A DNA stretch of 64,000 nt from Pedobacter deserti (GTDB lineage: Bacteria > Bacteroidota > Bacteroidia > Sphingobacteriales > Sphingobacteriaceae). Position numbers and translations under genes: made by a program. The stretch spans positions 2,418,001 through 2,482,000 of the forward strand of contig NZ_JAFMZQ010000001.1 of assembly GCF_024436415.1 (NCBI RefSeq). The letters are read 5' to 3'. Under the pieces are notes generated by a model that worked only from the letters and a program-made list of their open reading frames with translations, did no database searches and had not been told where the DNA came from. Below are positions 1 to 64,000 of this stretch, piece by piece (position 1 is the stretch's first letter; each line of letters starts with the position of its first letter).

Positions 1-2
1 TT

Positions 3-95
3 GATAATATCAGAAATACACTAGTAGGCTGGAGTGCCAAGATCGGGTTGTCGTATCCGCAATGGAAGGGTTTGGTTAAAGGACTGTTGGATTAA
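3..95 (+). CDS. C-terminal tail of an unidentified protein (cut by window start)
   Basis: An open frame runs from the first bases of the window to a TAA at 93-95 and encodes about 30 residues, ending in YPQWKGLVKGLLD. The gene begins outside the window. I do not recognise the family from this tail. Its stop lies 47 bp before the next start, and the promoter of the following operon begins almost at once, so it probably ends a separate transcription unit. Confidence 0.45.
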   Translation, partial: DNIRNTLVGWSAKIGLSYPQWKGLVKGLLD

Positions 96-117
96 CAGGT
101 CTTTTTGTATAGATTTG
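86..117 (+). promoter_or_regulatory. Bacteroidota-type promoter of the oxidoreductase operon
   Basis: TAGATTTG at 110-117 matches the Bacteroidota -7 consensus TAnnTTTG exactly. GTTG at 86-89, 20 bp upstream, is one mismatch from the -33 TTTG. The predicted transcript start near 124 leaves a leader of about 19 nt before the ATG at 143. Confidence 0.5.
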
Positions 118-136
118 GTTATACCACATAACCAAA
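114..136. promoter_or_regulatory. Operator-like palindrome overlapping the -7 element and transcript start
   Basis: A perfect inverted repeat with 9-bp arms, TTTGGTTAT (114-122) and ATAACCAAA (128-136), is separated by 5 bp. It overlaps the last four bases of the -7 box and the expected transcript start, and ends 6 bp before the ATG at 143. This is where a dimeric repressor would block the promoter. As RNA it could also fold next to the start codon. The regulator is not in the window. Confidence 0.5.
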
Positions 137-142
137 ACCTAG

Positions 143-1597
143 ATGAAAGTAGAAGCAAACAAACCTGAGGCGGCCAGGAACCGCCGCGACTTCCTTAAGA
201 CTGCCGCCATAGCCGCAGCCGGATTTATGATCGTGCCGAGACATGTTCTTGGAGGAAAAGGATTTCTGGCGCCGAGCGACCGCCTGCTCCTTGCCGGTAT
301 TGGCGCAGGGGGGAAAGGGGAGAGCGATATTTCCCTGATTGTGAAAGGCGGCAAAACGGATGTAGCCTTTTTATGTGATGTAGATGATCGCCGCGCGGCT
401 ACTTCTGTACGCAATTTCCCGAAAGCGAAATACTATAAAGACTACCGGGTGCTGTTCGACAAAGAAGCGAACAATTTTGATGCGGTCACGGTGTCTACGC
501 CCGACCATACCCATGCTCAGATCGCGATGGCTGCCATGCAGTTGGGCAAGCACGTCTACGTGCAGAAGCCCCTGGCGCATGATGTCTACGAAGCCAGGAT
601 GCTCACCGAAGCAGCCAAACGTTATAAGGTAGTTACCCAAATGGGAAATCAGGGCGCTTCCGGCGACGGGGTAAGGCGTTTACAGGAATGGTATAACGCG
701 GGTAAGATAGGGAAGGTACATACCGTGTATTGCTGGACCGACCGGCCGGTGTGGCCGCAGGGGATAGCCTGGCCTACCACAACAGCACCGGTTCCAAAAG
801 AATTAGACTGGGATTTATGGCTTGGCAGTGCGCCGTACAAACCTTATATAGATAAAATGGTACCCTTCAACTGGCGCGGCTGGTGGGATTACGGTACAGG
901 CGCACTAGGCGATATGGGCTGTCACCTGGTAGAGCCACCCTTCAGGGTCTTAGGGCTCGAGACGCCGGTAAGCGTAGAATGCAGCGTGGGCAGCGTATAT
1001 GTAGATGAATTCAGAAGAGGCTATTTCCCTGAGAGTTGTCCCCCTTCCAGCCATGTCATTATGACCTTCAATAAAACAGGAAAGGCTAAAGATGATGTGC
1101 AGCTTCACTGGATGGACGGTGGTATAAAGCCGGAGCGACCAGAGGAGTTGGGTCCGAATGAAAGCTTTGGTGATAATGGCGTGTTGTTTATAGGAACAAA
1201 GGGCAAGATGATCTGCGAAACCTATGGCATGAATCCAAAGTTACTTCCGCTTTCAAGAAACGAATCCGACAAAACCAAAGTGAGCATAACCAGGGTGCCC
1301 GGACAGGAGGATGGCCATTATGCACAATTTGCCGAGGCCTCCATTGCTGGCTACGGCAAGATGGAACTGAGTTCGCCCTTTGAAACTGCTGGTCCCCTCA
1401 CCGAAACACTGCTGATCGCAAATCTGGCCATTCGAGGAATTGATGTGCAGCGCAGAGATGCCAACGGAAGGATCAGTTACCCAGGTCGCGACATCAAGCT
1501 GCTGTGGGATAAGCAAAACCTGAAAGTCACCAATTTTGATGAAGTAAATCAGTTTGTAAAGAGAAATTACCGGGCAGGCTGGACGCTTGGTATATAA
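143..1597 (+). CDS. Gfo/Idh/MocA family oxidoreductase, Tat-exported type
   Basis: This 484-residue protein is an NAD(P)-dependent sugar or polyol dehydrogenase of the Gfo/Idh/MocA superfamily. The N-terminus carries a twin-arginine motif, RRDFLKTAA (about residues 14-22), followed by a hydrophobic stretch, so export to the periplasm by Tat is likely. A degenerate Rossmann glycine loop (GIGAGGKGE) follows near residue 53, and the family EKP motif appears as QKPLAHD near residue 141. The aromatic-rich WDYGTGALGDMGCH segment fits the C-terminal substrate domain. The downstream gene starts 2 bp after the stop, so the two paralogues form one operon. The substrate cannot be read from sequence; carbohydrate breakdown is the usual context in Bacteroidota. 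Confidence 0.9.
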   Translation: MKVEANKPEAARNRRDFLKTAAIAAAGFMIVPRHVLGGKGFLAPSDRLLLAGIGAGGKGESDISLIVKGGKTDVAFLCDVDDRRAATSVRNFPKAKYYKDYRVLFDKEANNFDAVTVSTPDHTHAQIAMAAMQLGKHVYVQKPLAHDVYEARMLTEAAKRYKVVTQMGNQGASGDGVRRLQEWYNAGKIGKVHTVYCWTDRPVWPQGIAWPTTTAPVPKELDWDLWLGSAPYKPYIDKMVPFNWRGWWDYGTGALGDMGCHLVEPPFRVLGLETPVSVECSVGSVYVDEFRRGYFPESCPPSSHVIMTFNKTGKAKDDVQLHWMDGGIKPERPEELGPNESFGDNGVLFIGTKGKMICETYGMNPKLLPLSRNESDKTKVSITRVPGQEDGHYAQFAEASIAGYGKMELSSPFETAGPLTETLLIANLAIRGIDVQRRDANGRISYPGRDIKLLWDKQNLKVTNFDEVNQFVKRNYRAGWTLGI

Positions 1598-1599
1598 GC

Positions 1600-2697
1600 A
1601 TGGACTTAGAGATGAATACGGATAAGCCCCTTCGGGTACTTGTGGTAGGCTGCGGCAATATGGGCGCTTCCCATGCCATAGCCTATCACCATATGGACGG
1701 GTTTGAGATTTGCGGACTGGTATCCACCGGCCAAAGCAAAGAGACACTGAACAACCGGCTTGGCGGCGGCTATGCCTTGTTCAGTGATTTCTACGAGGCG
1801 CTTGAAGCCACACGACCCGATGCCGTGTGTATCGCGACATATCCGGATACCCATCAAGCCTATGCAGTGAAATCTCTCGACGCCGGCTGCCATGTGTTTA
1901 TTGAAAAGCCAATTGCAGATACGGTAGAAGGAGCCGAACGCGTAGCTGAGGCCGCACGCAGGAATGGAAAGAAACTGGTAGTGGGCTACATTTTAAGGTA
2001 TCATCCTTCCTGGCAGAAGTTCATTCAGCTATCGGCGTCGGCCGGTAAACCACTGGTGATGCGTATGAACCTGAACCAGCAGAGCAGCGGCGCCAAATGG
2101 ACGGTGCACCGCAATCTGATGAACAGTCTGAGTCCGATTGTAGACTGCGCGGTACATTATATCGATGTGATGTGCCAGATGACCCGCTCGCGGCCTGTAC
2201 AGGTGAGCGCGATCGGAGCTAGGCTTACCGACGATATTCCGGCCTGGAACTATAATTACGGTCAGATGCAGATCCGTTTTGAGGACGGTTCTATTGGTTG
2301 GTACGAGGCAGGCTGGGGGCCGATGATGAGTGAAACAGCGTTTTTTATTAAAGATGTGATAGGCCCCAAGGGCAGTGTTTCCATTGTCGCAAAAAATGCC
2401 TCAGCCAGCGGAAATTCAGACAATATAGATGCGCATACCAAGACAGAATCTTTGAAGGTTCACCATGCCGAACTAGGGGCGGATGGCCTGTTTGCACGTT
2501 CAGACGAATGGGTCGATTTAAGCGATGAGCCTGATCATCAGGAGCTTTGCAACAGGGAGCAGCGATTCTTTCTCGAGGCGATACGCAGCGATGCTGATCT
2601 TTCGGACGCTACGGCCGACGCAGTGAACAGCTTAAAGATTGCCCTGGCATGCGACGAGTCGGTCCGCACAGGCCATATTGTGATGTTGAACAGTTAA
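1600..2697 (+). CDS. Gfo/Idh/MocA family oxidoreductase, cytoplasmic
   Basis: This 365-residue protein has a clear N-terminal NAD(P) loop (VVGCGNMGASHA, about residues 15-26) and the canonical EKP motif (FIEKPIADT, near residue 105). The C-terminal alpha/beta substrate domain is complete and the length is normal for the family. There is no signal peptide, unlike its upstream partner. It starts 2 bp after the preceding stop and is surely co-transcribed. An exported and a cytosolic paralogue in tandem suggests two steps on one sugar or derivative. A second in-frame ATG at codon 5 is an alternative start. Confidence 0.9.
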   Translation: MDLEMNTDKPLRVLVVGCGNMGASHAIAYHHMDGFEICGLVSTGQSKETLNNRLGGGYALFSDFYEALEATRPDAVCIATYPDTHQAYAVKSLDAGCHVFIEKPIADTVEGAERVAEAARRNGKKLVVGYILRYHPSWQKFIQLSASAGKPLVMRMNLNQQSSGAKWTVHRNLMNSLSPIVDCAVHYIDVMCQMTRSRPVQVSAIGARLTDDIPAWNYNYGQMQIRFEDGSIGWYEAGWGPMMSETAFFIKDVIGPKGSVSIVAKNASASGNSDNIDAHTKTESLKVHHAELGADGLFARSDEWVDLSDEPDHQELCNREQRFFLEAIRSDADLSDATADAVNSLKIALACDESVRTGHIVMLNS

Positions 2698-2727
2698 AAA
2701 AAATTAAAAAAGATTGTTGAATATTCT

Positions 2728-2759
2728 TTTGGACTATATTCAATAAAGAATTACTTTAG
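2728..2759 (+). promoter_or_regulatory. Predicted promoter of the histone-like gene
   Basis: TTTG at 2728-2731 and TACTTTAG at 2752-2759 (one mismatch to TAnnTTTG) are separated by 20 bp, the Bacteroidota spacing. The start codon at 2804 would follow a leader of about 38 nt. The surrounding DNA is very AT-rich. Confidence 0.4.
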
Positions 2760-2803
2760 AGCGATATATTAAAAAAATATTAAAATCTTAAACGAAGAAA
2801 GAC

Positions 2804-2980
2804 ATGGACAAATTTTCAAAACTGAAAGAATTGGTTGCAAGCGTAGAGGCTGATGCTGACAAATTTTACAACTCAGGAAATGGCGCTGCTGGTACAAGAG
2901 TACGTAAGGCAATGCAGGAACTGAAGGGACTTGCTCAGGAAATCCGTACAGAAATTACTGAGAAGAAAAACACTAAGTAA
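2804..2980 (+). CDS. Histone H1-like small basic protein
   Basis: This 58-residue protein begins MDKFSKLKELVASVEADADKF and ends in a lysine-rich EKKNTK tail. It resembles the short histone-H1-like (Hc1-related) proteins found in most Sphingobacteriaceae, which are thought to bind DNA and help organise the nucleoid. The middle segment (GAAGTRVRKAMQELKGL) is the conserved part. It is monocistronic, with its own promoter upstream and a strong terminator 20 bp after the stop, as expected for a highly expressed structural protein. DNA binding is inferred from family resemblance and charge. Confidence 0.8.
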   Translation: MDKFSKLKELVASVEADADKFYNSGNGAAGTRVRKAMQELKGLAQEIRTEITEKKNTK

Positions 2981-2999
2981 TCCATTGCAAGATATAAGA

Positions 3000-3026
3000 G
3001 GCTGGTTGTAAAACCAGCCTTTTTTA
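3000..3026 (+). terminator. Rho-independent terminator of the histone-like gene
   Basis: The stem GGCTGG (3000-3005) pairs with CCAGCC (3014-3019), and extra T-A pairs close an A-rich loop. A run of six T follows. It lies 20 bp after the stop of the histone-like gene. Confidence 0.85.
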
Positions 3027-3038
3027 TTTACAATAAGA

Positions 3039-3070
3039 TTTGCGCTTAATTAGCCGATTTTATATCTTTG
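3039..3070 (+). promoter_or_regulatory. Promoter of tRNA-Arg (exact Bacteroidota consensus)
   Basis: TTTG at 3039-3042 and TATCTTTG at 3063-3070 match both consensus boxes exactly, with a 20-bp spacer. The predicted transcript start near 3077 is about 11 bp before the mature tRNA. This is the cleanest promoter in the window. Confidence 0.75.
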
Positions 3071-3087
3071 GCGCTCCTAAAGGGAAT

Positions 3088-3161
3088 GCCTCGGTAGCTC
3101 AGCTGGATAGAGCAACGGTTTTCTAAACCGTGGGTCAGGAGTTCGAACCTCTTCCGGGGTA
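3088..3161 (+). tRNA. tRNA-Arg (anticodon TCT)
   Basis: A complete 74-nt cloverleaf can be folded by eye. The acceptor stem is GCCTCGG with CCGGGGT (with G-T pairs). The D arm is GCTC/GAGC. The anticodon stem ACGGT/ACCGT encloses loop TTTCTAA with anticodon TCT, reading AGA. The T stem AGGAG/CTCTT has the loop TTCGAAC. A73 is the discriminator and CCA is not encoded. A perfect promoter lies upstream and a hairpin terminator follows directly. The recombinase remnant ends against its 3' end, so this gene is the probable integration site of a lost element. Confidence 0.95.
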
Positions 3162-3168
3162 CTTGGTT

Positions 3169-3208
3169 AGAGTTGGTTCTTTTTTTAGAGCCAACTCTAT
3201 TTTTTTTG
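3169..3208 (+). terminator. Terminator after tRNA-Arg
   Basis: AGAGTTGGTTC (3169-3179) pairs, with one G-T, with GAGCCAACTCT (3188-3198) and is followed by a run of T. It ends the tRNA transcript. The same bases lie inside the tail of the recombinase remnant on the other strand. Confidence 0.75.
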
Positions 3209-3513
3209 CCTTCTAACCTGTTGTTAATGTGATAGATAAGTTCGAAGGCCAGATTCATCTTGCTGGTTCGATCTATGGTTCCATCAAAATCGAATTTTTC
3301 GGGGAAGATCGAGCCAATGATATAATGCCTTCCTTCGATATCGGCCCCGGAGTTTAGTTTAGACAGGTTTTTGAGGCTTTCAAGTGATTCGTCCAATATA
3401 TCGAAGATATTGCGGTCTAACTTCAATTTTTCGTCCAGCTCATCCAGCTCTGCAACTGGTGACAAATCTATTCTGCGATTTTGCTGTACGGTAATCGCAC
3501 CTGTAACACCCGT
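3169..3513 (-). pseudogene. C-terminal remnant of a serine (resolvase-type) recombinase
   Basis: On the minus strand an open frame encodes the coiled C-terminal end of a large serine recombinase. IFDILDESLESLKNLSKL is followed by IIGSIFPEKFDFDG and RTSKMNLAFELIYHINN. This matches the usual end of Bacteroidota site-specific recombinases, in which ...YPEKL.FDG..fRT..ln.a..LIY is conserved. The catalytic resolvase domain and the recombinase domain are missing. An in-frame stop lies at 3514-3516, and no ATG precedes the conserved part. The frame reads on through the tRNA-Arg gene to a stop at 3046, as happens when such a gene is chromosomally joined to its tRNA attachment site. I read it as a decayed integration gene. 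The homology is by pattern, not by search. Confidence 0.6.
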
Positions 3514-3517
3514 CTAA

Positions 3518-3559
3518 TAATGTCGTATTTGCACCTTATAATGCCGTATTTACACCTTT
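3518..3559 (+). repeat. Two tandem copies of a 21-bp repeat
   Basis: The units at 3518-3538 and 3539-3559 differ at only three positions and share TAATG, CGTATTT and CACCTT. A weaker partial third copy begins at 3560. They lie between the recombinase remnant and the VOC remnant and could be old recombinase-binding or att-associated repeats, or a simple local duplication. Confidence 0.55.
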
Positions 3560-3605
3560 AAATTCCGTCGTATGCTTGTTAACTTTGCTTGTAAACTTTT
3601 AAAAT

Positions 3606-3722
3606 ATGACCGGTACAGATACCTATCTTTACTTTAATGGACAGTGCGGCGCCTATTTTGGTATGCTCGAGGACCAGTTCGGTATTCGCTGGATGATCAA
3701 TTTTAATCAAACCCAATCGTAA
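3606..3722 (+). pseudogene. VOC/PhnB-like protein with its middle deleted
   Basis: A 38-residue open frame begins MTGTDTYLYFNGQC, like the first strand of PhnB-type glyoxalase/VOC proteins (TYL.FNG.C). It continues directly into GAYFGMLEDQFGIRWMINFN, which is the usual last strand and tail of the same family (G.YFGM..DKFGI.WM..). The 90-100 residues between, including the metal ligands, are absent, yet the reading frame is kept. This is best explained by an in-frame internal deletion. The stop at 3720-3722 is followed one base later by the next ATG. No function is expected. Confidence 0.65.
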
Positions 3723-3723
3723 A

Positions 3724-4131
3724 ATGGAAAGCACTGAAAATTCAAAGGCCGGCAGATGGGCTGGGATTATTATGCATTGGATGGTGGTATTATTTATGCT
3801 ATTTGACGGGGTCATCAAGTTTATAAAGCCTGAGCCGGTAATCCGGACAACTATTGGTGAGCTAGGCTATAAGGACCACCATATCATTGTACATGGGTTG
3901 TCAGCGCTTTTGCCGTTGATATTGTTTGTCATCCCCCGCACCAGGATTTTAGGGGCTGTTCTGCTTACCGCTCACCTTGGCGGGGCCGTTGCCTCGCATT
4001 TAAGAATAGACAGCCCGCTGTTCTCTCATACCTTCTTTCCGGTCTATGTTGGTATTTTGATGTGGGGCAGCGTTTGGCTGCGCAATGAAGGCTTCAGACA
4101 TCTTTTTCCTTTTGTCCGGAGCAAGCGGTGA
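3724..4131 (+). CDS. DoxX-like membrane protein
   Basis: This 135-residue protein has four predicted membrane segments: about residues 12-30 (WAGIIMHWMVVLFMLFDG), 58-75, 80-100 and 105-122. It starts with a short charged N-terminus. FDGVIKFIKP and the GG.VASHLR segment match the DoxX-like (DoxX_2) family. Members are small quinone-associated or redox-related membrane proteins of poorly known function. It starts 1 bp after the stop of the VOC remnant, so the two were probably one operon. VOC and DoxX-like genes often sit together in Bacteroidota. Confidence 0.75.
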   Translation: MESTENSKAGRWAGIIMHWMVVLFMLFDGVIKFIKPEPVIRTTIGELGYKDHHIIVHGLSALLPLILFVIPRTRILGAVLLTAHLGGAVASHLRIDSPLFSHTFFPVYVGILMWGSVWLRNEGFRHLFPFVRSKR

Positions 4132-4166
4132 AAGGTGGCTTAATATGAAAATTTAAACAATGAGAT

Positions 4167-4391
4167 ATGTCATTTCAAGGATATTTAAAGGCGATACAGG
4201 ACAAGACCGGTAAGACTGCAGCGGATTTCAGGGCACTGGCTGGAGAGCGGGGTTTTACAGTTAACGGGCAACTGGCCGTAAAGGCGGGTGACATCACCAA
4301 ATGGTTAAAGGAAGAATTTGATCTTGGGCATGGACATGCTATGGCGATCTACGCGCTGCTTAAGGGCTTAAAGGATGAAAGCAGCAAATGA
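4167..4391 (+). CDS. DUF4287 domain protein
   Basis: This is a 74-residue soluble helical protein, MSFQGYLKAIQDKTGKTAAD..., with the pattern GYL..I..KTGKT..DF and a C-terminal LGHGHAMAIYALL segment. That pattern is the hallmark of DUF4287. The fold resembles a small helix-hairpin module, and in other proteins it is fused to SRPBCC/AHSA1 or DUF5655 domains; here it stands alone. Its function is unknown. It follows the DoxX-like gene by 35 bp and is followed by the GyrI-like gene after 29 bp. Confidence 0.8.
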   Translation: MSFQGYLKAIQDKTGKTAADFRALAGERGFTVNGQLAVKAGDITKWLKEEFDLGHGHAMAIYALLKGLKDESSK

Positions 4392-4420
4392 TTTTTTGTT
4401 AAGAAATTTATCATAGTGCT

Positions 4421-4837
4421 ATGATAGAGAACTACATGATTCCGGAAAATTTGACGGTCTATTGCGTGACTGCAGAGACGTTTCCAGAGGGGGCCTTAAA
4501 GGCTCACAAGCAATTGCATGCCAAAGTGCCCTTGTCTTATGAGCGCAAGTATTTTGGTATCTCCAGATGGGAGAATCGGACCATGATATATAAAGCCGGG
4601 GCGACAGCGCTTTCACCAGGGGAACTGGATGCTTTAGGTCTGGAAAAGGTCGTGCTTCCAAAAGGAGACTACCTTTCGATTATTGTCAAGGACTTTATGT
4701 CTGACGTTAGTGCGATAGGCCGTGCATTTGAGCAGTTGACCAGCTTGCCGGATGTGGATCCTGAGGGCTATGGGCTGGAGTGGTATTTTAATGACGGGGA
4801 CGTGCAATGTATGATGAGGAAAAAGGATCAATTGTGA
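4421..4837 (+). CDS. GyrI-like small-molecule-binding protein
   Basis: This 138-residue protein has the GyrI/AraC-effector-binding (SOUL-like) layout. An N-terminal strand (ENLTVYCVTAETFPEG) is followed by YFGISRWENRTMIYKAGA. KVVLPKGDYLSIIVKDF corresponds to the conserved 'l..g.Ya......G' strand, and YGLEWYFNDGDVQCMM lies at the C-terminus. There is no helix-turn-helix, so it is a standalone effector-binding protein and not a regulator by itself. Relatives bind hydrophobic cations or gyrase, or hydrolyse cyclopropanoids; which applies here cannot be told. ATGs at codons 1 and 6 are both usable. Confidence 0.6.
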   Translation: MIENYMIPENLTVYCVTAETFPEGALKAHKQLHAKVPLSYERKYFGISRWENRTMIYKAGATALSPGELDALGLEKVVLPKGDYLSIIVKDFMSDVSAIGRAFEQLTSLPDVDPEGYGLEWYFNDGDVQCMMRKKDQL

Positions 4838-4890
4838 GTAGAGTCAAAAGATCGGCTCGCTCATTTTAGTAAATCTGGTAACGGAGGCCT

Positions 4891-5532
4891 ATGAGTAGTT
4901 CTACAGCAGCGCAAATCCTCGCGCAAATCAGCAAGAAGGATACTAAACTTGGGGAGCTTAGGAAGATTGCCAAAGAAATTAAAAAAGACCATGGTTTAGC
5001 TATGGAGTTGTGGGGATCAGGCAGTTTTCTAGCCCGACAGCTTGCCATTCTGATTATGGATTCCAAACTTTTATCGCAGCAGGCCATCAATCAACTCGAC
5101 AAGGACATGCAGTGTCACAGTCAGCAAGAAAAAAGCCAGCTTTTGGACTGGCTGATGGCGAACCAACTTTCTAAAGACAGGAAAACCATAGCTCTGATGC
5201 AGGCTTGGTCAGATAGCCCTTCCGCTTTACAAAGAAGAGCATACTGGTATTACCAGGCCCGTCTGCGGTGGGTTGGTCAAACGCCTCCACCGAATACTGA
5301 AGAGCTGTTGCAGGTGATAGAGAAACGCATAGAAGAAGAATCGCCGGAAGTACAATGGGCCATGAACTTTACAGCTGGTCAGATCGGTGTCTTTCAGCCT
5401 GAGTACCGGGACCGCTGCATTGCGCTAGGCGAGCGAACCGGCTTGTATAAAGACGAGATGGTCGCAAAAAATTGTACCCCAAGCTATTTACCGAAGTTTA
5501 TAGCTGTACAAGCTGCCAAGTTGGAAAAGTAG
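4891..5532 (+). CDS. DNA alkylation repair family protein (AlkD-like HEAT repeats)
   Basis: This 213-residue all-helical protein has the HEAT-like repeat organisation of the DNA alkylation repair family (PF08713). LGELRKIAKEIKKDHGLAMELWGSGSFLARQLAILIMD is the conserved N-terminal part, and NFTAGQIGVFQP...RCIALGERTGLY is the conserved C-terminal part. AlkD itself removes 3- and 7-alkyl purines without base flipping. I cannot confirm the catalytic Trp/Asp set by eye, and this subfamily (GELRKIAKEI..DH.LA..LW) is less well studied. It is the last clearly intact gene before the decayed stretch. Confidence 0.75.
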   Translation: MSSSTAAQILAQISKKDTKLGELRKIAKEIKKDHGLAMELWGSGSFLARQLAILIMDSKLLSQQAINQLDKDMQCHSQQEKSQLLDWLMANQLSKDRKTIALMQAWSDSPSALQRRAYWYYQARLRWVGQTPPPNTEELLQVIEKRIEEESPEVQWAMNFTAGQIGVFQPEYRDRCIALGERTGLYKDEMVAKNCTPSYLPKFIAVQAAKLEK

Positions 5533-5627
5533 CGTGTGAAACTTCTGCTGAGGCTTTCCATCCGAAGCCTTAGTGGGTTCCTTGATCTCGTTAGTTGGCC
5601 AGTCCAGCGTTGCTAATTCCACTATAA

Positions 5628-5741
5628 TGGAATCAGCATTGTAATGTACAGGAAAATGGGGCAATGCTTGTGGTGTTTGGAAATGGCAAGAGGCATATCA
5701 CGATCGGAGGCTGCTTCAAAAGATGGATAAAAGCACTTTAG
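5628..5741 (+). pseudogene. Degenerate copy of the small gene at 6117-6302
   Basis: After an in-frame stop at 5625-5627, the plus strand encodes HCNVQENGAMLVVFGNGKRH ITIGG and then CFKRW before a TAG at 5739-5741. This parallels CVRGRNGAMLVEFEGGSRQV IIG-RLLRK of the intact gene 600 bp downstream. The DNA also aligns across roughly 90 bp, sharing AAATGGGGC, ATGCT and GTTTG blocks. The N-terminal half is out of frame or interrupted. It is a duplicated and decayed paralogue. Confidence 0.6.
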
Positions 5742-6001
5742 CATAAATAGATTGCCTCACTTTAAATGAATCCCATCTTCTTTTTTCGACAATCCTTTCA
5801 TTACCGTTAATGATAACACGCATTTGCTTTTGCCCGTTCTGCTCTTCGAAAATAATTTCGATACTTTCCTGAAGCTGATCGTAGAAAATGGGTTGGATCC
5901 AACGCGGCCAGTTCGGATTTCGGCCTCTGACGATACTTTTCGAACAAAGTGTTCCAATCCGGGCAATAACTGCGCGTTTGACTAATCAGACGCTCAGAGG
6001 C
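5716..6001 (-). pseudogene. Frameshifted fragment of an unidentified gene
   Basis: On the minus strand a protein-like segment (ASERLISQTRSYCPDWNTLF, then EKYRQRPKSELAALDPTHF) runs without stop from 6001 to about 5890. After a shift of one frame it appears to continue as IFYDQLQESIEIIFEEQNGQ, then KQMRVIINGNERIVEKRRWD, to a TGA at 5716-5718. Both halves have ordinary amino-acid composition for a soluble protein, and a stop lies just upstream of the first half. I do not recognise the family. A chance open frame cannot be excluded. It overlaps the tail of the degenerate small gene on the other strand. Confidence 0.3.
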
Positions 6002-6116
6002 GGTTTACACAATAAATCGAAGATCCAGCGTTTATTATAACAGAGCGTTAATTTAGATAGCGGGGAAGGGTCGGAATGATGCTTTCCCGCTTTTCTTTTT
6101 CTATCAACCAAGGTCA

Positions 6117-6302
6117 ATGGAATACATCTATCTTGGGGACAGGCAGACGGCGTCTGTATGGAGGGGACAGCTTTGCCGGGCTGTTCGGATTGGTAGTAAG
6201 TGTGTTCGTGGCAGAAATGGGGCGATGCTGGTCGAGTTTGAAGGTGGAAGCAGGCAGGTGATCATCGGGAGATTGCTTCGGAAGATCAATTTATCTTCTT
6301 GA
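6117..6302 (+). CDS. Small conserved-type hypothetical protein (intact copy)
   Basis: This 61-residue protein starts MEYIYLGDRQTASVWRGQLC and ends in GRLLRKINLSS. It looks like a small beta-rich domain, with the core NGAMLVEFEGGSRQVIIGRLLRK. AAGG lies about 5 bp before the ATG. A degenerate paralogue lies at 5628-5741, and their similarity, concentrated on the NGAMLV.F..G....IG segment, supports the frame as a real gene. I have no function for it. A longer-looking open frame on the same strand (6076-6261) overlaps it but has no such support. Confidence 0.5.
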   Translation: MEYIYLGDRQTASVWRGQLCRAVRIGSKCVRGRNGAMLVEFEGGSRQVIIGRLLRKINLSS

Positions 6303-6304
6303 TC

Positions 6305-6494
6305 TTTTAGCAAAGTATTCAGGATTTTCGTGTTGGCAGTTTTGATTTCCGGGCTGCTGAGGTCTTTCCATAGGTCGCCCAGGTTTTGGAGTCTTTTGGG
6401 GGATGTTGTCGACGAAGAGTTTGCTGCCGCGTTTGTCGATGGCTACCTCCAGGGTGGTGAACATGTGGACGCGTTTGTGGATCATACAAACCAT
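6305..6494 (-). pseudogene. Probable fragment of a LigD polymerase (PolDom) gene
   Basis: On the minus strand, MFTTLEVAIDKRGSKLFVD (from about 6464) resembles the TTLE....KRG.K.F.D strand of the LigD polymerase/primase domain. After a frame change near 6390 the strand reads NLGDLWKDLSSPEIKTANTK ILNTLLK. This resembles the .GDLWKDL segment that closes the same domain. The DNA has strong C/G third-position bias in exactly these two frames. The part between the two motifs is missing, so there was an internal deletion with loss of frame. Ku and the ligase and nuclease domains are not nearby. The assignment is from memory of family motifs. Confidence 0.4.
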
Positions 6495-6528
6495 CCCGGT
6501 ATGGATTTGTTGTCTTTTAAATCTTGTT

Positions 6529-6900
6529 ATGCTGACTAAAATTGAAAACCTGCCTGATTATGTATTGGGTGTCCGCGCCGCCGGGGAAGTGGATAAAAAT
6601 GACTTGGACAATGTGCTGCTGCCGGGGTTGAAGGCGCTGGCGGAGGAGTATAATGAGATCTACTATTTGCTGGTGCTGGAAACGCCTGTAGAGAATTTTA
6701 CGGCCGGAGCCTGGTGGAGTGATCTGGTTGCGGGTATTAAGCATTTCACCCATTGGAAGAAAATGTCGATTGTGACCGATCAGAAGGCCGTAGAAAAGTT
6801 TACAGATTTATTCAGTTACGTGAGTCCGGGTGAGGCCAAAGGTTTTACGCTGTCTGAACTGGATGAGGCGATCACCTGGGTGAGCACTAAAGCGGATTGA
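6529..6900 (+). CDS. STAS/SEC14 domain (SpoIIAA-like) protein
   Basis: This 123-residue protein, MLTKIENLPDYVLGVRAAGEVDK..., is of the SpoIIAA-like/STAS-SEC14 type. An initial strand (YVLGVRAAGEV) is followed by DNVLLPGLKALAEEYNEIYYLLVLE. WKKMSIVTDQKAVEKFTDLFSY and a final strand-helix (GEAKGFTLSELDEAITWV) complete the fold. The usual length is 115-130 residues, so it appears complete. I chose ATG 6529; an upstream in-frame ATG at 6403 would add a basic, low-quality extension lying over the LigD-like fragment. Members bind lipophilic ligands or act as anti-anti-sigma relatives; the role here is unknown. Confidence 0.75.
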   Translation: MLTKIENLPDYVLGVRAAGEVDKNDLDNVLLPGLKALAEEYNEIYYLLVLETPVENFTAGAWWSDLVAGIKHFTHWKKMSIVTDQKAVEKFTDLFSYVSPGEAKGFTLSELDEAITWVSTKAD

Positions 6901-7107
6901 AATGGGTCGATCGCCTGGCAAAAGGAGAAGCCTTCCCTGCATGTGCATGGGGTAGTCACGGATGCTTCTTTCAAAGCCTGGGGCGGGCATTTGCTCGAGG
7001 CGACGGTGAGTACGGGCTCTTTGGAAATCACGGTTATTGTTCACGATAAAAAGCTGGAGCGGAAAATGGAAGAACCACTTGGGGCTAACGTTTTGCAGCT
7101 GCAATAG
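6901..7107 (+). pseudogene. C-terminal remnant of a PPC (DUF296) DNA-binding-type protein
   Basis: Directly after the STAS stop, and in the same frame, lie 68 codons reading NGSIAWQKEKPSLHVHGVVT, then DASFKAWGGHLLEATVSTGS LEITV, to a TAG at 7105-7107. The H.H.......GGHLLEA.V....EI.V pattern is the core of the PPC/DUF296 domain, including its histidines. The N-terminal third of the domain and any start codon are missing. A deletion between the STAS gene and a former PPC gene explains the arrangement. Confidence 0.65.
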
Positions 7108-7173
7108 GCGTAAGACTTGAACTTATTTTTTATATTTACGATTAGGCAATCCTTTCGCGGCCAGATAAATTTA

Positions 7174-8493
7174 ATGAAAAGATTCGACGTCGATGCTCAA
7201 ACCTTCAGGGATCTTCAGATATTTGGGGTCGAAAAGCGCGACAAAAGTGTATTTTCCCTTTTCAACCAGACCTCTACACTAGGTGGAAGTGAAAAGCTAA
7301 AGCTCATCTTTGAAAACCCATTGGTGGACGCAGAGCTGTTGGCGAGCAGGCATGCGTTGTTTTCCTATTTGCTTGAGCATGAAATAGAACTGAATTTCGA
7401 CAAGGAGGCCGTCGACTTTATTGAATATTTTGTTAACCAAAGGAGCTCGCCCAAGCCTTTCAGTAAGATTGGAGTGGTATGGGAGGCGATCAATAACTTT
7501 ACAGGACTTACTCAGGAGAGCTACAATAAGCTTCGCGGTGTTCATGAGCTCCTGGATCTTATCAAAGTCATTAAAGCATTTTGTGATGATCTTCAGGGCG
7601 AAATTCCCGAGTTGCTTTTAGCTATTAAAGATGCTGTTTTAGGGTTACTGAAGGATGTAAATATTCGCTCAGGGATAGACACCCGTCCTGGCATATTGAA
7701 TATCAGCCAATTAAATAGATGTAATTTTACGATCAGAAAGAGTTTGCTTAAAGAGGTCAAAATTCTTCTCGAACTCATTTACCAGTTGGACGCGTCGGTC
7801 GCGGTCGTGAAAGCAGGCAAGATATATGGGTTAAGCTATCCCATATTGAAGACAGACACATCACATGTTCTAACAATTCAAGGAGCGTTTCATTTGTTTT
7901 TGAAGGATCCTGTAACCAACGATATTAATTTCTCACAGGATCAAAATGTATGTTTCGTTACCGGGGTGAACATGGCAGGAAAATCGACATTCCTCAAGTC
8001 TGTAGCCGTATGTGTTTATCTCGCTCATCTTGGTTTGCCCGTTCCCGCGAAGCATATGGAGTTTAGTGTCTTAGATGGATTAATTACGACGATAAACCTG
8101 CCAGACAGCCTCAACGAAGGGTATAGCCATTTTTATACCGAGGTGAAGCGGGTAAAGCATGTGGCCGAAAAGGTTCGTGAGGCAAAGAGTATGCTTGTGA
8201 TTTTCGATGAACTGTTCAGAGGTACAAATGTAAAGGATGCTTATGACGCGTCGCTTTCCATTATCGATTCCTTTGCTAAGATCAAAAGCAGTTTTTTTAT
8301 GGTGTCCACCCATATAACTGAGGTAGCGAAGAAACTTGAGAAGAGGGAAAATATTAATTTTAGATTTCTGGAGACTAAAATGATTGCCGGGCAGCCTGTA
8401 TTTACCTATCGCCTTCAGAAAGGGATTACAGATGAGCGCCTGGGGCTTTGGATTGTCGAGAACGAAGGGATTTTTAGGATCTTAAATTGTTAG
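7174..8493 (+). CDS. MutS-family ATPase lacking the mismatch-recognition domains
   Basis: This 439-residue protein has the MutS lever/clamp region (domain III-like helices, residues 1-240) followed by the MutS ATPase domain. The Walker A motif is GVNMAGKST (about 264-272) and the Walker B is LVIFDELFRG. The STHI motif with downstream conserved residues follows. The N-terminal mismatch-binding and connector domains of true MutS (about 850 aa) and the Smr domain of MutS2 are absent. It belongs to the short MutS-like group common in Bacteroidota, whose role in repair or recombination is not established. I chose ATG 7174 (MKRFDVDAQTF); an upstream in-frame start at 7117 gives a hydrophobic extension lacking family character. 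Confidence 0.85.
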   Translation: MKRFDVDAQTFRDLQIFGVEKRDKSVFSLFNQTSTLGGSEKLKLIFENPLVDAELLASRHALFSYLLEHEIELNFDKEAVDFIEYFVNQRSSPKPFSKIGVVWEAINNFTGLTQESYNKLRGVHELLDLIKVIKAFCDDLQGEIPELLLAIKDAVLGLLKDVNIRSGIDTRPGILNISQLNRCNFTIRKSLLKEVKILLELIYQLDASVAVVKAGKIYGLSYPILKTDTSHVLTIQGAFHLFLKDPVTNDINFSQDQNVCFVTGVNMAGKSTFLKSVAVCVYLAHLGLPVPAKHMEFSVLDGLITTINLPDSLNEGYSHFYTEVKRVKHVAEKVREAKSMLVIFDELFRGTNVKDAYDASLSIIDSFAKIKSSFFMVSTHITEVAKKLEKRENINFRFLETKMIAGQPVFTYRLQKGITDERLGLWIVENEGIFRILNC

Positions 8494-8567
8494 AGGGTAG
8501 TTCAAAGGCCAGCTTCATAAGTTCTCGGAGAATTTTTTGTACTTTGCCGGCCTCTATTTGATTAATT

Positions 8568-9002
8568 ATGGCTGAGCAAGACATCAGGTGGAAGCAGCGC
8601 TTTTCCAATTACCGAAAGGCGTTGGAGCGTTTATCAAAAGCTGTTGAACTGGGAAAGGTCAGAACGCTAAGTGACCTGGAACAGCAAGGGCTGATTCAGG
8701 CTTTCGAGTTTACCCATGAACTGGCCTGGAATGTTATGAAGGACTATTTTATCTATCAAGGAAATAGTTCCATCACTGGTTCAAGAGATGCGTCTAGAGA
8801 AGCATTCAAGACAGGTCTAATTGTGGATGGCGAGGGCTGGATGGAGATGATTAAAAGCCGGAACAAGAGTTCGCATACCTATAATGAAGAAACTGCTGAA
8901 GAAATAGCCGAAGACATCCAGGCGCTCTATTATCGTTTGTTCAGGGAGTTTGAATCGAGAATGCTCAGCCTGTCGGCGCAGCAAACAGATATTTTTTCAT
9001 AG
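8568..9002 (+). CDS. HepT-like / HI0074-family partner of a nucleotidyltransferase
   Basis: This 144-residue helical protein is of the nucleotidyltransferase substrate-binding (HI0074/HepT) family. LIQAFEFTHELAWNVMKDYF is the conserved core. RNKSSHTY (near residue 105) fits the R-x4-6-H-x-Y motif of HepT ribonuclease toxins. The next gene, a minimal nucleotidyltransferase, begins 5 bp downstream. Together they form the toxin/antitoxin-type pair in which MntA adds AMP to the HepT tyrosine. A housekeeping function of the older HI0073/HI0074 type is an alternative. Confidence 0.85.
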   Translation: MAEQDIRWKQRFSNYRKALERLSKAVELGKVRTLSDLEQQGLIQAFEFTHELAWNVMKDYFIYQGNSSITGSRDASREAFKTGLIVDGEGWMEMIKSRNKSSHTYNEETAEEIAEDIQALYYRLFREFESRMLSLSAQQTDIFS

Positions 9003-9007
9003 CTGCC

Positions 9008-9304
9008 ATGCGGTACGGGCTCAAGGAATCAACCATTAGTGCCATGCAGGAGGTCTTTGGAAAGTTTCCGAAGGTTGAACGGGTGCTATTGTATGGTTCA
9101 CGCGCAAAGGGCAATTTCAGACCTGGCTCTGATATTGATCTGGTTTTGGTGGCTCCGGAACTTAGCTTAGGACAATTACACCATATCGAAATGGAATTGG
9201 ATGATCTGCTGCTTCCTTATCAGCTGGATATTGCGCTATACCACCACATCGACAATAGGGAATTACTGGAACACATTGCCCGGGTAGGGATCGACTTTGT
9301 GTAA
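9008..9304 (+). CDS. MntA-like minimal nucleotidyltransferase
   Basis: This 98-residue protein carries the pol-beta-superfamily signature GSRAKGNFRPGSDIDL (about residues 30-45), i.e. GSx10DxD, and a third acidic residue in LDIALYHHID. It fits the MNT/MntA group, which AMPylates the partner HepT protein. The gene lies 5 bp after the HepT-like gene in the usual order. ATG at 9008 is preceded by the end of the partner gene, so translation is probably coupled. Confidence 0.88.
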   Translation: MRYGLKESTISAMQEVFGKFPKVERVLLYGSRAKGNFRPGSDIDLVLVAPELSLGQLHHIEMELDDLLLPYQLDIALYHHIDNRELLEHIARVGIDFV

Positions 9305-9351
9305 GCCCTCGCGCCTTGTCCCGCAAGTGGATTTTTCCGATATTTAGCTCA

Positions 9352-9927
9352 ATGGAAAAAGATATGCTGGAAGTATTGAAAGGGCCCTGGCCCTGGTACG
9401 TTGCTGGTCCGCTGATCGGGCTTACCGTACCCACACTATTGCTTATCGGCAACAAATCATTTGGTATCAGCTCATCGTTACGACATATCTGTGCGATGTG
9501 TATCCCTGCGGACATTCCGTTTTTCAAATACAATTGGAAAAATGAGGTATGGAACCTTCTTTTCGTGTTCGGAATATTTTTAGGCGGAATCATCGCTGCC
9601 AGCTTTTTGTCGAATCCAGATCCGGTAGAAATAAACCAAGCCCTGGCAGGAGAACTCGCTGGATATGGAATCACCGACTACGATAATCTGGTTCCCGAGG
9701 AATTATTTAACTGGCAGTCGCTGCTCACCATGAAGGGCTTCTTACTGATCATTGTCGGTGGTTTTTTCGTCGGATTCGGTACGCGCTATGCCGGGGGATG
9801 TACAAGCGGGCACGCCATTATGGGCATTGCTAATTTGCAATGGCCATCGCTTGTGGCTACTATATGTTTTATGATTGGCGGATTTGCCATGGCCAATTTG
9901 ATTTTACCTTTGATACTTTCACTTTAA
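9352..9927 (+). CDS. YeeE/YedE-family transporter subunit (first half)
   Basis: This 191-residue membrane protein has about five membrane segments and the conserved GFGTRYAGGCTSGHAIMG motif (around residue 141), with the cysteine that relays sulfur in YeeE/TsuA thiosulfate transporters. It is half the length of E. coli YeeE, and the next gene supplies the other half. Such PmpA/PmpB-like pairs are common in Bacteroidota. I chose ATG 9352 (MEKDMLEVLKGPW); an upstream TTG at 9316 is also in frame. No rhodanese or sulfurtransferase gene is adjacent, so the exact sulfur species is unknown. Confidence 0.85.
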   Translation: MEKDMLEVLKGPWPWYVAGPLIGLTVPTLLLIGNKSFGISSSLRHICAMCIPADIPFFKYNWKNEVWNLLFVFGIFLGGIIAASFLSNPDPVEINQALAGELAGYGITDYDNLVPEELFNWQSLLTMKGFLLIIVGGFFVGFGTRYAGGCTSGHAIMGIANLQWPSLVATICFMIGGFAMANLILPLILSL

Positions 9928-9936
9928 CCACGGCAT

Positions 9937-10347
9937 ATGAAAAACCTTAAGTACCTGTTCGTTGGCCTGCTGTTCGGTATCGTCTTCGTAAAATCGGAAG
10001 TGATAAGTTGGTTTCGCATCCAGGAAATGTTCCGTTTGCAGTCCTTTCATATGTACGGGATTATTGGCAGCGCGGTGATAACGGCGATGGTGTCTATCTT
10101 TATAATAAAGCGGTTCAAGATAAAAACCATCTACGGCGAACTGATTAAGATTGCTCCGAAAACGTTTAACAAGGGGCAGATTTACGGCGGCTTGATTTTC
10201 GGTTTCGGTTGGGCGCTTACCGGTGCTTGTCCAGGACCGCTTTTCGCGCAGATCGGCACTGGGACGACGGTCGTTGCGGTGACTTTGTTAAGTGCCATTG
10301 CCGGCACCTGGGTGTATGGGCTTATACGAGACAGGCTGCCGCATTAA
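9937..10347 (+). CDS. YeeE/YedE-family transporter subunit (second half, DUF6691-type)
   Basis: This 136-residue protein with four membrane segments carries GGLIFGFGWALTGACPGPLFAQIG (around residues 86-109), the second conserved-cysteine motif of the YeeE/YedE fold. The gene starts 9 bp after its partner. Together the two supply both cysteine half-motifs of a full-length transporter. It ends 10 bp before the convergent response-regulator gene, with no obvious terminator between. Confidence 0.85.
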   Translation: MKNLKYLFVGLLFGIVFVKSEVISWFRIQEMFRLQSFHMYGIIGSAVITAMVSIFIIKRFKIKTIYGELIKIAPKTFNKGQIYGGLIFGFGWALTGACPGPLFAQIGTGTTVVAVTLLSAIAGTWVYGLIRDRLPH

Positions 10348-10357
10348 TACAGCGAGG

Positions 10358-11119
10358 TCATTCCAGGTTCTTGATGAAGGTACTTGGCGACATTTTGAAT
10401 GCCCTGAAGAAGCTGCGACTGAAATGGTTAGGCGAGCTGAAACCGGTAATGTTTGCGACTTCTGATATTCGGTAAGTGCCTTCCGACAGCAAGGCTGCGG
10501 CTTTTTTTAACCTGGCTAAAGTGATAATCTCCGTTAGGGTAAGATTAGAGGCGGAACGCACCTTGCGATAGAGTGTGGGCCGACTTATGCACAATAGATC
10601 TGCGAGCGACTGGATGTCAAAGCCCGGATTGTCCAGGTTGCTGGTGATTGCATCATTGAGTCTTGCCAGAAACTGTTCATCTGCATTGTTGCCCGCTGTT
10701 GATTTTAAATGGCTTAGCGGCGATGATGCAAAGTAATTTCGGATGGTGTCTCGGTTTTCGAGCAGATTTTTGATCTGCGCCAGCAGGTGCCGGGGTGAAA
10801 AGGGTTTCTCGATATATGCATCGGCCCCGGTTTCGAGCCCTTCGATCCTTGATGTAAGCGTATTTTTTGCCGTAAGCAGTATGAGTGGGATATGGCACCA
10901 GGCCATGCTGGATTTGAGCTGCCGGCATAGTTCAAAGCCATCGAGGTCTGGCATCATAACATCGCTGATGATCAGATCTACTGGATTTCCTCTGAGTATA
11001 TCTTCAACAAGCATGGGTTGCTGAGTCTTCAAAACCTGATAATGTGCAGCGATTGAATCTTCTATGAACTCAAGTATCTCCGGGTTATCATCAATCAAAA
11101 GAATTGTTGCATTCATCAT
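10358..11119 (-). CDS. Response regulator with AraC-type DNA-binding domain
   Basis: This 253-residue protein has a receiver domain (residues about 4-120: LLIDDNPE acidic pair, phospho-acceptor in SDVMMPD near residue 54, LLTAK threonine, EKPFSP lysine). A C-terminal AraC helix-turn-helix pair follows (about 150-253: IQSLADLLCISRPTLYRKV and ISEVANITGFSSPNHFSRSF). Its start overlaps the stop of the sensor gene by 4 bp (ATGA). In most Bacteroidota these two modules are the C-terminal end of a single hybrid two-component system (HTCS). Here they are a separate protein. The likely target is the divergent GH127-like gene or its own operon. Confidence 0.9.
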   Translation of the reverse strand: MMNATILLIDDNPEILEFIEDSIAAHYQVLKTQQPMLVEDILRGNPVDLIISDVMMPDLDGFELCRQLKSSMAWCHIPLILLTAKNTLTSRIEGLETGADAYIEKPFSPRHLLAQIKNLLENRDTIRNYFASSPLSHLKSTAGNNADEQFLARLNDAITSNLDNPGFDIQSLADLLCISRPTLYRKVRSASNLTLTEIITLARLKKAAALLSEGTYRISEVANITGFSSPNHFSRSFFRAFKMSPSTFIKNLE

Positions 11120-14100
11120 AGCGGCAGCTTCAGGACAAATATATTCATCGCTTCATTTGTTTCCAGCACAAGTGTACCACCGTTCAATTCAGCTAGCGAT
11201 CTCGCTAAAGTGAGACCTATTCCTGATCCGGAAATATGTGCTGTATCCGGGATGCGATAGAAACTTTCAAAGATTTTTTCTTTTAAATGTGCTGGTATCA
11301 CGAAGCCGTCGTTAGCCACCTTCATGCACAAATCAGCGTCCTTTTCAACTGTTTGGAACTCAATATATACCGCACTCTTGGCGTATTTAACAGCATTTCC
11401 AATCAGGTTGTCAACTATCTTGGTGAACGATTCTTCGTCTATACGGGCCAGTACACCGGGTTGCAGTTGGCTTTTTAACCGAATTTCGCTCTTAGCTACC
11501 ATATCGGAATAGGCATCAATGATTTCCTGAAGGCAGGCAGATAAATTAATCTGCGCACTGGTTTTGCCGGCCAGCTCAGATTCTGCTCTGCGGAAATCGA
11601 GCAACTGATCACTGAGTTTTATTAGCCGTTCCGTATTGCGAGAGATGTTGTTTAAGCTTTTAGATACTGACTTCATTTGGCCGACCTCATCCATGACCTG
11701 TTCCAACGGGCCTTTAATCAAGGTAAGGGGAGTCCGGATTTCATGCGCTACATTCGTCAGAAATTCTATTTTAGACTGGTACATCTCTTTTTCTCTATTG
11801 AGCGCAAGCTGTTTTAAGTGTCGCTCGGTCTTTTCCCTGCTTTTTCTGCGGTAGTTGGAAATGAGCCAGGTCGACACTCCTAGGATTAACACACCATAAA
11901 AAGCGAGTGCGTAATGACTGAGCCAAAAGGGCCTGTCTATAACGATCACGAGTTGCTGTTCCGCGCCGGGCGTATCTGGTGTAGCTGCCGGCTTTACGCG
12001 GAAACGGTAGGTGCCGGGCGACAGCTTGGTGAAGTGGGCTATATTATTGTTGTTCAGGAAGGTCCAGGCTGTGTCGAGTCCGTCCATCTTGTAGAGGTAT
12101 TGACTAACCCGCGGAGCGATAAAGCTCAATGCCGAAAAACCGATGCTGAAGGACGACTGATCATGTCTGAGTTGTACGGTATCCGTATAGCTTATCGATC
12201 TCTTTAATATACTGCTGTCGATCTTAAGTTCAGTGTTATATACCTTAAAGCTTGTAATGTAGACACGTGGCAGGACGGCCGCCAACTGCAACTCGGCTGG
12301 CTGAAAACTTATGAGTCCGCGTATTGTACCTATGCAAAAAGTTCCTTTGTCGTTCAGCCCAGAGTTGTAGTTAAACTGATCAGTCAGAAGTCCCTGAGGC
12401 TGATCAAAAATAGTCCAGTTCCCGGCCTTGCGGTTATATCGCGCTAACCCTTTGGAGGTGGTTACCCAAATGTTTTTTTCTGCATCTTCAAGTGTTTTTA
12501 AAACAAGATTGCTCGGCAATCCATCGTCTAGGGTAATCCTCTTGAACCTTCTCTTGTTTTTGTCAAGGAAATTAAGTCCGCCATTTTCCGTGGCAAACCA
12601 GTAATGATGGTCGCTATCCTGGAAGATATCCGATATCATGTTATTGCTAAGGCTGTTGTCCTCAGTATCACTATGTTTATAGCTTAGCCACTTTTTACCT
12701 GATCTCTCTTTAAAAAACACACCGTTTCGGACGGTGCCCACCCACAGCGTTTCCTCATGGTCTTCAAGCAGCGTCGTCACATAACAGTCGCCAGGCAGTC
12801 CTTCTGTCAGCCTGAAGCGATCTGCGACAGGGTCGTAGGCATAAAGTCCCCGGTCCGTCCCTGCATATATGATCTTGCTTTTGGTTTTATATAAAACGTT
12901 GATGAAGTTCGTTTTTAGTCCGCTCGAAGAACTTTCAGCCCCGTAGTGCCTGATGACTTTACCGGTTTTGATATCGAGAATATCCAAACCTCGTTCAAAC
13001 GTGCCTACCCATAGTTCTTTTCCCTGGGCCAGCAGCCCATGTACGTTGTCAGATGACAAGGCGCCTTTCTTCGGAGCACTTCTAAAGCTGATAATTTTAC
13101 CTGTTGTTTTTTCAATTTTGTTCAGTCCGGCATCTTCTGTCCCAACCCAGAGGTTCCCGTACTCATCCTTACATATCTCACGGACCGCATTTCCACTTAT
13201 TGCGTCTGAGGCTGAGTTGGGAAAATACTTTTTAAAAACCGATAATCTTGGATGATAATAGCTTAAACCTCCAAAATACGTAGCTGCCCATATGCCGCCT
13301 TCCACATCTTTAAATAAACTATAAACGGCATTGTCGCTAAGGGCATAAGGGTCTGTATAGCTTCGCGTCAGTCGCGAAATGCTTTGAGTTTTACGGTTAT
13401 AAATGACAATACCAGCCTCTGTAGCAATCCAAAACTCATTTTCACTTTTCTGCAGCATGTTTCTGACGTATACTGGCTGACCAAACGTATTGGAGCTAAT
13501 GACATACCGGTGTTTTCGCGACTGACGATCAAAAGCGATCAACCCCGTAGTCGATCCCAAAAACACGGTGCTGCCTGCGCTGTATATTGTTGTGATCCGT
13601 CCGTGGCCCGTGGCAAGGGGATCGTCTGGGTTCGCGCAGACAAAGCGGTCCCCATCATTTATATGCTCGTAAATATAGCCCGAGGTGGTGCAGAGCCACA
13701 TCGCCTCTCCGTTTGTGTTAAAAGTTGCGATGTCGGCGTCCTGGCCGACTGAAAATCTCTTCGTTTCTTTACGAAGGGTTTTGTAACGATACAGCTTACG
13801 ACCTGCAATGGCCCATATATTAGCCCGGCTGTCCACAGCGAGCTTCTCTATTTCAATCTGGGGAATCTGTTTCAACAATGAGAATCTTTCTGTCTGGTCG
13901 TTGAATTTATATACACCCGCCCTGGTCGCCATCCATATAGCTCCATCTCCAGCAGCCACAATTTTTAGGATAAACCCGCGGACGCTTTCCGGATAGCCTG
14001 CGTCGTTATAGGCTTTGAAGTTGCTGCCGTCAAATCTGATCAGCCCTTCCTTGCCGCCAAACCACATAAAACCTCGTTGGTCTTGGGTCACCGTAAAGAT

Positions 14101-14217
14101 CGTATTGTTGCTCAAGCCGTCTTCTACGCGATAGTTCCGAAAATAGTAGGGCTGGGCAATCACATTACTGGTGATGGCAATAAAAGCAAATAGTGTAGCG
14201 GTGAGTATCCTTTTCAA
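11116..14217 (-). CDS. HTCS-type sensor histidine kinase (Reg_prop/Y_Y_Y), without receiver
   Basis: This 1033-residue membrane sensor starts with a signal peptide (MKRILTATLFAFIAITSNVIA). Two seven-bladed propellers of Reg_prop repeats follow (GLSNNTIFTVTQDQRGFMWFG and many similar units), then a Y_Y_Y domain (ending about residue 755). A membrane segment (YALAFYGVLILGVSTWLISNY) comes next, then HisKA (AHEIRTPL, phospho-His about residue 815) and a HATPase domain (NLIGNAVKY, GSGIGLTLA). Unlike a classical HTCS it stops after the HATPase, and the regulator follows in a 4-bp overlap. The periplasmic part normally binds an oligosaccharide. It is divergent from the GH127-like gene, whose substrate is the obvious candidate ligand. 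Confidence 0.93.
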   Translation of the reverse strand: MKRILTATLFAFIAITSNVIAQPYYFRNYRVEDGLSNNTIFTVTQDQRGFMWFGGKEGLIRFDGSNFKAYNDAGYPESVRGFILKIVAAGDGAIWMATRAGVYKFNDQTERFSLLKQIPQIEIEKLAVDSRANIWAIAGRKLYRYKTLRKETKRFSVGQDADIATFNTNGEAMWLCTTSGYIYEHINDGDRFVCANPDDPLATGHGRITTIYSAGSTVFLGSTTGLIAFDRQSRKHRYVISSNTFGQPVYVRNMLQKSENEFWIATEAGIVIYNRKTQSISRLTRSYTDPYALSDNAVYSLFKDVEGGIWAATYFGGLSYYHPRLSVFKKYFPNSASDAISGNAVREICKDEYGNLWVGTEDAGLNKIEKTTGKIISFRSAPKKGALSSDNVHGLLAQGKELWVGTFERGLDILDIKTGKVIRHYGAESSSSGLKTNFINVLYKTKSKIIYAGTDRGLYAYDPVADRFRLTEGLPGDCYVTTLLEDHEETLWVGTVRNGVFFKERSGKKWLSYKHSDTEDNSLSNNMISDIFQDSDHHYWFATENGGLNFLDKNKRRFKRITLDDGLPSNLVLKTLEDAEKNIWVTTSKGLARYNRKAGNWTIFDQPQGLLTDQFNYNSGLNDKGTFCIGTIRGLISFQPAELQLAAVLPRVYITSFKVYNTELKIDSSILKRSISYTDTVQLRHDQSSFSIGFSALSFIAPRVSQYLYKMDGLDTAWTFLNNNNIAHFTKLSPGTYRFRVKPAATPDTPGAEQQLVIVIDRPFWLSHYALAFYGVLILGVSTWLISNYRRKSREKTERHLKQLALNREKEMYQSKIEFLTNVAHEIRTPLTLIKGPLEQVMDEVGQMKSVSKSLNNISRNTERLIKLSDQLLDFRRAESELAGKTSAQINLSACLQEIIDAYSDMVAKSEIRLKSQLQPGVLARIDEESFTKIVDNLIGNAVKYAKSAVYIEFQTVEKDADLCMKVANDGFVIPAHLKEKIFESFYRIPDTAHISGSGIGLTLARSLAELNGGTLVLETNEAMNIFVLKLPL

Positions 14218-14231
14218 TGCTGATCTTTACT

Positions 14232-14239
14232 CAAAAGTA
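14232..14239 (-). promoter_or_regulatory. -7 element upstream of the HTCS-type sensor
   Basis: On the minus strand TACTTTTG matches TAnnTTTG exactly, 14 bp before the sensor ATG. No good -33 box is present at the expected distance. The transcript would begin only about 7 nt before the start codon. The 165-bp intergenic region is shared with the divergent glycosidase gene. Confidence 0.4.
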
Positions 14240-14382
14240 CAAAAAGGCACCACCAATTTGAGGTGCGACTTCTCTGGCACAACGCTTTGAAACAAATTGA
14301 ATAGCTTTTGAGACCCTGGGTTAATTGTATTAAATTCAACCTCAGTTATTTTGTATTCATACATACCGCATTTAAAAACCAC

Positions 14383-16371
14383 ATGAAACGATACCTTTTA
14401 CTGTTGCTGGCAGTCTGCACCCAGCCCTTCAACGTTTTGGCACAATCTTCCGCCTTATCGGAAAACCCTTATAAAGAACTTCCGCTCGGCGCTATCAAGC
14501 CCCAGGGCTGGCTGCGCGAAATGCTTGTCCGCCAGAAAACCGGGTCTACCGGCAAACTTGATCAGCTTTATCCGATCGTGATGGGCGAGCGAAACGGCTG
14601 GCTGGGTGGCGATGGGGATCAGTGGGAGCGAGGACCGTACTGGCTCGACGGACTGTTGCCTTTGGCCTATATTTTAGATGATAAGGAACTCATTGCCAAG
14701 ACTAAACCTTGGGTAGAATGGGCAATTAAAAGTCAGCGGGCCGACGGATACTTTGGCCCCGCCAAAGACTATCCGTATGAATACGGCATGCAGCGCGACA
14801 ATAGCCAGGATTGGTGGCCTAAAATGGTTATGTTGAAAGTGTTGAAACAATATTACAGTGCTACGGGCGACCAGCGGGTGATCCGGCTGATGACGAACTA
14901 CTTTAAGTATCAGCTAAAGGAACTGCCTGCTAAACCATTGGATAACTGGACGTTTTGGGCAAGGTACCGTGGCGGCGACAACCTGATGATGGTGTACTGG
15001 CTCCACGGCATTACCAAAGAGAACTTTTTGCTTGAGCTCGGCGACCTGATCTATAAGCAGACCTTCGACTATACCAATGCCTTCTTAAATAGCAGGTTGC
15101 TTGCCACGCCGGCCAGTATTCATTGCGTCAATCTGGCCCAGGGTATTAAAACGCCCATCATTTATTACCAGCATCACCGCGAACAAAAATATCTGGATGC
15201 GACGAAAAAGGGATTTCAGGATCTGATGCACTACAATGGCATGGCCCATGGCCTTTATGGGGGCGACGAAGCTTTGCATGGTAACAACCCAACGCAGGGT
15301 TCTGAGCTATGTTCGGCAGTAGAAATGATGTTCTCCCTGGAAAGTATGCTGGAAATTACCGGGAATATTGGCTTTGCTGATCACCTGGAAAAGATTGCAT
15401 TCAATGCGCTTCCGGCACAGGCTTCAGATGATTTTCTCACGCACCAGTATTTTCAGCAGGCCAATCAGGTGATGGCTACGCGTCAGACCAGGAATTTTGA
15501 GGTGAACCATCACGGAACTGACGTTTGTTATGGGGTGCTTACAGGTTATCCTTGCTGTACCTCCAATATGCATCAGGGGTGGCCAAAGTTTACGCAGAAC
15601 TTGTTTTACGCTACCGCCGATAAGGGAATTGCGGCACTGGTGTACTCGCCTAGTGAGGTGACGCTGAAGGTGGCGAATGATATACCCGTGCGTATAGTTG
15701 AGGAGACCAATTATCCGTTTAATGAGGATATTAAGTTCCGGATCAATTTCCTGAAGAAGAAGTCGGCCACCTTTCCGTTTCACCTGAGAATTCCCGAGTG
15801 GTGTAAAAACGCGACCATCCGTATCAATGGTGAGGTATATAAAGAAGAGAAGGGCAACCAGATTGTGAAAATAGTACGTGAATGGAAATCTGGCGATGTG
15901 ATTGAGCTCGTCTTGCCTATGCATATTTATAAAAATACCTGGTTAGAGCGTTCGGTATCTATAGAACGGGGCCCTCTGGTGTACGGATTGAAGATAGGCG
16001 AGGATAAGCACTATGTGAAAAATACCCTCGACCCGCAGGAGTATGGTGAAGGTTATTATGAAGTTAAGCCGACCACGCCCTGGAACTACGGTCTCCTCAA
16101 TGTTCAAAACGACCGTCTCGCGGAGAATTATATCGTTGAAAAAGCCGACAAGCCTTTTCCGGCATATCCATGGAATCAGGAAGGGGCTCCGCTAAAGATC
16201 AAAACCAAGGCCAAGCGCATTCCGAGCTGGCAGTTGTATAATGAAATGGCCGGACCGCTGCCTTTCAGTACCATCTTCCAGCTTGAGACGGATAAGCAGA
16301 CTGAAGAGATCACATTAATTCCCTACGGCTGCACGGAACTGCGTATCTCCCAGTTTCCGGTGATCCGATAG
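14383..16371 (+). CDS. GH127-like (DUF1680) beta-L-arabinofuranosidase family protein
   Basis: This 662-residue secreted protein has a signal peptide (MKRYLLLLLAVCTQPFNVLA) and an alpha/alpha-barrel of the DUF1680/GH127 clan (WERGPYWLDGLLPLAY; RADGYFGP). GSELCSA fits the Glu-x-Cys zinc ligands and GYPCCTSN fits the vicinal cysteines, one of which is the nucleophile of HypBA1. The extra cysteine two residues before that pair in HypBA1 is a tyrosine here, so the metal site or the subfamily differs. I chose ATG 14383 because it begins the signal peptide; the open frame extends 25 codons upstream. Arabinofuranosides are the family substrate; specificity here is inferred only. Confidence 0.85.
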   Translation: MKRYLLLLLAVCTQPFNVLAQSSALSENPYKELPLGAIKPQGWLREMLVRQKTGSTGKLDQLYPIVMGERNGWLGGDGDQWERGPYWLDGLLPLAYILDDKELIAKTKPWVEWAIKSQRADGYFGPAKDYPYEYGMQRDNSQDWWPKMVMLKVLKQYYSATGDQRVIRLMTNYFKYQLKELPAKPLDNWTFWARYRGGDNLMMVYWLHGITKENFLLELGDLIYKQTFDYTNAFLNSRLLATPASIHCVNLAQGIKTPIIYYQHHREQKYLDATKKGFQDLMHYNGMAHGLYGGDEALHGNNPTQGSELCSAVEMMFSLESMLEITGNIGFADHLEKIAFNALPAQASDDFLTHQYFQQANQVMATRQTRNFEVNHHGTDVCYGVLTGYPCCTSNMHQGWPKFTQNLFYATADKGIAALVYSPSEVTLKVANDIPVRIVEETNYPFNEDIKFRINFLKKKSATFPFHLRIPEWCKNATIRINGEVYKEEKGNQIVKIVREWKSGDVIELVLPMHIYKNTWLERSVSIERGPLVYGLKIGEDKHYVKNTLDPQEYGEGYYEVKPTTPWNYGLLNVQNDRLAENYIVEKADKPFPAYPWNQEGAPLKIKTKAKRIPSWQLYNEMAGPLPFSTIFQLETDKQTEEITLIPYGCTELRISQFPVIR

Positions 16372-17772
16372 TCAGACGGCCTCCGCGATAATATGGCTGC
16401 CTTTGAGGGCGAGCTTTTTGTGAGGATGCTGGGCAGCGTAAGAAACGATCAGATTCAGAATATAATCGTTTGATGGGTAGGGGCTTAGGACAGATTTCAG
16501 CGCTTCCGGTTCGGCGATGTCAGCATGGTGGGAAATATAACCCATGCCATAGAACCGGCCCTGCTCTACCAGCAGACAGCTTTGTTCGTCGTCATGCCTG
16601 CCGGTATCGATCAGTGCAAAAGAGGGCAGCATGGACCTAAGTTCTTCTATGGCATATTTTACCCTCACATTGTAGGCTGCGGCAGATTCCTTACCGATAC
16701 AAGCACCGGTGCAGTTGCCTTGTGCGTGTGCTGTGCATGCTGCAGCCACACGCTGTATACAGCAGAGCTTTTCGCACAATAAATGCGATTTGATGAGTAG
16801 TCGCAATAAATTATGTCCTTCCAGCAAGGTGTTAAAGCTGTAAAGCGCCGTCAGATTTTTTTTGGCTTTATCGATGCCGAAACGGATATAGCCTTTCTGA
16901 TCCTCAAAGGTGTACAGCGCATACTTATGCTCATACCGCTTCATGGCACGATTATTCTCGGGCCAAAGCCGTTTTATTTCTGCAGCTTCCAGGATAAATG
17001 CCATCAGCTCAGTGCCGCATAGTTCAAAATCGATGGTGTGGATGTCTTTCAGAAAATTTTGTCGCTGCCTGCCGGTGTTATTGCCAGTAAAATGGGAGCA
17101 GACACGCTTGCGAAGGTTTTTGGCCTTACCCACATAAATGACCTTGCCCTTGCTGTCTTTGAAATAATATACTCCCGCACCAGCCGGTATCCGATCAATT
17201 TGTGCTTTGGACAGGTTGGGTGGAAGCACCTGTTCTTTCGAAGCTTTCTTTAAGGTGTGTGGTATGAAACCTTCCTGGTCGGCCGCTATAAGCATGCCCA
17301 GCAAGATAGCTGTCGCAGCCGCATCGCCGCCGGCACGGTGGCGTTGTTTGATCTCTATATTCAGTGCATTGCAGAGTTTGCCGAGGCTGTAGGAGCGATG
17401 CCCGGGCAGCAGTTTTCGGCTTAGTCTAACCGTGCAGAGTTTTCTGCATTGCAGATCGTAGCCGCAACCGCTGAGCTGGTGCCGGATAAAGGAATAATCG
17501 AAATTGACATTATGGGCTACGAATACTTTATCATGCAGCATCCCGTAAATGCGTTCGGCGACCATCTCAAACGTGGGCGCAGTAGCCACCATTTCATTAC
17601 TAATCCCTGTTAATGCTTCAATATAAGGAGGAATATCCTGAAGAGGATTGATGAGCGTTTCGAAGGTGTCGACCACCGCCGTACCATCGTGCACCTGGAT
17701 GGAGATTTCGGTAATTCCATTTGCAGATGCATAGCCTCCGGTGGTTTCAATATCTACTACAGCATATAACAT
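16372..17772 (-). CDS. DnaQ-like exonuclease fused to a GIY-YIG (UvrC-type) nuclease
   Basis: This is a 466-residue fusion. Residues 1-165 form a DEDDh exonuclease: DIETTGG, HNVNFDYSF and HRAGGD carry the ExoI-III residues. Residues about 195-275 form a GIY-YIG domain of the UvrC/Cho type (GVYYFKDSKGKVIYVGKAKNLRKRVCSHF). The C-terminal third contains a cysteine cluster (LLCEKLCCIQ...CTAHAQGNCTGAC). The same architecture is annotated elsewhere as 'exonuclease domain/GIY-YIG' and probably trims or incises damaged DNA or proofreads; its biology is little studied. It abuts the convergent glycosidase gene with no base between. Confidence 0.88.
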   Translation of the reverse strand: MLYAVVDIETTGGYASANGITEISIQVHDGTAVVDTFETLINPLQDIPPYIEALTGISNEMVATAPTFEMVAERIYGMLHDKVFVAHNVNFDYSFIRHQLSGCGYDLQCRKLCTVRLSRKLLPGHRSYSLGKLCNALNIEIKQRHRAGGDAAATAILLGMLIAADQEGFIPHTLKKASKEQVLPPNLSKAQIDRIPAGAGVYYFKDSKGKVIYVGKAKNLRKRVCSHFTGNNTGRQRQNFLKDIHTIDFELCGTELMAFILEAAEIKRLWPENNRAMKRYEHKYALYTFEDQKGYIRFGIDKAKKNLTALYSFNTLLEGHNLLRLLIKSHLLCEKLCCIQRVAAACTAHAQGNCTGACIGKESAAAYNVRVKYAIEELRSMLPSFALIDTGRHDDEQSCLLVEQGRFYGMGYISHHADIAEPEALKSVLSPYPSNDYILNLIVSYAAQHPHKKLALKGSHIIAEAV

Positions 17773-17857
17773 CTTCTACAGCATTTGGTGATGTAAAGAT
17801 GCTAATAAAATTAGTATTAATATTAAAAATTGTGAAACTTTTTAATTCGCTGGCAGA

Positions 17858-19129
17858 CTATCCAAAAAACAGGTAGCAGAGGCCGATAGCTGTGCAGATG
17901 CCCACTAGGTCGGCCAGCAGCATAGCGCCTATGGTATACCGGGTATTTTTGATGCTAACCGCGCCAAAATAAACGGCTACCACGTAAAAGGTAGTGTCCG
18001 ACGAGCCCTGGAGGATGCTCGACAGGCGACCGGCAAACGAATCTGCCCCATGGGTGGTCATCGTATCTACCATCATGCCCCTTGCGCCGCTGCCGCTCAT
18101 GGGCTTGATCAGCGCGGTGGGGATTCCATCGATAAAGCGGGTGTCAGCGCCGAGCATGCTGCACAGCTGTTTCATCCCACCGATAATCATATCAAAGGTG
18201 CCGCTGGTACGCAGCATACTAATGGCAATGAGCATCCCGACAAGATAAGGTATAATGCGTATAGCGGTTTCGAAGCCGCCCTTTGCACCGTCTACAAAGT
18301 CGCTGAACACATCAGTTTTTTTGTACACCGCCCCAAGCACAATGAGCAGGAAGATGAGCAGCAGCAAGCCGTTACTTAAAATCCCTGAAAAGGACTGCAA
18401 TTCTGAGGTCTGCAGCCCAACAAGGTACCATACTAGTGCGGCAATAATGGCCGAGATACTTCCTACCCAAGCAAGTATGGCCGGTTGCAGCAAGTTTATT
18501 TTCTGCTTGAAAGACACAATCAGCATGGCTGCCATGGTCGCCGCAAATGTTGCGATCATGCAGGGGATAAAGATCTCCGTTGGGTTGCTTGCGTTCAGCG
18601 AGGCCCTCACGGCAATGATGCTTACGGGTATGAGGGTAAGCCCGGAGGCATGCAGACATAAAAACATGATCTGAGCATTGGAAGCAACGTCTTTACGGGG
18701 GTTGAGTTCCTGAAGACTTTCCATGGCTTTAAGTCCGAATGGTGTTGCGGCGTTGTCCAGTCCCAGCAGGTTCGCCGAAAAGTTCATCACCATGTGCCCG
18801 GTGGCCGGATGTCCCTTTGGTACTTCCGGAAAAAGTTTGGAAAAGAAGGGGCTGATGAGTCGTGACAACAGCCGGATGCCTCCTGCGCGTTCTGCAATAG
18901 TCATGAAGCCCATAAACAGCGCCATGATACCGATCAGCTTTAAGCAGATGTTTACCGCCGTCCAGCATGTTTCAATGATACCGTCCAGCTTCAGCGGATT
19001 GGCCGGGTCGTCAGCCTTTCCGATTACCATCCAGTTGAATATTTCTGTCTGCCCCAGAAAGAAGCACTTTATTGCTGCCACAGTGATCGCAACAATGATG
19101 AATGCCGACCATATTCTGCTTAATGCCAT
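17858..19129 (-). CDS. SpmA-SpmB fusion, nucleoside-recognition (Gate) membrane protein
   Basis: This 423-residue protein has about ten membrane segments. The N-terminal half resembles SpmA (MNFSANLLGLDNAATPFGLKAM) and the C-terminal half SpmB (SGSGARGMMVDTM.THGADS.....SILQGSSDTTFYVVAVYFG). In Bacillus these are separate spore-maturation proteins; Bacteroidota carry the fusion without sporulation. Both halves have Gate domains, so a transport or dehydration-related function is assumed but unproven. It ends 49 bp downstream of nothing else on its strand; the S9 peptidase gene lies directly upstream. Confidence 0.85.
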   Translation of the reverse strand: MALSRIWSAFIIVAITVAAIKCFFLGQTEIFNWMVIGKADDPANPLKLDGIIETCWTAVNICLKLIGIMALFMGFMTIAERAGGIRLLSRLISPFFSKLFPEVPKGHPATGHMVMNFSANLLGLDNAATPFGLKAMESLQELNPRKDVASNAQIMFLCLHASGLTLIPVSIIAVRASLNASNPTEIFIPCMIATFAATMAAMLIVSFKQKINLLQPAILAWVGSISAIIAALVWYLVGLQTSELQSFSGILSNGLLLLIFLLIVLGAVYKKTDVFSDFVDGAKGGFETAIRIIPYLVGMLIAISMLRTSGTFDMIIGGMKQLCSMLGADTRFIDGIPTALIKPMSGSGARGMMVDTMTTHGADSFAGRLSSILQGSSDTTFYVVAVYFGAVSIKNTRYTIGAMLLADLVGICTAIGLCYLFFG

Positions 19130-19178
19130 TTTTCGCTATAGTTTGAGCTGCTCAATGTAGCATTTTTCTGAAATATTC

Positions 19179-21953
19179 TCAGGGCTTTTCGTCGGTCAGA
19201 TCGAAACCCCAGTTTCTGCCTTTTTCTGTAGCCGGGATACCGCTAACCATCCATACCGGCGCTTTTGCCCCTTTTAGGTAGTGGTCGAAAAACTGCTGTT
19301 CCCTGATCTGTATGTCTTTACGGTTCTGGCGCTGTACCAGGTTATGGGCTTCGTTATTATAGTTGAGCATCCATACCGGTTTTCCGAGACGTCTCAATCC
19401 ATTAAACATCTCAATGCCCTGGTACCATGGCACTGCACCATCGGCATCGTTCGCCATAATCACCACAGGGGTATTTACTTTAGACAGGAAGAACAAGGGC
19501 GAGTTCTCGATATACAGATCGGGCTTTTCCCACAAACTGGCGCCAATGCGGCTCTGTGTTTTTTCATACTGGAACTGTCGGTTCATTCCGCTTTCCCAGC
19601 GCATTCCGCCGTAAGCAGAGGTCATGTTAACCACCGGCGCACCGGCCCATGCCGCTGCATACATATTGGTACGCGTAATGAGGTGCGCCACCTGGTAACC
19701 ACCCCAGCTCTGTCCCTGGATACCGATCTTCGTACTGTCTACCCAACTGTTTTTAGTCAGCGAGCGCACACCCGAGTTGATAAACTCTTCGGCCGAGCGA
19801 CCCGGGTAACCAGTCTCGTAACTGATGTCGGGTGCGAAAACAAGATACCCATTACTTACAAAATACGAGATGTTCAGACGCGATGGTGTAGGAGCTGGAG
19901 CGATATAGTTGTACAGGCCGTCCGACAATTTTTCATAGAAGTAAACAATCATCGGGTATTTCTTAGCCGGGTCGAAATGTTCTGGTTTATATAAAATACC
20001 CTCAGAAGTGAGTCCTTTTGGTGTGTTCCACTTAACGAGTTCGGCAGTACCCCAGTTGTAATTCTGCTGCTGAGGGTTGGTATTGCTTAAGCGCTCTTCG
20101 GTTTTCAGGTCGGCCGACACAAACACGTTCGGTGAGCTGGTGTAACTGGCCTTGTCGTACACATAACGCTCGGCCTCTTTGGCCTTTTCCACCCCGGAGT
20201 AACTGGCCTTATTCATGACAATAAGCTCCTGGTTCTTGGTGGTGCCTAGAGTTGCCCGGTAAAAACCTGCTTCTTTGGTTTGATTGTTAAAGGCCTTGAG
20301 CAACACACGTTCCCGCGATTCCAGGAATCGTTGCTCCGGATCGGTTTGTTCTATCCGGAAGGTAATTTCGTTAGTGCGTCCGTAACCATTGGTAAGGTTT
20401 TTTGGGGTCGATTTGCCGTCGGGTGAGCATGCCCAGATATCATACCTGTCGTATACCAGTACAGACTTGTCATCTTCCGTCCAGCCTGCTACCCCGTACG
20501 CCGAAGGGAAGTCCGGCACGTCATTTTGCTCATCGGTCAGTTTCACGATGATATCCCGGTTTAAATGGACGGTATTGCCGGTGACAACTTCATAAGTGTA
20601 CCAGCCGCCGGTTCTATTGTCGAAATAAAGTACAAACTTACCCGAAGGAGAGGGCATCGCTCTGCCGTGCAGACTCTCAATGATCTTTTTCCGGGATCCG
20701 GTTTTAGTATTTACCATGTAGTAGTCGCGCAGACTGCTCGCCGTCCACTGTGCGGCAATACGATTGCCGAAATCTGTAGAAGCCAGTACATAGTCGGCAT
20801 TCCCTTCATCAACCAGACTTGCGTCGGGGAGCTTAAGATCGGTCAGCGGAATCATACGCACATCACTGCTGTACACGTCCATTACAGACAGATAACTTCT
20901 TTTGATCTCCTTATCGGCATTTTTCAGTTGCATGGGTTGCAGGTAGTCGTCTTTGTAACCCCATATATCCAGCTTAGCGTGTTCAAAGTCGACCAGGCTC
21001 GTATCTTTAGGTTGTCTGACCGGCGCGATGCCGAAGAACAGTTTCCTTCCGTTCTTGCTGAACCTGAGGTTTGCCTCTCCGCTCACAGCCCATTTTTGGG
21101 GCAGACCGGGTAGGTCCTGGTCTACCAGGATCTGCGCGGTATCCAGAGTCGGGGAGCTGTAATAGATGCGATAGTTTTTGATTTCTTTCTTTTCAGGATC
21201 AGTCTCTCCCAGGAAAGCAAGGGCTTCGCCCTCTTCATCGAATACAAAGTTTTTAAAGTTGCCTTTAACGGCTACGAGTGTCTTAATGGTACCTCTCTGG
21301 ATGTTTAGCAGGGAAACTCCTGCCGGTGCTGCCTTGTCGGTCTTCGATCCGGTGGTGCTGAACACCAGTCGCTCGCCTTTTTTGTCAAATCGGTAGTCGG
21401 ACACATAAGTAAACCTTCGCTCAATTCCGGTACCCAGGTTCTTAAAAATCATATCAGTGCCTTCTTTGTCATCCCGTTTTGTTTTTGCTGTATCTGGTTG
21501 CCTTTCCAGTTGATATGCCAGACAAGCGTTCCCTTCTTCCGCGAGCTTATACGATTTGACCATCGCAGTTTTGGTGAGCGACAAGTTGTTCAGGTTAACA
21601 ATTCCCAGCGAGTCCTTTGGCATTTCCTCTGGCTTTTTCTTTTTGATCTTTGCGGTGCGGACGTCCTGGTATAAAGGTTTGATCAGGAACACTGCAAATT
21701 TGTTGTCGGCACTGAACGCTACGTTTTCACCGCGCGGCACTTTCAGGTCAGCGTTGTTTTTCAATCCTTTGAAGTACAGGTTGCCATCGCCTTGCTGCCT
21801 GGCAATCACATAGGCAACCCAATTGCCGTCGTTAGACAGCTTTTTGGTGGAGACCGATTCCCAGTTGTCGTACACGGTATGGTCGAGTGGTTTTTTCTGT
21901 GCAAAGCATACGCTTGCACACAGCAGAAGTGTTAGGCTCAGGTACTTGTACAT
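19179..21953 (-). CDS. S9-family peptidase (prolyl-oligopeptidase-like), secreted
   Basis: This 924-residue protein has a signal peptide (MYKYLSLTLLLCASVCFA) and a beta-propeller-like N-terminal two thirds. A C-terminal alpha/beta-hydrolase domain follows: the nucleophile is in GQSWGGY, the Asp in ANDADGAVPW and the His in NNEAHNL. It is longer than typical DPP-IV (about 720). I chose the start at 21953, which begins the signal peptide; 29 upstream in-frame codons cover the yidC terminator and are not credible. It likely hydrolyses imported or periplasmic oligopeptides. Confidence 0.9.
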   Translation of the reverse strand: MYKYLSLTLLLCASVCFAQKKPLDHTVYDNWESVSTKKLSNDGNWVAYVIARQQGDGNLYFKGLKNNADLKVPRGENVAFSADNKFAVFLIKPLYQDVRTAKIKKKKPEEMPKDSLGIVNLNNLSLTKTAMVKSYKLAEEGNACLAYQLERQPDTAKTKRDDKEGTDMIFKNLGTGIERRFTYVSDYRFDKKGERLVFSTTGSKTDKAAPAGVSLLNIQRGTIKTLVAVKGNFKNFVFDEEGEALAFLGETDPEKKEIKNYRIYYSSPTLDTAQILVDQDLPGLPQKWAVSGEANLRFSKNGRKLFFGIAPVRQPKDTSLVDFEHAKLDIWGYKDDYLQPMQLKNADKEIKRSYLSVMDVYSSDVRMIPLTDLKLPDASLVDEGNADYVLASTDFGNRIAAQWTASSLRDYYMVNTKTGSRKKIIESLHGRAMPSPSGKFVLYFDNRTGGWYTYEVVTGNTVHLNRDIIVKLTDEQNDVPDFPSAYGVAGWTEDDKSVLVYDRYDIWACSPDGKSTPKNLTNGYGRTNEITFRIEQTDPEQRFLESRERVLLKAFNNQTKEAGFYRATLGTTKNQELIVMNKASYSGVEKAKEAERYVYDKASYTSSPNVFVSADLKTEERLSNTNPQQQNYNWGTAELVKWNTPKGLTSEGILYKPEHFDPAKKYPMIVYFYEKLSDGLYNYIAPAPTPSRLNISYFVSNGYLVFAPDISYETGYPGRSAEEFINSGVRSLTKNSWVDSTKIGIQGQSWGGYQVAHLITRTNMYAAAWAGAPVVNMTSAYGGMRWESGMNRQFQYEKTQSRIGASLWEKPDLYIENSPLFFLSKVNTPVVIMANDADGAVPWYQGIEMFNGLRRLGKPVWMLNYNNEAHNLVQRQNRKDIQIREQQFFDHYLKGAKAPVWMVSGIPATEKGRNWGFDLTDEKP

Positions 21954-21989
21954 AGTGTGTTTGGTTATGTTACCCCAGTGTGGTGGCTT

Positions 21990-22025
21990 AAAAATAATAA
22001 AAAAGGGCACCTCATCGGGTGCCCT
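21990..22025 (-). terminator. Rho-independent terminator of yidC
   Basis: On the minus strand a 7-bp G/C-rich stem, GGGCACC with GGTGCCC (22005-22024), is followed by TTTTTTATTATTTTT. It lies 40 bp after the yidC stop and separates the pyrG-yidC unit from the peptidase gene. Confidence 0.85.
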
Positions 22026-22063
22026 TTTGCATATTATCATAGAAAAATTACATTTTCTGCTGC

Positions 22064-23860
22064 TTATTTTTTCTTTTGAGCTTGAGCTTGCTGCTGTTGG
22101 CGCATGTATTCGTCTAACCGCGCCTGGAATTTAGACTTTTTCTTCTTTTCTGCAGGCTTTGCCTTATTCTCCTGAAGCGTACGATGAATCTTTTCGTCAT
22201 CTACCATCGACTTGATGATAAACTGCTGAAGGAAAGTGAGCATGTTGGCCAGGAAATAGTAGTAGTTCAGTCCGGAAGGGTAGCTGTTCAGTACACCAAG
22301 AAATACCAGCGGCATGATGTAGCCGATATATTTCATCTGACCTGTCGCTCCCGAGATCTGGTTGTTGAAGTACGTATAGATCAGGGTGGAGATCGTCATC
22401 AGCAAACACATTAAACTCAAGTGATCGCCGATAAACGGAATGTTGAAGCCAAATTTGATGAAATCATCGTAGGTCGACAAGTCCTTCATCCATAAGAAGC
22501 TTTCGCCTCTTAATTCAAAAAGGTTAGGGAAGAAGAAGAAGAAGGCCATAACGAAAGGCAACTGCAAGAGCATTGGCAAACAGCCGCCCAGCGGGTTAAC
22601 ACCGACCTGCTTATACAGCTTTAGATACTCCTGCTGCAGGAGTGTCGGATTGTCTTCGCCTACTTTCGCTTTAATCACATCCATTTCAGGCTTCAGAATA
22701 CGCATTTTCGCCATGGAGATGTATGATTTATAAGTAAGGGGCGACATAGCCACTTTAAGCAGGATCGTAAGTACCAGGATAATCAATCCGTAGTTCCATC
22801 CGAATCCTTCCAAAAAGTTGAACACAGGCAATACCACAAATCTGTTGATGTATTTCAACGGCCAGTAGCCCATATCTACCTGCTTTTCAATTTCATGTCC
22901 CTGTTCCTTAAGTACAGAGAATTTATTGGTTCCGAAATAAAAGGTAAAGCCGTAGCTTTGTGAAGCCAGTTGGTTGAAAGGCAATTGCAGGTTTGCACCA
23001 TACCATTTAACCTTACCCGAATCTGTGCTGAGCTTTACCTCCAGATCACCCTTCTCGAAAGGTGCAGAGGGTAACAAAACCGCAGAAAAGAAGTGCTGTT
23101 TGAAGGAAACCCACTCAATTTTGCCTTCGTTCAACTCCAGCTTATCGTCTTTAGCCACGCTCAGGTGATCCGGGTTTTCCTCCACATATTTAAAGTAAGG
23201 GGCCGAGTGTTCCTGCTCTTTCTTGCTTGACTTTTCCTGCTCCAGCAAAGTAGCTTCCCAGTTGAGCAACAGGGCATTACCCTGGACTACCTGATTAAGT
23301 CCGTTAAGATTAACGCTCAGCTCAACATTGTTGCTGTTAGGCTTTAAAGTATAATTGTACTCAAGGTACTGGTTGCCCGAATAATTGGCGCGCATGCTAA
23401 CGCTGTTGCTGGTAGAACTTGCGGTGAAGTACAGATCATTCGTGTTAAAGACTTTACCTGCAAGGTTAAGCTTAAATCCGAATTTGTTATCATCCCCGTC
23501 GAACAGCACTACAGGTTTTCCGCTATAAGTTTTCTGACCCTTTACTTGTACCGAACGGATTTTACCGCCCTTGTTGGTAAAAGTCAGTTTCAATTTCTCG
23601 TTTTCCAGAACTGTTTGTTGTTCGGTGCCAGAAATGCTCCCTCCGAAAGGACCGGCAAGCGCAGCGGAATCAATAGTATTTGTTGCTGTAGTGGCTTGGG
23701 CGACCGCCTTAGGCTGCCCGGCCGAAGCTTTACGTGCCGAGTCGGCCGCTATACGCGCCTGCTCTTGTTGTATTTCTGCTTCCGACGGCTTGAAAAAATA
23801 AAATGAGCCAGCCAGAATAATTAAAATCAGGAACAATCCTGTAAAAGTATTTCTATCCAT
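22064..23860 (-). CDS. yidC: Membrane protein insertase YidC
   Basis: This 598-residue protein has an N-terminal membrane anchor (residues about 5-22). The large periplasmic beta domain of Gram-negative YidC follows (to about 340), then the conserved five-helix insertase core (WNYGLIILVLTILLKVAMSPLTYKSY; NPLGGCLPMLLQLPFVMAFFFFF). The tail is Lys/Gln-rich. It inserts inner-membrane proteins alone or with SecYEG. The gene starts 18 bp after pyrG, so the two are co-transcribed. Confidence 0.97.
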   Translation of the reverse strand: MDRNTFTGLFLILIILAGSFYFFKPSEAEIQQEQARIAADSARKASAGQPKAVAQATTATNTIDSAALAGPFGGSISGTEQQTVLENEKLKLTFTNKGGKIRSVQVKGQKTYSGKPVVLFDGDDNKFGFKLNLAGKVFNTNDLYFTASSTSNSVSMRANYSGNQYLEYNYTLKPNSNNVELSVNLNGLNQVVQGNALLLNWEATLLEQEKSSKKEQEHSAPYFKYVEENPDHLSVAKDDKLELNEGKIEWVSFKQHFFSAVLLPSAPFEKGDLEVKLSTDSGKVKWYGANLQLPFNQLASQSYGFTFYFGTNKFSVLKEQGHEIEKQVDMGYWPLKYINRFVVLPVFNFLEGFGWNYGLIILVLTILLKVAMSPLTYKSYISMAKMRILKPEMDVIKAKVGEDNPTLLQQEYLKLYKQVGVNPLGGCLPMLLQLPFVMAFFFFFPNLFELRGESFLWMKDLSTYDDFIKFGFNIPFIGDHLSLMCLLMTISTLIYTYFNNQISGATGQMKYIGYIMPLVFLGVLNSYPSGLNYYYFLANMLTFLQQFIIKSMVDDEKIHRTLQENKAKPAEKKKKSKFQARLDEYMRQQQQAQAQKKK

Positions 23861-23878
23861 TATGAGTATTTAAAGCGA

Positions 23879-25495
23879 CTATTTAGTTCTCTTTTTGGAG
23901 AAATCCATCGCAGCGGCGACAAATTTAACAAAAAGCGGGTGAGGATTCGCTACAGTTGATTTTAATTCGGGATGGAACTGTCCGCCTACAAAGAAAGGAT
24001 GGTTTTTTAGTTCTACGATTTCCACAAGTTTGCTGTCTGGGTTTATACCCGAGGCAACCATACCCGCCTCTTCATATTGTTTCAGATAGGCATTGTTGAA
24101 CTCGTAGCGGTGCCTGTGGCGTTCGGTAATATGAGCCTTACCATAAGCAGCGTACGCTTTGGTGCCTTTTTTCAGGTCGCAAGGATAAGAACCAAGTCGC
24201 ATCGTTCCACCTTTGGAAGTAACTTTCTTCTGTTCTTCCATCATATTGATCACCGGAAATTTTGTTTCCTCATCGATCTCGGTGGTATTTGCGTTCTGCA
24301 GGCCTAATACATTTCTGCCGAATTCAATAACGGAACATTGCATACCCAGACAAATCCCAAAGAAAGGAACGTTGTTTTCCCTTACATAACGGATGGCTTC
24401 TATCTTACCTTCAATACCGCGGCTTCCGAAACCGGGTGCAACAAGCAGTCCGTCCAAATGCCCTAATTTCTCTTTGGCGTTGTCGGCATACACCTCTTCC
24501 GAGTGGATATACTGTACGCGGACCTTGCACTCGTTCTTTGCCCCGGCGTGCACAAATGATTCTGTAATGGATTTATAAGCATCCGGCAACTCTACATATT
24601 TACCCACTACACCAATGGTAACCTCAGCAGTTGGGTTTTTTAAGCGGCCAAGGTAATCTTTCCAGCTTTCCATGTCCGGCTCATTTTTCTGAGGCAATTT
24701 CAGCTTTGTCAGTACCGTTTTGTCCAGTTGCTCCTTCATCATCAGCAAAGGCACATCATAGATCGTCGAAGCGTCTATAGATTCGATAACAGCATTGATG
24801 TTTACGTTACAGAACAGGGCGATCTTTTTACGGATGTCTGGCGTAATGTGATGCTCCGTACGGCATACCAGGATATCTGGCTGAATACCATATTCAAGAA
24901 GTGCTTTTACAGAGTGCTGCGTAGGTTTCGTTTTCAGTTCACCGGCTGCAGCAAGGAAGGGGATAAGGGTAAGGTGAATCACAATGGCGTTATTGGCGCC
25001 TTCTTCCCATTTAAACTGACGTACCGCTTCAATAAAAGGTAACGACTCGATATCGCCCACCGTACCCCCAAGTTCAGTGATCACGATATCGTACTGTCCG
25101 CTTTCACCGAGTATCCGCATGTTGCGTTTAATTTCGTCGGTGATATGAGGTACTACCTGAACTGTTTTCCCGAGATACTCTCCCTGACGTTCTTTGCTGA
25201 TCACGTTCTGGTATATACGACCCGTGGTTATGTTATTGGCCTGCGAAGTAGGCACATTCAGGAAGCGCTCATAATGACCAAGGTCAAGATCTGTTTCCGC
25301 TCCGTCTTCAGTCACGTAGCATTCACCGTGTTCATACGGATTCAGGGTTCCCGGATCAATATTAATGTACGGGTCGAACTTTTGAATGGTAACACTGTAG
25401 CCTCGTGCTTGCAGTAATTTAGCTAATGAAGCGGAGATGATGCCCTTACCTAATGAGGAAGTAACACCGCCCGTAACAAAAATATACTTAGTCAT
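23879..25495 (-). CDS. pyrG: CTP synthase
   Basis: This 538-residue enzyme makes CTP from UTP, ATP and glutamine. The synthase domain starts [19 protein letters not shown] and includes [12 protein letters not shown]. The glutaminase domain carries the catalytic cysteine in FFGICLGMQ (about residue 380) and HPEL near the C-terminus. Length and motifs are typical. It is the first gene of a unit with yidC. Confidence 0.98.
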
Positions 25496-25551
25496 GTTTG
25501 AATGTGATATAGGCAGTATTTACGCTGCCTTAATTGTTTTTGTACGGGATA

Positions 25552-25559
25552 CAAAGTTA
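25552..25559 (-). promoter_or_regulatory. -7 element upstream of pyrG
   Basis: On the minus strand TAACTTTG matches TAnnTTTG exactly. It would start transcription near 25545 and give a leader of about 50 nt. No convincing TTTG lies 19-21 bp upstream. Confidence 0.4.
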
Positions 25560-25600
25560 GCAATTAAAACGAAGTCGGGGGGTATTTTTTTTAAATCTGC

Positions 25601-28372
25601 TTATCTGCCCGGCGCACTTCTTCTAAAATTACCGCTGAAATTCCAGTTGACACCCAGCAAGGCATAACGGGGAATATAGCTAAAGGTATTCTCGCTTATA
25701 ACGTTACCACCCACGTAGCGGCTGTACCCGATTTTTTGGTTTAACAGATCTGTGGCTGTAATTCTCACTTCAAGTGATTCATTTCTGAGTAGTTTTGCCG
25801 CCAGATAGCTGTTTAAAATCGCCACGTTTAAGGCGCGGTCGAACGAAGCATTCGACGGCCTGAAATTTAAAGAAAGCGTCGTGTTAAACTCCATGCGGTA
25901 GGGCAGCTGAACACTTCCGGAAAACTCATGCTCGTGCGACAGGCTCTTTCCGTCGTTCAAGCCGCCAATAGACGACTTCCCATACATAAAGTTTGCGGAG
26001 GGCGAATAACTCAGGTCCAGCCTGGGTGTATTATAATTGATATGCGTACGCAGATTGTAACGGTTGTTCCTTGTCTTGTTTGTCGTAAAGTTTATTACCG
26101 TAATTGCGTTGGCCGTATTGAAACCAAGATCCAGTCCCAGGCGCAGGTTAATCTTCGAGAAATTTCTGGAAAAATAGATATTTCCGGAGGTCGAGTTGAT
26201 ACCATTAAGGTTGGTAAAACTTAATATCCTTTTATTGAAGTCGTCGACAAGCTCCGTATCGGTTATCGCATTTCTGGTGAATCCATAATTCAGATAGGCC
26301 GAAACAAACAGGTCTGATCTGGGGCTGTAGGTGTTATAAGAAACTCCAAAGGTATTTGTGAAGGAAGGCTTCAGATTAGTATTTCCAACAATCTGATACA
26401 GTGGGTTGTCCAACTGTTTCACCGGCTGAATTTGCTCTATGCCTGGCTGCTGCATGTAACCGTTATAATTTACGGAAACTGTACTGTTGTCGTCCAGTTT
26501 GTAAAAGATGTTCGTACTGGGCGCGAGGTTCAGATAATCGCGGTCAAACTCATTACGGACATCCAGATCTTTCAGTTCAAAAGTGGTTTGTGTAGCCTGC
26601 AATCCGCCGGAAATGGAGAAGTTTTCGAACTTGTACTGCATGGTCATTTTTCCAACGTTCGAGAAATTGACAAACTTAAAATTGTTACTTAGCGAGTCAA
26701 CCTTAAGGTTCCTGTTATTTCGGATGAGCCGGTAACTTGTAGAGGATATGGTCTTGAAACTATACCCCGCCTCCAGTGTCCATTGCTCCGTAAGCGGCTC
26801 GGTATAATTAAATCGCGTTCCAAGCGAAAGGCGCTTGTTGGTATTGTCTTTATTCAGGATAACATCTTCAAAGCGGTTCATTCCACCCTGGTCATCGAAA
26901 TAGTAGGTGCGGTTTACGCTCGTGCCGGCCGCACTACTTACCTGACGCTCAGGCTGAATATCGATAGAAAGCGTGCGACCTTTCTTCTGAAATCGTTTAA
27001 ACCAGTTGATGTTCCCGTTGGTTGTCGCATTTTCGCCGCTCTCGACCCGGCTTTGATTGTTCTGGCTGATGAATACATCGTTTTTTTCATTCTTTGTGTA
27101 ATCCAGCCGGTCAGCCTCCGTAAAATTCCGGGATTGCTGCGCCCCAAAAGCAACTTTCAATGTCGAACCCGCATCGAGTTTATAGGTATAATTGCCTCTT
27201 ACACTCTTTCCGGCACTTTTAGACCTGTCGTCATCGCGGGAAAGGGACGTAAATTGCGCTCCGCCCGGCAACAGCTCCTGGGTCAGGGTTGTTCTCAGGT
27301 CCTTATTCCCGTAGTCGAATGCTTTCAGACTAACTTTCATTCCCATTCGGTCTTTAATGCGCTGGGAGAAATAGCCGCCTACGTTCAGGTTGTTTGGCAA
27401 ACCGCCGGATGGCTGAGTATAATCCTCATCATCATCCATGCCGTATGCATACATCACTGAACTGCCATCGTCGCCTACCTCAATCACATCATAATCTTCG
27501 CCTTTCAGTTTACGCATAGAGGTATATATACGCGATTCATTGATCAGATTGGTATACGTGCCGAAGGCCGCAGCCTTTGTGCGTTCCCCAAATACCCCCG
27601 CCATTCCGCCATAGTCCTGAAAATCATTTGTTCCATGGTTAAGATCAACCGAGCTTAGATATCCATTTTTTGAGTTTTCCTTCAGTTTGATGTTCACCGT
27701 CCGGTTTCTTATGCCATCGTCAATTCCTGTTAACTCAGCCTGCTTGCTTTTCCGGTCATACACCTCTATTTCCTCAACAGCATCTGCCTTAAGATATTTC
27801 GTGGCCAATTGCGGATCATCTCCAAAAAACTCCTCACCGTCGACGAGAACACTTCGGACGGTTTTTCCTTGAGCTGAAATTGTTCCGTTCTTGTTTACCG
27901 ACATGCCGGGTAGTTTCTGAAGAAGCAACTGCACATTGGAGTTCCTGCGTACCGCAAAACTGTCGGCCTGAAATATAATCGTGTCGCCCTTCAGCCTGAT
28001 CGCTCTTTTGGTTGCCCGGATCACGACCTCATTTAGTATTTTAGCTTTAGGATCGAGGTAAATATGGCCCAGATTAATTCTGCTGGTGTCAGACAGTTCA
28101 AGGTTCAACGAAAAGTTACCCATCGAAATGTGCGTTATTGCGAGCTGATAGTTTCCTTTGCTGATGCCCTTCAGAACAAATCGGCCATTAATATCTGTGG
28201 CGGTACTTTTCGTGATCACGGAATCTCCATGTCTCAAAAGCAGCACCGAGCAGTTCTGCAGGTTTCGTCTGTTTAGGCTATCCCTTACCAAACCAGTAAT
28301 ATCTGCATGCTGTGCCGAAACGGATAATATTGTAAAGGCAAGAAAGAAAAATACTATTAACTTTTTACGCAT
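25601..28372 (-). CDS. TonB-receptor-like outer-membrane beta-barrel protein
   Basis: This 923-residue protein has a signal peptide (MRKKLIVFFFLAFTILSVSA). A carboxypeptidase-regulatory-like beta sandwich follows (about 25-110: ITGLVRDSLNRRNLQNCSVL), then a plug-like domain (QLLLQKLPGMSVNKNG; VLVDGEEFFGDDPQLA). The C-terminal part is a barrel of the OMP_b-brl_3 type. It resembles TonB-dependent receptors but lacks a recognisable SusC signature, and no SusD partner is adjacent. The substrate is unknown. It lies between pyrG and a terminator-separated lipoprotein gene, apparently as a single-gene unit. Confidence 0.85.
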   Translation of the reverse strand: MRKKLIVFFFLAFTILSVSAQHADITGLVRDSLNRRNLQNCSVLLLRHGDSVITKSTATDINGRFVLKGISKGNYQLAITHISMGNFSLNLELSDTSRINLGHIYLDPKAKILNEVVIRATKRAIRLKGDTIIFQADSFAVRRNSNVQLLLQKLPGMSVNKNGTISAQGKTVRSVLVDGEEFFGDDPQLATKYLKADAVEEIEVYDRKSKQAELTGIDDGIRNRTVNIKLKENSKNGYLSSVDLNHGTNDFQDYGGMAGVFGERTKAAAFGTYTNLINESRIYTSMRKLKGEDYDVIEVGDDGSSVMYAYGMDDDEDYTQPSGGLPNNLNVGGYFSQRIKDRMGMKVSLKAFDYGNKDLRTTLTQELLPGGAQFTSLSRDDDRSKSAGKSVRGNYTYKLDAGSTLKVAFGAQQSRNFTEADRLDYTKNEKNDVFISQNNQSRVESGENATTNGNINWFKRFQKKGRTLSIDIQPERQVSSAAGTSVNRTYYFDDQGGMNRFEDVILNKDNTNKRLSLGTRFNYTEPLTEQWTLEAGYSFKTISSTSYRLIRNNRNLKVDSLSNNFKFVNFSNVGKMTMQYKFENFSISGGLQATQTTFELKDLDVRNEFDRDYLNLAPSTNIFYKLDDNSTVSVNYNGYMQQPGIEQIQPVKQLDNPLYQIVGNTNLKPSFTNTFGVSYNTYSPRSDLFVSAYLNYGFTRNAITDTELVDDFNKRILSFTNLNGINSTSGNIYFSRNFSKINLRLGLDLGFNTANAITVINFTTNKTRNNRYNLRTHINYNTPRLDLSYSPSANFMYGKSSIGGLNDGKSLSHEHEFSGSVQLPYRMEFNTTLSLNFRPSNASFDRALNVAILNSYLAAKLLRNESLEVRITATDLLNQKIGYSRYVGGNVISENTFSYIPRYALLGVNWNFSGNFRRSAPGR

Positions 28373-28448
28373 AGACCCCGTTACGGCTTTCCGGTATTAA
28401 ATGTAATGTTTTTTAATATTCGAAGGGCGGGAAGGCAAAAATCTTCTT

Positions 28449-28478
28449 AAAAAAAAGGCCCGGAAAATCCTTCCGGGC
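28449..28478 (-). terminator. Terminator downstream of the trpS-kdsB-lipoprotein unit
   Basis: On the minus strand GCCCGGAA pairs with TTCCGGGC (28458-28478) and is followed by eight T. It lies about 180 bp beyond the lipoprotein stop. The remaining AT-rich DNA of 28379-28660 shows no gene; a T-rich run follows the stop of the lipoprotein gene directly. Confidence 0.75.
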
Positions 28479-28660
28479 ACTGAAAAATATATTTGGTTAG
28501 AATAGTCAGTTTTTTATGAATTCCTGCGATCTGTCTGGATGGTATTGTTTGTCAGATCGTTTCGGTTTATAAACATAAAACTAAATATTCTATTATCATA
28601 ATTTTATTTTCATCTTTTCTAAAAAAATCCTTTTTTGTTCTGGTTGCTTCTCGATATTGA

Positions 28661-29203
28661 TCACTCGCAGCACACATAATACGGCTTCACTTTGTGCTCC
28701 CTGGCCGACCACGCGATGTATATTTTCTTCTCTTTGCCCAGGCGATAGCTGAACCCGTTAAATGCGGTCTTTCTAAGCTCTTCAAAAAATGCTTTGTCTG
28801 GCACATGTTCATCAGGCTCTTCTTCCCCGGTTACTGCAGGCTCCATGAAATTTTCATCATGCAGAAAATTCTTAGCTTCCTCTCGAAGAAAACGAAGTTG
28901 ATTCTTCTTTTTATCCAGATTGATCGTTGCGTCGTAGTTGCTGAAGAGATCTGATGCCTTGATATCAACAGCATAGATCACCTTGCCGGTATGCGCCGAG
29001 ATCTGAAAAGCGATTTTCATGTCCTTTGGCGAATCGCCAACGATACGCACTTTAAAGGTGTCTGCATGCAAAGTATCGCTAAAAGGCTTCAATACGGCAT
29101 TTTTGAATCCGGCCTCATCAGGGGTGGCCGACTGTGTACAGGCAAAGAGGCATGCTGCAAACAGGATTAAAACTGCCAGGGCCGGTTTAGCAGGGAATTT
29201 CAT
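28661..29203 (-). CDS. Lipoprotein of unknown function
   Basis: This 180-residue protein has a lipoprotein-type signal (LAVLILFAACLFACTQS). The acylated cysteine is probably C18 or C22. The mature part is mixed alpha/beta, with an acidic stretch (GEEEPDEHVPDK) and a C-terminal vicinal cysteine pair (YYVCCE). I do not recognise the family. Its start overlaps the kdsB stop by 4 bp (ATGA), so it is translated as the last gene of the trpS-dNK-kdsB unit. That link is conserved operon logic at best and does not show a role in LPS synthesis. Confidence 0.75.
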   Translation of the reverse strand: MKFPAKPALAVLILFAACLFACTQSATPDEAGFKNAVLKPFSDTLHADTFKVRIVGDSPKDMKIAFQISAHTGKVIYAVDIKASDLFSNYDATINLDKKKNQLRFLREEAKNFLHDENFMEPAVTGEEEPDEHVPDKAFFEELRKTAFNGFSYRLGKEKKIYIAWSAREHKVKPYYVCCE

Positions 29204-29934
29204 AGTCGTTCTTTAGCTTTTTCCAGATCTTCCGGTGTGTCTATAGCCAATGTCTCTATTGTGGTAGTCTTGGTCTGTATCTTATAACCAGCAGATATCC
29301 ACCGCAACTGCTCCAGGCTCTCCGCAATTTCAAGAGCGGAGGGAGGCAATTTTGTTAATTCCAGCAAAGTGGCCGACCTGTATCCGTACAGCCCGATATG
29401 CTTGTAAAACGTTCCATGCTCAAGCCAGTTCTCCTGAGCCACACCTCTCAGATAGGGTATGGTTTGCCGGCTGAAATATAGCGCTTCGCCGGTTTCATTG
29501 AGGACCACCTTTGGTATAGAAACGTTCAAGAGCTCATCGACCGAGGTGATTTTTTTTACGAGTGTGGCTAGACCTGTGTGTTCCTGGTCGAAACAGGAGG
29601 CAAGCAGATCAATCTGTGCCGGGTCTATAAAGGGTTCATCTCCCTGGATATTAATGACGACATCGTATAGAGGCAGGGCCGCGACAACCTCTGCACAACG
29701 ATCTGTACCCGTAGCGTGCTCAGAAGAGGTCATGATGTAATTTCCGCCAAAATTCTGCACCTCTTCAGCAATTCGATCATCGTCCGTAGCCACCACAACC
29801 TCGTCCAGACTTCCGGCTTTGATAGCCTGCTCGTATACCCGTCTTATCATACTTTTACCCAGAATATCTATCAGCGGTTTCCCGGGAAACCTCGTCGATG
29901 CATATCTGGCTGGTATAACGCCCAGGATCTTCAT
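29200..29934 (-). CDS. kdsB: 3-deoxy-manno-octulosonate cytidylyltransferase (CMP-KDO synthetase)
   Basis: This 244-residue enzyme activates KDO with CTP for lipopolysaccharide core synthesis. The N-terminal nucleotide-binding motif is GVIPARYASTRFPGKPL. VVVATDDDRI, HATGTDR and NIQGDEPFI are conserved metal- and sugar-binding segments. Length is normal. It begins 2 bp after the deoxynucleoside kinase stop and overlaps the lipoprotein gene at its end. Its presence shows an LPS-bearing outer membrane. Confidence 0.96.
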   Translation of the reverse strand: MKILGVIPARYASTRFPGKPLIDILGKSMIRRVYEQAIKAGSLDEVVVATDDDRIAEEVQNFGGNYIMTSSEHATGTDRCAEVVAALPLYDVVINIQGDEPFIDPAQIDLLASCFDQEHTGLATLVKKITSVDELLNVSIPKVVLNETGEALYFSRQTIPYLRGVAQENWLEHGTFYKHIGLYGYRSATLLELTKLPPSALEIAESLEQLRWISAGYKIQTKTTTIETLAIDTPEDLEKAKERL

Positions 29935-29936
29935 AG

Positions 29937-30554
29937 CTAATTAAAAATTCCGTTTATTTCCGCGTCGATGGATTGTATGATCGTGCCCAGATCCTCCGGA
30001 TTATCCGTAAAATCCAGCTTGTCTTTATCCAATATAAGCACCTTACCTAATTGATAGTTCTTTATCCAGGCCTCATACTTATCGTTCAGTTTGGATAAAT
30101 AATCCAACCGTATACTCGTTTCATACTCCCGGCCCCTGCGTTGAATATTATTTACCAGTGTTGGTACCGAGGCGCGAAGATAAACCAGCAGGTCAGGAGG
30201 CTTAATAAAAGAGGTAATATTTTCGAAGATAGCTTTGTAATTGTGGTGGTCCCGTGTAGTCATCAGGCCCATGTCGTGAAGATTGTCTGCGAATATATGC
30301 GCATCCTCATAAATGGTCCGGTCCTGAACAACATTTCTGTTCAAGTTCTGTATATCCACAACCTGCTGGAACCGGGTATTTAAAAAATAGATCTGCAGGT
30401 TAAAGCTCCAGCGCTTCATATCGCTGTAAAAATCTTCCAGATAAGGATTGTTATCAACCACTTCATACAAAGCTTCCCAGTTATAGTGCTTTGCGAGCAG
30501 CCCGGTAAGCGTAGTTTTTCCGGCACCGATATTTCCAACTATTGCAATATGCAT
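29937..30554 (-). CDS. Deoxynucleoside kinase
   Basis: This 205-residue kinase has the P-loop GNIGAGKTT (about residues 6-14), the DRTIYEDAHIF segment with the catalytic base region, and an RRGREYE lid. The pattern matches the dNK/dGK-dCK family, which phosphorylates salvaged deoxynucleosides. I chose the ATG at 30554 (MHIAIVGNIG); a start 13 codons upstream would add a tail not found in this family. The downstream kdsB follows after 2 bp. Confidence 0.92.
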   Translation of the reverse strand: MHIAIVGNIGAGKTTLTGLLAKHYNWEALYEVVDNNPYLEDFYSDMKRWSFNLQIYFLNTRFQQVVDIQNLNRNVVQDRTIYEDAHIFADNLHDMGLMTTRDHHNYKAIFENITSFIKPPDLLVYLRASVPTLVNNIQRRGREYETSIRLDYLSKLNDKYEAWIKNYQLGKVLILDKDKLDFTDNPEDLGTIIQSIDAEINGIFN

Positions 30555-30624
30555 ATATGATCTAGTAAACGCCGGACCACCGAAGTGAGCCAACAGGAGT
30601 AAGGTAATAAAATTAAGCTAAATG

Positions 30625-31623
30625 TTAAAATGCTTTGAAACCGATAAGTTCTCTCACATCCCTAATCGTCTTCTGCGCACTTTCCCTGGCTTTCAAAGCA
30701 CCGTGTTTAGCCACCTGCCTTAAATAAGAGGTATCCTTTGAAAGGTCCTCGATACGTTCACGTATTGGTGTATTGAAAACAATCATGTCTTCGGCAAGCT
30801 GCTTCTTGAAATCACCGTAGCGAATCGCCATTCTATTATACAGTTCATCAAAATGCGCAAGCGTATCTGGCGTAGATACGATCTTCATAAGATCAAAAAG
30901 ATTCTGTATCGCTTCAGGCTTTTCCTGATTTTCTTCGGTAGGCCCGCCATCCGTTACTGCGCGCGACAATTTTTTACGGATCACCTCCGGGCTATCGGCA
31001 AGATAAATGCAATTGCCATCGCCGCTTGATTTACTCATCTTTCCCTTGCCATCTAATCCTGGCACCTTAACAAGATTCTCTGAATAGTTGAAGGCAAAAG
31101 CCTCAGGGAAATACTCCGTTTTATATAACCTGTTAAACCGGTTGCCGAAAGTCCGGGTCATTTCCAGGTGTTGTTCCTGGTCCTTGCCCACCGGAACTTT
31201 CACTGCCCTATGAATCAGGATGTCGGCCGCCATTAACGTAGGATAGGTGAGCAGACCCGCATTAACGTTATCCGGATGTGAGCGGACTTTATCCTTAAAA
31301 GAAGTACTTCTTTCCAGTTCGCCCAGGTAGGCATTCATATTCAGGTATAAATACAGTTCAGCCACCTCTGGTACGTCCGACTGAATATAGATTGTCGTTT
31401 CCTCCGGATCTATACCGCAAGCAAGATATTCTACAAGAACATGTTTTACATAACCGTTCAGGTCCTGAGGCGTGGGGTGTGTGGTGAGCGAATGCAGGTC
31501 AGCTATGAAAAAGTAGCAGTTATAATCATACTGCATCTTCACAAAATTGGTTACAGCACCAAAATAATTTCCAAGGTGTAATTGTCCTGTCGGCCGGATA
31601 CCGCTCACTACCGTTTCTTTCAT
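30625..31623 (-). CDS. trpS: Tryptophan-tRNA ligase
   Basis: This 332-residue class I synthetase has the HIGH-like PTGQLHLGN motif (residues about 11-19) and KMSKS (about 200). It charges tRNA-Trp. The ATG at 31623 (MKETVVSGIRPTG) is the family start; the open frame extends 17 codons upstream into the divergent intergenic region. It heads the minus-strand unit that continues with the deoxynucleoside kinase after 70 bp. Confidence 0.96.
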   Translation of the reverse strand: MKETVVSGIRPTGQLHLGNYFGAVTNFVKMQYDYNCYFFIADLHSLTTHPTPQDLNGYVKHVLVEYLACGIDPEETTIYIQSDVPEVAELYLYLNMNAYLGELERSTSFKDKVRSHPDNVNAGLLTYPTLMAADILIHRAVKVPVGKDQEQHLEMTRTFGNRFNRLYKTEYFPEAFAFNYSENLVKVPGLDGKGKMSKSSGDGNCIYLADSPEVIRKKLSRAVTDGGPTEENQEKPEAIQNLFDLMKIVSTPDTLAHFDELYNRMAIRYGDFKKQLAEDMIVFNTPIRERIEDLSKDTSYLRQVAKHGALKARESAQKTIRDVRELIGFKAF

Positions 31624-31697
31624 GGGCCGAAAATAATAAAAATATAAATACGCCGGCAAGTGATTCAGATGCAACTGAATTTAATATTTTTGATTTA

Positions 31698-32426
31698 ATG
31701 AATAAAATTCTCCGGCACACGCATCGCTATTACACCCTGTTTGTCATAGTCGCCTTATCGCTCTTATTTTACCCATTCTACTATGCCTTTTCCAGAAATG
31801 AGCGCGGCTACGGTGTCTTAAACCGGTTGCGAAAAATCAATAGCATGATGATCAGTGTCTTCACCGGCATCTTTTTCAGCTTCGAATACGAGGAGCCGCT
31901 CAATCACCGGCAAACCTATATCTACTGCGCAAATCATACCTCAAATCTGGATATTATGATCATGTGCATCCTGGCCCGGGGCAGATTTCATTTTATGGGA
32001 AAGCAGGAGCTGCTAAACAATCCAGTGCTCCGCATTTTCTTTGAAACGATCGATGTGCCGGTCGACCGCGACAGCAAAATGTCATCTTTCCGGGCGTTTA
32101 AAAGGGTGGGCGACAACCTCGATAAAGGGATGAGCCTCATCATCTTTCCTGAGGGAAAGATCGACGACCATTATCCACCCGTTCTGCTTCCCTTCAAAAA
32201 CGGGCCGTTCAGACTCGCTATTGAGAAGAATGTAGCCATTGTACCGGTCTCGCTGATCGGCGTCTGGCAGAAAATGTGGGACGATGGATCAAGGTTTGGA
32301 AGCAAGCCTGGCCTTTGCCGTATTTATGTTCACAAGCCTGTTGCCACTAAAGATTTGAACATAGATGATTCAGATACGCTAAAAGACCGTATTTTTGAAA
32401 CCATAAACAGTAAACTTCTCCAATAA
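31698..32426 (+). CDS. plsC: 1-acyl-sn-glycerol-3-phosphate acyltransferase
   Basis: This 242-residue protein has an N-terminal membrane segment (about 12-30). The acyltransferase motifs are NHTSNLDIMI (H-x4-D), PVDRDS and FPEGKID. It belongs to the PlsC/LPLAT family that makes phosphatidic acid. Its TAA shares a base with the gatC ATG (TAATG), so translation is coupled. TATTTTTG at 31685-31692 fits a -7 box but would give an almost leaderless transcript. Confidence 0.88.
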   Translation: MNKILRHTHRYYTLFVIVALSLLFYPFYYAFSRNERGYGVLNRLRKINSMMISVFTGIFFSFEYEEPLNHRQTYIYCANHTSNLDIMIMCILARGRFHFMGKQELLNNPVLRIFFETIDVPVDRDSKMSSFRAFKRVGDNLDKGMSLIIFPEGKIDDHYPPVLLPFKNGPFRLAIEKNVAIVPVSLIGVWQKMWDDGSRFGSKPGLCRIYVHKPVATKDLNIDDSDTLKDRIFETINSKLLQ

Positions 32427-32716
32427 TGAATATCGACAAGCAAACCATCCACAAAGTCGCCGATCTGGCCAGGATAGAGATAGAAGATCATCAGGTCGAT
32501 ACGCTGATCAGCGAAATGAACAAGATTCTGACCTTTATGGAAAAGCTTAACGAATTGGATACTACTGGCGTAGAACCACTGATTTATATGAATCATGAAG
32601 AGAATGTCTGGCGGGAAGACGTCGTGAAGCAGGAAGTAACCACTTCGCAAGGGCTTAGGAACGCTGCCTTGCATAACGAAAGCTTTTTTATGGTCCCCAA
32701 AATCATAGAAAAATAG
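32426..32716 (+). CDS. gatC: Asp-tRNA(Asn)/Glu-tRNA(Gln) amidotransferase subunit C
   Basis: This 96-residue protein has the GatC pattern. HKVADLARIEIEDHQVD begins it, then LISEMNKILTFMEKLNELDT, and a C-terminal FMVPKIIE close to the usual F.VP..l. It stabilises the GatAB complex that amidates misacylated tRNA. GatA and GatB are not in the window, so the subunit gene is unlinked. It overlaps the plsC stop by 1 bp. Confidence 0.93.
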   Translation: MNIDKQTIHKVADLARIEIEDHQVDTLISEMNKILTFMEKLNELDTTGVEPLIYMNHEENVWREDVVKQEVTTSQGLRNAALHNESFFMVPKIIEK

Positions 32717-32764
32717 GAACAGATGTAACAACGGCCTGCAGCAGGGTGTCTAAAAAGAAAAATC

Positions 32765-33523
32765 ATGAGCGAAGCGTTAATTACCATTAAAGACATTGGC
32801 CGTAAATATGTAATCGGGGCGGAGGTTATCCACGCACTGAAGTCCGTTTCGCTTGAAATCTTTAAAGGTGAGTTTGTTGCGCTTATGGGACCTTCAGGTT
32901 CAGGAAAATCTACCCTTATGAACATTCTCGGATGTCTGGATACACCCAGTAAAGGTGAATATATACTGAACGGGATCAATGTGAGCCAGATGTCAGACGA
33001 TAAGCTTGCGGAAGTGCGGAACCAGGAAATTGGGTTTGTATTTCAAACGTTCAACCTTTTGCCAAGATCCAGTTCACTGGATAATGTTGCCCTTCCGCTC
33101 ATCTATGCCGGCGTTGGTAAAAGCGACCGCGAGCGTCGTGCCAGACAGGCATTGGAAAACGTGGGGCTTGGAAACCGCGTAATGCACAAGCCAAATGAGC
33201 TTTCTGGCGGACAACGCCAGCGTGTTGCCGTAGCCAGGGCCTTGATCAATAATCCTTCCATCATTCTGGCCGATGAACCGACGGGTAACCTGGACACGAA
33301 GACATCCATTGAGATCATGGGGCTTCTGGAAGAGATCCATAGCAAAGGCAATACCATCATACTCGTTACGCACGAAGAAGACATTGCACAGCATGCTCAC
33401 CGCATTGTTCGCATGAGGGATGGTCTGATCGAGAAAGACTATTTAAATACCGATGTAAAAGCGGTATCTCCAAGGCTTGCTGAACTCAAGAGCAAGGGTA
33501 ACGATTTCGAGAAAATTGTCTAA
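32765..33523 (+). CDS. ABC transporter ATP-binding protein (LolD/MacB type)
   Basis: This 252-residue ATPase has Walker [10 protein letters not shown], the Q-loop in [11 protein letters not shown], signature LSGGQRQR, Walker [13 protein letters not shown] and H-loop VTHEED. The sequence is of the LolD/MacB/FtsE class, which works with FtsX-type permeases in lipoprotein release or efflux. A matching MacB-type permease gene lies about 3 kb downstream (36645-37889), not adjacent. They may be partners but are not co-transcribed. Confidence 0.9.
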
Positions 33524-33545
33524 TTTTCCGTCTTAATCATTACGA

Positions 33546-34094
33546 ATGAAGATTTACACGAAAACAGGTGATAAGGGACTTACTTCCCTTATAGGCGGTA
33601 CCCGTGTCCCAAAATACGATCTGCGTATCGAAAGTTACGGCACGGTCGACGAGCTCAATTCACATCTTGGCCTTATCATGAGTCATGCCGCGGCCAATCC
33701 TTACAAGGAAATGCTTAAGCACATTCAGGACAGACTGTTTACCATAGGTGCCTGTCTGGCGGCCGATCCTGATAAATCCAAAATGAAGATTCCGGACCTT
33801 ACCGCCGCTGACATTACACTGCTCGAGACGGAGATCGATGAGATGAATCTGGAACTTCCCGACCTGACTCATTTTATTCTCCCCGGCGGCTCAACGGCAG
33901 GCGCCCAATGCCATGTAGCCCGCTGCGTTTGCCGGAGGGCCGAGCGACTTGTTGTCCACCTCGCCTCGGAAAGTTTCGTAGATCAAAAGGTTGTGATCTA
34001 CCTAAACAGGCTAAGTGATTACCTCTTTGTTCTGTCACGGAAAATCAATTTTGACGGGGATTTTAAGGAAGATATCTGGATTCCGCGTTCCTGA
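33546..34094 (+). CDS. Cob(I)alamin adenosyltransferase, PduO type
   Basis: This 182-residue protein has the PduO-type signature KIYTKTGDKGLTSLIGGTRVPK at the N-terminus and RCVCRRAER with the conserved arginines near residue 125. It attaches the adenosyl group of ATP to cob(I)alamin to form adenosylcobalamin. It starts 22 bp after the ABC ATPase gene. No cobalamin riboswitch or B12-dependent enzyme is visible in this window. Confidence 0.93.
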   Translation: MKIYTKTGDKGLTSLIGGTRVPKYDLRIESYGTVDELNSHLGLIMSHAAANPYKEMLKHIQDRLFTIGACLAADPDKSKMKIPDLTAADITLLETEIDEMNLELPDLTHFILPGGSTAGAQCHVARCVCRRAERLVVHLASESFVDQKVVIYLNRLSDYLFVLSRKINFDGDFKEDIWIPRS

Positions 34095-34136
34095 GCGTTA
34101 TCATACAAAACCCATTGTGAATAGTGGAAAAAAAAG

Positions 34137-34169
34137 TTTGTTTTCGTCAGGTTTTTTAATATACTTTTG
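34137..34169 (+). promoter_or_regulatory. Promoter of the DUF2795-type gene
   Basis: TTTG at 34137-34140 and TACTTTTG at 34162-34169 both match the Bacteroidota consensus, with a 21-bp spacer. A leader of about 30 nt precedes the ATG at 34207. Confidence 0.7.
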
Positions 34170-34206
34170 CGAATTATTGTAGAACAACTTAAATAACATT
34201 AAGAAT

Positions 34207-34428
34207 ATGTATTGGACACTAGAACTCGCATCGCATTTGGAAGACGCTCCATGGCCAGCAACGAAAGACGAATTAATCGATTACGGTATCAGATCGGGAG
34301 CACCCGTAGAAGTAATCGAAAATCTTCAGGCACTCGAAGATGATGGTGAACCATATGAAACAATCGAAGAGATCTGGCCAGATTATCCAACCAAAGACGA
34401 TTTCTTCTTCAACGAAGACGAATATTAA
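34207..34428 (+). CDS. Small acidic DUF2795-type protein
   Basis: This 73-residue, strongly acidic protein reads MYWTLELASHLEDAPWPATK then DELIDYGIRSGAPVEVIENL. The first half is the DUF2795 motif (LE.APWPATK.EL..YA...GA...V...L). The second half is a conserved aromatic/acidic tail (EIWPDYPTKDDFFFNEDEY). It is near-universal in Sphingobacteriaceae, but its role is unknown. Its own consensus promoter and strong terminator make it a well-expressed single gene. Confidence 0.85.
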   Translation: MYWTLELASHLEDAPWPATKDELIDYGIRSGAPVEVIENLQALEDDGEPYETIEEIWPDYPTKDDFFFNEDEY

Positions 34429-34452
34429 GATTGTACCAATCTCAAATAAAAA

Positions 34453-34483
34453 CCCCGCTGCCAAACAGCGGGGTTTTTATTTT
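34453..34483 (+). terminator. Strong terminator of the DUF2795-type gene
   Basis: An 8-bp stem CCCCGCTG/CAGCGGGG (34453-34473) with a 5-nt loop is followed by TTTTTATTTT. It lies 24 bp after the stop codon. Confidence 0.9.
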
Positions 34484-34566
34484 GGAACGAAGATTGTTTA
34501 TGTATTGTCATGAAGTAATAAGCTTCTTACATCTATCTAAAAACATAAACTTAAAAATTAAACGTT

Positions 34567-34719
34567 ATGGGAAATCTACTTTATTTAATTGCGGTAATCT
34601 TGGTAATCATTTGGGCGATTAGCTTTTTCGGTAATTTCTATACAGGAGGAATCATCCACATTCTTTTAGTTATTGCAGTGATTGCCGTAATATTACGAAT
34701 TATCAGAAGTGCGGCTTAG
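34567..34719 (+). CDS. lmo0937-type small membrane protein (DUF5670-like)
   Basis: This 50-residue protein has two membrane segments. It starts MGNLLYLIAVILVIIWAISF, turns at FGNFYTGG, and continues IIHILLVIAVIAVILRIIR. The pattern L..IAVILVI.WAIGFF...GGIIHILLVIA matches the lmo0937-family (DUF5670) proteins, which are widespread and often stress-induced, of unknown function. It is flanked by terminators on both sides, so it must have its own promoter in 34484-34566. Confidence 0.8.
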   Translation: MGNLLYLIAVILVIIWAISFFGNFYTGGIIHILLVIAVIAVILRIIRSAA

Positions 34720-34735
34720 TCAGTATTTCAGATAC

Positions 34736-34768
34736 AAAAAGGGGCTTTTATATTAAAAGCCCCTTTTT
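34736..34768. terminator. Bidirectional terminator shared with the ispD stop codon
   Basis: GGGGCTTTTA and TAAAAGCCCC (34741-34763) form a 10-bp stem, with A-runs before and T-runs after it. It therefore terminates the 50-aa gene on the plus strand and ispD on the minus strand. The last codons of ispD (KKRGF and the TAA) are encoded inside the stem. Confidence 0.8.
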
Positions 34769-35430
34769 TTTAGATAAATATCAGCGATCTCCAAATCTTC
34801 TGGATAGGTGATTTTGATATTTTCCCGCTCTCCTTCCGCGATATGGATAGCGTGGCCACAATGTTCAGCTACAGTGGCATCATCCGTAAACTTCTCCTCG
34901 TACGGAATATCATAGCAGTCTTTATGCGTCTCCACGATAAATGTTTGTGGGGTCTGTACTAAAATGAAATCATTCCTGTTCACCGCAAGGCTTCCTTCAG
35001 CCTCATCCAGTTTTCTGAGCGAGTCTGTAGGAGAGACGGCAACTACACAATTACCTTTTTTCTCCGCCTGTTTATAAGACCTGAGTATGAGTTCCGGCGA
35101 TACAAGCGGTCTTACGGCATCGTGAATAGCTACCACACCCTGTTCCAGGATATGAGACAGGCCATTTCTAACCGAGTGGAACCTCGTTTCACCACCCTCC
35201 ACAACCTTATGCGGAATGTCGAAATGGTGAAGACGGCATAGCTCTGCCCAATAGTGATGCTGATGTCTATTTAGTACAACTATTATCTCTGGACTAAGTG
35301 TGCACTTATAAAAGGCCTGAATCGTATACATCATCACAGGTCGGCCCCTCAGCAACAAAAACTGTTTGGCAACCTTGCTCTGCATACGGCTTCCAGATCC
35401 ACCGGCAACTATAATAGCGAAATATTTCAT
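34753..35430 (-). CDS. ispD: 2-C-methyl-D-erythritol 4-phosphate cytidylyltransferase
   Basis: This 225-residue enzyme of the MEP isoprenoid pathway has the nucleotide-binding GGSGSRM.S...KQFLLL.GRPV motif at the N-terminus. AIHDAVRPLVSPELI and TQTPQ-like VQTPQTF follow in the core. Length is normal. It couples MEP to CTP. The coding end lies within the bidirectional terminator. It is 39 bp downstream of queA, so the two are likely co-transcribed. Confidence 0.95.
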   Translation of the reverse strand: MKYFAIIVAGGSGSRMQSKVAKQFLLLRGRPVMMYTIQAFYKCTLSPEIIVVLNRHQHHYWAELCRLHHFDIPHKVVEGGETRFHSVRNGLSHILEQGVVAIHDAVRPLVSPELILRSYKQAEKKGNCVVAVSPTDSLRKLDEAEGSLAVNRNDFILVQTPQTFIVETHKDCYDIPYEEKFTDDATVAEHCGHAIHIAEGERENIKITYPEDLEIADIYLKKRGF

Positions 35431-35469
35431 TGACTTGTTTAAACCGGTAATCTCGCTTCAAACGAGTAC

Positions 35470-36519
35470 CTATATAATCAGCATCGCATCGCCATAGCTA
35501 TAAAAGCGATATTTTTCTTTAACGGCAATTTCGTAAGCGTTCATTACATGCTCATATCCACCAAAGGCACTTACCATCATCAGCAGCGTCGATTCAGGCG
35601 TATGAAAATTGGTGATCATGGAATTGGCAATACTGAAATCGTAAGGCGGGAATATGAACTTACTTGTCCAGTCATTTGCAGCTTTAAGTGTCCTGTTAGA
35701 AGAAACAGCAGATTCTATGGCACGCATGGAGGTTGTACCAACTGCGCAAACTTTTCTCTTTTCTTCAATAGCTTTATTAACAATATCTGCATCGCGCTGT
35801 TCAATGATGAACTGCTCTGAGTCCATCTTGTGTTTGGTAAGATCTTCTACTTCAACAGACCTGAAAGTACCCAGACCCACATGCAAAGTTACTTCTGCAA
35901 AGTCAACGCCTTTCAGTTCAAGTCTCTTCATAAGCTCCCTGCTGAAATGCAATCCGGCGGTAGGAGCAGCAACTGCACCCTCATGTTTCGCAAAGATCGT
36001 CTGATAGCGCTCTTTATCCTGAGCGGTTGCCTTACGCTTAATATATTTTGGAAGCGGGGTCTCTCCAAGTATCTCAATGTTCTTCCTGAATTCCTCATCA
36101 GTACCGTCAAAAAGGAAACGGATGGTACGCCCTCTCGAGGTCGTATTATCTACCACTTCAGCAACAAGCAGGTCATCATCGCCAAAGTAAAGCTTGTTAC
36201 CTACACGTATTTTACGGGCCGGATCAACCAAAACGTCCCATAAGCGAAGTTCGCGGTTCAGTTCGCGTAACAGGAAAACCTCGATAGTAGCACCTGTTTT
36301 TTCCTTGTTGCCATAAAGTCTGGCCGGAAACACCTTGGTGTTGTTCAGGATCATTACATCTTTATCATCGAAATATTCTAAAACATCTTTGAAAATCCGG
36401 TGTTCAATTTTGCCACTATCTTTATGCAGAACCATTAATCGCGCTTCATCTCTCTGTTCAGATGGATTGTTTGCAACTAACGACTCAGGTAAATTAAACT
36501 TAAATTGAGATAATTTCAT
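35470..36519 (-). CDS. queA: S-adenosylmethionine:tRNA ribosyltransferase-isomerase
   Basis: This 349-residue enzyme transfers and isomerises the ribosyl group of SAM onto preQ1-tRNA in queuosine synthesis. Family segments include [12 protein letters not shown] near the N-terminus, [23 protein letters not shown], and [17 protein letters not shown] towards the C-terminus. I chose the ATG at 36519 ([12 protein letters not shown]), not the upstream in-frame start at 36549. Confidence 0.96.
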
Positions 36520-36546
36520 ATTTTTCTGATGTAATAATTTAGGGCG

Positions 36547-36554
36547 CAAATTTA
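36547..36554 (-). promoter_or_regulatory. -7 element upstream of queA
   Basis: On the minus strand TAAATTTG matches TAnnTTTG exactly, about 28 bp before the queA ATG. The expected -33 position holds only A/T-rich sequence without TTTG. Confidence 0.4.
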
Positions 36555-36624
36555 CTAATATAATTTTTATAAACCTAGTTGAGCAATTTTTAAGTTAAAG
36601 TGATCCAGCTGTAACCTTTTTGGG

Positions 36625-36632
36625 TACATTTG
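36625..36632 (+). promoter_or_regulatory. -7 element upstream of the MacB-type permease
   Basis: TACATTTG fits TAnnTTTG exactly. The predicted transcript start near 36639 would leave only a few bases before the ATG cluster at 36642-36647, i.e. a very short leader. Confidence 0.35.
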
Positions 36633-36644
36633 ATCTAAATCCTG

Positions 36645-37889
36645 ATGATGATAATTTTTAGACTGATTGCCGAGAGTTTCCGTTTTGCAGCTGATGCCCT
36701 ACGCCAGAATAAGCTGCGCACCATGCTATCGCTTTTAGGCATCACCATAGGCATTTTTGCCATTATTTTCGTTTTCTCAGCGGCCGACACGTTCAGAAGT
36801 AAGCTTCAGGAAAGTATAGATAAGTTAGGTTCCAAAACAATCTTTATCCAAAAGTGGCCATGGGGTGGATTTGGCGACTATCCATGGTGGAAGTATGTTA
36901 ACCGTCCCGAACCCTCTCTCCGGGATTATGATCTGCTAAAAGAAAGATTAACCTATGCCCAGGGGGTTTCCTACGAAATCTACGCAAACGAGCGCACCGT
37001 CAAATACCGCGTAAATGCTGTGGAGGGCGCCGGACTGAGGGCGGTTTCGCAGGACTTTAACAAAACCTGGAACCTGGAATTTCAGGAAGGCAGGTATTTT
37101 ACCGAGAACGAGGGTAGGGCCGGTTCGCCGGTAGTGCTCATTGGCGCTGCACTTGCAGAAGGCTTGTTCAACGGTCAGCCAGCCATAGGCAAAAAGGTCT
37201 CGGTCATGGGAAGAAAAATGTCGGTGGTAGGCGTATTTAAAAAGGAGGGGGAAGACATGATGGGCATGTCGCAGGACAAGAATATCATTATGCCGCTTAA
37301 TTTAGCGCGCGGTATGATGGATGTAGAAAGCGGCCGTTACGACCCCACCATTACAGTGAGAGGCTATGATCACATCGCGCTCGAAGAAGTCGAAAGTGAG
37401 CTGAGAGGAGCTATGCGCTCCATCAGAAAGATCAGGCCCGGACAGGACGACGACTTTGCGCTCAACAAAAGTACCATCGCCTCCGATCAGCTCGATACGA
37501 TGTTTGGGGTGGTCGACCTTGCCGGATGGTTCATCGGGGGCTTTTCTATACTCGTGGGCGGCTTCGGCATCGCCAACATCATGTTTGTTTCTGTAAAGGA
37601 ACGTACCAACATCATTGGTATACAAAAGTCCCTGGGTGCCAAAAACTACTTTATCCTGCTTCAGTTTCTGTTTGAAGCCATTGCACTATGTCTTTTAGGT
37701 GGGCTACTTGGCTTATTGCTCGTATATATCGGTACGCTGATCGCGGGCTCCTTCGGATTTGAGATGGTATTGTTTATGTCGAACATTATTCTGGGAATAG
37801 GTGTATCAGTGATCATTGGAGTTATCTCCGGTTTTTGGCCAGCATATTCAGCCTCCCGTCTCGACCCCGTCGAAGCCATTAGATCATAA
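36645..37889 (+). CDS. MacB/FtsX-type ABC transporter permease
   Basis: This 414-residue protein has the MacB_PCD layout. There is one N-terminal membrane segment (about 25-47, LSLLGITIGIFAIIFVFSAA), a periplasmic domain of about 230 residues and a C-terminal FtsX domain with three segments. The signature KERTNIIGIQKSLGAK lies near residue 325, and the protein ends in SRLDPVEAIRS. Such permeases need a LolD/MacB-type ATPase; one is encoded at 32765-33523, in another unit. The function could be export of lipoprotein, peptide or drug. Confidence 0.9.
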   Translation: MMIIFRLIAESFRFAADALRQNKLRTMLSLLGITIGIFAIIFVFSAADTFRSKLQESIDKLGSKTIFIQKWPWGGFGDYPWWKYVNRPEPSLRDYDLLKERLTYAQGVSYEIYANERTVKYRVNAVEGAGLRAVSQDFNKTWNLEFQEGRYFTENEGRAGSPVVLIGAALAEGLFNGQPAIGKKVSVMGRKMSVVGVFKKEGEDMMGMSQDKNIIMPLNLARGMMDVESGRYDPTITVRGYDHIALEEVESELRGAMRSIRKIRPGQDDDFALNKSTIASDQLDTMFGVVDLAGWFIGGFSILVGGFGIANIMFVSVKERTNIIGIQKSLGAKNYFILLQFLFEAIALCLLGGLLGLLLVYIGTLIAGSFGFEMVLFMSNIILGIGVSVIIGVISGFWPAYSASRLDPVEAIRS

Positions 37890-37916
37890 CCGGCAACCAG
37901 ATCAGGAGACAAAACA

Positions 37917-37950
37917 TAAAAAGCCGGATATTGATAAAATATCCGGCTTT
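37917..37950. terminator. Hairpin between converging permease and aminotransferase genes
   Basis: AAAGCCGGATATT (37920-37932) and ATATCCGGCTTT (37939-37950) form a long stem with a short loop. The minus-strand side is followed by TTTTTATGTTTT, so it mainly ends the aminotransferase transcript. The plus side has a weaker T-run. Confidence 0.75.
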
Positions 37951-37971
37951 CGTTATCATTTGATAAGTGTC

Positions 37972-39165
37972 TTACGACAACTTCACTAAAGCATCTTTAA
38001 TTCTTGATACCGCTTTTCTTAGCTGGTCTTCAGACGCTGCATAGGAAATCCTGATGCAGTCTTCATTACCGAAAGCTTCGCCGGTTACGGTCGAAACGTG
38101 AGCCTCATTGAGGATGTATAAACACAGGTCTTCCGCATTGTTGATTACCGTATCGCCATTCCTTCTCCCGAAATAAGACTTAATCTCCGGGAAGAAGTAA
38201 AACGCACCGTCAGGAAGATTAACCTTAACGCCCGGAATCTCTTTAAGCAGGGCGTAAACAATGTCTCTGCGTTTTTTAAATTCTGCAACCATCTCCTTTA
38301 CAGAATCTAAGCCACCCTGGTAACCAGCCAAAGCAGCACGCTGCGCGATTGAAGAGGTGCCCGAAGTGATCTGGCCCTGCAATTTATCACAAGCAGAAGC
38401 GATCTCTTTGTTGGCCGCCATATAGCCCACACGCCATCCGGTCATGGCGTACGACTTAGAGAAGCCGTTGATCAGTATCACACGGTCTTTCACACTGTCG
38501 AATTCAGCAATAGAAGCATGCTGGCCGACAAAATTGATGTGCTCATAAATCTCGTCCGATATGATGTAAATATTCGGATATTTCTCAAAAACCTCTACCA
38601 GTGCAGCAAGTTCTTCTTTGCTGTAGACCGAACCGGTCGGATTACATGGCGAAGAAAACATGAACAGCTTGGTTTTAGGTGTTATTGCAGCTTCAAGTTG
38701 GTCGGCAGTGATTTTAAACTCATTCTCCACAGTTGCGTTGATAAACACCGTCTCGCCCTCCGCCAGCTTGATCATTTCTGAATACGATACCCAGTAAGGC
38801 GTAGGAACGATCACTTCATCACCCGGATCTACCAGGCACAGAACCGCATTTGCAAGCGATTGCTTGGCACCGGTCGATACAACAATCTGCTCAGGAGTAT
38901 AGGTAAGGTTATTCTCGTTTAATAGTTTTTCAGTAACCGCTTTTCTCAAATCAGCGTATCCCGATACCGGAGTATAATATGAGTAGTTTTCATCTATGGC
39001 TTTTTTGGCTGCCTCCTTTACAAAGTCAGGCGTATAAAAATCAGGCTCCCCGAAACTCAGGTTAATAACATCTATCCCTTTGGCGGATAGCTCTCTGCCC
39101 AGCTTAGCCATTTTAATGGTTTGCGACTCAGACAGGTTGTTGATTCTTTTAGATAAAAATGTCAT
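37972..39165 (-). CDS. Class I/II pyridoxal-phosphate aminotransferase (aspartate aminotransferase type)
   Basis: This 397-residue PLP enzyme has NLSFGEPDFYTPDFV at the N-terminus, SSPCNPTGSVY, and the cofactor lysine in GFSKSYAMTGWRVGYM (about residue 235). RISYA near the C-terminus carries the substrate-carboxylate arginine. These are features of the subgroup I-gamma aspartate/prephenate aminotransferases. I chose the ATG at 39165 (MTFLSKRINNL); 44 further in-frame codons upstream are cysteine/phenylalanine-rich and not family-like. Confidence 0.92.
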   Translation of the reverse strand: MTFLSKRINNLSESQTIKMAKLGRELSAKGIDVINLSFGEPDFYTPDFVKEAAKKAIDENYSYYTPVSGYADLRKAVTEKLLNENNLTYTPEQIVVSTGAKQSLANAVLCLVDPGDEVIVPTPYWVSYSEMIKLAEGETVFINATVENEFKITADQLEAAITPKTKLFMFSSPCNPTGSVYSKEELAALVEVFEKYPNIYIISDEIYEHINFVGQHASIAEFDSVKDRVILINGFSKSYAMTGWRVGYMAANKEIASACDKLQGQITSGTSSIAQRAALAGYQGGLDSVKEMVAEFKKRRDIVYALLKEIPGVKVNLPDGAFYFFPEIKSYFGRRNGDTVINNAEDLCLYILNEAHVSTVTGEAFGNEDCIRISYAASEDQLRKAVSRIKDALVKLS

Positions 39166-39201
39166 AATTGGTGGTGAATAGCAATAAAATTTGTGCGGAC
39201 A

Positions 39202-39209
39202 CAAAGATA
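39202..39209 (-). promoter_or_regulatory. -7 element upstream of the aminotransferase
   Basis: On the minus strand TATCTTTG matches TAnnTTTG exactly, about 37 bp before the ATG at 39165. No clear TTTG lies at -33. Confidence 0.4.
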
Positions 39210-39275
39210 TGAACCTCACCGGATTATGAACTAAAAAAAATACTTTTAATGGAATGCGCGCCTTAAACAGTATTT

Positions 39276-40274
39276 TTGAACACCAAATCGAGAACATTGC
39301 ATCCTAGAAAGACAGCCATTCTTATTGCCTTGTCCATCAGTGTTTTACTGATGCTGGCCAAGTTTGGGGCCTATCTGATCACGCATTCCAATGCCATTCT
39401 TACAGATGCAGCCGAAAGCATCGTCAATGTCATCGCCAGTGCCTTCGCTTTTTACAGCATCTATCTCGCCACCAGACCAAAAGATAACAACCACCCGTAT
39501 GGCCACGGCAAAATTGAATTTTTCTCAGCCTTTCTGGAAGGCGTGCTTATTACCGCGGCCGGTGTCATTATTTTGCTTAAATCGGGGGCCGATCTGATCT
39601 ATCCGAAAACACTGGAAAACCTGCTGGAGGGTGCGATCATTATCGGAGCTACTGGTATCATCAATCTGTTTACCGGCCTATATCTGATCAAAGCAGGAAA
39701 AACACACAGGTCCATTACCCTCGAAGCAGACGGCAAACACCTTTTTACGGATGCCATAACCAGCGCGGGACTTGTCGGCGGAATCATATTGATCAAGGTT
39801 ACGGGACTAACATGGCTGGATTCCGTGATATCTATTTTGCTTGCCGGTTATATCATTCATAACGGTTACAAACTTATCCGCCGTTCTGTCGGCGGCCTTA
39901 TGGACGAGAGTAACCAGGAAGTTGTCAAAGATGTTATCGCTATTCTGCAGCATAACAGGCGCGATCCCTGGATCGATATACACAATCTGAGGGCGCAGCA
40001 GTATGGCGCCGATCTGCATATCGACTGCCATATTACATTGCCTTATTATTTTGAGCTCACACAGGTTCACCGCGAGATATCCGAGATAGATCAGACCATC
40101 AACGGCACCGCGCCGCACAAGACCGAGCTGTTTATACACGCCGATCCTTGTCTGCCTGAGTGCTGCCATTACTGCCATATGAAGGAATGTCCGGTACGCC
40201 GCGAGCCCTTCCGCGAGGAGATTGTATGGACCATTGAGAATGCTACCAAGAACCAAAAACATTTTGATCAATGA
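39276..40274 (+). CDS. Cation diffusion facilitator (CDF) metal transporter
   Basis: This is a 332-residue protein with six membrane segments. The CDF metal-binding motifs are LTDAAES in helix 2, HPYGHGKIE between helices 2 and 3, and HLFTDA in helix 5. After the cytoplasmic domain comes a Cys/His-rich tail (HADPCLPECCHYCHMKEC) that is likely to bind Zn(II) or a similar ion. The start is uncertain. The frame opens with a TTG at 39276, but TATTTTTG at 39271-39278 is an exact -7 box over that codon. The in-frame TTG at 39297 may then be the true start; no in-frame ATG is near. The NUDIX gene overlaps its end by 4 bp. Confidence 0.9.
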   Translation: MNTKSRTLHPRKTAILIALSISVLLMLAKFGAYLITHSNAILTDAAESIVNVIASAFAFYSIYLATRPKDNNHPYGHGKIEFFSAFLEGVLITAAGVIILLKSGADLIYPKTLENLLEGAIIIGATGIINLFTGLYLIKAGKTHRSITLEADGKHLFTDAITSAGLVGGIILIKVTGLTWLDSVISILLAGYIIHNGYKLIRRSVGGLMDESNQEVVKDVIAILQHNRRDPWIDIHNLRAQQYGADLHIDCHITLPYYFELTQVHREISEIDQTINGTAPHKTELFIHADPCLPECCHYCHMKECPVRREPFREEIVWTIENATKNQKHFDQ

Positions 40275-40747
40275 GTTACTTTAACGTACGGGTATATGGC
40301 GTGCTGATCAACGAGGAGAATCAGGTTCTGATCAGCGACGAGCAGTCGGGCGACCGGACCTTCAGTAAGTTCCCCGGCGGTGGCGTAGAACTTGGAGAAG
40401 GTCTTCTGGAAGCGCTTAAGCGGGAATTTATAGAGGAATGCGAAGTTGAGGTAGAAGTGCTTAGCCACCTGTATACCACCGATTTTTACGAGAAGTCGTC
40501 ATTCAACGACAGCCAGATCCTGAGTATCTATTACCTGGTAAAACCTGTTACACCGCTCAACCTTTCCTTTAAGACCCAGGTGTACGATTTCGACGAAGGA
40601 AAGCTGCAATCCTTCAGATGGGTTGCCCTGGAGAAGCTGAGCACCAGCGATGTAACATTCCGTACCGATCAGCGCGTTGTCGAGGTCATACTAATGCAGA
40701 ACGAACAAATAAAAAATACCCTACATGAATTTAACCGAAAGGGATAG
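40271..40747 (+). CDS. NUDIX hydrolase
   Basis: This 158-residue protein has a complete NUDIX box: GGGVELGEGLLEALKREFIEECEV, i.e. G-x5-E-x7-RE-x2-EE (about residues 36-59). It hydrolyses a nucleoside diphosphate linked to another group; the substrate is not predictable. It overlaps the CDF gene by 4 bp (ATGA) and its last 23 bp lie within bioA, so the three genes are translationally coupled. Confidence 0.92.
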   Translation: MSYFNVRVYGVLINEENQVLISDEQSGDRTFSKFPGGGVELGEGLLEALKREFIEECEVEVEVLSHLYTTDFYEKSSFNDSQILSIYYLVKPVTPLNLSFKTQVYDFDEGKLQSFRWVALEKLSTSDVTFRTDQRVVEVILMQNEQIKNTLHEFNRKG

Positions 40748-42002
40748 TAAAGTTATCTGGCATCCCTACACTCAAATGAAGGATGCACTGCCGCATATCG
40801 GCATTGTACGTGGCGAAGGATGCTATTTATACGATGATGCGGGGCAACGCTATATCGACGCGGTTTCCAGCTGGTGGGTGAATATTCACGGTCACGCACA
40901 CCCGCACATCGCGGCTAAAGTGGCCGAACAGCTTAGAACGCTCGAACATGTGATCTTCGCTGGATTCACCCATGAGTCGGCAGTACAGTTAGCCGAACGG
41001 CTCCTGCCGCTGCTGCCAGGCCGGCAGGAGAAGGTATTTTACAGCGACAATGGTTCTACAGCTGTGGAAGTCGCCCTGAAAATGTGCCTTCAGTATTGGG
41101 TGAACGGGGGCAAGCCACGCACTAAAATACTTGCATTTCGGGAAGCATATCATGGCGACACCTTCGGTGCTATGTCTGTAAGCGGACGCAGTATGTTTAC
41201 CGAGCCATTTAATTCCCTGTTGTTTGATGTAGAGTTCCTGGATTTGCCTAGCGCAGCAAATATCAGCCAGCTAAGATCTCGAATCAATTACCTGTCGAAC
41301 GAAGTTGCCTGTTTTATCTTTGAACCCATGGTATTGGGAACGGCAGGCATGCGTATGTACGACGCGGCCTATCTTGATGCGCTGATCGAAAGCTGCCAGT
41401 CGCACGGTATTTTAACCATAGCCGATGAAGTAATGACTGGTTTTGGTCGCACAGGCAAATACTTCTCCTGCGAGGCCTTAAAAACCGCGCCCGATATATA
41501 TTGCCTTTCCAAAGGGCTTACTGGAGGTACGATGCCGATGGGTATTACGACCTGCAACGACAAGATATATCAGGCCTTTTACAGCACCGATAAGCTTAAA
41601 ACGCTGTATCATGGCCATTCCTTTACGGCCAACCCGGTCGCCTGCGCGGCTTCACTGGCCAGCCTGGATATCCTCGAGCGGGAGGAAACCATGGACAACA
41701 TCAGACGGATCGAGAAACAGCATAGCCAGTTTGCCGCCAAAATAGCGGGTCATCCCAAATTGAAAGACGTACGCCAGGCGGGAACTATACTGGCTATAGA
41801 ATGGGAGGCAGGGGAAGATGCATCTTACCTCAGCGGACTACGCAATCGGCTCTATAATTTCTTCCTCGAACGTGGAATTATCATGAGGCCCCTGGGAAAT
41901 ATCATTTATATTTTACCGCCTTATGTCATCAGTAACGACGATCTGGACTATATTTACAGCGCAATATCAGCAGCATTAACAGAAATTGACTATGCAAATT
42001 AA
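40725..42002 (+). CDS. bioA: Adenosylmethionine-8-amino-7-oxononanoate aminotransferase
   Basis: This 425-residue PLP enzyme makes 7,8-diaminopelargonate, the antepenultimate step of biotin synthesis, using SAM as amino donor. Typical segments are WHPYTQMKDALP at the N-terminus, SSWWVNIHGHAHP, FADEV-like IADEVMTGFGRTG, and the cofactor lysine in CLSKGLTGGTMPMG (about residue 268). GHSFTANPVACA also fits. No other biotin gene lies in the window. It overlaps both neighbours. Confidence 0.94.
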   Translation: MNLTERDSKVIWHPYTQMKDALPHIGIVRGEGCYLYDDAGQRYIDAVSSWWVNIHGHAHPHIAAKVAEQLRTLEHVIFAGFTHESAVQLAERLLPLLPGRQEKVFYSDNGSTAVEVALKMCLQYWVNGGKPRTKILAFREAYHGDTFGAMSVSGRSMFTEPFNSLLFDVEFLDLPSAANISQLRSRINYLSNEVACFIFEPMVLGTAGMRMYDAAYLDALIESCQSHGILTIADEVMTGFGRTGKYFSCEALKTAPDIYCLSKGLTGGTMPMGITTCNDKIYQAFYSTDKLKTLYHGHSFTANPVACAASLASLDILEREETMDNIRRIEKQHSQFAAKIAGHPKLKDVRQAGTILAIEWEAGEDASYLSGLRNRLYNFFLERGIIMRPLGNIIYILPPYVISNDDLDYIYSAISAALTEIDYAN

Positions 42003-42600
42003 ACCCATACTGGAACATATAGTGAACGATAACCTTTTGCATGCCAAATGGTTAAATACCCTTTCATTCATGGAAAATGCAGGTGCAAAAAAGATTTCCG
42101 CATCTGAGCACAAGGAAAGCGTGCATCTCATTATCCTCAAGCATGCCGCAGAGGAGCACAGGCATGCTTACTATCTTAAAAAACAAATAGACAAACTGGG
42201 TGCAAATCTCTTTCAGACCTATACCAACGAAGAATTGCTCACACCAGATCATACCAAATACTATCTCAACGCGCTTGATATTGCCGCTTGTCGTTACCTG
42301 AAAAAGGAGTTCAACCTAAGCGGCTACGAGTTAAAGTTTGCCGCCTATCTTTTTGTAACCTATGTGATCGAAGTAAGGGCAGACGAACTGTATCCCATCT
42401 ATCAGGAAGTGCTCAGCAACGCAAAAAGCAGGGTAAACGTTAAGTCGATTATCCTTGAAGAAGAAGGTCACCTGGAAGAAATGATCAAACAACTGGAAGA
42501 ATTCTCACCAGAATGGCAAAAGCATGCAGCAGAGATCATTCGCATAGAACAGGAAATGTTCGAAGGCTGGATGAGCAACCTTGGCCGACAGATCGCTTAG
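41992..42600 (+). CDS. Ferritin-like (diiron-type) protein coupled to bioA
   Basis: This 202-residue helical protein carries two Glu-x-x-His motifs, EHRH (in AAEEHRHAYYLKK) and EEGH (in ILEEEGHLEEM). Further glutamates sit in SEHKESVH and VTYVIEVRADELYPIY, so it has the ligand set of a ferritin-like four-helix diiron protein. I do not recognise a named family. The ATG at 41992 lies inside the last codons of bioA (11-bp overlap), so translation is coupled; a TTG two codons earlier is also in frame. A role connected with biotin or pimelate supply is an inference from context only. It ends overlapping the convergent pdeM stop by 4 bp. Confidence 0.65.
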   Translation: MQIKPILEHIVNDNLLHAKWLNTLSFMENAGAKKISASEHKESVHLIILKHAAEEHRHAYYLKKQIDKLGANLFQTYTNEELLTPDHTKYYLNALDIAACRYLKKEFNLSGYELKFAAYLFVTYVIEVRADELYPIYQEVLSNAKSRVNVKSIILEEEGHLEEMIKQLEEFSPEWQKHAAEIIRIEQEMFEGWMSNLGRQIA

Positions 42601-43232
42601 ACAGCCACCACATCTTTCGCGGTAATGGCATAAAACCGGTCGCCCGCTTCAGGTTTGATCAGGAACAGCCCAGTAAACACACTAAATGCCGGTAGAACAG
42701 CGCAGTGACTGCTGAAATAAAAACAAGGAAACCTTAGTCGCTGCCTTGCCCTGCCATGAAGCACGACCCCGGGATGGATGTGCCCGGATATATTAAAATA
42801 CGCATCAGACACAGTTGGCTTGTCGTGGATAAATCGAAACGGGGCCAGCAATAGCTCTTTATGGTGAATTTCAATATCAAGGCCCTCATATTCCGAGTCG
42901 CTCAGTCGGTCATGATTGCCTTTTATCAGCACAACCTTCAACTCGGGATACTTGCTTCGCCATTCGCGAAAAACCTCCACGTCGCTGTTCAGATGATTGT
43001 GAAACATATCGCCTGTCACCAAAAGCGTAGCAGGCTCAAACTCCCTGATCAGGGATGCCAGGCGCTTCAGATCAGATGTGCCCACCGAGCCTGGCACCGG
43101 TACGCCAGATTTGCGGAAATGTGCCGACTTGCCCACATGAAGATCGCTGATGATCAGCATGCGCTCCCGAGGCCAGAAAATCGCCCGCTCTTTACTTAAT
43201 ATCAGTTGTTCGCCATTGCAGTCAATGGTCAT
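42597..43232 (-). CDS. pdeM: Ligase-associated metallophosphoesterase (PdeM)
   Basis: This protein of about 211 residues has calcineurin-type metal motifs in order: SDLHVGK, GDMFHNH, GNHDR, and GHIHPG near the C-terminus. It is the phosphoesterase that accompanies the Lhr-like helicase and ATP-dependent ligase in bacterial DNA-damage clusters. The start may be 43232 (overlapping the helicase stop by 11 bp) or the in-frame ATG at 43247. It is the last gene of the four-gene repair unit. Confidence 0.9.
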   Translation of the reverse strand: MTIDCNGEQLILSKERAIFWPRERMLIISDLHVGKSAHFRKSGVPVPGSVGTSDLKRLASLIREFEPATLLVTGDMFHNHLNSDVEVFREWRSKYPELKVVLIKGNHDRLSDSEYEGLDIEIHHKELLLAPFRFIHDKPTVSDAYFNISGHIHPGVVLHGRARQRLRFPCFYFSSHCAVLPAFSVFTGLFLIKPEAGDRFYAITAKDVVAV

Positions 43233-45723
43233 TTTTCCTTCTTGCATTCTTCTTCTCCGCCTCAGCAGTCATCCGCACGATGCGCTGACTTAACTCCTCC
43301 GAACTCATATTGTCGCGCAGACTGTCAACCTTGATCGGGAAACACAAAGGTGTGTACCTGTCGGTCCGTACAATAACAATCTCGCTGGCCTGTATCCTGT
43401 GTAAAGCCGCAGCAAGCCTTGGTTCTTCAATTTGCTGGTAAAAGGCTTCATCATAAGCCTGGCGCAATAATAAGTTATGTTTATCATAATCGCTAAACAC
43501 GTTGAAAAATAGTGCGGCAGACGACTGCAGGTGCTTATTGGCCACATACTTCCCAGGATATCCCTGAAATACCAGACCCGATATGCAGGCAATGTCCCGG
43601 AACTTCCTCCGGGCCATTTCTGTAGCGTTAATGCTCGAAACAATATCGTCCGCAAGGTTCACCGGACTAAAAATGCTTTTCACATTGGCTTCATCTAGCG
43701 GAATGGGTTGTTCACTCAACAGCTCAAAACCATAGTCGTTCATCGCAATAGAAAAGGTGATCGGTTTAATTTTGGCCAGCCGGTAAGCAATCAGCGCAGC
43801 CATGATCTCATGTACCTGCCGCCCTTCAAACGGATATCCAAAAAAGTGGAAACCGTCGCGTGTTTCGATCATTTCAATCAAAAATTCATTGTGCTTAGGT
43901 ACGTGCGACACCCTGGCCTGCCGCTCAAACAGAGGTAGAATAAAGTCCAGTTCCTCGTCACCATGCTTTTTATCCAGCGTTTCATTGTATTTCTTGCGCA
44001 GCACGCTGCCCAGATTAGCCGTAAGCGAAATCCGCCCGCCCATCCAGCTTGGGTTTACCGCCTGTTTCTGCTTGCTCTTCTTCACAATCACCATCATGTC
44101 TTTGATCATGATGAATTCCAGTACACGCCCCGCCAGGGTAAAACTATTGCCCGGTTTCATTTTTGAGATGAAAGACTCCTCAATCATGCCAATAAAGCCG
44201 CCGCTCAGAAATTTAACCTTCATCATCGGATCGCTCACAATCGTACCAATGCTCAACCGGTGCCGCATGGCGATCTGCCGGCTGGTAACTTTCCAGCGGC
44301 CCTCTACACGCTCTACTTTGCTGAACTCATTGTAGGCTGTCAGACTGTCGCCGCCGGTGGTAATAAACTGCATGATCCAGTTCCACTCCTCAGGCAGCAG
44401 TTCCCTGAAAGCGTAAGTCTGCCGCACCTCATTAAAAATTACCTCGTCGTCAAAGCCGTCGCCCACCGCAAGCGTAACCAGGTACTGTACAAGTGTATCA
44501 AACACCATCACCATGGGCTCCCGGCTCTCAATGTTCTGTGTCCGGGCGGCTTCTTTAATCGCCGCCGCCTCCACAAGTTCAAGGGCATGCGTGGGCAGGA
44601 AGTAAATCTTGGACGTCTCAAAAGGGGAGTGCCCGCTACGCCCTGCTCGCTGCAGGAAGCGCGCAACGCCCTTCGGTGATCCGATCTGCACCACGGTGTC
44701 TACCGGTTTAAAGTCCACACCCAGATCCAGTGAAGAAGTACACACTACCGCTTTCAATATACCCGAATGCAGCGCATCCTCGATCCAGTTGCGCAGTTCA
44801 TGATCTATCGAACCATGGTGGATGGCCAGCTGGCCCGCCAGGTTCTCATCCGTTGCAAGCAAGGTCTGGTACCACAGCTCTGCCTGACCTCTCGTGTTGG
44901 TAAAGATCAGCGTCGTCTTGCTTGCATAGATCACAGGGAGCAGCTTAGGCGCCAGTTTATGGCCCAGGTGACCAGCCCAGGGCAGCATGTCAATATGATC
45001 GGGCAGGATGGATTTGATCGTAATTTTCTTCTCGATATCGGCGGTCACAATTACCTTCAGCAAATCCGCATAGGGAACCAGCACATCCAGGGCCTGTTCC
45101 ATATTCCCGATGGTTGCCGATATACCCCATATGCGAAGCAATCGTTCCGGGTGCTGCTCATACAAAAGTCCCTTGATCCTCGATATCGCCAGCTCAGCCA
45201 TCACGCCGCGTTTGCTGCCAATCAGTTCATGCCATTCATCGGCCACAATACATTGAAGCTCACTGAAATAATTAAAGGTACTTTTTTGAGCAAGGAGCAA
45301 ATGCATACTTTCCGGCGTGATGATCAACACATCCGGCATCTGTTTCTTCTGTTTCAGTTTTTCACTCTGTGCCGTGTCGCCGTTGCGTACGCCTACCGAC
45401 CAGCCCAGTTCCATCTCATTACATACCACCGTCATGGCCCGTGCCAAGTCTTTAGCCAGCGAGCGCAAAGGCGTAATCCAGATCAGTTTTAAGCCGCCCG
45501 TATGTTTTTTTGTGCCGGCCGAAGCCCGCCTGTTCAATTCATCAATCACCACCGCAAGAAAGAGCGAGTATGTTTTTCCGAAACCGGTTGGGGCGTTCAC
45601 CAGCCCGCTGTAGCCCTCCGCATAGTACTGCCAGGCATCCGTCTGAAATTTAAAAGGCTTTCTGCGGTCGCTTTTCAGCCATTTTATTACCTGTTTGTAA
45701 CCCTTACTTGTCTCTATACCCAT
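43222..45723 (-). CDS. Ligase-associated DEXH-box helicase (Lhr-like)
   Basis: This 833-residue superfamily 2 helicase has Walker A NAPTGFGKTYS (about residue 45), ITPLRSLAKD, DEXH-type VADEWHELIG, and motif VI RAGRSGHSP. A Lhr-type winged-helix/C-terminal domain follows. It is the helicase of the ligase-associated DNA-damage response cluster. I chose the ATG at 45723, 5 bp after the ligase stop; a start 27 codons upstream would run into the ligase gene. It overlaps pdeM at its end. Confidence 0.93.
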   Translation of the reverse strand: MGIETSKGYKQVIKWLKSDRRKPFKFQTDAWQYYAEGYSGLVNAPTGFGKTYSLFLAVVIDELNRRASAGTKKHTGGLKLIWITPLRSLAKDLARAMTVVCNEMELGWSVGVRNGDTAQSEKLKQKKQMPDVLIITPESMHLLLAQKSTFNYFSELQCIVADEWHELIGSKRGVMAELAISRIKGLLYEQHPERLLRIWGISATIGNMEQALDVLVPYADLLKVIVTADIEKKITIKSILPDHIDMLPWAGHLGHKLAPKLLPVIYASKTTLIFTNTRGQAELWYQTLLATDENLAGQLAIHHGSIDHELRNWIEDALHSGILKAVVCTSSLDLGVDFKPVDTVVQIGSPKGVARFLQRAGRSGHSPFETSKIYFLPTHALELVEAAAIKEAARTQNIESREPMVMVFDTLVQYLVTLAVGDGFDDEVIFNEVRQTYAFRELLPEEWNWIMQFITTGGDSLTAYNEFSKVERVEGRWKVTSRQIAMRHRLSIGTIVSDPMMKVKFLSGGFIGMIEESFISKMKPGNSFTLAGRVLEFIMIKDMMVIVKKSKQKQAVNPSWMGGRISLTANLGSVLRKKYNETLDKKHGDEELDFILPLFERQARVSHVPKHNEFLIEMIETRDGFHFFGYPFEGRQVHEIMAALIAYRLAKIKPITFSIAMNDYGFELLSEQPIPLDEANVKSIFSPVNLADDIVSSINATEMARRKFRDIACISGLVFQGYPGKYVANKHLQSSAALFFNVFSDYDKHNLLLRQAYDEAFYQQIEEPRLAAALHRIQASEIVIVRTDRYTPLCFPIKVDSLRDNMSSEELSQRIVRMTAEAEKKNARRKNDH

Positions 45724-45728
45724 AAAAA

Positions 45729-47321
45729 TTACAGTGTCGATTGCAGCAACTGCCTCAAATCGTCCAGCGTATTGATCTCGTCCGCCTTTTTGTCTTTTCG
45801 CCACCTCGCGATGCGGGGAAAGCGAAGAGCAAGTCCCGCTTTATGACGTTTACTTTCTGCAATACCTTCAAAAGCAATTTCGAAGACCAGCTCAGGTTTC
45901 ACCGTTCTTACCGGGCCGAATTTTTCTACCGCGTTTTTTAGCACAAACGAATTTACCTCTTTTATCTCTTTATCGGTTAAGCCCGAATAGGCTTTCGCAA
46001 CGGTAACCAGCTTATCACCATCCCGCACCGCAAAAGTGTAATCTGTATAAAAATTTGCGCGCCTGCCGCTTCCTTTCTGGGCGTAGATCATCACGGTATC
46101 TACGGTGTAGGGGTTGATCTTCCATTTCCACCAGTCGCCCCGTTTTCTTCCCGAATGGTAGAGCGAGTCCAGTTTCTTGAGCATGATACCCTCACTGTTC
46201 ATATCGCGCGAACCCTGCCTTAGTTCTGCCAGCTCCTCCCAGGTCGAGAAACTGATGGTAGGCGAGAGGCTCACCATCGTGGCGTTACCTATCTCGGCAA
46301 ATACCTGTTCTAACAAGCGCCGCCTTTCTCTCAAAGCGACATCGCGCATATCCCGGGTATTGTGTTCCAGCAGATCGTACACAAAAAAGCCTATTGGTGC
46401 GTCGTTCAACTGCGATTTACTGATTGTTTTGCGGTTTAGCCGCTGCTGCAGCAAACTAAAAGCCTGCACCTGTCCATCGCGTACCGAAAGAATCTCACCA
46501 TCCAGTACCGTCCCGTCTTGCAGCTTTTCCCGCAAAAAGTGGAGTTCAGGAAATTGTTCGGTCACCAGTTCCTCGCCGCGCGACCAGATAAAGAGTTCGC
46601 CATTCCGTTTTACGATCTGACCTCTTATGCCGTCCCATTTCCATTCAGCCTGCCATTCGCTCACCTCCCCGAGCGAGGCGGGTTCAGCTTCAAGGGCATA
46701 AGCCAGGCAAAAAGGATAGGGCCAGGAATTGTCCGTATTTACATGCACACCCGCAAGCAGATCCACGTAACTGATCGCGTCCGGTTGCCATTGTCCCATA
46801 ATGCTGTGCATAATCTTGCTGGGGTCTACGTCACTTATCTTCGCCAGCGCGTTTACCAGCATCTTATTAGATACACCGATTCTGAAATTCCCTGAGATCA
46901 GCTTGTTAAATACAAAGCGCTCCTGAGGTTCCAGGCTATCCCATGCCTGCACAATAAATGCCTTTTTCTCCTCCTCGCTCTTCGTGCGCAGCGCGCTAAG
47001 GTCAGCAACCCATTCATGCAGCTTACGCTCGGCCCTATGGGAGGGCGGGGGCAGTACCAGCGCAATCGTTTCACTTAAATCGCCCACATTATGATAACTT
47101 TCGGCAAACAGCCACTCCGGTATACCGCTCAGCTCTACGGCCCATTGTCTTATCAGGGAAGTATTTACCGGTCGCTTAGGCCGCTTGCCGGTAAACATGG
47201 CAATCACATATGGTTTATCACGATCATCCGCTTCCGTAAAATAGTTTACCAGCGCGGCTATCTTATCATTCGTTTTGTTGCTTGTTTCAAGCTCCTGGAT
47301 CAGCTGAGTAAATCTTCTCAT
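45729..47321 (-). CDS. ATP-dependent DNA ligase (LigB/LigC type)
   Basis: This 530-residue ligase has an N-terminal DNA-binding domain (to about 200) and an adenylation domain. The active-site lysine is K228 in EWKWDGIRGQ (motif I). Motif III-like FFVYDLLE, motif IV SEGIMLK and motif V DWWKWK follow. The C-terminal OB domain carries FEGIAES and RFPRI. It overlaps the exonuclease gene by 4 bp and is followed by the helicase after 5 bp. It acts in repair alongside the NAD-dependent replicative ligase. Confidence 0.94.
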   Translation of the reverse strand: MRRFTQLIQELETSNKTNDKIAALVNYFTEADDRDKPYVIAMFTGKRPKRPVNTSLIRQWAVELSGIPEWLFAESYHNVGDLSETIALVLPPPSHRAERKLHEWVADLSALRTKSEEEKKAFIVQAWDSLEPQERFVFNKLISGNFRIGVSNKMLVNALAKISDVDPSKIMHSIMGQWQPDAISYVDLLAGVHVNTDNSWPYPFCLAYALEAEPASLGEVSEWQAEWKWDGIRGQIVKRNGELFIWSRGEELVTEQFPELHFLREKLQDGTVLDGEILSVRDGQVQAFSLLQQRLNRKTISKSQLNDAPIGFFVYDLLEHNTRDMRDVALRERRRLLEQVFAEIGNATMVSLSPTISFSTWEELAELRQGSRDMNSEGIMLKKLDSLYHSGRKRGDWWKWKINPYTVDTVMIYAQKGSGRRANFYTDYTFAVRDGDKLVTVAKAYSGLTDKEIKEVNSFVLKNAVEKFGPVRTVKPELVFEIAFEGIAESKRHKAGLALRFPRIARWRKDKKADEINTLDDLRQLLQSTL

Positions 47322-48322
47322 TCCACCACCTCGCTTTCTTCCTCTTCTGTCCCGTATTGGGTCTTCACCTCTTCAGCCGCAATCCCAATCTCGTTCAGGT
47401 ATTTCGAGAACGTAGCCGTAAATCCATGCGTCACAAACACCTTTTCCGCTTCGGTAGCTTTAATCGCATCCAGCAGTCCCGGCCAGTCAGCATGATCGCT
47501 CAGCGCAAAACCTGCGTCCGCACTTCTCCATCGTCGGCCAGCCCGTACCCGCATCCATCCGGAGCAAACGCCTACGGCCGGACTGATCAGATTTTTGACC
47601 CAGCGACCGTCGGCCATGGCCGGGGGCACAATCACCAGACCCTTTTGCAGCTCCTCCTTTCGCAGTTCCGGCGTAATCCGGATGGTTTCAGGCAAATCCA
47701 CACCAGCCGCTATAAATCTGTCATTCAGGTTCGCAATGCTGCTATGTACATAGATGTTGCTGAAACCAGTCAGGCCATTGATCAGCCGTTGCGCCTTACC
47801 GAGACTGTAGGCAATAAGTACACTGGTTTTATTTCTGTCTTTGTTGGCCCCCACCCAATCCCTGATCTGGTTAAAGATCACCTGCTGAGGCTGCCACTTG
47901 TAAATAGGCAGGCCAAAAGTACTTTCCGACACAAAAGTATGGCACTTTACCGGTTCAAAGCCCGTGCTCACGCCGTCGTGCTCCACCTTGTAGTCGCCCG
48001 ACACCACCGCAACTTCACCTCTATATTCCAGGCGTATCTGCGCCGAACCGATCACATGTCCGGCCGGGAACATGCTCAGCTTTACACCATTGATGCTGAT
48101 CTCCTCGTTGTATCCCAATGTTTGTATGCTTAAATCCTCAGCAAGTCTTTGGCGCAAAATCGGTTCCGTCAATTTATGACATAAATAAGCCCTGTTGCCC
48201 CAACGCACGTGATCGGCGTGCCCGTGTGTAGTCACCGCAAGATCCACCGGTTGCCAGGGATCTATGTAGAACTTGCCCTGCGGGCAATAAATACCCTTGC
48301 TCGTAAAACTGATTAATGCCAT
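47318..48322 (-). CDS. Ligase-associated exonuclease (metallo-beta-lactamase/beta-CASP fold)
   Basis: This 334-residue nuclease has the metal-binding HGHADH motif (about residues 34-39), VVSGDYKVEHDG, SESTFG, and a late FALSDHADW motif typical of SNM1/Artemis-like beta-CASP enzymes. It is the first gene of the repair cluster. The four overlapping or nearly overlapping genes (exonuclease, ligase, helicase, PdeM) form the complete ligase-associated DNA-damage response set. It is divergent from the TonB-receptor gene, with an 87-bp gap. Confidence 0.93.
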   Translation of the reverse strand: MALISFTSKGIYCPQGKFYIDPWQPVDLAVTTHGHADHVRWGNRAYLCHKLTEPILRQRLAEDLSIQTLGYNEEISINGVKLSMFPAGHVIGSAQIRLEYRGEVAVVSGDYKVEHDGVSTGFEPVKCHTFVSESTFGLPIYKWQPQQVIFNQIRDWVGANKDRNKTSVLIAYSLGKAQRLINGLTGFSNIYVHSSIANLNDRFIAAGVDLPETIRITPELRKEELQKGLVIVPPAMADGRWVKNLISPAVGVCSGWMRVRAGRRWRSADAGFALSDHADWPGLLDAIKATEAEKVFVTHGFTATFSKYLNEIGIAAEEVKTQYGTEEEESEVVE

Positions 48323-48409
48323 TAAATGAGAAACATAGGTTCTAAGATAATGTTTGTTCTATACCGTCTATTGGTTTTTGTTTGTTACTTTTACAGCCGA
48401 GGAAAAAGT

Positions 48410-50740
48410 ATGCAAAAGCTACATCGATGCGTGTTGCTGATCTTGCTGATAGTAGGGTTAAGTAAGTTATCTGCGGCACAGAATAAATATACCATAAACG
48501 GGACCATAACCGATGCCACAACAGGTGAAACGTTAATAGGTGCCAGTGTTAGAATAAGCGGCCCGGTTACCAGCGGTGCCGTTACCAATGCCTACGGCTT
48601 CTTTTCGTTAAGCGCCCCGGCAGGTAGCTACAGCGTTACCATCAGTTTTGTGGGCTACAAGACCGAAAACCAAACCATAACGCTCGGGAAAGACACGCGC
48701 TTAAACGTAGCACTTACGGAAGACAACCAGCTCAGTGAAGTGGTCATATCTGCTACCAGACAAAACGAAAATGTGATCAACCCGCAAATGGGCCTGCAGA
48801 AGATGAACGTTCGGGAAATCAACGACGTACCTGTACTACTGGGCGAACGCGACGTGCTCAAAACCATTCAACTGCTGCCCGGGATCAAATCAGCAGGGGA
48901 GGGCAACAGCGGATTTTATGTGCGGGGCGGCTCCACCGATCAGAATCTCATCTTGCTCGACGAAGCTCCGGTATATAACGCCTCCCATTTACTCGGCTTC
49001 TTCTCTACATTTAATTCAGACGCCATAAAGGATGTTAGTGTATATAAGGGAGGTATGCCCGCTCAGTACGGTGGTCGGCTCTCATCGGTTGTCGACATAA
49101 AGATGAACGACGGGAACAAAAAGGAGTTTGCCGCAGAAGGAGGTATAGGCCTTATTTCCTCCCGGCTTAAAGTGGAGGGGCCACTCTCGAAAGACAAAGG
49201 CTCTTTCATGATTAGCGGCAGGCGCACCTATCTCGACGCCTTCCTGGCTTTGTCGCCCGACAGCTCAGTAAGAGGGAACACACTCTATTTTTACGACTTG
49301 AATGCGAAAGCCAACTATCAGATCAACGACCGGAACACCATCTTCCTGTCGGGTTATTTTGGCCGCGACAATCTCGGGATTTCAGAAACCTTTGGGTTCG
49401 ATTGGGGAAATTCGACACTTACGCTGCGCTGGAACCACCTGTTCAGTAATCGCCTGTTCTCCAATACTTCACTGATATACAGCAATTACAATTACGTTAT
49501 CGAAAACCAGATTGCAGAAAACAGCTTCAAAATCAAGTCCGCCATCAAAGACTTTAACCTTAAGCAGGATTTTGAATACAGTATTGGTAATAATAACCGG
49601 CTCAAATTTGGCGTCAACGCTATTCATCATACCATAGCACCCGGAAACCTGGAGTCCGGTCCGCAATCCAGTGTAAACAACACCAATTATGAAGATCGCA
49701 AAGGCTTGGAACTGGCCGGCTATGTATCCAACGAATGGAGTCCGGCAGAGCGGTTTAACCTGGTATACGGACTCAGACTAAGCAATTTCTCCCTGCTCGG
49801 CCCAGGAAATTTCCGTACCTACGATGAAGAGGGCAACACACTTACGACCACCGCTTACGGTAGGGGCGAACTAGTCAGCAACTACTTCAACCTGGAGCCA
49901 CGAGTCTCAGCCAGCTATCAGCTCAATGCCAGTAGCTCCATCAAAGCCGCGTACACCAGGAACACCCAGCATATACACCTGATGTCCAATTCTACCTCAA
50001 CGTCGCCTACCGACCTGTACATCATGAACAGCAACAACGTGAAGCCGGAGATCGCTGATCAGATCGCTTCAGGATACTTCCGGAATTTCAGCGATAACAA
50101 GTACGAATTTTCTGCCGAAGTATACTATAAATGGATGCAGAATCAGATCGAATACCGTACCGGTACCGATCTTCGGGGCAATGCAAACGTAGAGGCCGAT
50201 CTACTGTATGGCGATGGACGGGCCTATGGTATAGAGCTGTTTTTTAAGAAACGTTTCGGAAAGCTTAACGGATGGCTGGGCTATACCTGGTCGCGCACCC
50301 AGCGGCAGTTTGATGCCATCGACAATGGCCGGTGGTTTTACGCCCGTCAGGACAGGACCCACGATCTTTCGCTGGTCGGGATTTACAAGCCGGGCAAACG
50401 CTGGACCTTCTCGTCCGTGTTCGTTTATAACACCGGAAATGCGGTTACTTTTCCAAGCGGTAAATACCAGATCAACGGTCGCACCGTATTCTATTACACC
50501 GAAAAGAACGGGTACCGGACACCCGACTACCACCGTCTGGATGTATCCGCGACTTTAGAAGGCAAGCCGGGACGCAAAATACAGTCCAACTGGTCGTTCG
50601 GAATCTACAACCTTTACAACCGCCATAACGCTTTTTCAATCGACTTCGAAGATAATCCCGACGATCCTGAAAGGACTCAGGCCGTTCAAACCACCTTATT
50701 TGGTATAATACCTTCCGTAACGTGGAACTTTAAATTTTAA
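48410..50740 (+). CDS. TonB-dependent receptor
   Basis: This 776-residue outer-membrane protein has a signal peptide (MQKLHRCVLLILLIVGLSKL) and a CarboxypepD-regulatory-like domain (about 28-110, GTITDATTGETLIGASV). A TonB plug follows (LGERDVLKTIQLLPGI; VRGGSTDQNLILLDEAPVYN), then a 22-strand-type barrel ending in VTWNFKF. I chose the ATG at 48410, which begins the signal peptide. The DUF4249 lipoprotein gene begins 4 bp later; this receptor-DUF4249 pairing recurs in Bacteroidota. The substrate is unknown. Confidence 0.93.
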   Translation: MQKLHRCVLLILLIVGLSKLSAAQNKYTINGTITDATTGETLIGASVRISGPVTSGAVTNAYGFFSLSAPAGSYSVTISFVGYKTENQTITLGKDTRLNVALTEDNQLSEVVISATRQNENVINPQMGLQKMNVREINDVPVLLGERDVLKTIQLLPGIKSAGEGNSGFYVRGGSTDQNLILLDEAPVYNASHLLGFFSTFNSDAIKDVSVYKGGMPAQYGGRLSSVVDIKMNDGNKKEFAAEGGIGLISSRLKVEGPLSKDKGSFMISGRRTYLDAFLALSPDSSVRGNTLYFYDLNAKANYQINDRNTIFLSGYFGRDNLGISETFGFDWGNSTLTLRWNHLFSNRLFSNTSLIYSNYNYVIENQIAENSFKIKSAIKDFNLKQDFEYSIGNNNRLKFGVNAIHHTIAPGNLESGPQSSVNNTNYEDRKGLELAGYVSNEWSPAERFNLVYGLRLSNFSLLGPGNFRTYDEEGNTLTTTAYGRGELVSNYFNLEPRVSASYQLNASSSIKAAYTRNTQHIHLMSNSTSTSPTDLYIMNSNNVKPEIADQIASGYFRNFSDNKYEFSAEVYYKWMQNQIEYRTGTDLRGNANVEADLLYGDGRAYGIELFFKKRFGKLNGWLGYTWSRTQRQFDAIDNGRWFYARQDRTHDLSLVGIYKPGKRWTFSSVFVYNTGNAVTFPSGKYQINGRTVFYYTEKNGYRTPDYHRLDVSATLEGKPGRKIQSNWSFGIYNLYNRHNAFSIDFEDNPDDPERTQAVQTTLFGIIPSVTWNFKF

Positions 50741-50744
50741 GCAG

Positions 50745-51530
50745 ATGGGCAGGATAAGAATTTTTATTGGTTTAATTTTAGTGGCAGTTGCGGCGGCAGC
50801 CTGCGAAAAGGTCGTCGATCTTGATCTGGACAACGCCGAACCTAAAATTGTGATCGATGCGAGTCTGAATGACAATTATCAGTATCATTTCGTTCGTGTA
50901 TCACGCACCTACAGCTTCACCGAACCCAACAGCTTCAATGGTGTTGCAGGCGCTAAAGTGGTGCTGTCTATCCCGGGGCTGGATGTGAACCTTCGTGAAG
51001 TAGAGAAAGGCGTTTACCGTACGCCGCGGATGCGGGGGATGCCCGGCACAGGCTACACCTTGAATGTTACGGTCGAGGGCGTGACCTACACCTCCACCTC
51101 TTACATGCCCGAAAAGGTCTATCTCGACTCACTCTCCTTCAAACGGCTGAGCTTCTTTGGCGAGGAAAATACCTATGTAGCGGCCAACTTTAACGACCCG
51201 GCTAATGCGCAGAACAATTACCGCTATCTTTTAACCGTAAAAGATAAAGTTGAAGAAGACGATGTTAGTGACGACCGGTTTAACAACGGCAACGTCATTT
51301 CTAATGTCTTGTATCATGAGTTAGACAAACTAAAAACAGGGGACACGCTGGAAGTCGAACTTCAGTCCATCAACCGCGACGTGTACAAATACTTCTTCAG
51401 CCTGGAGCAGATCACAGGTGGTGGCGGGCCTCCCGTTTCGCCGGCAAATCCGCCCTCAAACTTTAATAACGGCGCATTAGGTGTTTTTAATGCGCATACC
51501 TCAAGCAGGAGAAATGCGGTAATCCAGTAA
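50745..51530 (+). CDS. DUF4249 lipoprotein
   Basis: This 261-residue protein has a lipobox VAAAAC (cysteine at about residue 20) followed by EKVVDLDLDNAEPKIVIDAS, the DUF4249 N-terminus (E..I.l.l.....lVV.g.i.d). An Ig-like beta domain (VAGAKVVLS) and YRYLLTVKD follow. It ends in a Gly/Pro-rich segment and HTSSRRNAV. It presumably sits on the outer membrane and works with the receptor encoded 4 bp upstream. It looks complete, though shorter than some members. Confidence 0.88.
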   Translation: MGRIRIFIGLILVAVAAAACEKVVDLDLDNAEPKIVIDASLNDNYQYHFVRVSRTYSFTEPNSFNGVAGAKVVLSIPGLDVNLREVEKGVYRTPRMRGMPGTGYTLNVTVEGVTYTSTSYMPEKVYLDSLSFKRLSFFGEENTYVAANFNDPANAQNNYRYLLTVKDKVEEDDVSDDRFNNGNVISNVLYHELDKLKTGDTLEVELQSINRDVYKYFFSLEQITGGGGPPVSPANPPSNFNNGALGVFNAHTSSRRNAVIQ

Positions 51531-51596
51531 AAATACCGCTAGAATACGCTAAAAATCGTACATCAGTGCTTAAACTACTGTAAGTCAAAGTTAAAT

Positions 51597-51627
51597 TTTG
51601 AATTCAGGGAAGAGAAGACTATATTAG
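51597..51627 (+). promoter_or_regulatory. Predicted promoter of the GAF histidine kinase
   Basis: TTTG at 51597-51600 and TATATTAG at 51620-51627 (one mismatch to TAnnTTTG) are separated by 19 bp. They would give a leader of about 23 nt before the ATG at 51657. Confidence 0.4.
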
Positions 51628-51656
51628 CTTACCTATTTCAAGATAAATAAAGTTAG

Positions 51657-52856
51657 ATGGGCATGCAACCTGTTTCAAATATAGCTTCAAACGAAGCGTT
51701 AAGGGTTAAGGCTCTATATAAATACCGGATTTTAGATACGGTTTCAGAGCCATGCTATGACAAACTAACCCGACTCGCCGCCAGACATTTTAACGTCCCT
51801 TTGGTATTTATCAGTATCGTAGACGAAGGACGTATTTGGTTCAAATCAAAATATGGCTTTCAGGCAGAACAAATAAACAGGGCCGATGGACTCTGCGGAA
51901 CTGCGATTATGTATGACGATGTATATGTGATCGAAAACGCGCTGCTTCATGCAGAGGCTGTTTCCAGTCCGCTCGTTCAGGCGCACGGACTACAGTTCTA
52001 TGCCGCTGCGCCCCTAAAAACAAAAGAAGGGTTTAATCTTGGTACCTTTTGCATCATGGACGTGCAGCCGCGTTCACTTTCGCAGGAAGATATTGACACA
52101 CTGATTGATTTCCGGGACCTGGTTATGGAGCAGATTGAGCTCAGATATACATCAGAGCTAGCCTCGGTGGGCAACAGACAGCTTTTGCATACCACTGCCC
52201 ACGATCTTAAGAATCCGCTGACCACCATTCCGGTCCGCGCGGATCTGATCAAACTCAAGAAAGGCGATCCGGAAATGGTCGACAAAATGTGCGACCAGAT
52301 CAAAGCTTCGGTGTTAAATATCGTGCATATCATCGACGAGCTGCTGGACTCCGGAGCCGTCGAGGCGGGCAAAACCAGACTGTTGCTCGTCAAGCTTAAC
52401 GCATCAGCGCTCATCGCCAACGTTATTGCAATGAACCAGCCGCTGGCCGACCGCAAAAATCAGGTTATAGAGTTTATAAATCCGGACGACATCTATATAC
52501 GGGCCGACGAGAGCAAGCTCTCCGAGGTAATTGACAATCTGCTCAACAATGCCATCAAATATTCGCCGCAGCACACACGTATAACCGTAACCATACGTAC
52601 CGGCAGCAACGGTCAGGTCATCGTTTCTGTGGCCGATCAGGGACAGGGACTTACCGAAGAAGATAAATCAAACCTGTTTCAGCGTTTTACCCGTCTAAGT
52701 GCCCAGCCCACAGGAGGGGAAAGGTCTACCGGTCTCGGCCTGTCCATCGTTAAAGCGATGGTTGAGGCGCACGGCGGCAGGATCTGGGCAGAAAGCGAAG
52801 GAAAAGGTAAAGGCGCCATATTTAATATGTCGCTGCCTGCAGACCTTAAAAAGTAG
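51657..52856 (+). CDS. Cytoplasmic GAF-domain sensor histidine kinase
   Basis: This 399-residue kinase has an N-terminal GAF domain (about 15-165: LTRLAARHFNVPLVFISIVD; FCIMD). A HisKA domain follows (AHDLKNPLTTI, phospho-His about 180), then a HATPase domain (NAIKYSP, VADQGQGL, TGLGLSI). It has no membrane segment, so the signal is intracellular. No response regulator is adjacent. An ATG two codons into the frame is an alternative start. The end overlaps the convergent epimerase gene by 11 bp. Confidence 0.92.
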   Translation: MGMQPVSNIASNEALRVKALYKYRILDTVSEPCYDKLTRLAARHFNVPLVFISIVDEGRIWFKSKYGFQAEQINRADGLCGTAIMYDDVYVIENALLHAEAVSSPLVQAHGLQFYAAAPLKTKEGFNLGTFCIMDVQPRSLSQEDIDTLIDFRDLVMEQIELRYTSELASVGNRQLLHTTAHDLKNPLTTIPVRADLIKLKKGDPEMVDKMCDQIKASVLNIVHIIDELLDSGAVEAGKTRLLLVKLNASALIANVIAMNQPLADRKNQVIEFINPDDIYIRADESKLSEVIDNLLNNAIKYSPQHTRITVTIRTGSNGQVIVSVADQGQGLTEEDKSNLFQRFTRLSAQPTGGERSTGLGLSIVKAMVEAHGGRIWAESEGKGKGAIFNMSLPADLKK

Positions 52857-53715
52857 TTACCGACCAGCTTCTTTGCCATGTCGTCCCGGCCGCGAGCGAC
52901 ATAATACCGGTTTTTTCTTCCAGGCGCTGATTATGACTCACCTCATCGGCTATGCCACACCAGGGTTCCAGGCAAACAAAGTCAGCGTTGGGGGCCGACC
53001 AGATACCGAAGAACGGGAAGTCCTCAAACCTGAAATCTATACCGTTTTCATTTTTAACGTTGCCCAGCCTGATCCTGTCACTCTTCAGCGACTTCATGAC
53101 CAGTGCATCTTCCTGAAATAATTCGTGCGAAAGCTGTAAAGTCTTGTTGTCCAGCGGAATTATCTCCGTCTCCTCAGAAATCAGATCCTTCCTAAGCAAA
53201 TGCCTCACAAGTTCATTGTCCCGGTTAAACTCCAGATAATAGTTTGAAAAGTCAGCCACAGAGGTGTCTATCGCAAATGCAGGATGTGCCCCGATAGAAA
53301 ACCAAAGCTGCTCATCACCAGGATTAACAACCTCATAGCTGCACACCACAGCAGCGCCGTCTAAAGTATATTTGATGTTCAGCCTAAACGCAAAGGGATA
53401 CACCTTAAGCGTTTCGTCGCTGTGGCCAAGCGTAAGCGTAGCATATAAATCTCCTTCCTCCCTTAACTGAAAAACCTGGTCGCGCGCAAAGCCATGTCGC
53501 GGCAAGCTATATTCACTGCAGCCAACGGTATAACGGTTATCCTTCAACCCGCCAACAATAGGGAATAGAACAGGACTAAACTTACCCCAAAAGTCGGGGT
53601 TACCGCTCCACATATATTCCTTCCCGGTTTGCTTGTTCACCAGGCTTTGTAATTCGGCACCCTTTTCTGCGATGCATACCTTAAGAATATCGTTTTCCAG
53701 AATAATCATATTCAT
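52846..53715 (-). CDS. Aldose 1-epimerase family protein (galactose-mutarotase-like)
   Basis: This 289-residue beta-sandwich protein has family segments GAELQSLVNKQTGKEYMWSG, FPIVGGLKDNRYTV, and LPRHGFARDQVF with the conserved His. IGAHPAFAI follows with the second His, and CLEPWCGIAD with the catalytic-type Glu. It belongs to the LacX/YeaD-like mutarotase group. It starts 3 bp after the mlaD stop and so is co-transcribed with the mla genes, an unexpected combination. Confidence 0.88.
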   Translation of the reverse strand: MNMIILENDILKVCIAEKGAELQSLVNKQTGKEYMWSGNPDFWGKFSPVLFPIVGGLKDNRYTVGCSEYSLPRHGFARDQVFQLREEGDLYATLTLGHSDETLKVYPFAFRLNIKYTLDGAAVVCSYEVVNPGDEQLWFSIGAHPAFAIDTSVADFSNYYLEFNRDNELVRHLLRKDLISEETEIIPLDNKTLQLSHELFQEDALVMKSLKSDRIRLGNVKNENGIDFRFEDFPFFGIWSAPNADFVCLEPWCGIADEVSHNQRLEEKTGIMSLAAGTTWQRSWSVTTF

Positions 53716-53718
53716 CCG

Positions 53719-54702
53719 TTATGGTTTTTGTGCTTCAGCCTGTTCCCTCGCACGCTTTTTAAAGAAGCCGCGCAACAGGAAATTGTGCTGCAGCGCCTCC
53801 AGATTCTCATCAAGCTTTTTGCTGCTGGTCTCCATATTCCTCACAATTCCCTTCAGCTGTTCTGCAGTCGCCTCGTCGTTCAGTAAAACACCCAGCGCAT
53901 TGTCCGTTTGGTTCAGTTTGCCAGATGCCGTGTTCAGATTTTCCGTAAGGGTAGCGGCCGAGGCGGCAGTCTTGCGCAGTTCGTTGACCGACGATTCCAA
54001 CTGGGCAAACACCGCAGTATCCGTAAGCAGCTTATCGGCAAGCCCGCCCTTCGTATTCAATCTTTTCGAAAAAGCATCGAGCTCACGGGCCATCCTGTCG
54101 GCCGAAGCCGTTGTCGTTTTCAGGTTCGCAACAATCTGTTTAAAATTCGACGCCACTTCCTCGTCCGATAAAAGCGTTCCCGCCGTTCCCTTACCTTCCA
54201 CAAGGCTCCGTGCCAATACCTTAAAGTCAGCCGTCACATCCACCAGGTTCTTATTGTTCACCTGGAAAGTCTGCATGATGTCGTCGGTCGACAAGGTTGT
54301 ACTTGCCCTCAACCGGTCGCCGTCTTCCACAAAAGGAAACTTCGGACTTCCCCCGGTCACCACAATGATCTTGTTGCCAATCAGTCCATCTGAACTGATG
54401 CTGGCCGTAGCATCTTTGTGGATGTATTTATGGGCCTCCTCCTCAATATTCAGGAAAACCTGCACCTGCGATGTTCCGTAAAACTGGATCTTCTTAATCG
54501 TACCGATCTTCACGCCCGAGAACCAAACGTTATTTCCGGCCTTCAAACCCTGAATGTCGTCGAAAACTACGTCCACAGTAAAGCTCTTCACAAAAGCCTT
54601 TTTCTGCGAGCCGAGCGTAAATATTCCCACCACAAAAATGACCAGTCCTAATAAAATAAAAATCCCCACTGTAATCTTCCTGCGATTCTCTGTAGCCTGC
54701 AT
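53719..54702 (-). CDS. mlaD: MCE-domain lipid-transport protein (MlaD-like)
   Basis: This 327-residue protein has one N-terminal membrane anchor (about 9-28, ITVGIFILLGLVIFVVGIF). An MCE domain follows (about 38-115, VDVVFDDIQGLKAGNNVWFSG), then a long predicted coiled coil with DNA-tail-like heptads. It forms the periplasmic ring that carries phospholipid between the membranes. E. coli MlaD is about 180 residues, so the coiled tail is an extension common in Bacteroidota. It follows mlaF after 3 bp. Confidence 0.9.
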   Translation of the reverse strand: MQATENRRKITVGIFILLGLVIFVVGIFTLGSQKKAFVKSFTVDVVFDDIQGLKAGNNVWFSGVKIGTIKKIQFYGTSQVQVFLNIEEEAHKYIHKDATASISSDGLIGNKIIVVTGGSPKFPFVEDGDRLRASTTLSTDDIMQTFQVNNKNLVDVTADFKVLARSLVEGKGTAGTLLSDEEVASNFKQIVANLKTTTASADRMARELDAFSKRLNTKGGLADKLLTDTAVFAQLESSVNELRKTAASAATLTENLNTASGKLNQTDNALGVLLNDEATAEQLKGIVRNMETSSKKLDENLEALQHNFLLRGFFKKRAREQAEAQKP

Positions 54703-54705
54703 ATT

Positions 54706-55482
54706 CTATTGTATAAAATTATAATCGTAAAATGGTTTCACACGAGGATCCGTAGTATCAAATACCTCCTCAAAGGTACCCTGGCGCTCAAATTTCCCGT
54801 CCAGGAGCATGGCTACGCGATCACCCACTGCCTTAGCACAGGTAAGGTCGTGCGTAATAATGATAGAACTGGTGTGAAACCGTTCCTGCACCTCATTAAT
54901 TAAACTGTTTATCTCCAGGCAGGTAATTGGGTCCAGTCCCGCCGTTGGCTCATCATAGAGCATAATCTCCGGTTTAAGGATCAGTGTGCGTGCAATACCG
55001 ATCCGTTTACGCTGACCGCCCGACAATTCCGAAGGCATCTGATTAATCGTTTGCAGCAAACCCACCGCATCCAGCATCTCTTCCACAGCCAGGCTCACCT
55101 CTTGTTTTGTCAGCTTTCGACGGTTGCGTACCAACGGAAATTCCAGGTTCTCCCGCACGGTCATACTGTCGTACAGCGCACTGTTCTGGAATGAAAACCC
55201 CACCTTAAGTCTCAGTTCGAGCAACTCTTTATACGTGATCTGATCTATGAGGCTGTTCAATACGCTTACCCGCCCACGATCGGGCTTAAGCAAACCCACC
55301 ACAATCTTGATCAGCACCGACTTACCCGTACCCGACTTACCCAGCACCACTAGGTTCTCGCCCTTATACAGATCAAGGTCGACGCCCCTCAGAACATGGT
55401 AGTCGCCAAACGACTTATACAAATCCCGTATTTCAATAACGCTAACCGGTTTTTCCCCGCTTTGTCTTTCCATCATGGTCAA
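54706..55482 (-). CDS. mlaF: ABC ATPase of the Mla lipid transporter
   Basis: This 258-residue ATPase has Walker A GKSGTGKS, signature LSGGQRKR, Walker B IMLYDEPTAGLD and H-loop ITHDL. It energises the MlaE permease. It overlaps the mlaE stop by 4 bp. Starts at codons 1, 3 or 4 are equally possible because of the MTMM beginning. Confidence 0.93.
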   Translation of the reverse strand: MTMMERQSGEKPVSVIEIRDLYKSFGDYHVLRGVDLDLYKGENLVVLGKSGTGKSVLIKIVVGLLKPDRGRVSVLNSLIDQITYKELLELRLKVGFSFQNSALYDSMTVRENLEFPLVRNRRKLTKQEVSLAVEEMLDAVGLLQTINQMPSELSGGQRKRIGIARTLILKPEIMLYDEPTAGLDPITCLEINSLINEVQERFHTSSIIITHDLTCAKAVGDRVAMLLDGKFERQGTFEEVFDTTDPRVKPFYDYNFIQ

Positions 55483-56234
55483 CTTCTGAATAAACCAAAG
55501 AACTGAACGGAAACGACTTCCTCAATAAAGATCAGGAACATTCCGATCACCACCGAGGCATTCGCCGCTCTACCTACACCTTCGGTTCCCTTTGCCGAAT
55601 TATAACCCTGATAGCAGCCTACAATACCTATCGTGAAACCAAAGATCACTGCCTTAATCGTAGAAGCGGTTATGTCCAGGAAGCTGATCGACTCCAGTGA
55701 AGCTTGAAAAAACAGTTTAGCGCTTGTACCTTCACTGAGCGACACATTCAGCAATGCACCCAGCATACCTACCAAAGCCGTATAAAAGGTCAGGATGGGG
55801 ATAGTTATCGTCGCCGCAAGCACTCGGGTGCTCACCAGGAATTTAAAAGGATTCGTCGCCGACACTTCCATCGCATCAATTTGTTCAGTTACCCGCATCG
55901 ACCCCAGTTCGGCACCAATGCTCGAACCAACCTTCCCAGCCGCAATCAGCGAGGTCAGCAGCGGAGCGAGGGTACGCAACAGCGCAATACCCACCAGCGA
56001 AGGGAGCCAGGATGTCGCGCCAAACTCAGCCAGGGAAGGCCTCGACTGCTTGGTAAAAACGATTCCGGTGATGAACCCGGTTAGCGAAATAAGGGCGAGC
56101 GACTTATAACCAATATCATAACACTGCTTCAGCAATTCCTTGCCCTCATAGGGCGGCAGAAAAGCCTCTTTAAAAAAACGCCCTATAAACTGAAATACAT
56201 CATAAAGGGTGATAAATATATTTCTAAAATTCAT
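55479..56234 (-). CDS. mlaE: Permease of the Mla lipid transporter
   Basis: This 251-residue protein has about five membrane segments and the MlaE signature. FITGIVFTKQSRP is followed by LLTSLIAAGKVGSSIGAELG, MRVTEQIDAMEV and GCYQGYNSAKGTEGVG. It is the first gene of the mlaEFD-epimerase unit. The operon lacks mlaB and mlaC, as is usual in Bacteroidota. Confidence 0.94.
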   Translation of the reverse strand: MNFRNIFITLYDVFQFIGRFFKEAFLPPYEGKELLKQCYDIGYKSLALISLTGFITGIVFTKQSRPSLAEFGATSWLPSLVGIALLRTLAPLLTSLIAAGKVGSSIGAELGSMRVTEQIDAMEVSATNPFKFLVSTRVLAATITIPILTFYTALVGMLGALLNVSLSEGTSAKLFFQASLESISFLDITASTIKAVIFGFTIGIVGCYQGYNSAKGTEGVGRAANASVVIGMFLIFIEEVVSVQFFGLFRS

Positions 56235-56300
56235 TCAAAATACGGTATGCACATCACTATCAAACTATGCGCCATAAATGGCAAAGGTAAACACTTTTGG

Positions 56301-58457
56301 CTATTTACCTCCGGGCGGACAATACGTTTGAAGGAACCTCGTGTAAGTCAGCGCCAAATGTTCCGAAGTACCATCACCTTCGTTAATGCTGTGTGTGCGG
56401 TTCGGGTAGGCCATCAGCTGGAAAACCTTCCTGTGCCTTACCAGTTCATTGATCAGCATCTCCGCATTCTGATAGTGCACGTTGTCGTCGCCCGTACCAT
56501 GTATATAAAGCAGATTCCCTTTCAGGTTTTTGGCATGAGTTACAGGTGATCCTTTCACATAGGCCTCGGTCGACTTTAACGGCGACCCCATATAGCGTTC
56601 CTGATAGATGTTGTCGTAAGTCAGTTGATTGCCCACAGCCGCTATCGCGATGCCGGTCTTATATATTTCCGGATATTGAAACAAGAGGTTCAAGGTAGAA
56701 GAACCGCCTCCGCTCCAGCCCCAAACCGCTACCCGGTCTTTATCCACAAAATTCCATTTCAGAATCTCCTGGGCAGCCATCGCCTGGTCGCGCACGTTAA
56801 GGGTACCGATCTTCTGGAAAATACTTTTGCGCCATTCCCTGCCCTTAGGTGCCGGTGCACCCCGGTTCTCCACCGAGATGTAGATATATCCGTCCTGCGC
56901 CATATCACCGGCATACAGCCAGTTTCTTCCTGCACCATAAGTATCGGTAACCGTCTGCCCTGCAGGCTCGCCATACACGTAGAACACCACAGGGTATTTT
57001 TTTGTCTGATCGAAATTATCCGGCTTTTTCATCCAGCCGTCCATCTCCACGCCGTCGGCAGTCGTCACCTTGAAAAACTCCACCTTATTTTTAGGTGGCT
57101 TGATGCGGCCCAGCTGATTGGTAATGCTGCCTTCCATGGTAAGCGGATTTAAACTCGTCATGCGCATCCATTCCGTGAGTGGAGGGACGCTGGCATTCTG
57201 ATAGCTATGTCGGGCAAACAAGGCACCCGGAGAGATGTCGTAGCTGTGTGTTCCCGGCATGATAGAAGGTGTCACCATTTCAGCCTTTCCCGAGCCGTTC
57301 AACTTCGTTTTATAAAGATACCGCTGCGTGGCATTCGTTGGCGATGCCATAAAGTAGACCAAACCGTTCTCTTCATCCACCAGCGAAGTCTCTATCACAT
57401 CGTAATTCCCAACGGTGATCAGCGTTTGCTTGCGGCCGTCGCGACTGATCCTGTACAAATGACGCCATCCGTCCTTTTCGCTGGTCCAGATAAAGCTTTT
57501 ACCTTCATCCAGCCAGTGCCATGGTTTTCCGGCATCTACCCAGGCCTTATCTGTTTCTGTAAAAATATTGTTCACGCTGCCGGTCGACCCGCTAGCCACG
57601 AACAGCTTGCTTACATTCTGTTCGCGGTTCAACTGCTGCAAGATGATCTCATTGCTGTTCGGGATCCAGTCCATACGCGGAATATAATGCTGAACCATGT
57701 CGCCCGGCACCTGCAGCCAGCTTGTGGCACCGCCGTTTACGCTAACCACGCCAATGCGGCAGGAGGAAGGGTTTTCGCCCACCTTCGGGTATTCAACCGG
57801 AATGGTATAGGCATAGATCGAATCCGTGTTGTTGATCATCAGGAAATTCTTGATCCGCGTCGCATCGATCTGCCAGTAAGCAATGGATTTGCCGTCCGGG
57901 CTCCAGCGGAAACCGTCCCGGCAGTCAAATTCCTCTTCATACGCCCAGTCAAACGTACCGTTAATCAGTCGGTCCGTACCGTCGCTCGTCAGTGCCGTTA
58001 TCGTTCCGCTCGTCAGATCCTCCACATACAGGTTATGCTTACTTACATAGGCCACCTTATTGCCGTCCGGCGAAAACTTCGCAAACATCAGCGACGAAGC
58101 CGGTTTATCCTTACCCAGTTTGGTGATGCGGTTGCTTTTCAGATCGGCCACAAAATAGTCGCCCCGGGTCTCGTAGCGCCAAACCTTTTTCGCGTTGGCA
58201 TACAAAAGCACCTTTGAGCCATCCGCAGAAAACGCGAAGTCTTTGAAGTTCGTCAGACCGCTGTTCTGGTTGCCATACAACAGGCTGCGCCCCACGATCA
58301 CTTTGCGGTCGCCCCCCGGCAGGGTAATCGAAACAAGCTCCCCGTTAGAAATTTCATAATACGAACTGCCATCTTTCCACTTGATGTCCTGCGCAGCAGC
58401 GCTAAAGAAAGAAAAAACGACTGCGGTTAACGCAAACACAAAATGTTTATATCTCAT
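56301..58457 (-). CDS. Dipeptidyl peptidase IV-type S9 peptidase, secreted
   Basis: This 718-residue protein has a signal peptide (MRYKHFVFALTAVVFSFFSA) and the DPP-IV beta-propeller with the double-Glu loop WAYEEEF. A hydrolase domain follows with GWSGGGSS (Ser nucleophile, about 606), GTGDDNVHY (Asp) and NRTHSI (His). It releases Xaa-Pro dipeptides. Length is typical. It starts 3 bp after the LtaS-like gene stop. Confidence 0.95.
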   Translation of the reverse strand: MRYKHFVFALTAVVFSFFSAAAQDIKWKDGSSYYEISNGELVSITLPGGDRKVIVGRSLLYGNQNSGLTNFKDFAFSADGSKVLLYANAKKVWRYETRGDYFVADLKSNRITKLGKDKPASSLMFAKFSPDGNKVAYVSKHNLYVEDLTSGTITALTSDGTDRLINGTFDWAYEEEFDCRDGFRWSPDGKSIAYWQIDATRIKNFLMINNTDSIYAYTIPVEYPKVGENPSSCRIGVVSVNGGATSWLQVPGDMVQHYIPRMDWIPNSNEIILQQLNREQNVSKLFVASGSTGSVNNIFTETDKAWVDAGKPWHWLDEGKSFIWTSEKDGWRHLYRISRDGRKQTLITVGNYDVIETSLVDEENGLVYFMASPTNATQRYLYKTKLNGSGKAEMVTPSIMPGTHSYDISPGALFARHSYQNASVPPLTEWMRMTSLNPLTMEGSITNQLGRIKPPKNKVEFFKVTTADGVEMDGWMKKPDNFDQTKKYPVVFYVYGEPAGQTVTDTYGAGRNWLYAGDMAQDGYIYISVENRGAPAPKGREWRKSIFQKIGTLNVRDQAMAAQEILKWNFVDKDRVAVWGWSGGGSSTLNLLFQYPEIYKTGIAIAAVGNQLTYDNIYQERYMGSPLKSTEAYVKGSPVTHAKNLKGNLLYIHGTGDDNVHYQNAEMLINELVRHRKVFQLMAYPNRTHSINEGDGTSEHLALTYTRFLQTYCPPGGK

Positions 58458-58460
58458 ATT

Positions 58461-60323
58461 TTAAAGATCAGTAAATTCCTGATATACCATTTGCAGGTAA
58501 GCCTTGTTCATATTCAGCACCTCAGCGCTGCCCGGTTTGTCACCCTCATCGCTGTTATGCAAAACCGACTGACCTACATGATCAAAAGTAACATAATGTT
58601 TGTTATAGATAAAGCCCGAACCATTGTCCCAGCTAAAAAATGCCGAAGGTTTTACACTCGGGTTCAACAGGTTCTTGCTCCACCTGAAATCTTTAGCTGG
58701 CAAGGCAAGCTGGGCGAGCAGGGTAGCAGCAAGGTCTGTCTGACTTCCCGTTACGTCAAATTGCTTTCCCCGATAGGCCTCATCAATCACCTCCCCGTAG
58801 AAAAGCAGCGGGATGTGATAACGTTCCGGGACAGCCACATCAAAGCGGTCCTTAGGATAGGCATGGGCATGGTCGGCCACAAATACAAACAGCGTGTTGC
58901 TATACCAAGGCTGTTTTTTGGCCTCTGCAATATAAGCCTGAATGCAGGAATCCGTATAAAAAGCCGTGCTTTTAAACTTCGCTTTATTATCAGCCGAACC
59001 AAATTTAGGTTTGCCTGGAACCACATAAGGTTCATGGTTGGTGAGCGTAAGCAGGGTAGAAAAGAAAGGCTGTTTCTCCGATCGTAGTTCGGCAATCTGC
59101 TTGCTGAAAACCGCCTCGTCAAACTGTCCCCAGGTTGATTTGCCTGGAGTGTCAAAGTTGTTGCGGTCGACAAGCCTGCTGTAATGATGGCTTAAAATAA
59201 AGGCCTTATAGTTATCAAATTCAGACTCTCCACCATAATAGAAAGAAGTCTGATAACCCTGCTTAAAAAGCGATTGAGAGATCGCCGGGAGCTTCTGCAT
59301 CTTGTCGGGCCACTTCATCATACTGCTGGCTGCCAGAGTAGGGAAACCCGCCAGCGTAGCGATAATTCCTTTGTCTGTGCGACTTCCCGAGGCATAGATG
59401 CGGCTAAACAACACGCCCTCTCGGATCATTGCATCAAAGTTCGGCGTAATGCCCGGTTCATTTCCCAGGGTCATGGTCAGGTCGGCCCCAAAACTTTCTA
59501 TAATGATCAGAACTACATTCGGGCGCTTATTCTTCAAAATCGACACCGTTGTATCCTTACTCACCCGATATATGCTGTCCACATAGGCAGAGGCCTGTTC
59601 AGGCTTCAGGTACACATATGGATTTTTGGTTATTTTGCCCGACGACAATACGCTTGAAAGCAAATTCCAAGGCGTATTCACGGCAGCGTGGTTTAAGATC
59701 TGCTCTTTCGAGAAATACGCCATACTCTGTTTCATAGGCGAACCTTTAAGTCCACCTCTGATCATGACGAACGTACCAAAAAATAAGAGCAGCACCACCA
59801 GAATGCGAGGTGCAAGCGCCATCCGGCCAAACCTCAGTTTTGACGGCATCACAAATCTGTGCAGCACCAATCCAAAAGCGATCAGCACGGCAAGCGTAAA
59901 CAGCGTCAGAAACACAGGGGAGGAGGCACTCGAGGCCAGCGCCTCGCCCGGGGAACCGAAAGCGAAATCAATCGCCTTTGCATTCATCTTGGTGCCCCAT
60001 TCCCGGTAAATATTAAAGTTGGCAACGGAAATAATGCTGAAGATAACTACCAGAAAGCCGTCGTAAAACGAAAGCCAGCGCAGCCCCAATTCCTTTCTGC
60101 CGCTAAGCAGGGCAAAAGAAAAGACAAGAAGGGGTATGACCAGGATATAACCGCACATCGATAAGTCGAGCGCCAGCGCATGCACAAACACCGAGGCGGT
60201 CTCCGAAAGGGGAAACTGACTAACAGCAGCCATATTGATCAACAGAAAGCTGAGGCGGTCCACCACAAAAAACAAGAGCCAGAACAGGAAGAATCTGGCA
60301 AAAAATGCCAGGCTGTTTACCAT
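58461..60323 (-). CDS. LtaS-family phosphoglycerol transferase/sulfatase-like membrane protein
   Basis: This 620-residue protein has five N-terminal membrane segments (to about 190) and a C-terminal alkaline-phosphatase-like domain. The metal motif is NVVLIIIESFGADL, the nucleophile threonine is in GSRTDKGIIATLAG, and FVADHAHAYPKDRF follows. In Gram-positive bacteria LtaS builds lipoteichoic acid. In this LPS-bearing group the enzyme probably transfers a phospho-head-group to an envelope glycan or lipid. Its start overlaps the hydratase stop by 7 bp. Confidence 0.9.
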   Translation of the reverse strand: MVNSLAFFARFFLFWLLFFVVDRLSFLLINMAAVSQFPLSETASVFVHALALDLSMCGYILVIPLLVFSFALLSGRKELGLRWLSFYDGFLVVIFSIISVANFNIYREWGTKMNAKAIDFAFGSPGEALASSASSPVFLTLFTLAVLIAFGLVLHRFVMPSKLRFGRMALAPRILVVLLLFFGTFVMIRGGLKGSPMKQSMAYFSKEQILNHAAVNTPWNLLSSVLSSGKITKNPYVYLKPEQASAYVDSIYRVSKDTTVSILKNKRPNVVLIIIESFGADLTMTLGNEPGITPNFDAMIREGVLFSRIYASGSRTDKGIIATLAGFPTLAASSMMKWPDKMQKLPAISQSLFKQGYQTSFYYGGESEFDNYKAFILSHHYSRLVDRNNFDTPGKSTWGQFDEAVFSKQIAELRSEKQPFFSTLLTLTNHEPYVVPGKPKFGSADNKAKFKSTAFYTDSCIQAYIAEAKKQPWYSNTLFVFVADHAHAYPKDRFDVAVPERYHIPLLFYGEVIDEAYRGKQFDVTGSQTDLAATLLAQLALPAKDFRWSKNLLNPSVKPSAFFSWDNGSGFIYNKHYVTFDHVGQSVLHNSDEGDKPGSAEVLNMNKAYLQMVYQEFTDL

Positions 60324-61096
60324 TTGATCTGCACCTTATTAATAAAAGAAGCCACGCCACGCTTAAAATCTTCGCTGTCACGCACACGTGCGTTGATCTG
60401 CACCGCAAAAGCCAGGTTCTTTTCCAGCAAAGGATTGTTGGTCTGCCCGATCAGTTGCTTGGTCACCATCAGCGAATTCGCGGATGTCTCTGTGCAAAGC
60501 TTTTGGGCAAGTTCCAGTACACGGCCGGCGATTTCATGGCCTTCAACAACCTCTGTGATCAGGCCGAATTCAAGCGCCTGCCTGGCAGAAAACAGCTCGC
60601 CTGTAAGCAAAATCCGCTTGGCGATCGTTTCAGAAGTCTTGTTTACCAGGAAGCAGGACACAATGGCCGGCACAAAGCCAAGCTTTACCTCCGTGTATCC
60701 AAAATTTGCTTCCGGCACCGCAAACACAAAATCGCATACCGTAGCCAGGCCACATCCTCCCGCAATAGCATGGCCTTCCACCTGTGCGATCACAATTTTA
60801 GGGAGATAATATATGGTCGTAAATAAACGCTTCAGATTTTCAGAATCGGCCAGATTTTCCTCGTAACTATTTTGCTGCAGTTGCTGCAGGTAAGCCAGAT
60901 CGGCCCCTGCGCTGAATACTTTTCCGTTGGCCTTCAGCACGATCACTTTCACCTCATCATCTTCCGATGCCCTTAAAAGCGATTCCGTAAGCAAAGCCAC
61001 AAGTTCCGGGTTCAGCGCGTTTCGCTTTTCAACCCTGTTGATGGTAATACTAGCGATCCGGTCCGTAACGCTGTATAAAACCAGTGGTTCATTCAT
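60317..61096 (-). CDS. Enoyl-CoA hydratase/isomerase family protein
   Basis: This 259-residue crotonase-fold protein has RNALNPELVALL, the oxyanion-hole segment SAGADLAYLQQL, and VEGHAIAGGCGLATVCDFVFA. It also has FGYTEVKLGFVPAIVS, with the Glu position typical of hydratases. It resembles the methylglutaconyl-CoA hydratases of leucine breakdown. It begins 3 bp after the heme oxygenase gene and continues the same transcript. Confidence 0.9.
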   Translation of the reverse strand: MNEPLVLYSVTDRIASITINRVEKRNALNPELVALLTESLLRASEDDEVKVIVLKANGKVFSAGADLAYLQQLQQNSYEENLADSENLKRLFTTIYYLPKIVIAQVEGHAIAGGCGLATVCDFVFAVPEANFGYTEVKLGFVPAIVSCFLVNKTSETIAKRILLTGELFSARQALEFGLITEVVEGHEIAGRVLELAQKLCTETSANSLMVTKQLIGQTNNPLLEKNLAFAVQINARVRDSEDFKRGVASFINKVQIKW

Positions 61097-61099
61097 TCC

Positions 61100-61690
61100 T
61101 CAAATATAGGCAATTTCGGCTATGGCGGAAATCGCGTCAAACATTTGTTTGGCTCCTTCAACCACCTCGTCCTCATTGCCTTCCGGGAATGCGTTAAGCA
61201 CATCCACGAACGATTTCCAGTTCGCCATCAGCGCCCCGCCATACACCCCGTAATAATAAAAATGCAGACCCTTGCCGGCAAATGAAGGATTAAGCTTCAG
61301 CTGTTTTAATATAACACTTCCGCCCAGCGTAGCACCTTCCATCACATATAAGGCACCTAGTGCGGCCGCCTCGTTAAAATGAAGCGGCATCAGGCCTTTT
61401 ACAATCAGTTCAGCCTTAAACAGCTGCTCGTCCAGACCAGCCTCTTCCACATCCCTCTCCAGCGCAGCAAGTTTGCGCCTTTCGTTCAGGTCCAGGCGCT
61501 CGGCCAAGTCCGGGCCAATAGCACTGAAAATAGCCGCTTCGTAAGCTTTATGTGCTATGTAATTTGTAAGTAATATTTTCTTGTATTGTTCAGGGCTCAG
61601 CGTTTTGCCCATGATGTTGTCTACAAACATCAGCGATTCCAGTCGCTCATGCTGCAGCAGCGTGTCGTTCTTTAATCTCTCCTGAAGCAT
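61100..61690 (-). CDS. Biliverdin-producing heme oxygenase
   Basis: This 196-residue all-helical protein has the proximal histidine in LLQHERLESLMF (about residue 14). The distal glycine-rich helix is MEGATLGGSVILKQL (about 114-128). It opens heme to biliverdin. The bacteriophytochrome two genes upstream needs biliverdin as chromophore, so this is the functional partner (a bphO). It starts 9 bp after the response-regulator stop. Confidence 0.92.
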   Translation of the reverse strand: MLQERLKNDTLLQHERLESLMFVDNIMGKTLSPEQYKKILLTNYIAHKAYEAAIFSAIGPDLAERLDLNERRKLAALERDVEEAGLDEQLFKAELIVKGLMPLHFNEAAALGALYVMEGATLGGSVILKQLKLNPSFAGKGLHFYYYGVYGGALMANWKSFVDVLNAFPEGNEDEVVEGAKQMFDAISAIAEIAYI

Positions 61691-61699
61691 CTAAAAGGT

Positions 61700-62119
61700 T
61701 TAGTTGATCGAGCGGTTTTGCTTAAACCAAAACTCATGCATAGACTTCACACAGGAGATCAGGTTGTTATATCCCGAAGGTTTGGTAATATAAGCGTTTG
61801 CCCCGAATTCGTACGAAGCCCTCACATCGAGCGGGTCGTCTGAAGTGGAAAACAGGATAACCGGCGTGTACCTTAGAAAAGGGATCTCTTTGATCCTTTT
61901 AAGCAAGTCCAGGCCCGATAAACCCGGGAGGTTCAGATCCAGCAAGATCAGCTTCGGTCGCTTCCTGTGCAGTACAAACTGCTCCAGTTGCGCAATAGCG
62001 TCCCTTCCGTCTTCCACAACACTTACAGTCAGGTCGTCCCGAACTTCCTTAACCGCGTGCTCCAGGATAAAAGCAAAATCCTGGTCGTCCTCTACATAAA
62101 ATATATCCGGCGAAGCCAT
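61700..62119 (-). CDS. Single-domain response regulator (Rcp1-like)
   Basis: This 139-residue receiver domain has the acidic cluster YVEDDQD, phospho-acceptor LLDLNLPG (about residue 62), LFSTSD and a conserved lysine in ITKPSG. It has no output domain. It starts 4 bp after the bacteriophytochrome stop. It resembles the Rcp1-type regulators paired with phytochrome kinases, with the extended YEFGANAYITKP segment. Confidence 0.92.
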   Translation of the reverse strand: MASPDIFYVEDDQDFAFILEHAVKEVRDDLTVSVVEDGRDAIAQLEQFVLHRKRPKLILLDLNLPGLSGLDLLKRIKEIPFLRYTPVILFSTSDDPLDVRASYEFGANAYITKPSGYNNLISCVKSMHEFWFKQNRSIN

Positions 62120-62123
62120 ATCC

Positions 62124-64000
62124 CTATTTCTTAAATGCTACATAAAAAGTTGTCCCAACACCCAATTCACTCTCGAACCAAATACGTCCGTTGTGCTTTT
62201 CGATAATTCTTTTTACGATGGCCAGGCCAACCCCGGTACCCTCATAATCTCTTACATTTTCCATTCTTTTAAAGAGCTCAAATACTTTATCATGATAGTT
62301 CACATCAATACCGATGCCATTATCCTTAATGTTGTAAACAATTTGATCCTTATCCGTTTGCGCCTCAACGCGTACCACCGGAGCTTCAGAACGCTGACTG
62401 TATTTTACCGCATTTCCGATCAGGTTGGAAAACACCTGAGAGATCAGCGTATGGTCGCCCTCCAGGTCCGGACAGTCGCCAAACTCAATCTTAACATGCT
62501 CCGCTTTCAGTGCCGAAATCACCTCTGTACTGATTTCTGAAAGCAGTTTAGGCATATCGATCTGCACAAAATCAATTTCCGAACGGCCCACTCTGGCCAG
62601 CTTTAAAATCTCGTTGATCAGAAATCCCATCTTATCTGCCCCTGCAACCACACGATTGAGTAAACTTTTCCCCCGTTCGTCGAGGTCCTTATGCTGAGCC
62701 AGAAATAATTCCGTATAACTTTTTATCGAGGTCAGCGGCGTACGCAGATCATGCGAAATCGTGTAACTGAAGGTGTCCAGTTCATCGTACGCCAGTTTAA
62801 GTCGTTCATTGAGCTGCCTGATCTCGTTGGCCCGCTGGTTGATGGTCGTAATGATCCTTTCACGTAGTTTAAGCACCGTAGATATTTCAATTTGCGACCA
62901 CCGAGCCGAAGTGTTCTTCACGATCTGCGCCCAGCTCTCAAACGAATTTCTCGGAGAAAGCATCATAAGTCCTGCAGGTGCGTTCGGATCCGTATCCTGC
63001 GCGGGCTCCATAGGCTTCTCCGGATTTCCGGCCCAGTTTATCGTTCTGATCTGTTCCGGTTTAAACCAAACAATCAGTTCACCCAGTTCACGCGAAAGCA
63101 TGCATGCAAAAATACCGCTTGCTGTGTCTGCATACTTCTTCGCAGGAGTGTATACCTCCGGAAACTGGCTGGTATGGTAAATGGACTCCGACATATTCCT
63201 TTTCAGCCATTTGAAGATGTCCTTTAAATCTTCTTCCGAGGGCGTCTCACCCAGGGTGTGCATTTCATCCTCAAACAAGATGGCCACGCCAGACGCATGA
63301 GTAACCTGCTGAAGGTTATACTTATACTTAGTCAGCGCAGCAATCAGATCGGCATCCTTTTCCAGGTAGCTGCCGATTTCCTGAACGGCCTCCTTAAGCA
63401 CATTATCGCGCTCTGTTTCTTCCTCCATTTCGCGGTATTCTAAGGCCGAGGACAAGATCTGACCAATCAGTTTAGCACCCTCTCTGGCCTTGTAGTCAAT
63501 AAATTTCGGACTGTAGCTATGGCAGGCGATCAGTCCCCATAACTCCCCATTGCTGATCAGCGAAATACTGAAACTCGAGGCCACGCCCATATTCTTGAGA
63601 TACTGAATATGTACAGGCGAAACCGCACGCAAACAAGAATGCGTCAGGTCAAGCGGCTTGTTCGGCTCGAAAGTCAGGATAGGCGAAGCCTCCGCGTTAA
63701 CATCAGCGATGATCCGGGTGTAATTCAGTTTGTAAAGCTCCCGGGCCTGTTTAGGAATATCCGAAGCAGGGTAGTGGAGACCGAAAAACGGTTCCAGGTC
63801 GTCATTCTTTACTTCTGCTACCACTTCACCGTGACCATCTTCCTGGAACTTATAGATCATTACACGATCGTACTCAATAACGTTCTTAACCTCCCTGGCC
63901 GCATTATGAAGCAAACCTGCCAGCGATTTGTTCGCCAGAATTTCCGAAACCGACCTGCCGATCACGTTCTGAATATCATATTCCAATGTGGCCGGCTCAA
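62124..64000 (-). CDS. Bacteriophytochrome histidine kinase (5' end outside window)
   Basis: At least 625 residues are visible and the frame stays open to the window edge, so the N-terminal PAS part with the biliverdin-binding cysteine is missing here. A GAF chromophore domain (YPASDIPKQARELY; HSCLRAVSPVHIQYLKNMGV) is followed by a PHY domain. HisKA (SHDLRTPLTSIKSY) and HATPase (NLIGNAVKYS, GTGVGLAIV) complete the protein. PASDIP and the HS.LR..SP.H..Y segment are phytochrome hallmarks. It is a red/far-red light sensor. It is the first visible gene of the operon with the regulator and heme oxygenase. Confidence 0.93.
   Translation of the reverse strand, partial: EPATLEYDIQNVIGRSVSEILANKSLAGLLHNAAREVKNVIEYDRVMIYKFQEDGHGEVVAEVKNDDLEPFFGLHYPASDIPKQARELYKLNYTRIIADVNAEASPILTFEPNKPLDLTHSCLRAVSPVHIQYLKNMGVASSFSISLISNGELWGLIACHSYSPKFIDYKAREGAKLIGQILSSALEYREMEEETERDNVLKEAVQEIGSYLEKDADLIAALTKYKYNLQQVTHASGVAILFEDEMHTLGETPSEEDLKDIFKWLKRNMSESIYHTSQFPEVYTPAKKYADTASGIFACMLSRELGELIVWFKPEQIRTINWAGNPEKPMEPAQDTDPNAPAGLMMLSPRNSFESWAQIVKNTSARWSQIEISTVLKLRERIITTINQRANEIRQLNERLKLAYDELDTFSYTISHDLRTPLTSIKSYTELFLAQHKDLDERGKSLLNRVVAGADKMGFLINEILKLARVGRSEIDFVQIDMPKLLSEISTEVISALKAEHVKIEFGDCPDLEGDHTLISQVFSNLIGNAVKYSQRSEAPVVRVEAQTDKDQIVYNIKDNGIGIDVNYHDKVFELFKRMENVRDYEGTGVGLAIVKRIIEKHNGRIWFESELGVGTTFYVAFKK

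Follow-up and report, generated by a model that had tools for sequence, protein, structure and literature searches.

The gene that closes a run of overlapping reading frames behind bioA in Pedobacter deserti encodes a protein for which Pfam, NCBIfam and PDB sequence searches returned no credible match, and the question raised by this locus is what such a protein does beside a biotin gene. The window, i.e., the whole 64,000-nucleotide stretch that was analysed, presents the run as follows:

39276..40274, + strand, cation-efflux (CDF-type) transporter gene, an ORF that heads the string of overlapping genes
40271..40747, + strand, NUDIX hydrolase gene (Pfam NUDIX, 52.6 bits against a cut-off of 21.1)
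40725..42002, + strand, bioA, adenosylmethionine--8-amino-7-oxononanoate transaminase (TIGR00508, 558.5 bits against a cut-off of 405)
41992..42600, + strand, very probable bioE ortholog encoding a 202-aa ferritin-like diiron protein (translation, ligands and predicted fold)

The NUDIX gene, bioA and the ferritin-like protein were all recovered where the original prediction had placed them. The CDF-type label is a presumption from the sequence; this first gene shares 4 nt with the start of the NUDIX gene, which in turn runs 23 nt into bioA, an overlap that had been predicted. For the last gene the ATG at 41992 is preferred to the TTG at 41986 given in the ORF list, which is the less likely start because the ATGs of the relatives align with 41992. 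The next gene downstream is convergent, while bioF and bioD, the latter directly behind the former, lie about 0.5 Mb away from the bioA-bioE pair in the P. deserti genome.

A candidate function comes from BioE, an iron enzyme that cleaves long fatty-acid chains to yield the starting piece of biotin (PMC12915131, which cites as the first report on BioE a PNAS article of 2025, doi 10.1073/pnas.2501226122). Its chemistry was shown for the enzymes of Elizabethkingia meningoseptica (EmBioE) and Chlamydia psittaci (CpBioE): BioE cuts long-chain acyl-ACP/CoA at C7-C8, rescues an E. coli bioH/bioC deletion, contains about two iron atoms per monomer and displays a band near 335 nm (PMC12915131). The window protein is very probably a BioE ortholog, that is, a ferritin-like diiron oxygenase making a biotin precursor, and the assignment is based on the match of ligands and pocket, the predicted fold, the co-occurrence with biotin genes and the cluster membership in relatives. 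The diiron ligands of EmBioE are E26, E53, H56, E125, E155 and H158 (PMC12915131), and all six have a counterpart in the window protein, at a constant offset of +2 from EmBioE and -13 from CpBioE:

42073-42075, + strand, predicted ligand E28, invariant in the alignment; EmBioE E26
42154-42156, + strand, predicted ligand E55, invariant in the alignment; EmBioE E53
42163-42165, + strand, predicted ligand H58, invariant in the alignment; EmBioE H56
42370-42372, + strand, predicted ligand E127, invariant in the alignment; EmBioE E125
42460-42462, + strand, predicted ligand E157, invariant in the alignment; EmBioE E155
42469-42471, + strand, predicted ligand H160, invariant in the alignment; EmBioE H158

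The alignment consists of the window protein and 36 of the 80 fetched homologs, and the two Glu-x-x-His motifs, E55-x-x-H58 and E157-x-x-H160, are conserved in 37/37 sequences, as are the partner glutamates E28 and E127. The motifs noticed in the original prediction are thus real, and conservation extends to all of the putative iron ligands. The acyl pocket tells the same story: the hydrophobic residues L22, Y117, I124 and L131 of EmBioE (PMC12915131) are identical in 4/4 cases, and those of CpBioE (W33, L37, L40, I48, L105, V135, I139, L146, Y147, Y150 and L205; PMC12915131) in 9/11, the mismatches being M27 for L40 and G192 for L205, the latter read by plain offset without alignment. The match to both enzymes is by published residue numbers and gene context rather than by sequence identity to a proven BioE; the search rule used in PMC12915131 is >40% identity over 85% of EmBioE.

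The AlphaFold2 model of the protein (pLDDT 91.0) is a four-helix bundle, and among the families listed by the structural aligner it is closest to an aldehyde deformylating oxygenase (PDB 5ux1 and others, Z 16.5, rmsd 2.5 over 172, 17% identity) and MiaE (PDB 8afj, Z 15.8, rmsd 2.6 over 171), values to be read with the caveat that helical bundles reach middling Z by chance. Foldseek with the predicted model gave nothing at E<=0.001. Pfam includes models for the aldehyde deformylating oxygenase and MiaE families, and both were absent among the Pfam matches at E<=1, where COQ7 scored 11.6 bits, below its cut-off of 23.5, and the remaining matches were to families other than diiron oxygenases.

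The co-occurrence of the protein with the biotin pathway was surveyed in 131 genomes drawn from the window's family, each at least 95% complete, whose family and genus were inferred from named homolog records. Full-length BioE is present in 74 of them, and the contrast between these and the remaining 57 is sharp for bioF (74/74 against 16/57), bioA (74/74 against 16/57) and bioB (73/74 against 22/57), with a Fisher p of 3.4e-21 for the BioE-bioF association, a value that overstates it because the surveyed genomes are related. Within the window's genus (21 genomes drawn), 14 have BioE, bioF, bioA and bioB together and the other 7 lack all four. Because TIGR00858 could not separate BioF from its relatives (131/131 genomes matched, 0 above the cut-off), BioF was counted instead with a profile built from seven BioF proteins whose genes stand in bio clusters or immediately follow bioE, used at E<=1e-90; four of the seven come from genomes in the searched set, and the profile matched 90 genomes, exactly once in each. 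Genome G265, in which a truncated BioE (residues 1-55) and a bioB fragment lie within one open frame, was counted as BioE-negative in the co-occurrence figures and as BioE-positive in those on linkage to bioA.

No BioW was found in any of the 131 genomes at E<=1e-5, and no BioC (TIGR02072) above the curated cut-off, a strict one that only 1 of 14 control genomes passes; since all 131 genomes have matches below it, the absence of BioC means none above this cut-off. The expectation that genomes of this kind lack bioC-type genes therefore holds for the family draw in these terms. Together with the invariant ligands, the presence of bioF and bioA in every BioE genome and the identical ligand spacing of published BioE, this supports the earlier idea that a diiron oxygenase supplies pimelate, which is already in print for BioE (PMC12915131).

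The arrangement of the bioA-bioE junction was read in relatives, for which a homolog search confirmed 439 and the best 80 of these were retained. At 45 of these best 80 loci bioA lies directly upstream with a gap of at most 232 nt; the distance from the bioA stop to the bioE ATG is 1-7 nt in 36 of the 45 and 78-232 nt in the other nine, and the two genes overlap in none. The start of the protein inside the end of bioA, as predicted, is thus correct for the window, with 11 nt shared, and does not extend to the 45 bioA-linked relatives: the overlap is a quirk of the P. deserti genome and tight abutment is the conserved trait. The stop position of the relatives reads GAC in the window, and consequently bioA is longer by four codons. 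The neighbourhood itself is conserved far above chance, and conservation of the pair, as originally proposed, is borne out in part, with bioA immediately upstream in 46 of the 74 genomes with full-length BioE and not in the others.

The linkage is lost in 14 of the 74, and this, together with an aldehyde deformylating oxygenase being the closest structural neighbour, is what could be expected of a BioE-family diiron oxygenase turned to another acyl-chain reaction (e.g., aldehyde deformylation or desaturation) whose position beside bioA is historical. However, the 14 unlinked genomes still retain bioA, bioF and bioB, the protein keeps every catalytic ligand and almost every pocket residue published for BioE, and the 7/7 drawn genus genomes without biotin genes are also without BioE, so that a shifted reaction appears highly improbable.

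The overlap of the NUDIX gene, bioA and bioE invites a further explanation, in which the diiron protein, with the NUDIX hydrolase, handles a by-product of the use of SAM by BioA or protects BioA/BioB. The loci of the relatives speak against it. NUDIX lies beside bioA, or one gene off, at five of nine examined bioA loci without BioE (L122, L128, L130, L134, with one gene between, and L135), whereas it is absent from the examined flank of 34 of the best 80 bioE loci, where bioA is missing too; NUDIX thus tracks bioA rather than bioE, and a part for it beside the diiron protein is not upheld. Furthermore, 15 genomes have bioF, bioA and bioB without bioE, clustered bioE directly precedes bioF rather than bioA, and nothing was found in favour of SAM by-product handling, which is accordingly very improbable. 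Just as unlikely is a ferritin-type iron-storage or peroxide-scavenging bacterioferritin-like protein, as the helical bundle and the two Glu-x-x-His motifs might suggest, given the retained hydrophobic acyl-channel residues, the strict co-occurrence with biotin genes and the lack of any ferritin or rubrerythrin match at E<=1 in Pfam and NCBIfam except EncB ferritin-like, which reached E 0.22 and 11.5 bits where the cut-off is 90.

Of the other neighbours, cluster 4, the gene upstream of NUDIX, is present at 45 of the best 80 loci, and a thioredoxin gene follows bioE at 36 of them. Thioredoxin as the electron donor is only a lead, because its distance from bioE varies between 18 and 3307 nt and bioE in the window is followed by a convergent gene.

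If the protein is BioE, as preferred here, its hydrophobic channel would take up a long acyl chain carried by ACP (or CoA), its two-iron site, formed by E28, E55, H58, E127, E157 and H160, would activate O2, and cleavage between C7 and C8 would yield a pimeloyl thioester. BioF would convert this product to KAPA and BioA KAPA to DAPA, and BioD and BioB would complete biotin. That the window protein performs the same reaction as proven BioE is by analogy, the chemistry itself coming from PMC12915131.

BioE would not be the sole feed of the pathway in the family, since bioF, bioA and bioB occur without BioE in 15 genomes of the draw, a departure from the published model. Loss of bioF as an explanation was rejected, because these 15 retain it along with bioA and bioB. 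No BioW was found in them, nor a divergent BioE at a loose E<=10, and the genes next to bioF included no obvious replacement (L117, L119, L120 and 12 of 13 further loci, the 13th being that of G309); in each of the 15 a bioD-like gene adjoins bioF or lies one gene off.

A second arrangement is found in 14 of the 74 BioE genomes, where the bioE ortholog leads a bioE-F-B-A cluster (order by coordinates), with the order bioE-F-D-B-A in the three clusters examined in full. Orthologs lie directly before bioF in G002, G302 and G295 and at 3/3 loci outside the family (L084, L085 and L086), and share 53-63% identity with the window protein across at least 98% of its length. A divergent BioL-like MocR gene, so called here by position and MocR domains without comparison to EmBioL, stands beside the cluster in 12 of the 14 genomes, and a MocR protein at least 45% identical to that of G002 occurs in 14/14 cluster-type genomes and in 0/60 of the other BioE genomes. 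The P. deserti genome has no close BioL: its two best MocR proteins, one of which carries an internal stop, share 35-36% identity with the BioL-like protein encoded beside the cluster of G002, and, as the label is by position and domains, a diverged BioL is possible.

Elizabethkingia needs the BioL repressor, and Chlamydia has BioE without BioL (PMC12915131), so that a missing BioL does not exclude BioE here. The 60 BioE genomes without a close BioL, P. deserti included, are another departure from the published model. It is conceivable, if somewhat doubtful, that most BioE genomes of the family (60/74 drawn) run the fatty-acid-consuming BioE free of BioL, with the dose held by translational coupling to bioA, by some other regulator, or through a milder enzyme like that of Chlamydia, for which overexpression is reported to carry no growth cost. 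The tight coupling in P. deserti may help to set the BioE dose, replacing the BioL repressor of the relatives. Were this so, free-living bacteria would have a second form of regulation for the BioE pathway, one that does without BioL.

This assignment gives a protein that is unmatched in Pfam and NCBIfam a place in biotin synthesis, where it likely takes the first committed step in many relatives of Pedobacter and Mucilaginibacter, and a reading of raw sequence and an independent survey back a pathway that was not in print before 2025. The family also offers natural contrasts for testing, namely BioE with and without BioL, and a late pathway without a known pimeloyl source. No paper linking BioE, biotin and Pedobacter was found in the open-licence PMC literature.

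Among known systems, MiaE, whose substrate is tRNA, shares the fold with the window protein and differs from it in having no biotin context, and its family was absent among the Pfam matches of the window protein at E<=1. The cyanobacterial aldehyde deformylating oxygenase is alike in fold (Z 16.5), and the diiron centre of BioE has been called analogous to its own, but its substrates are fatty aldehydes, while the cut made by BioE lies within an acyl-ACP chain (PMC12915131). BioI of Bacillus subtilis likewise takes long acyl-ACP to pimeloyl-ACP, although it is a haem enzyme (P450) of another family (PMC12915131). The nearest likeness is to the BioE of E. meningoseptica and C. psittaci, in the six ligands at the same spacing, the pocket and the bioF/D/B/A context of the relatives, and the published distribution of BioE includes Sphingobacteriaceae (PMC12915131), like P. 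deserti. Unlike the published bioE, which leads bioEFD, the putative bioE of P. deserti is coupled to bioA, among dispersed biotin genes and with no close BioL.

Four plus-strand genes overlap head to tail at 39276-42600 of the window; coordinates and domain matches agree with the original prediction, in which a NUDIX gene, bioA and a diiron-type protein overlap:

39276-40274, plus strand: first gene of the string, which we take to be a cation-efflux gene of the CDF type
40271-40747, plus strand: NUDIX gene, domain certain
40725-42002, plus strand: bioA, certain (TIGR00508, 558.5 bits; cut-off 405)
41992-42600, plus strand: 202-residue protein, very probably a BioE ortholog, last gene of the string

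The 202-residue protein is matched once in its own 3.95 Mb genome at E ≤ 1, and its best-scoring named homologs are from Pedobacter. Pfam, NCBIfam and PDB sequence searches gave no credible match, nor was a Pfam match at E ≤ 0.01 found for the ortholog of genome G002. At the Rfam gathering threshold the window yields a single hit, a tRNA (3088-3161), and no riboswitch near bioA.

Residues E28, E55, H58, E127, E157 and H160 are the same in the window protein and in all 36 relatives aligned with it, which share 63-81% identity with it; the iron site supposed earlier is conserved at all six ligands. Such a ligand pattern is typical of ferritin-like diiron oxygenases. The AlphaFold2 model built from the 37 sequences is a confidently predicted helical bundle (pLDDT 91.0, pTM 0.87), whose closest solved structure is an aldehyde deformylating oxygenase (Z 16.5, rmsd 2.5 over 172 residues), followed by MiaE (Z 15.8, rmsd 2.6 over 171), with many folds of the same kind scoring below both; Foldseek alone gave no match to the model at E ≤ 0.001.

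The neighbours of the gene in related genomes, like the residue match described below, point to BioE. Genomes G002, G302 and G295 have an ortholog, sharing 53-63% identity with the window protein, that heads a bioE-bioF-bioD-bioB-bioA cluster (bioD named from its sequence) and is adjoined by a divergent MocR-type gene; at all three loci from beyond the family (L084, L085, L086) it immediately precedes bioF. Among 131 family genomes at least 95% complete, 74 encode full-length BioE; outside these, G265 retains a truncated copy (residues 1-55) that shares an open frame with a piece of bioB. By coordinates, bioE-bioF-bioB-bioA form a single cluster in 14 of the 74, bioA lies less than 400 bp upstream of bioE in 46, as in the window, and the two are unlinked in 14. 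The window's genome has bioB at C1:2667869 and bioF-bioD at C1:2969775.

All 74 BioE genomes carry bioF and bioA, and 73 carry bioB, the exception (G308) having a listed contamination of 7% and completeness of 96%. Of the 57 genomes without full-length BioE, 16 have bioF, 16 bioA and 22 bioB; 35 of the 131 have none of the four genes, and the window's genus (21 drawn genomes) divides into 14 with all four and 7 with none. Across the phylum, BioE occurs in 6 of 198 drawn genomes. We weighed co-occurrence by pattern rather than by Fisher p-values, because genome relatedness inflates the latter. BioW was found in none of the 131; the expectation that BioE genomes lack bioC holds insofar as none of the 131 has BioC above the curated cut-off, a strict one that only 1 of 14 control genomes passed.

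A functional part for the NUDIX gene with the diiron protein was not borne out. The gene is missing, with bioA likewise missing nearby, in 34 of the 80 bioE loci (the best 80 of 439 confirmed homologs), and it adjoins bioA, or lies one gene away (L134), in five of the nine BioE-less bioA loci examined. Locus L077 has NUDIX near bioE and bioA not nearby; there, as in six of the 34, bioA lies elsewhere in the genome (seven of seven tested). The NUDIX gene tracks bioA, and neither locus set gave a sign that it serves BioE. Separately, a thioredoxin-like gene, named from its sequence, lies 3' of bioE on the same strand in 36 of the 80 loci (e.g., L018, L028, L030), 18-3307 nt away; it is a possible BioE reductant, considered because PMC12915131 leaves electron transfer to BioE unresolved.

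Two observations do not fit the simple picture. The first is that 15 family genomes (G122, G201, G204, G211, G229, G237, G255, G261, G273, G278, G284, G289, G291, G293 and G304) have bioF, bioA and bioB without BioE. They show no BioW, no BioC above cut-off and no divergent BioE at a loose E ≤ 10, and three keep the CDF-NUDIX-bioA string (L122, L128, L135). They may draw pimeloyl from a different source, or bioE may be hidden in gaps of the assemblies. In G122, a 230-aa NUDIX-like protein (L117:9615-10307), a putative NrtR-type regulator, is encoded upstream of a bioB-F-D-A cluster that lacks bioE.

The second is that no close BioL, the MocR-type repressor of BioE in Elizabethkingia, was found where bioE stands apart from a biotin cluster. 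Full-length MocR proteins with 45% or more identity to the G002 BioL-like protein occur in all 14 cluster-type BioE genomes (adjacent and divergent in 12) and in none of the other 60, of which 16 have some MocR match at E ≤ 1e-30 (top full-length identity 41%) and one, G198, a 167-residue stretch at 48% identity interrupted by a stop. Because loss of BioL makes Elizabethkingia a biotin auxotroph, according to PMC12915131, BioL-free genomes must handle BioE otherwise. Tight abutment is one candidate: bioE starts 1-7 nt after bioA in 36 of 45 bioA-linked loci, but in 14 BioE genomes the two genes are not even linked.

BioL-like genes also stand beside other genes, and 19 drawn genomes have one without full-length BioE or bioB. 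In all five such genomes examined (L169 of G313, L170 of G280, L171 of G200, L172 of G256, L173 of G292), the MocR gene, whose product shares 50-52% identity with the G002 protein, lies divergently beside a gene for a TonB-dependent receptor; these receptors (48-82% identical mutually; Pfam check on two) are possibly BioL-controlled outer-membrane importers of biotin or a precursor. Elsewhere a MocR gene is divergent to a lone bioB (L125 of G223, L126 of G312, L127 of G315, L131 of G207), with 39-58% identity to the G002 protein (lowest in G315). Since bioB alone adjoins MocR and neither bioF nor bioA was found in these four genomes, dethiobiotin salvage is suggested.

The original prediction that the diiron protein might have a role in pimelate or KAPA supply has its answer already in print. 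As described in PMC12915131, which credits the first report to PNAS 2025, BioE is a diiron oxygenase with the six-ligand pattern of the ferritin-like enzymes; it cleaves long-chain acyl-ACP or acyl-CoA at C7-C8 to yield a pimeloyl precursor, is paired in Elizabethkingia with BioL, and has a distribution that includes the Sphingobacteriaceae. By published residue numbers rather than by the EmBioE sequence, ligands 26, 53, 56, 125, 155 and 158 of Elizabethkingia meningoseptica BioE (EmBioE) map onto the window protein with all numbers shifted by two, and the six of Chlamydia psittaci BioE (CpBioE) with all shifted by thirteen; of the published pocket positions, 4/4 of EmBioE and 9/11 of CpBioE are shared. 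The C7-C8 cleavage would carry over from these orthologs, which would make the window protein a further example of an already known kind of enzyme. The BioE-less genomes with bioF, bioA and bioB and the BioE genomes without a close BioL are the two points worth following. We conclude that the window protein is BioE, here coupled to bioA, with the other biotin genes dispersed and no close BioL, unlike the BioL-paired Elizabethkingia system.
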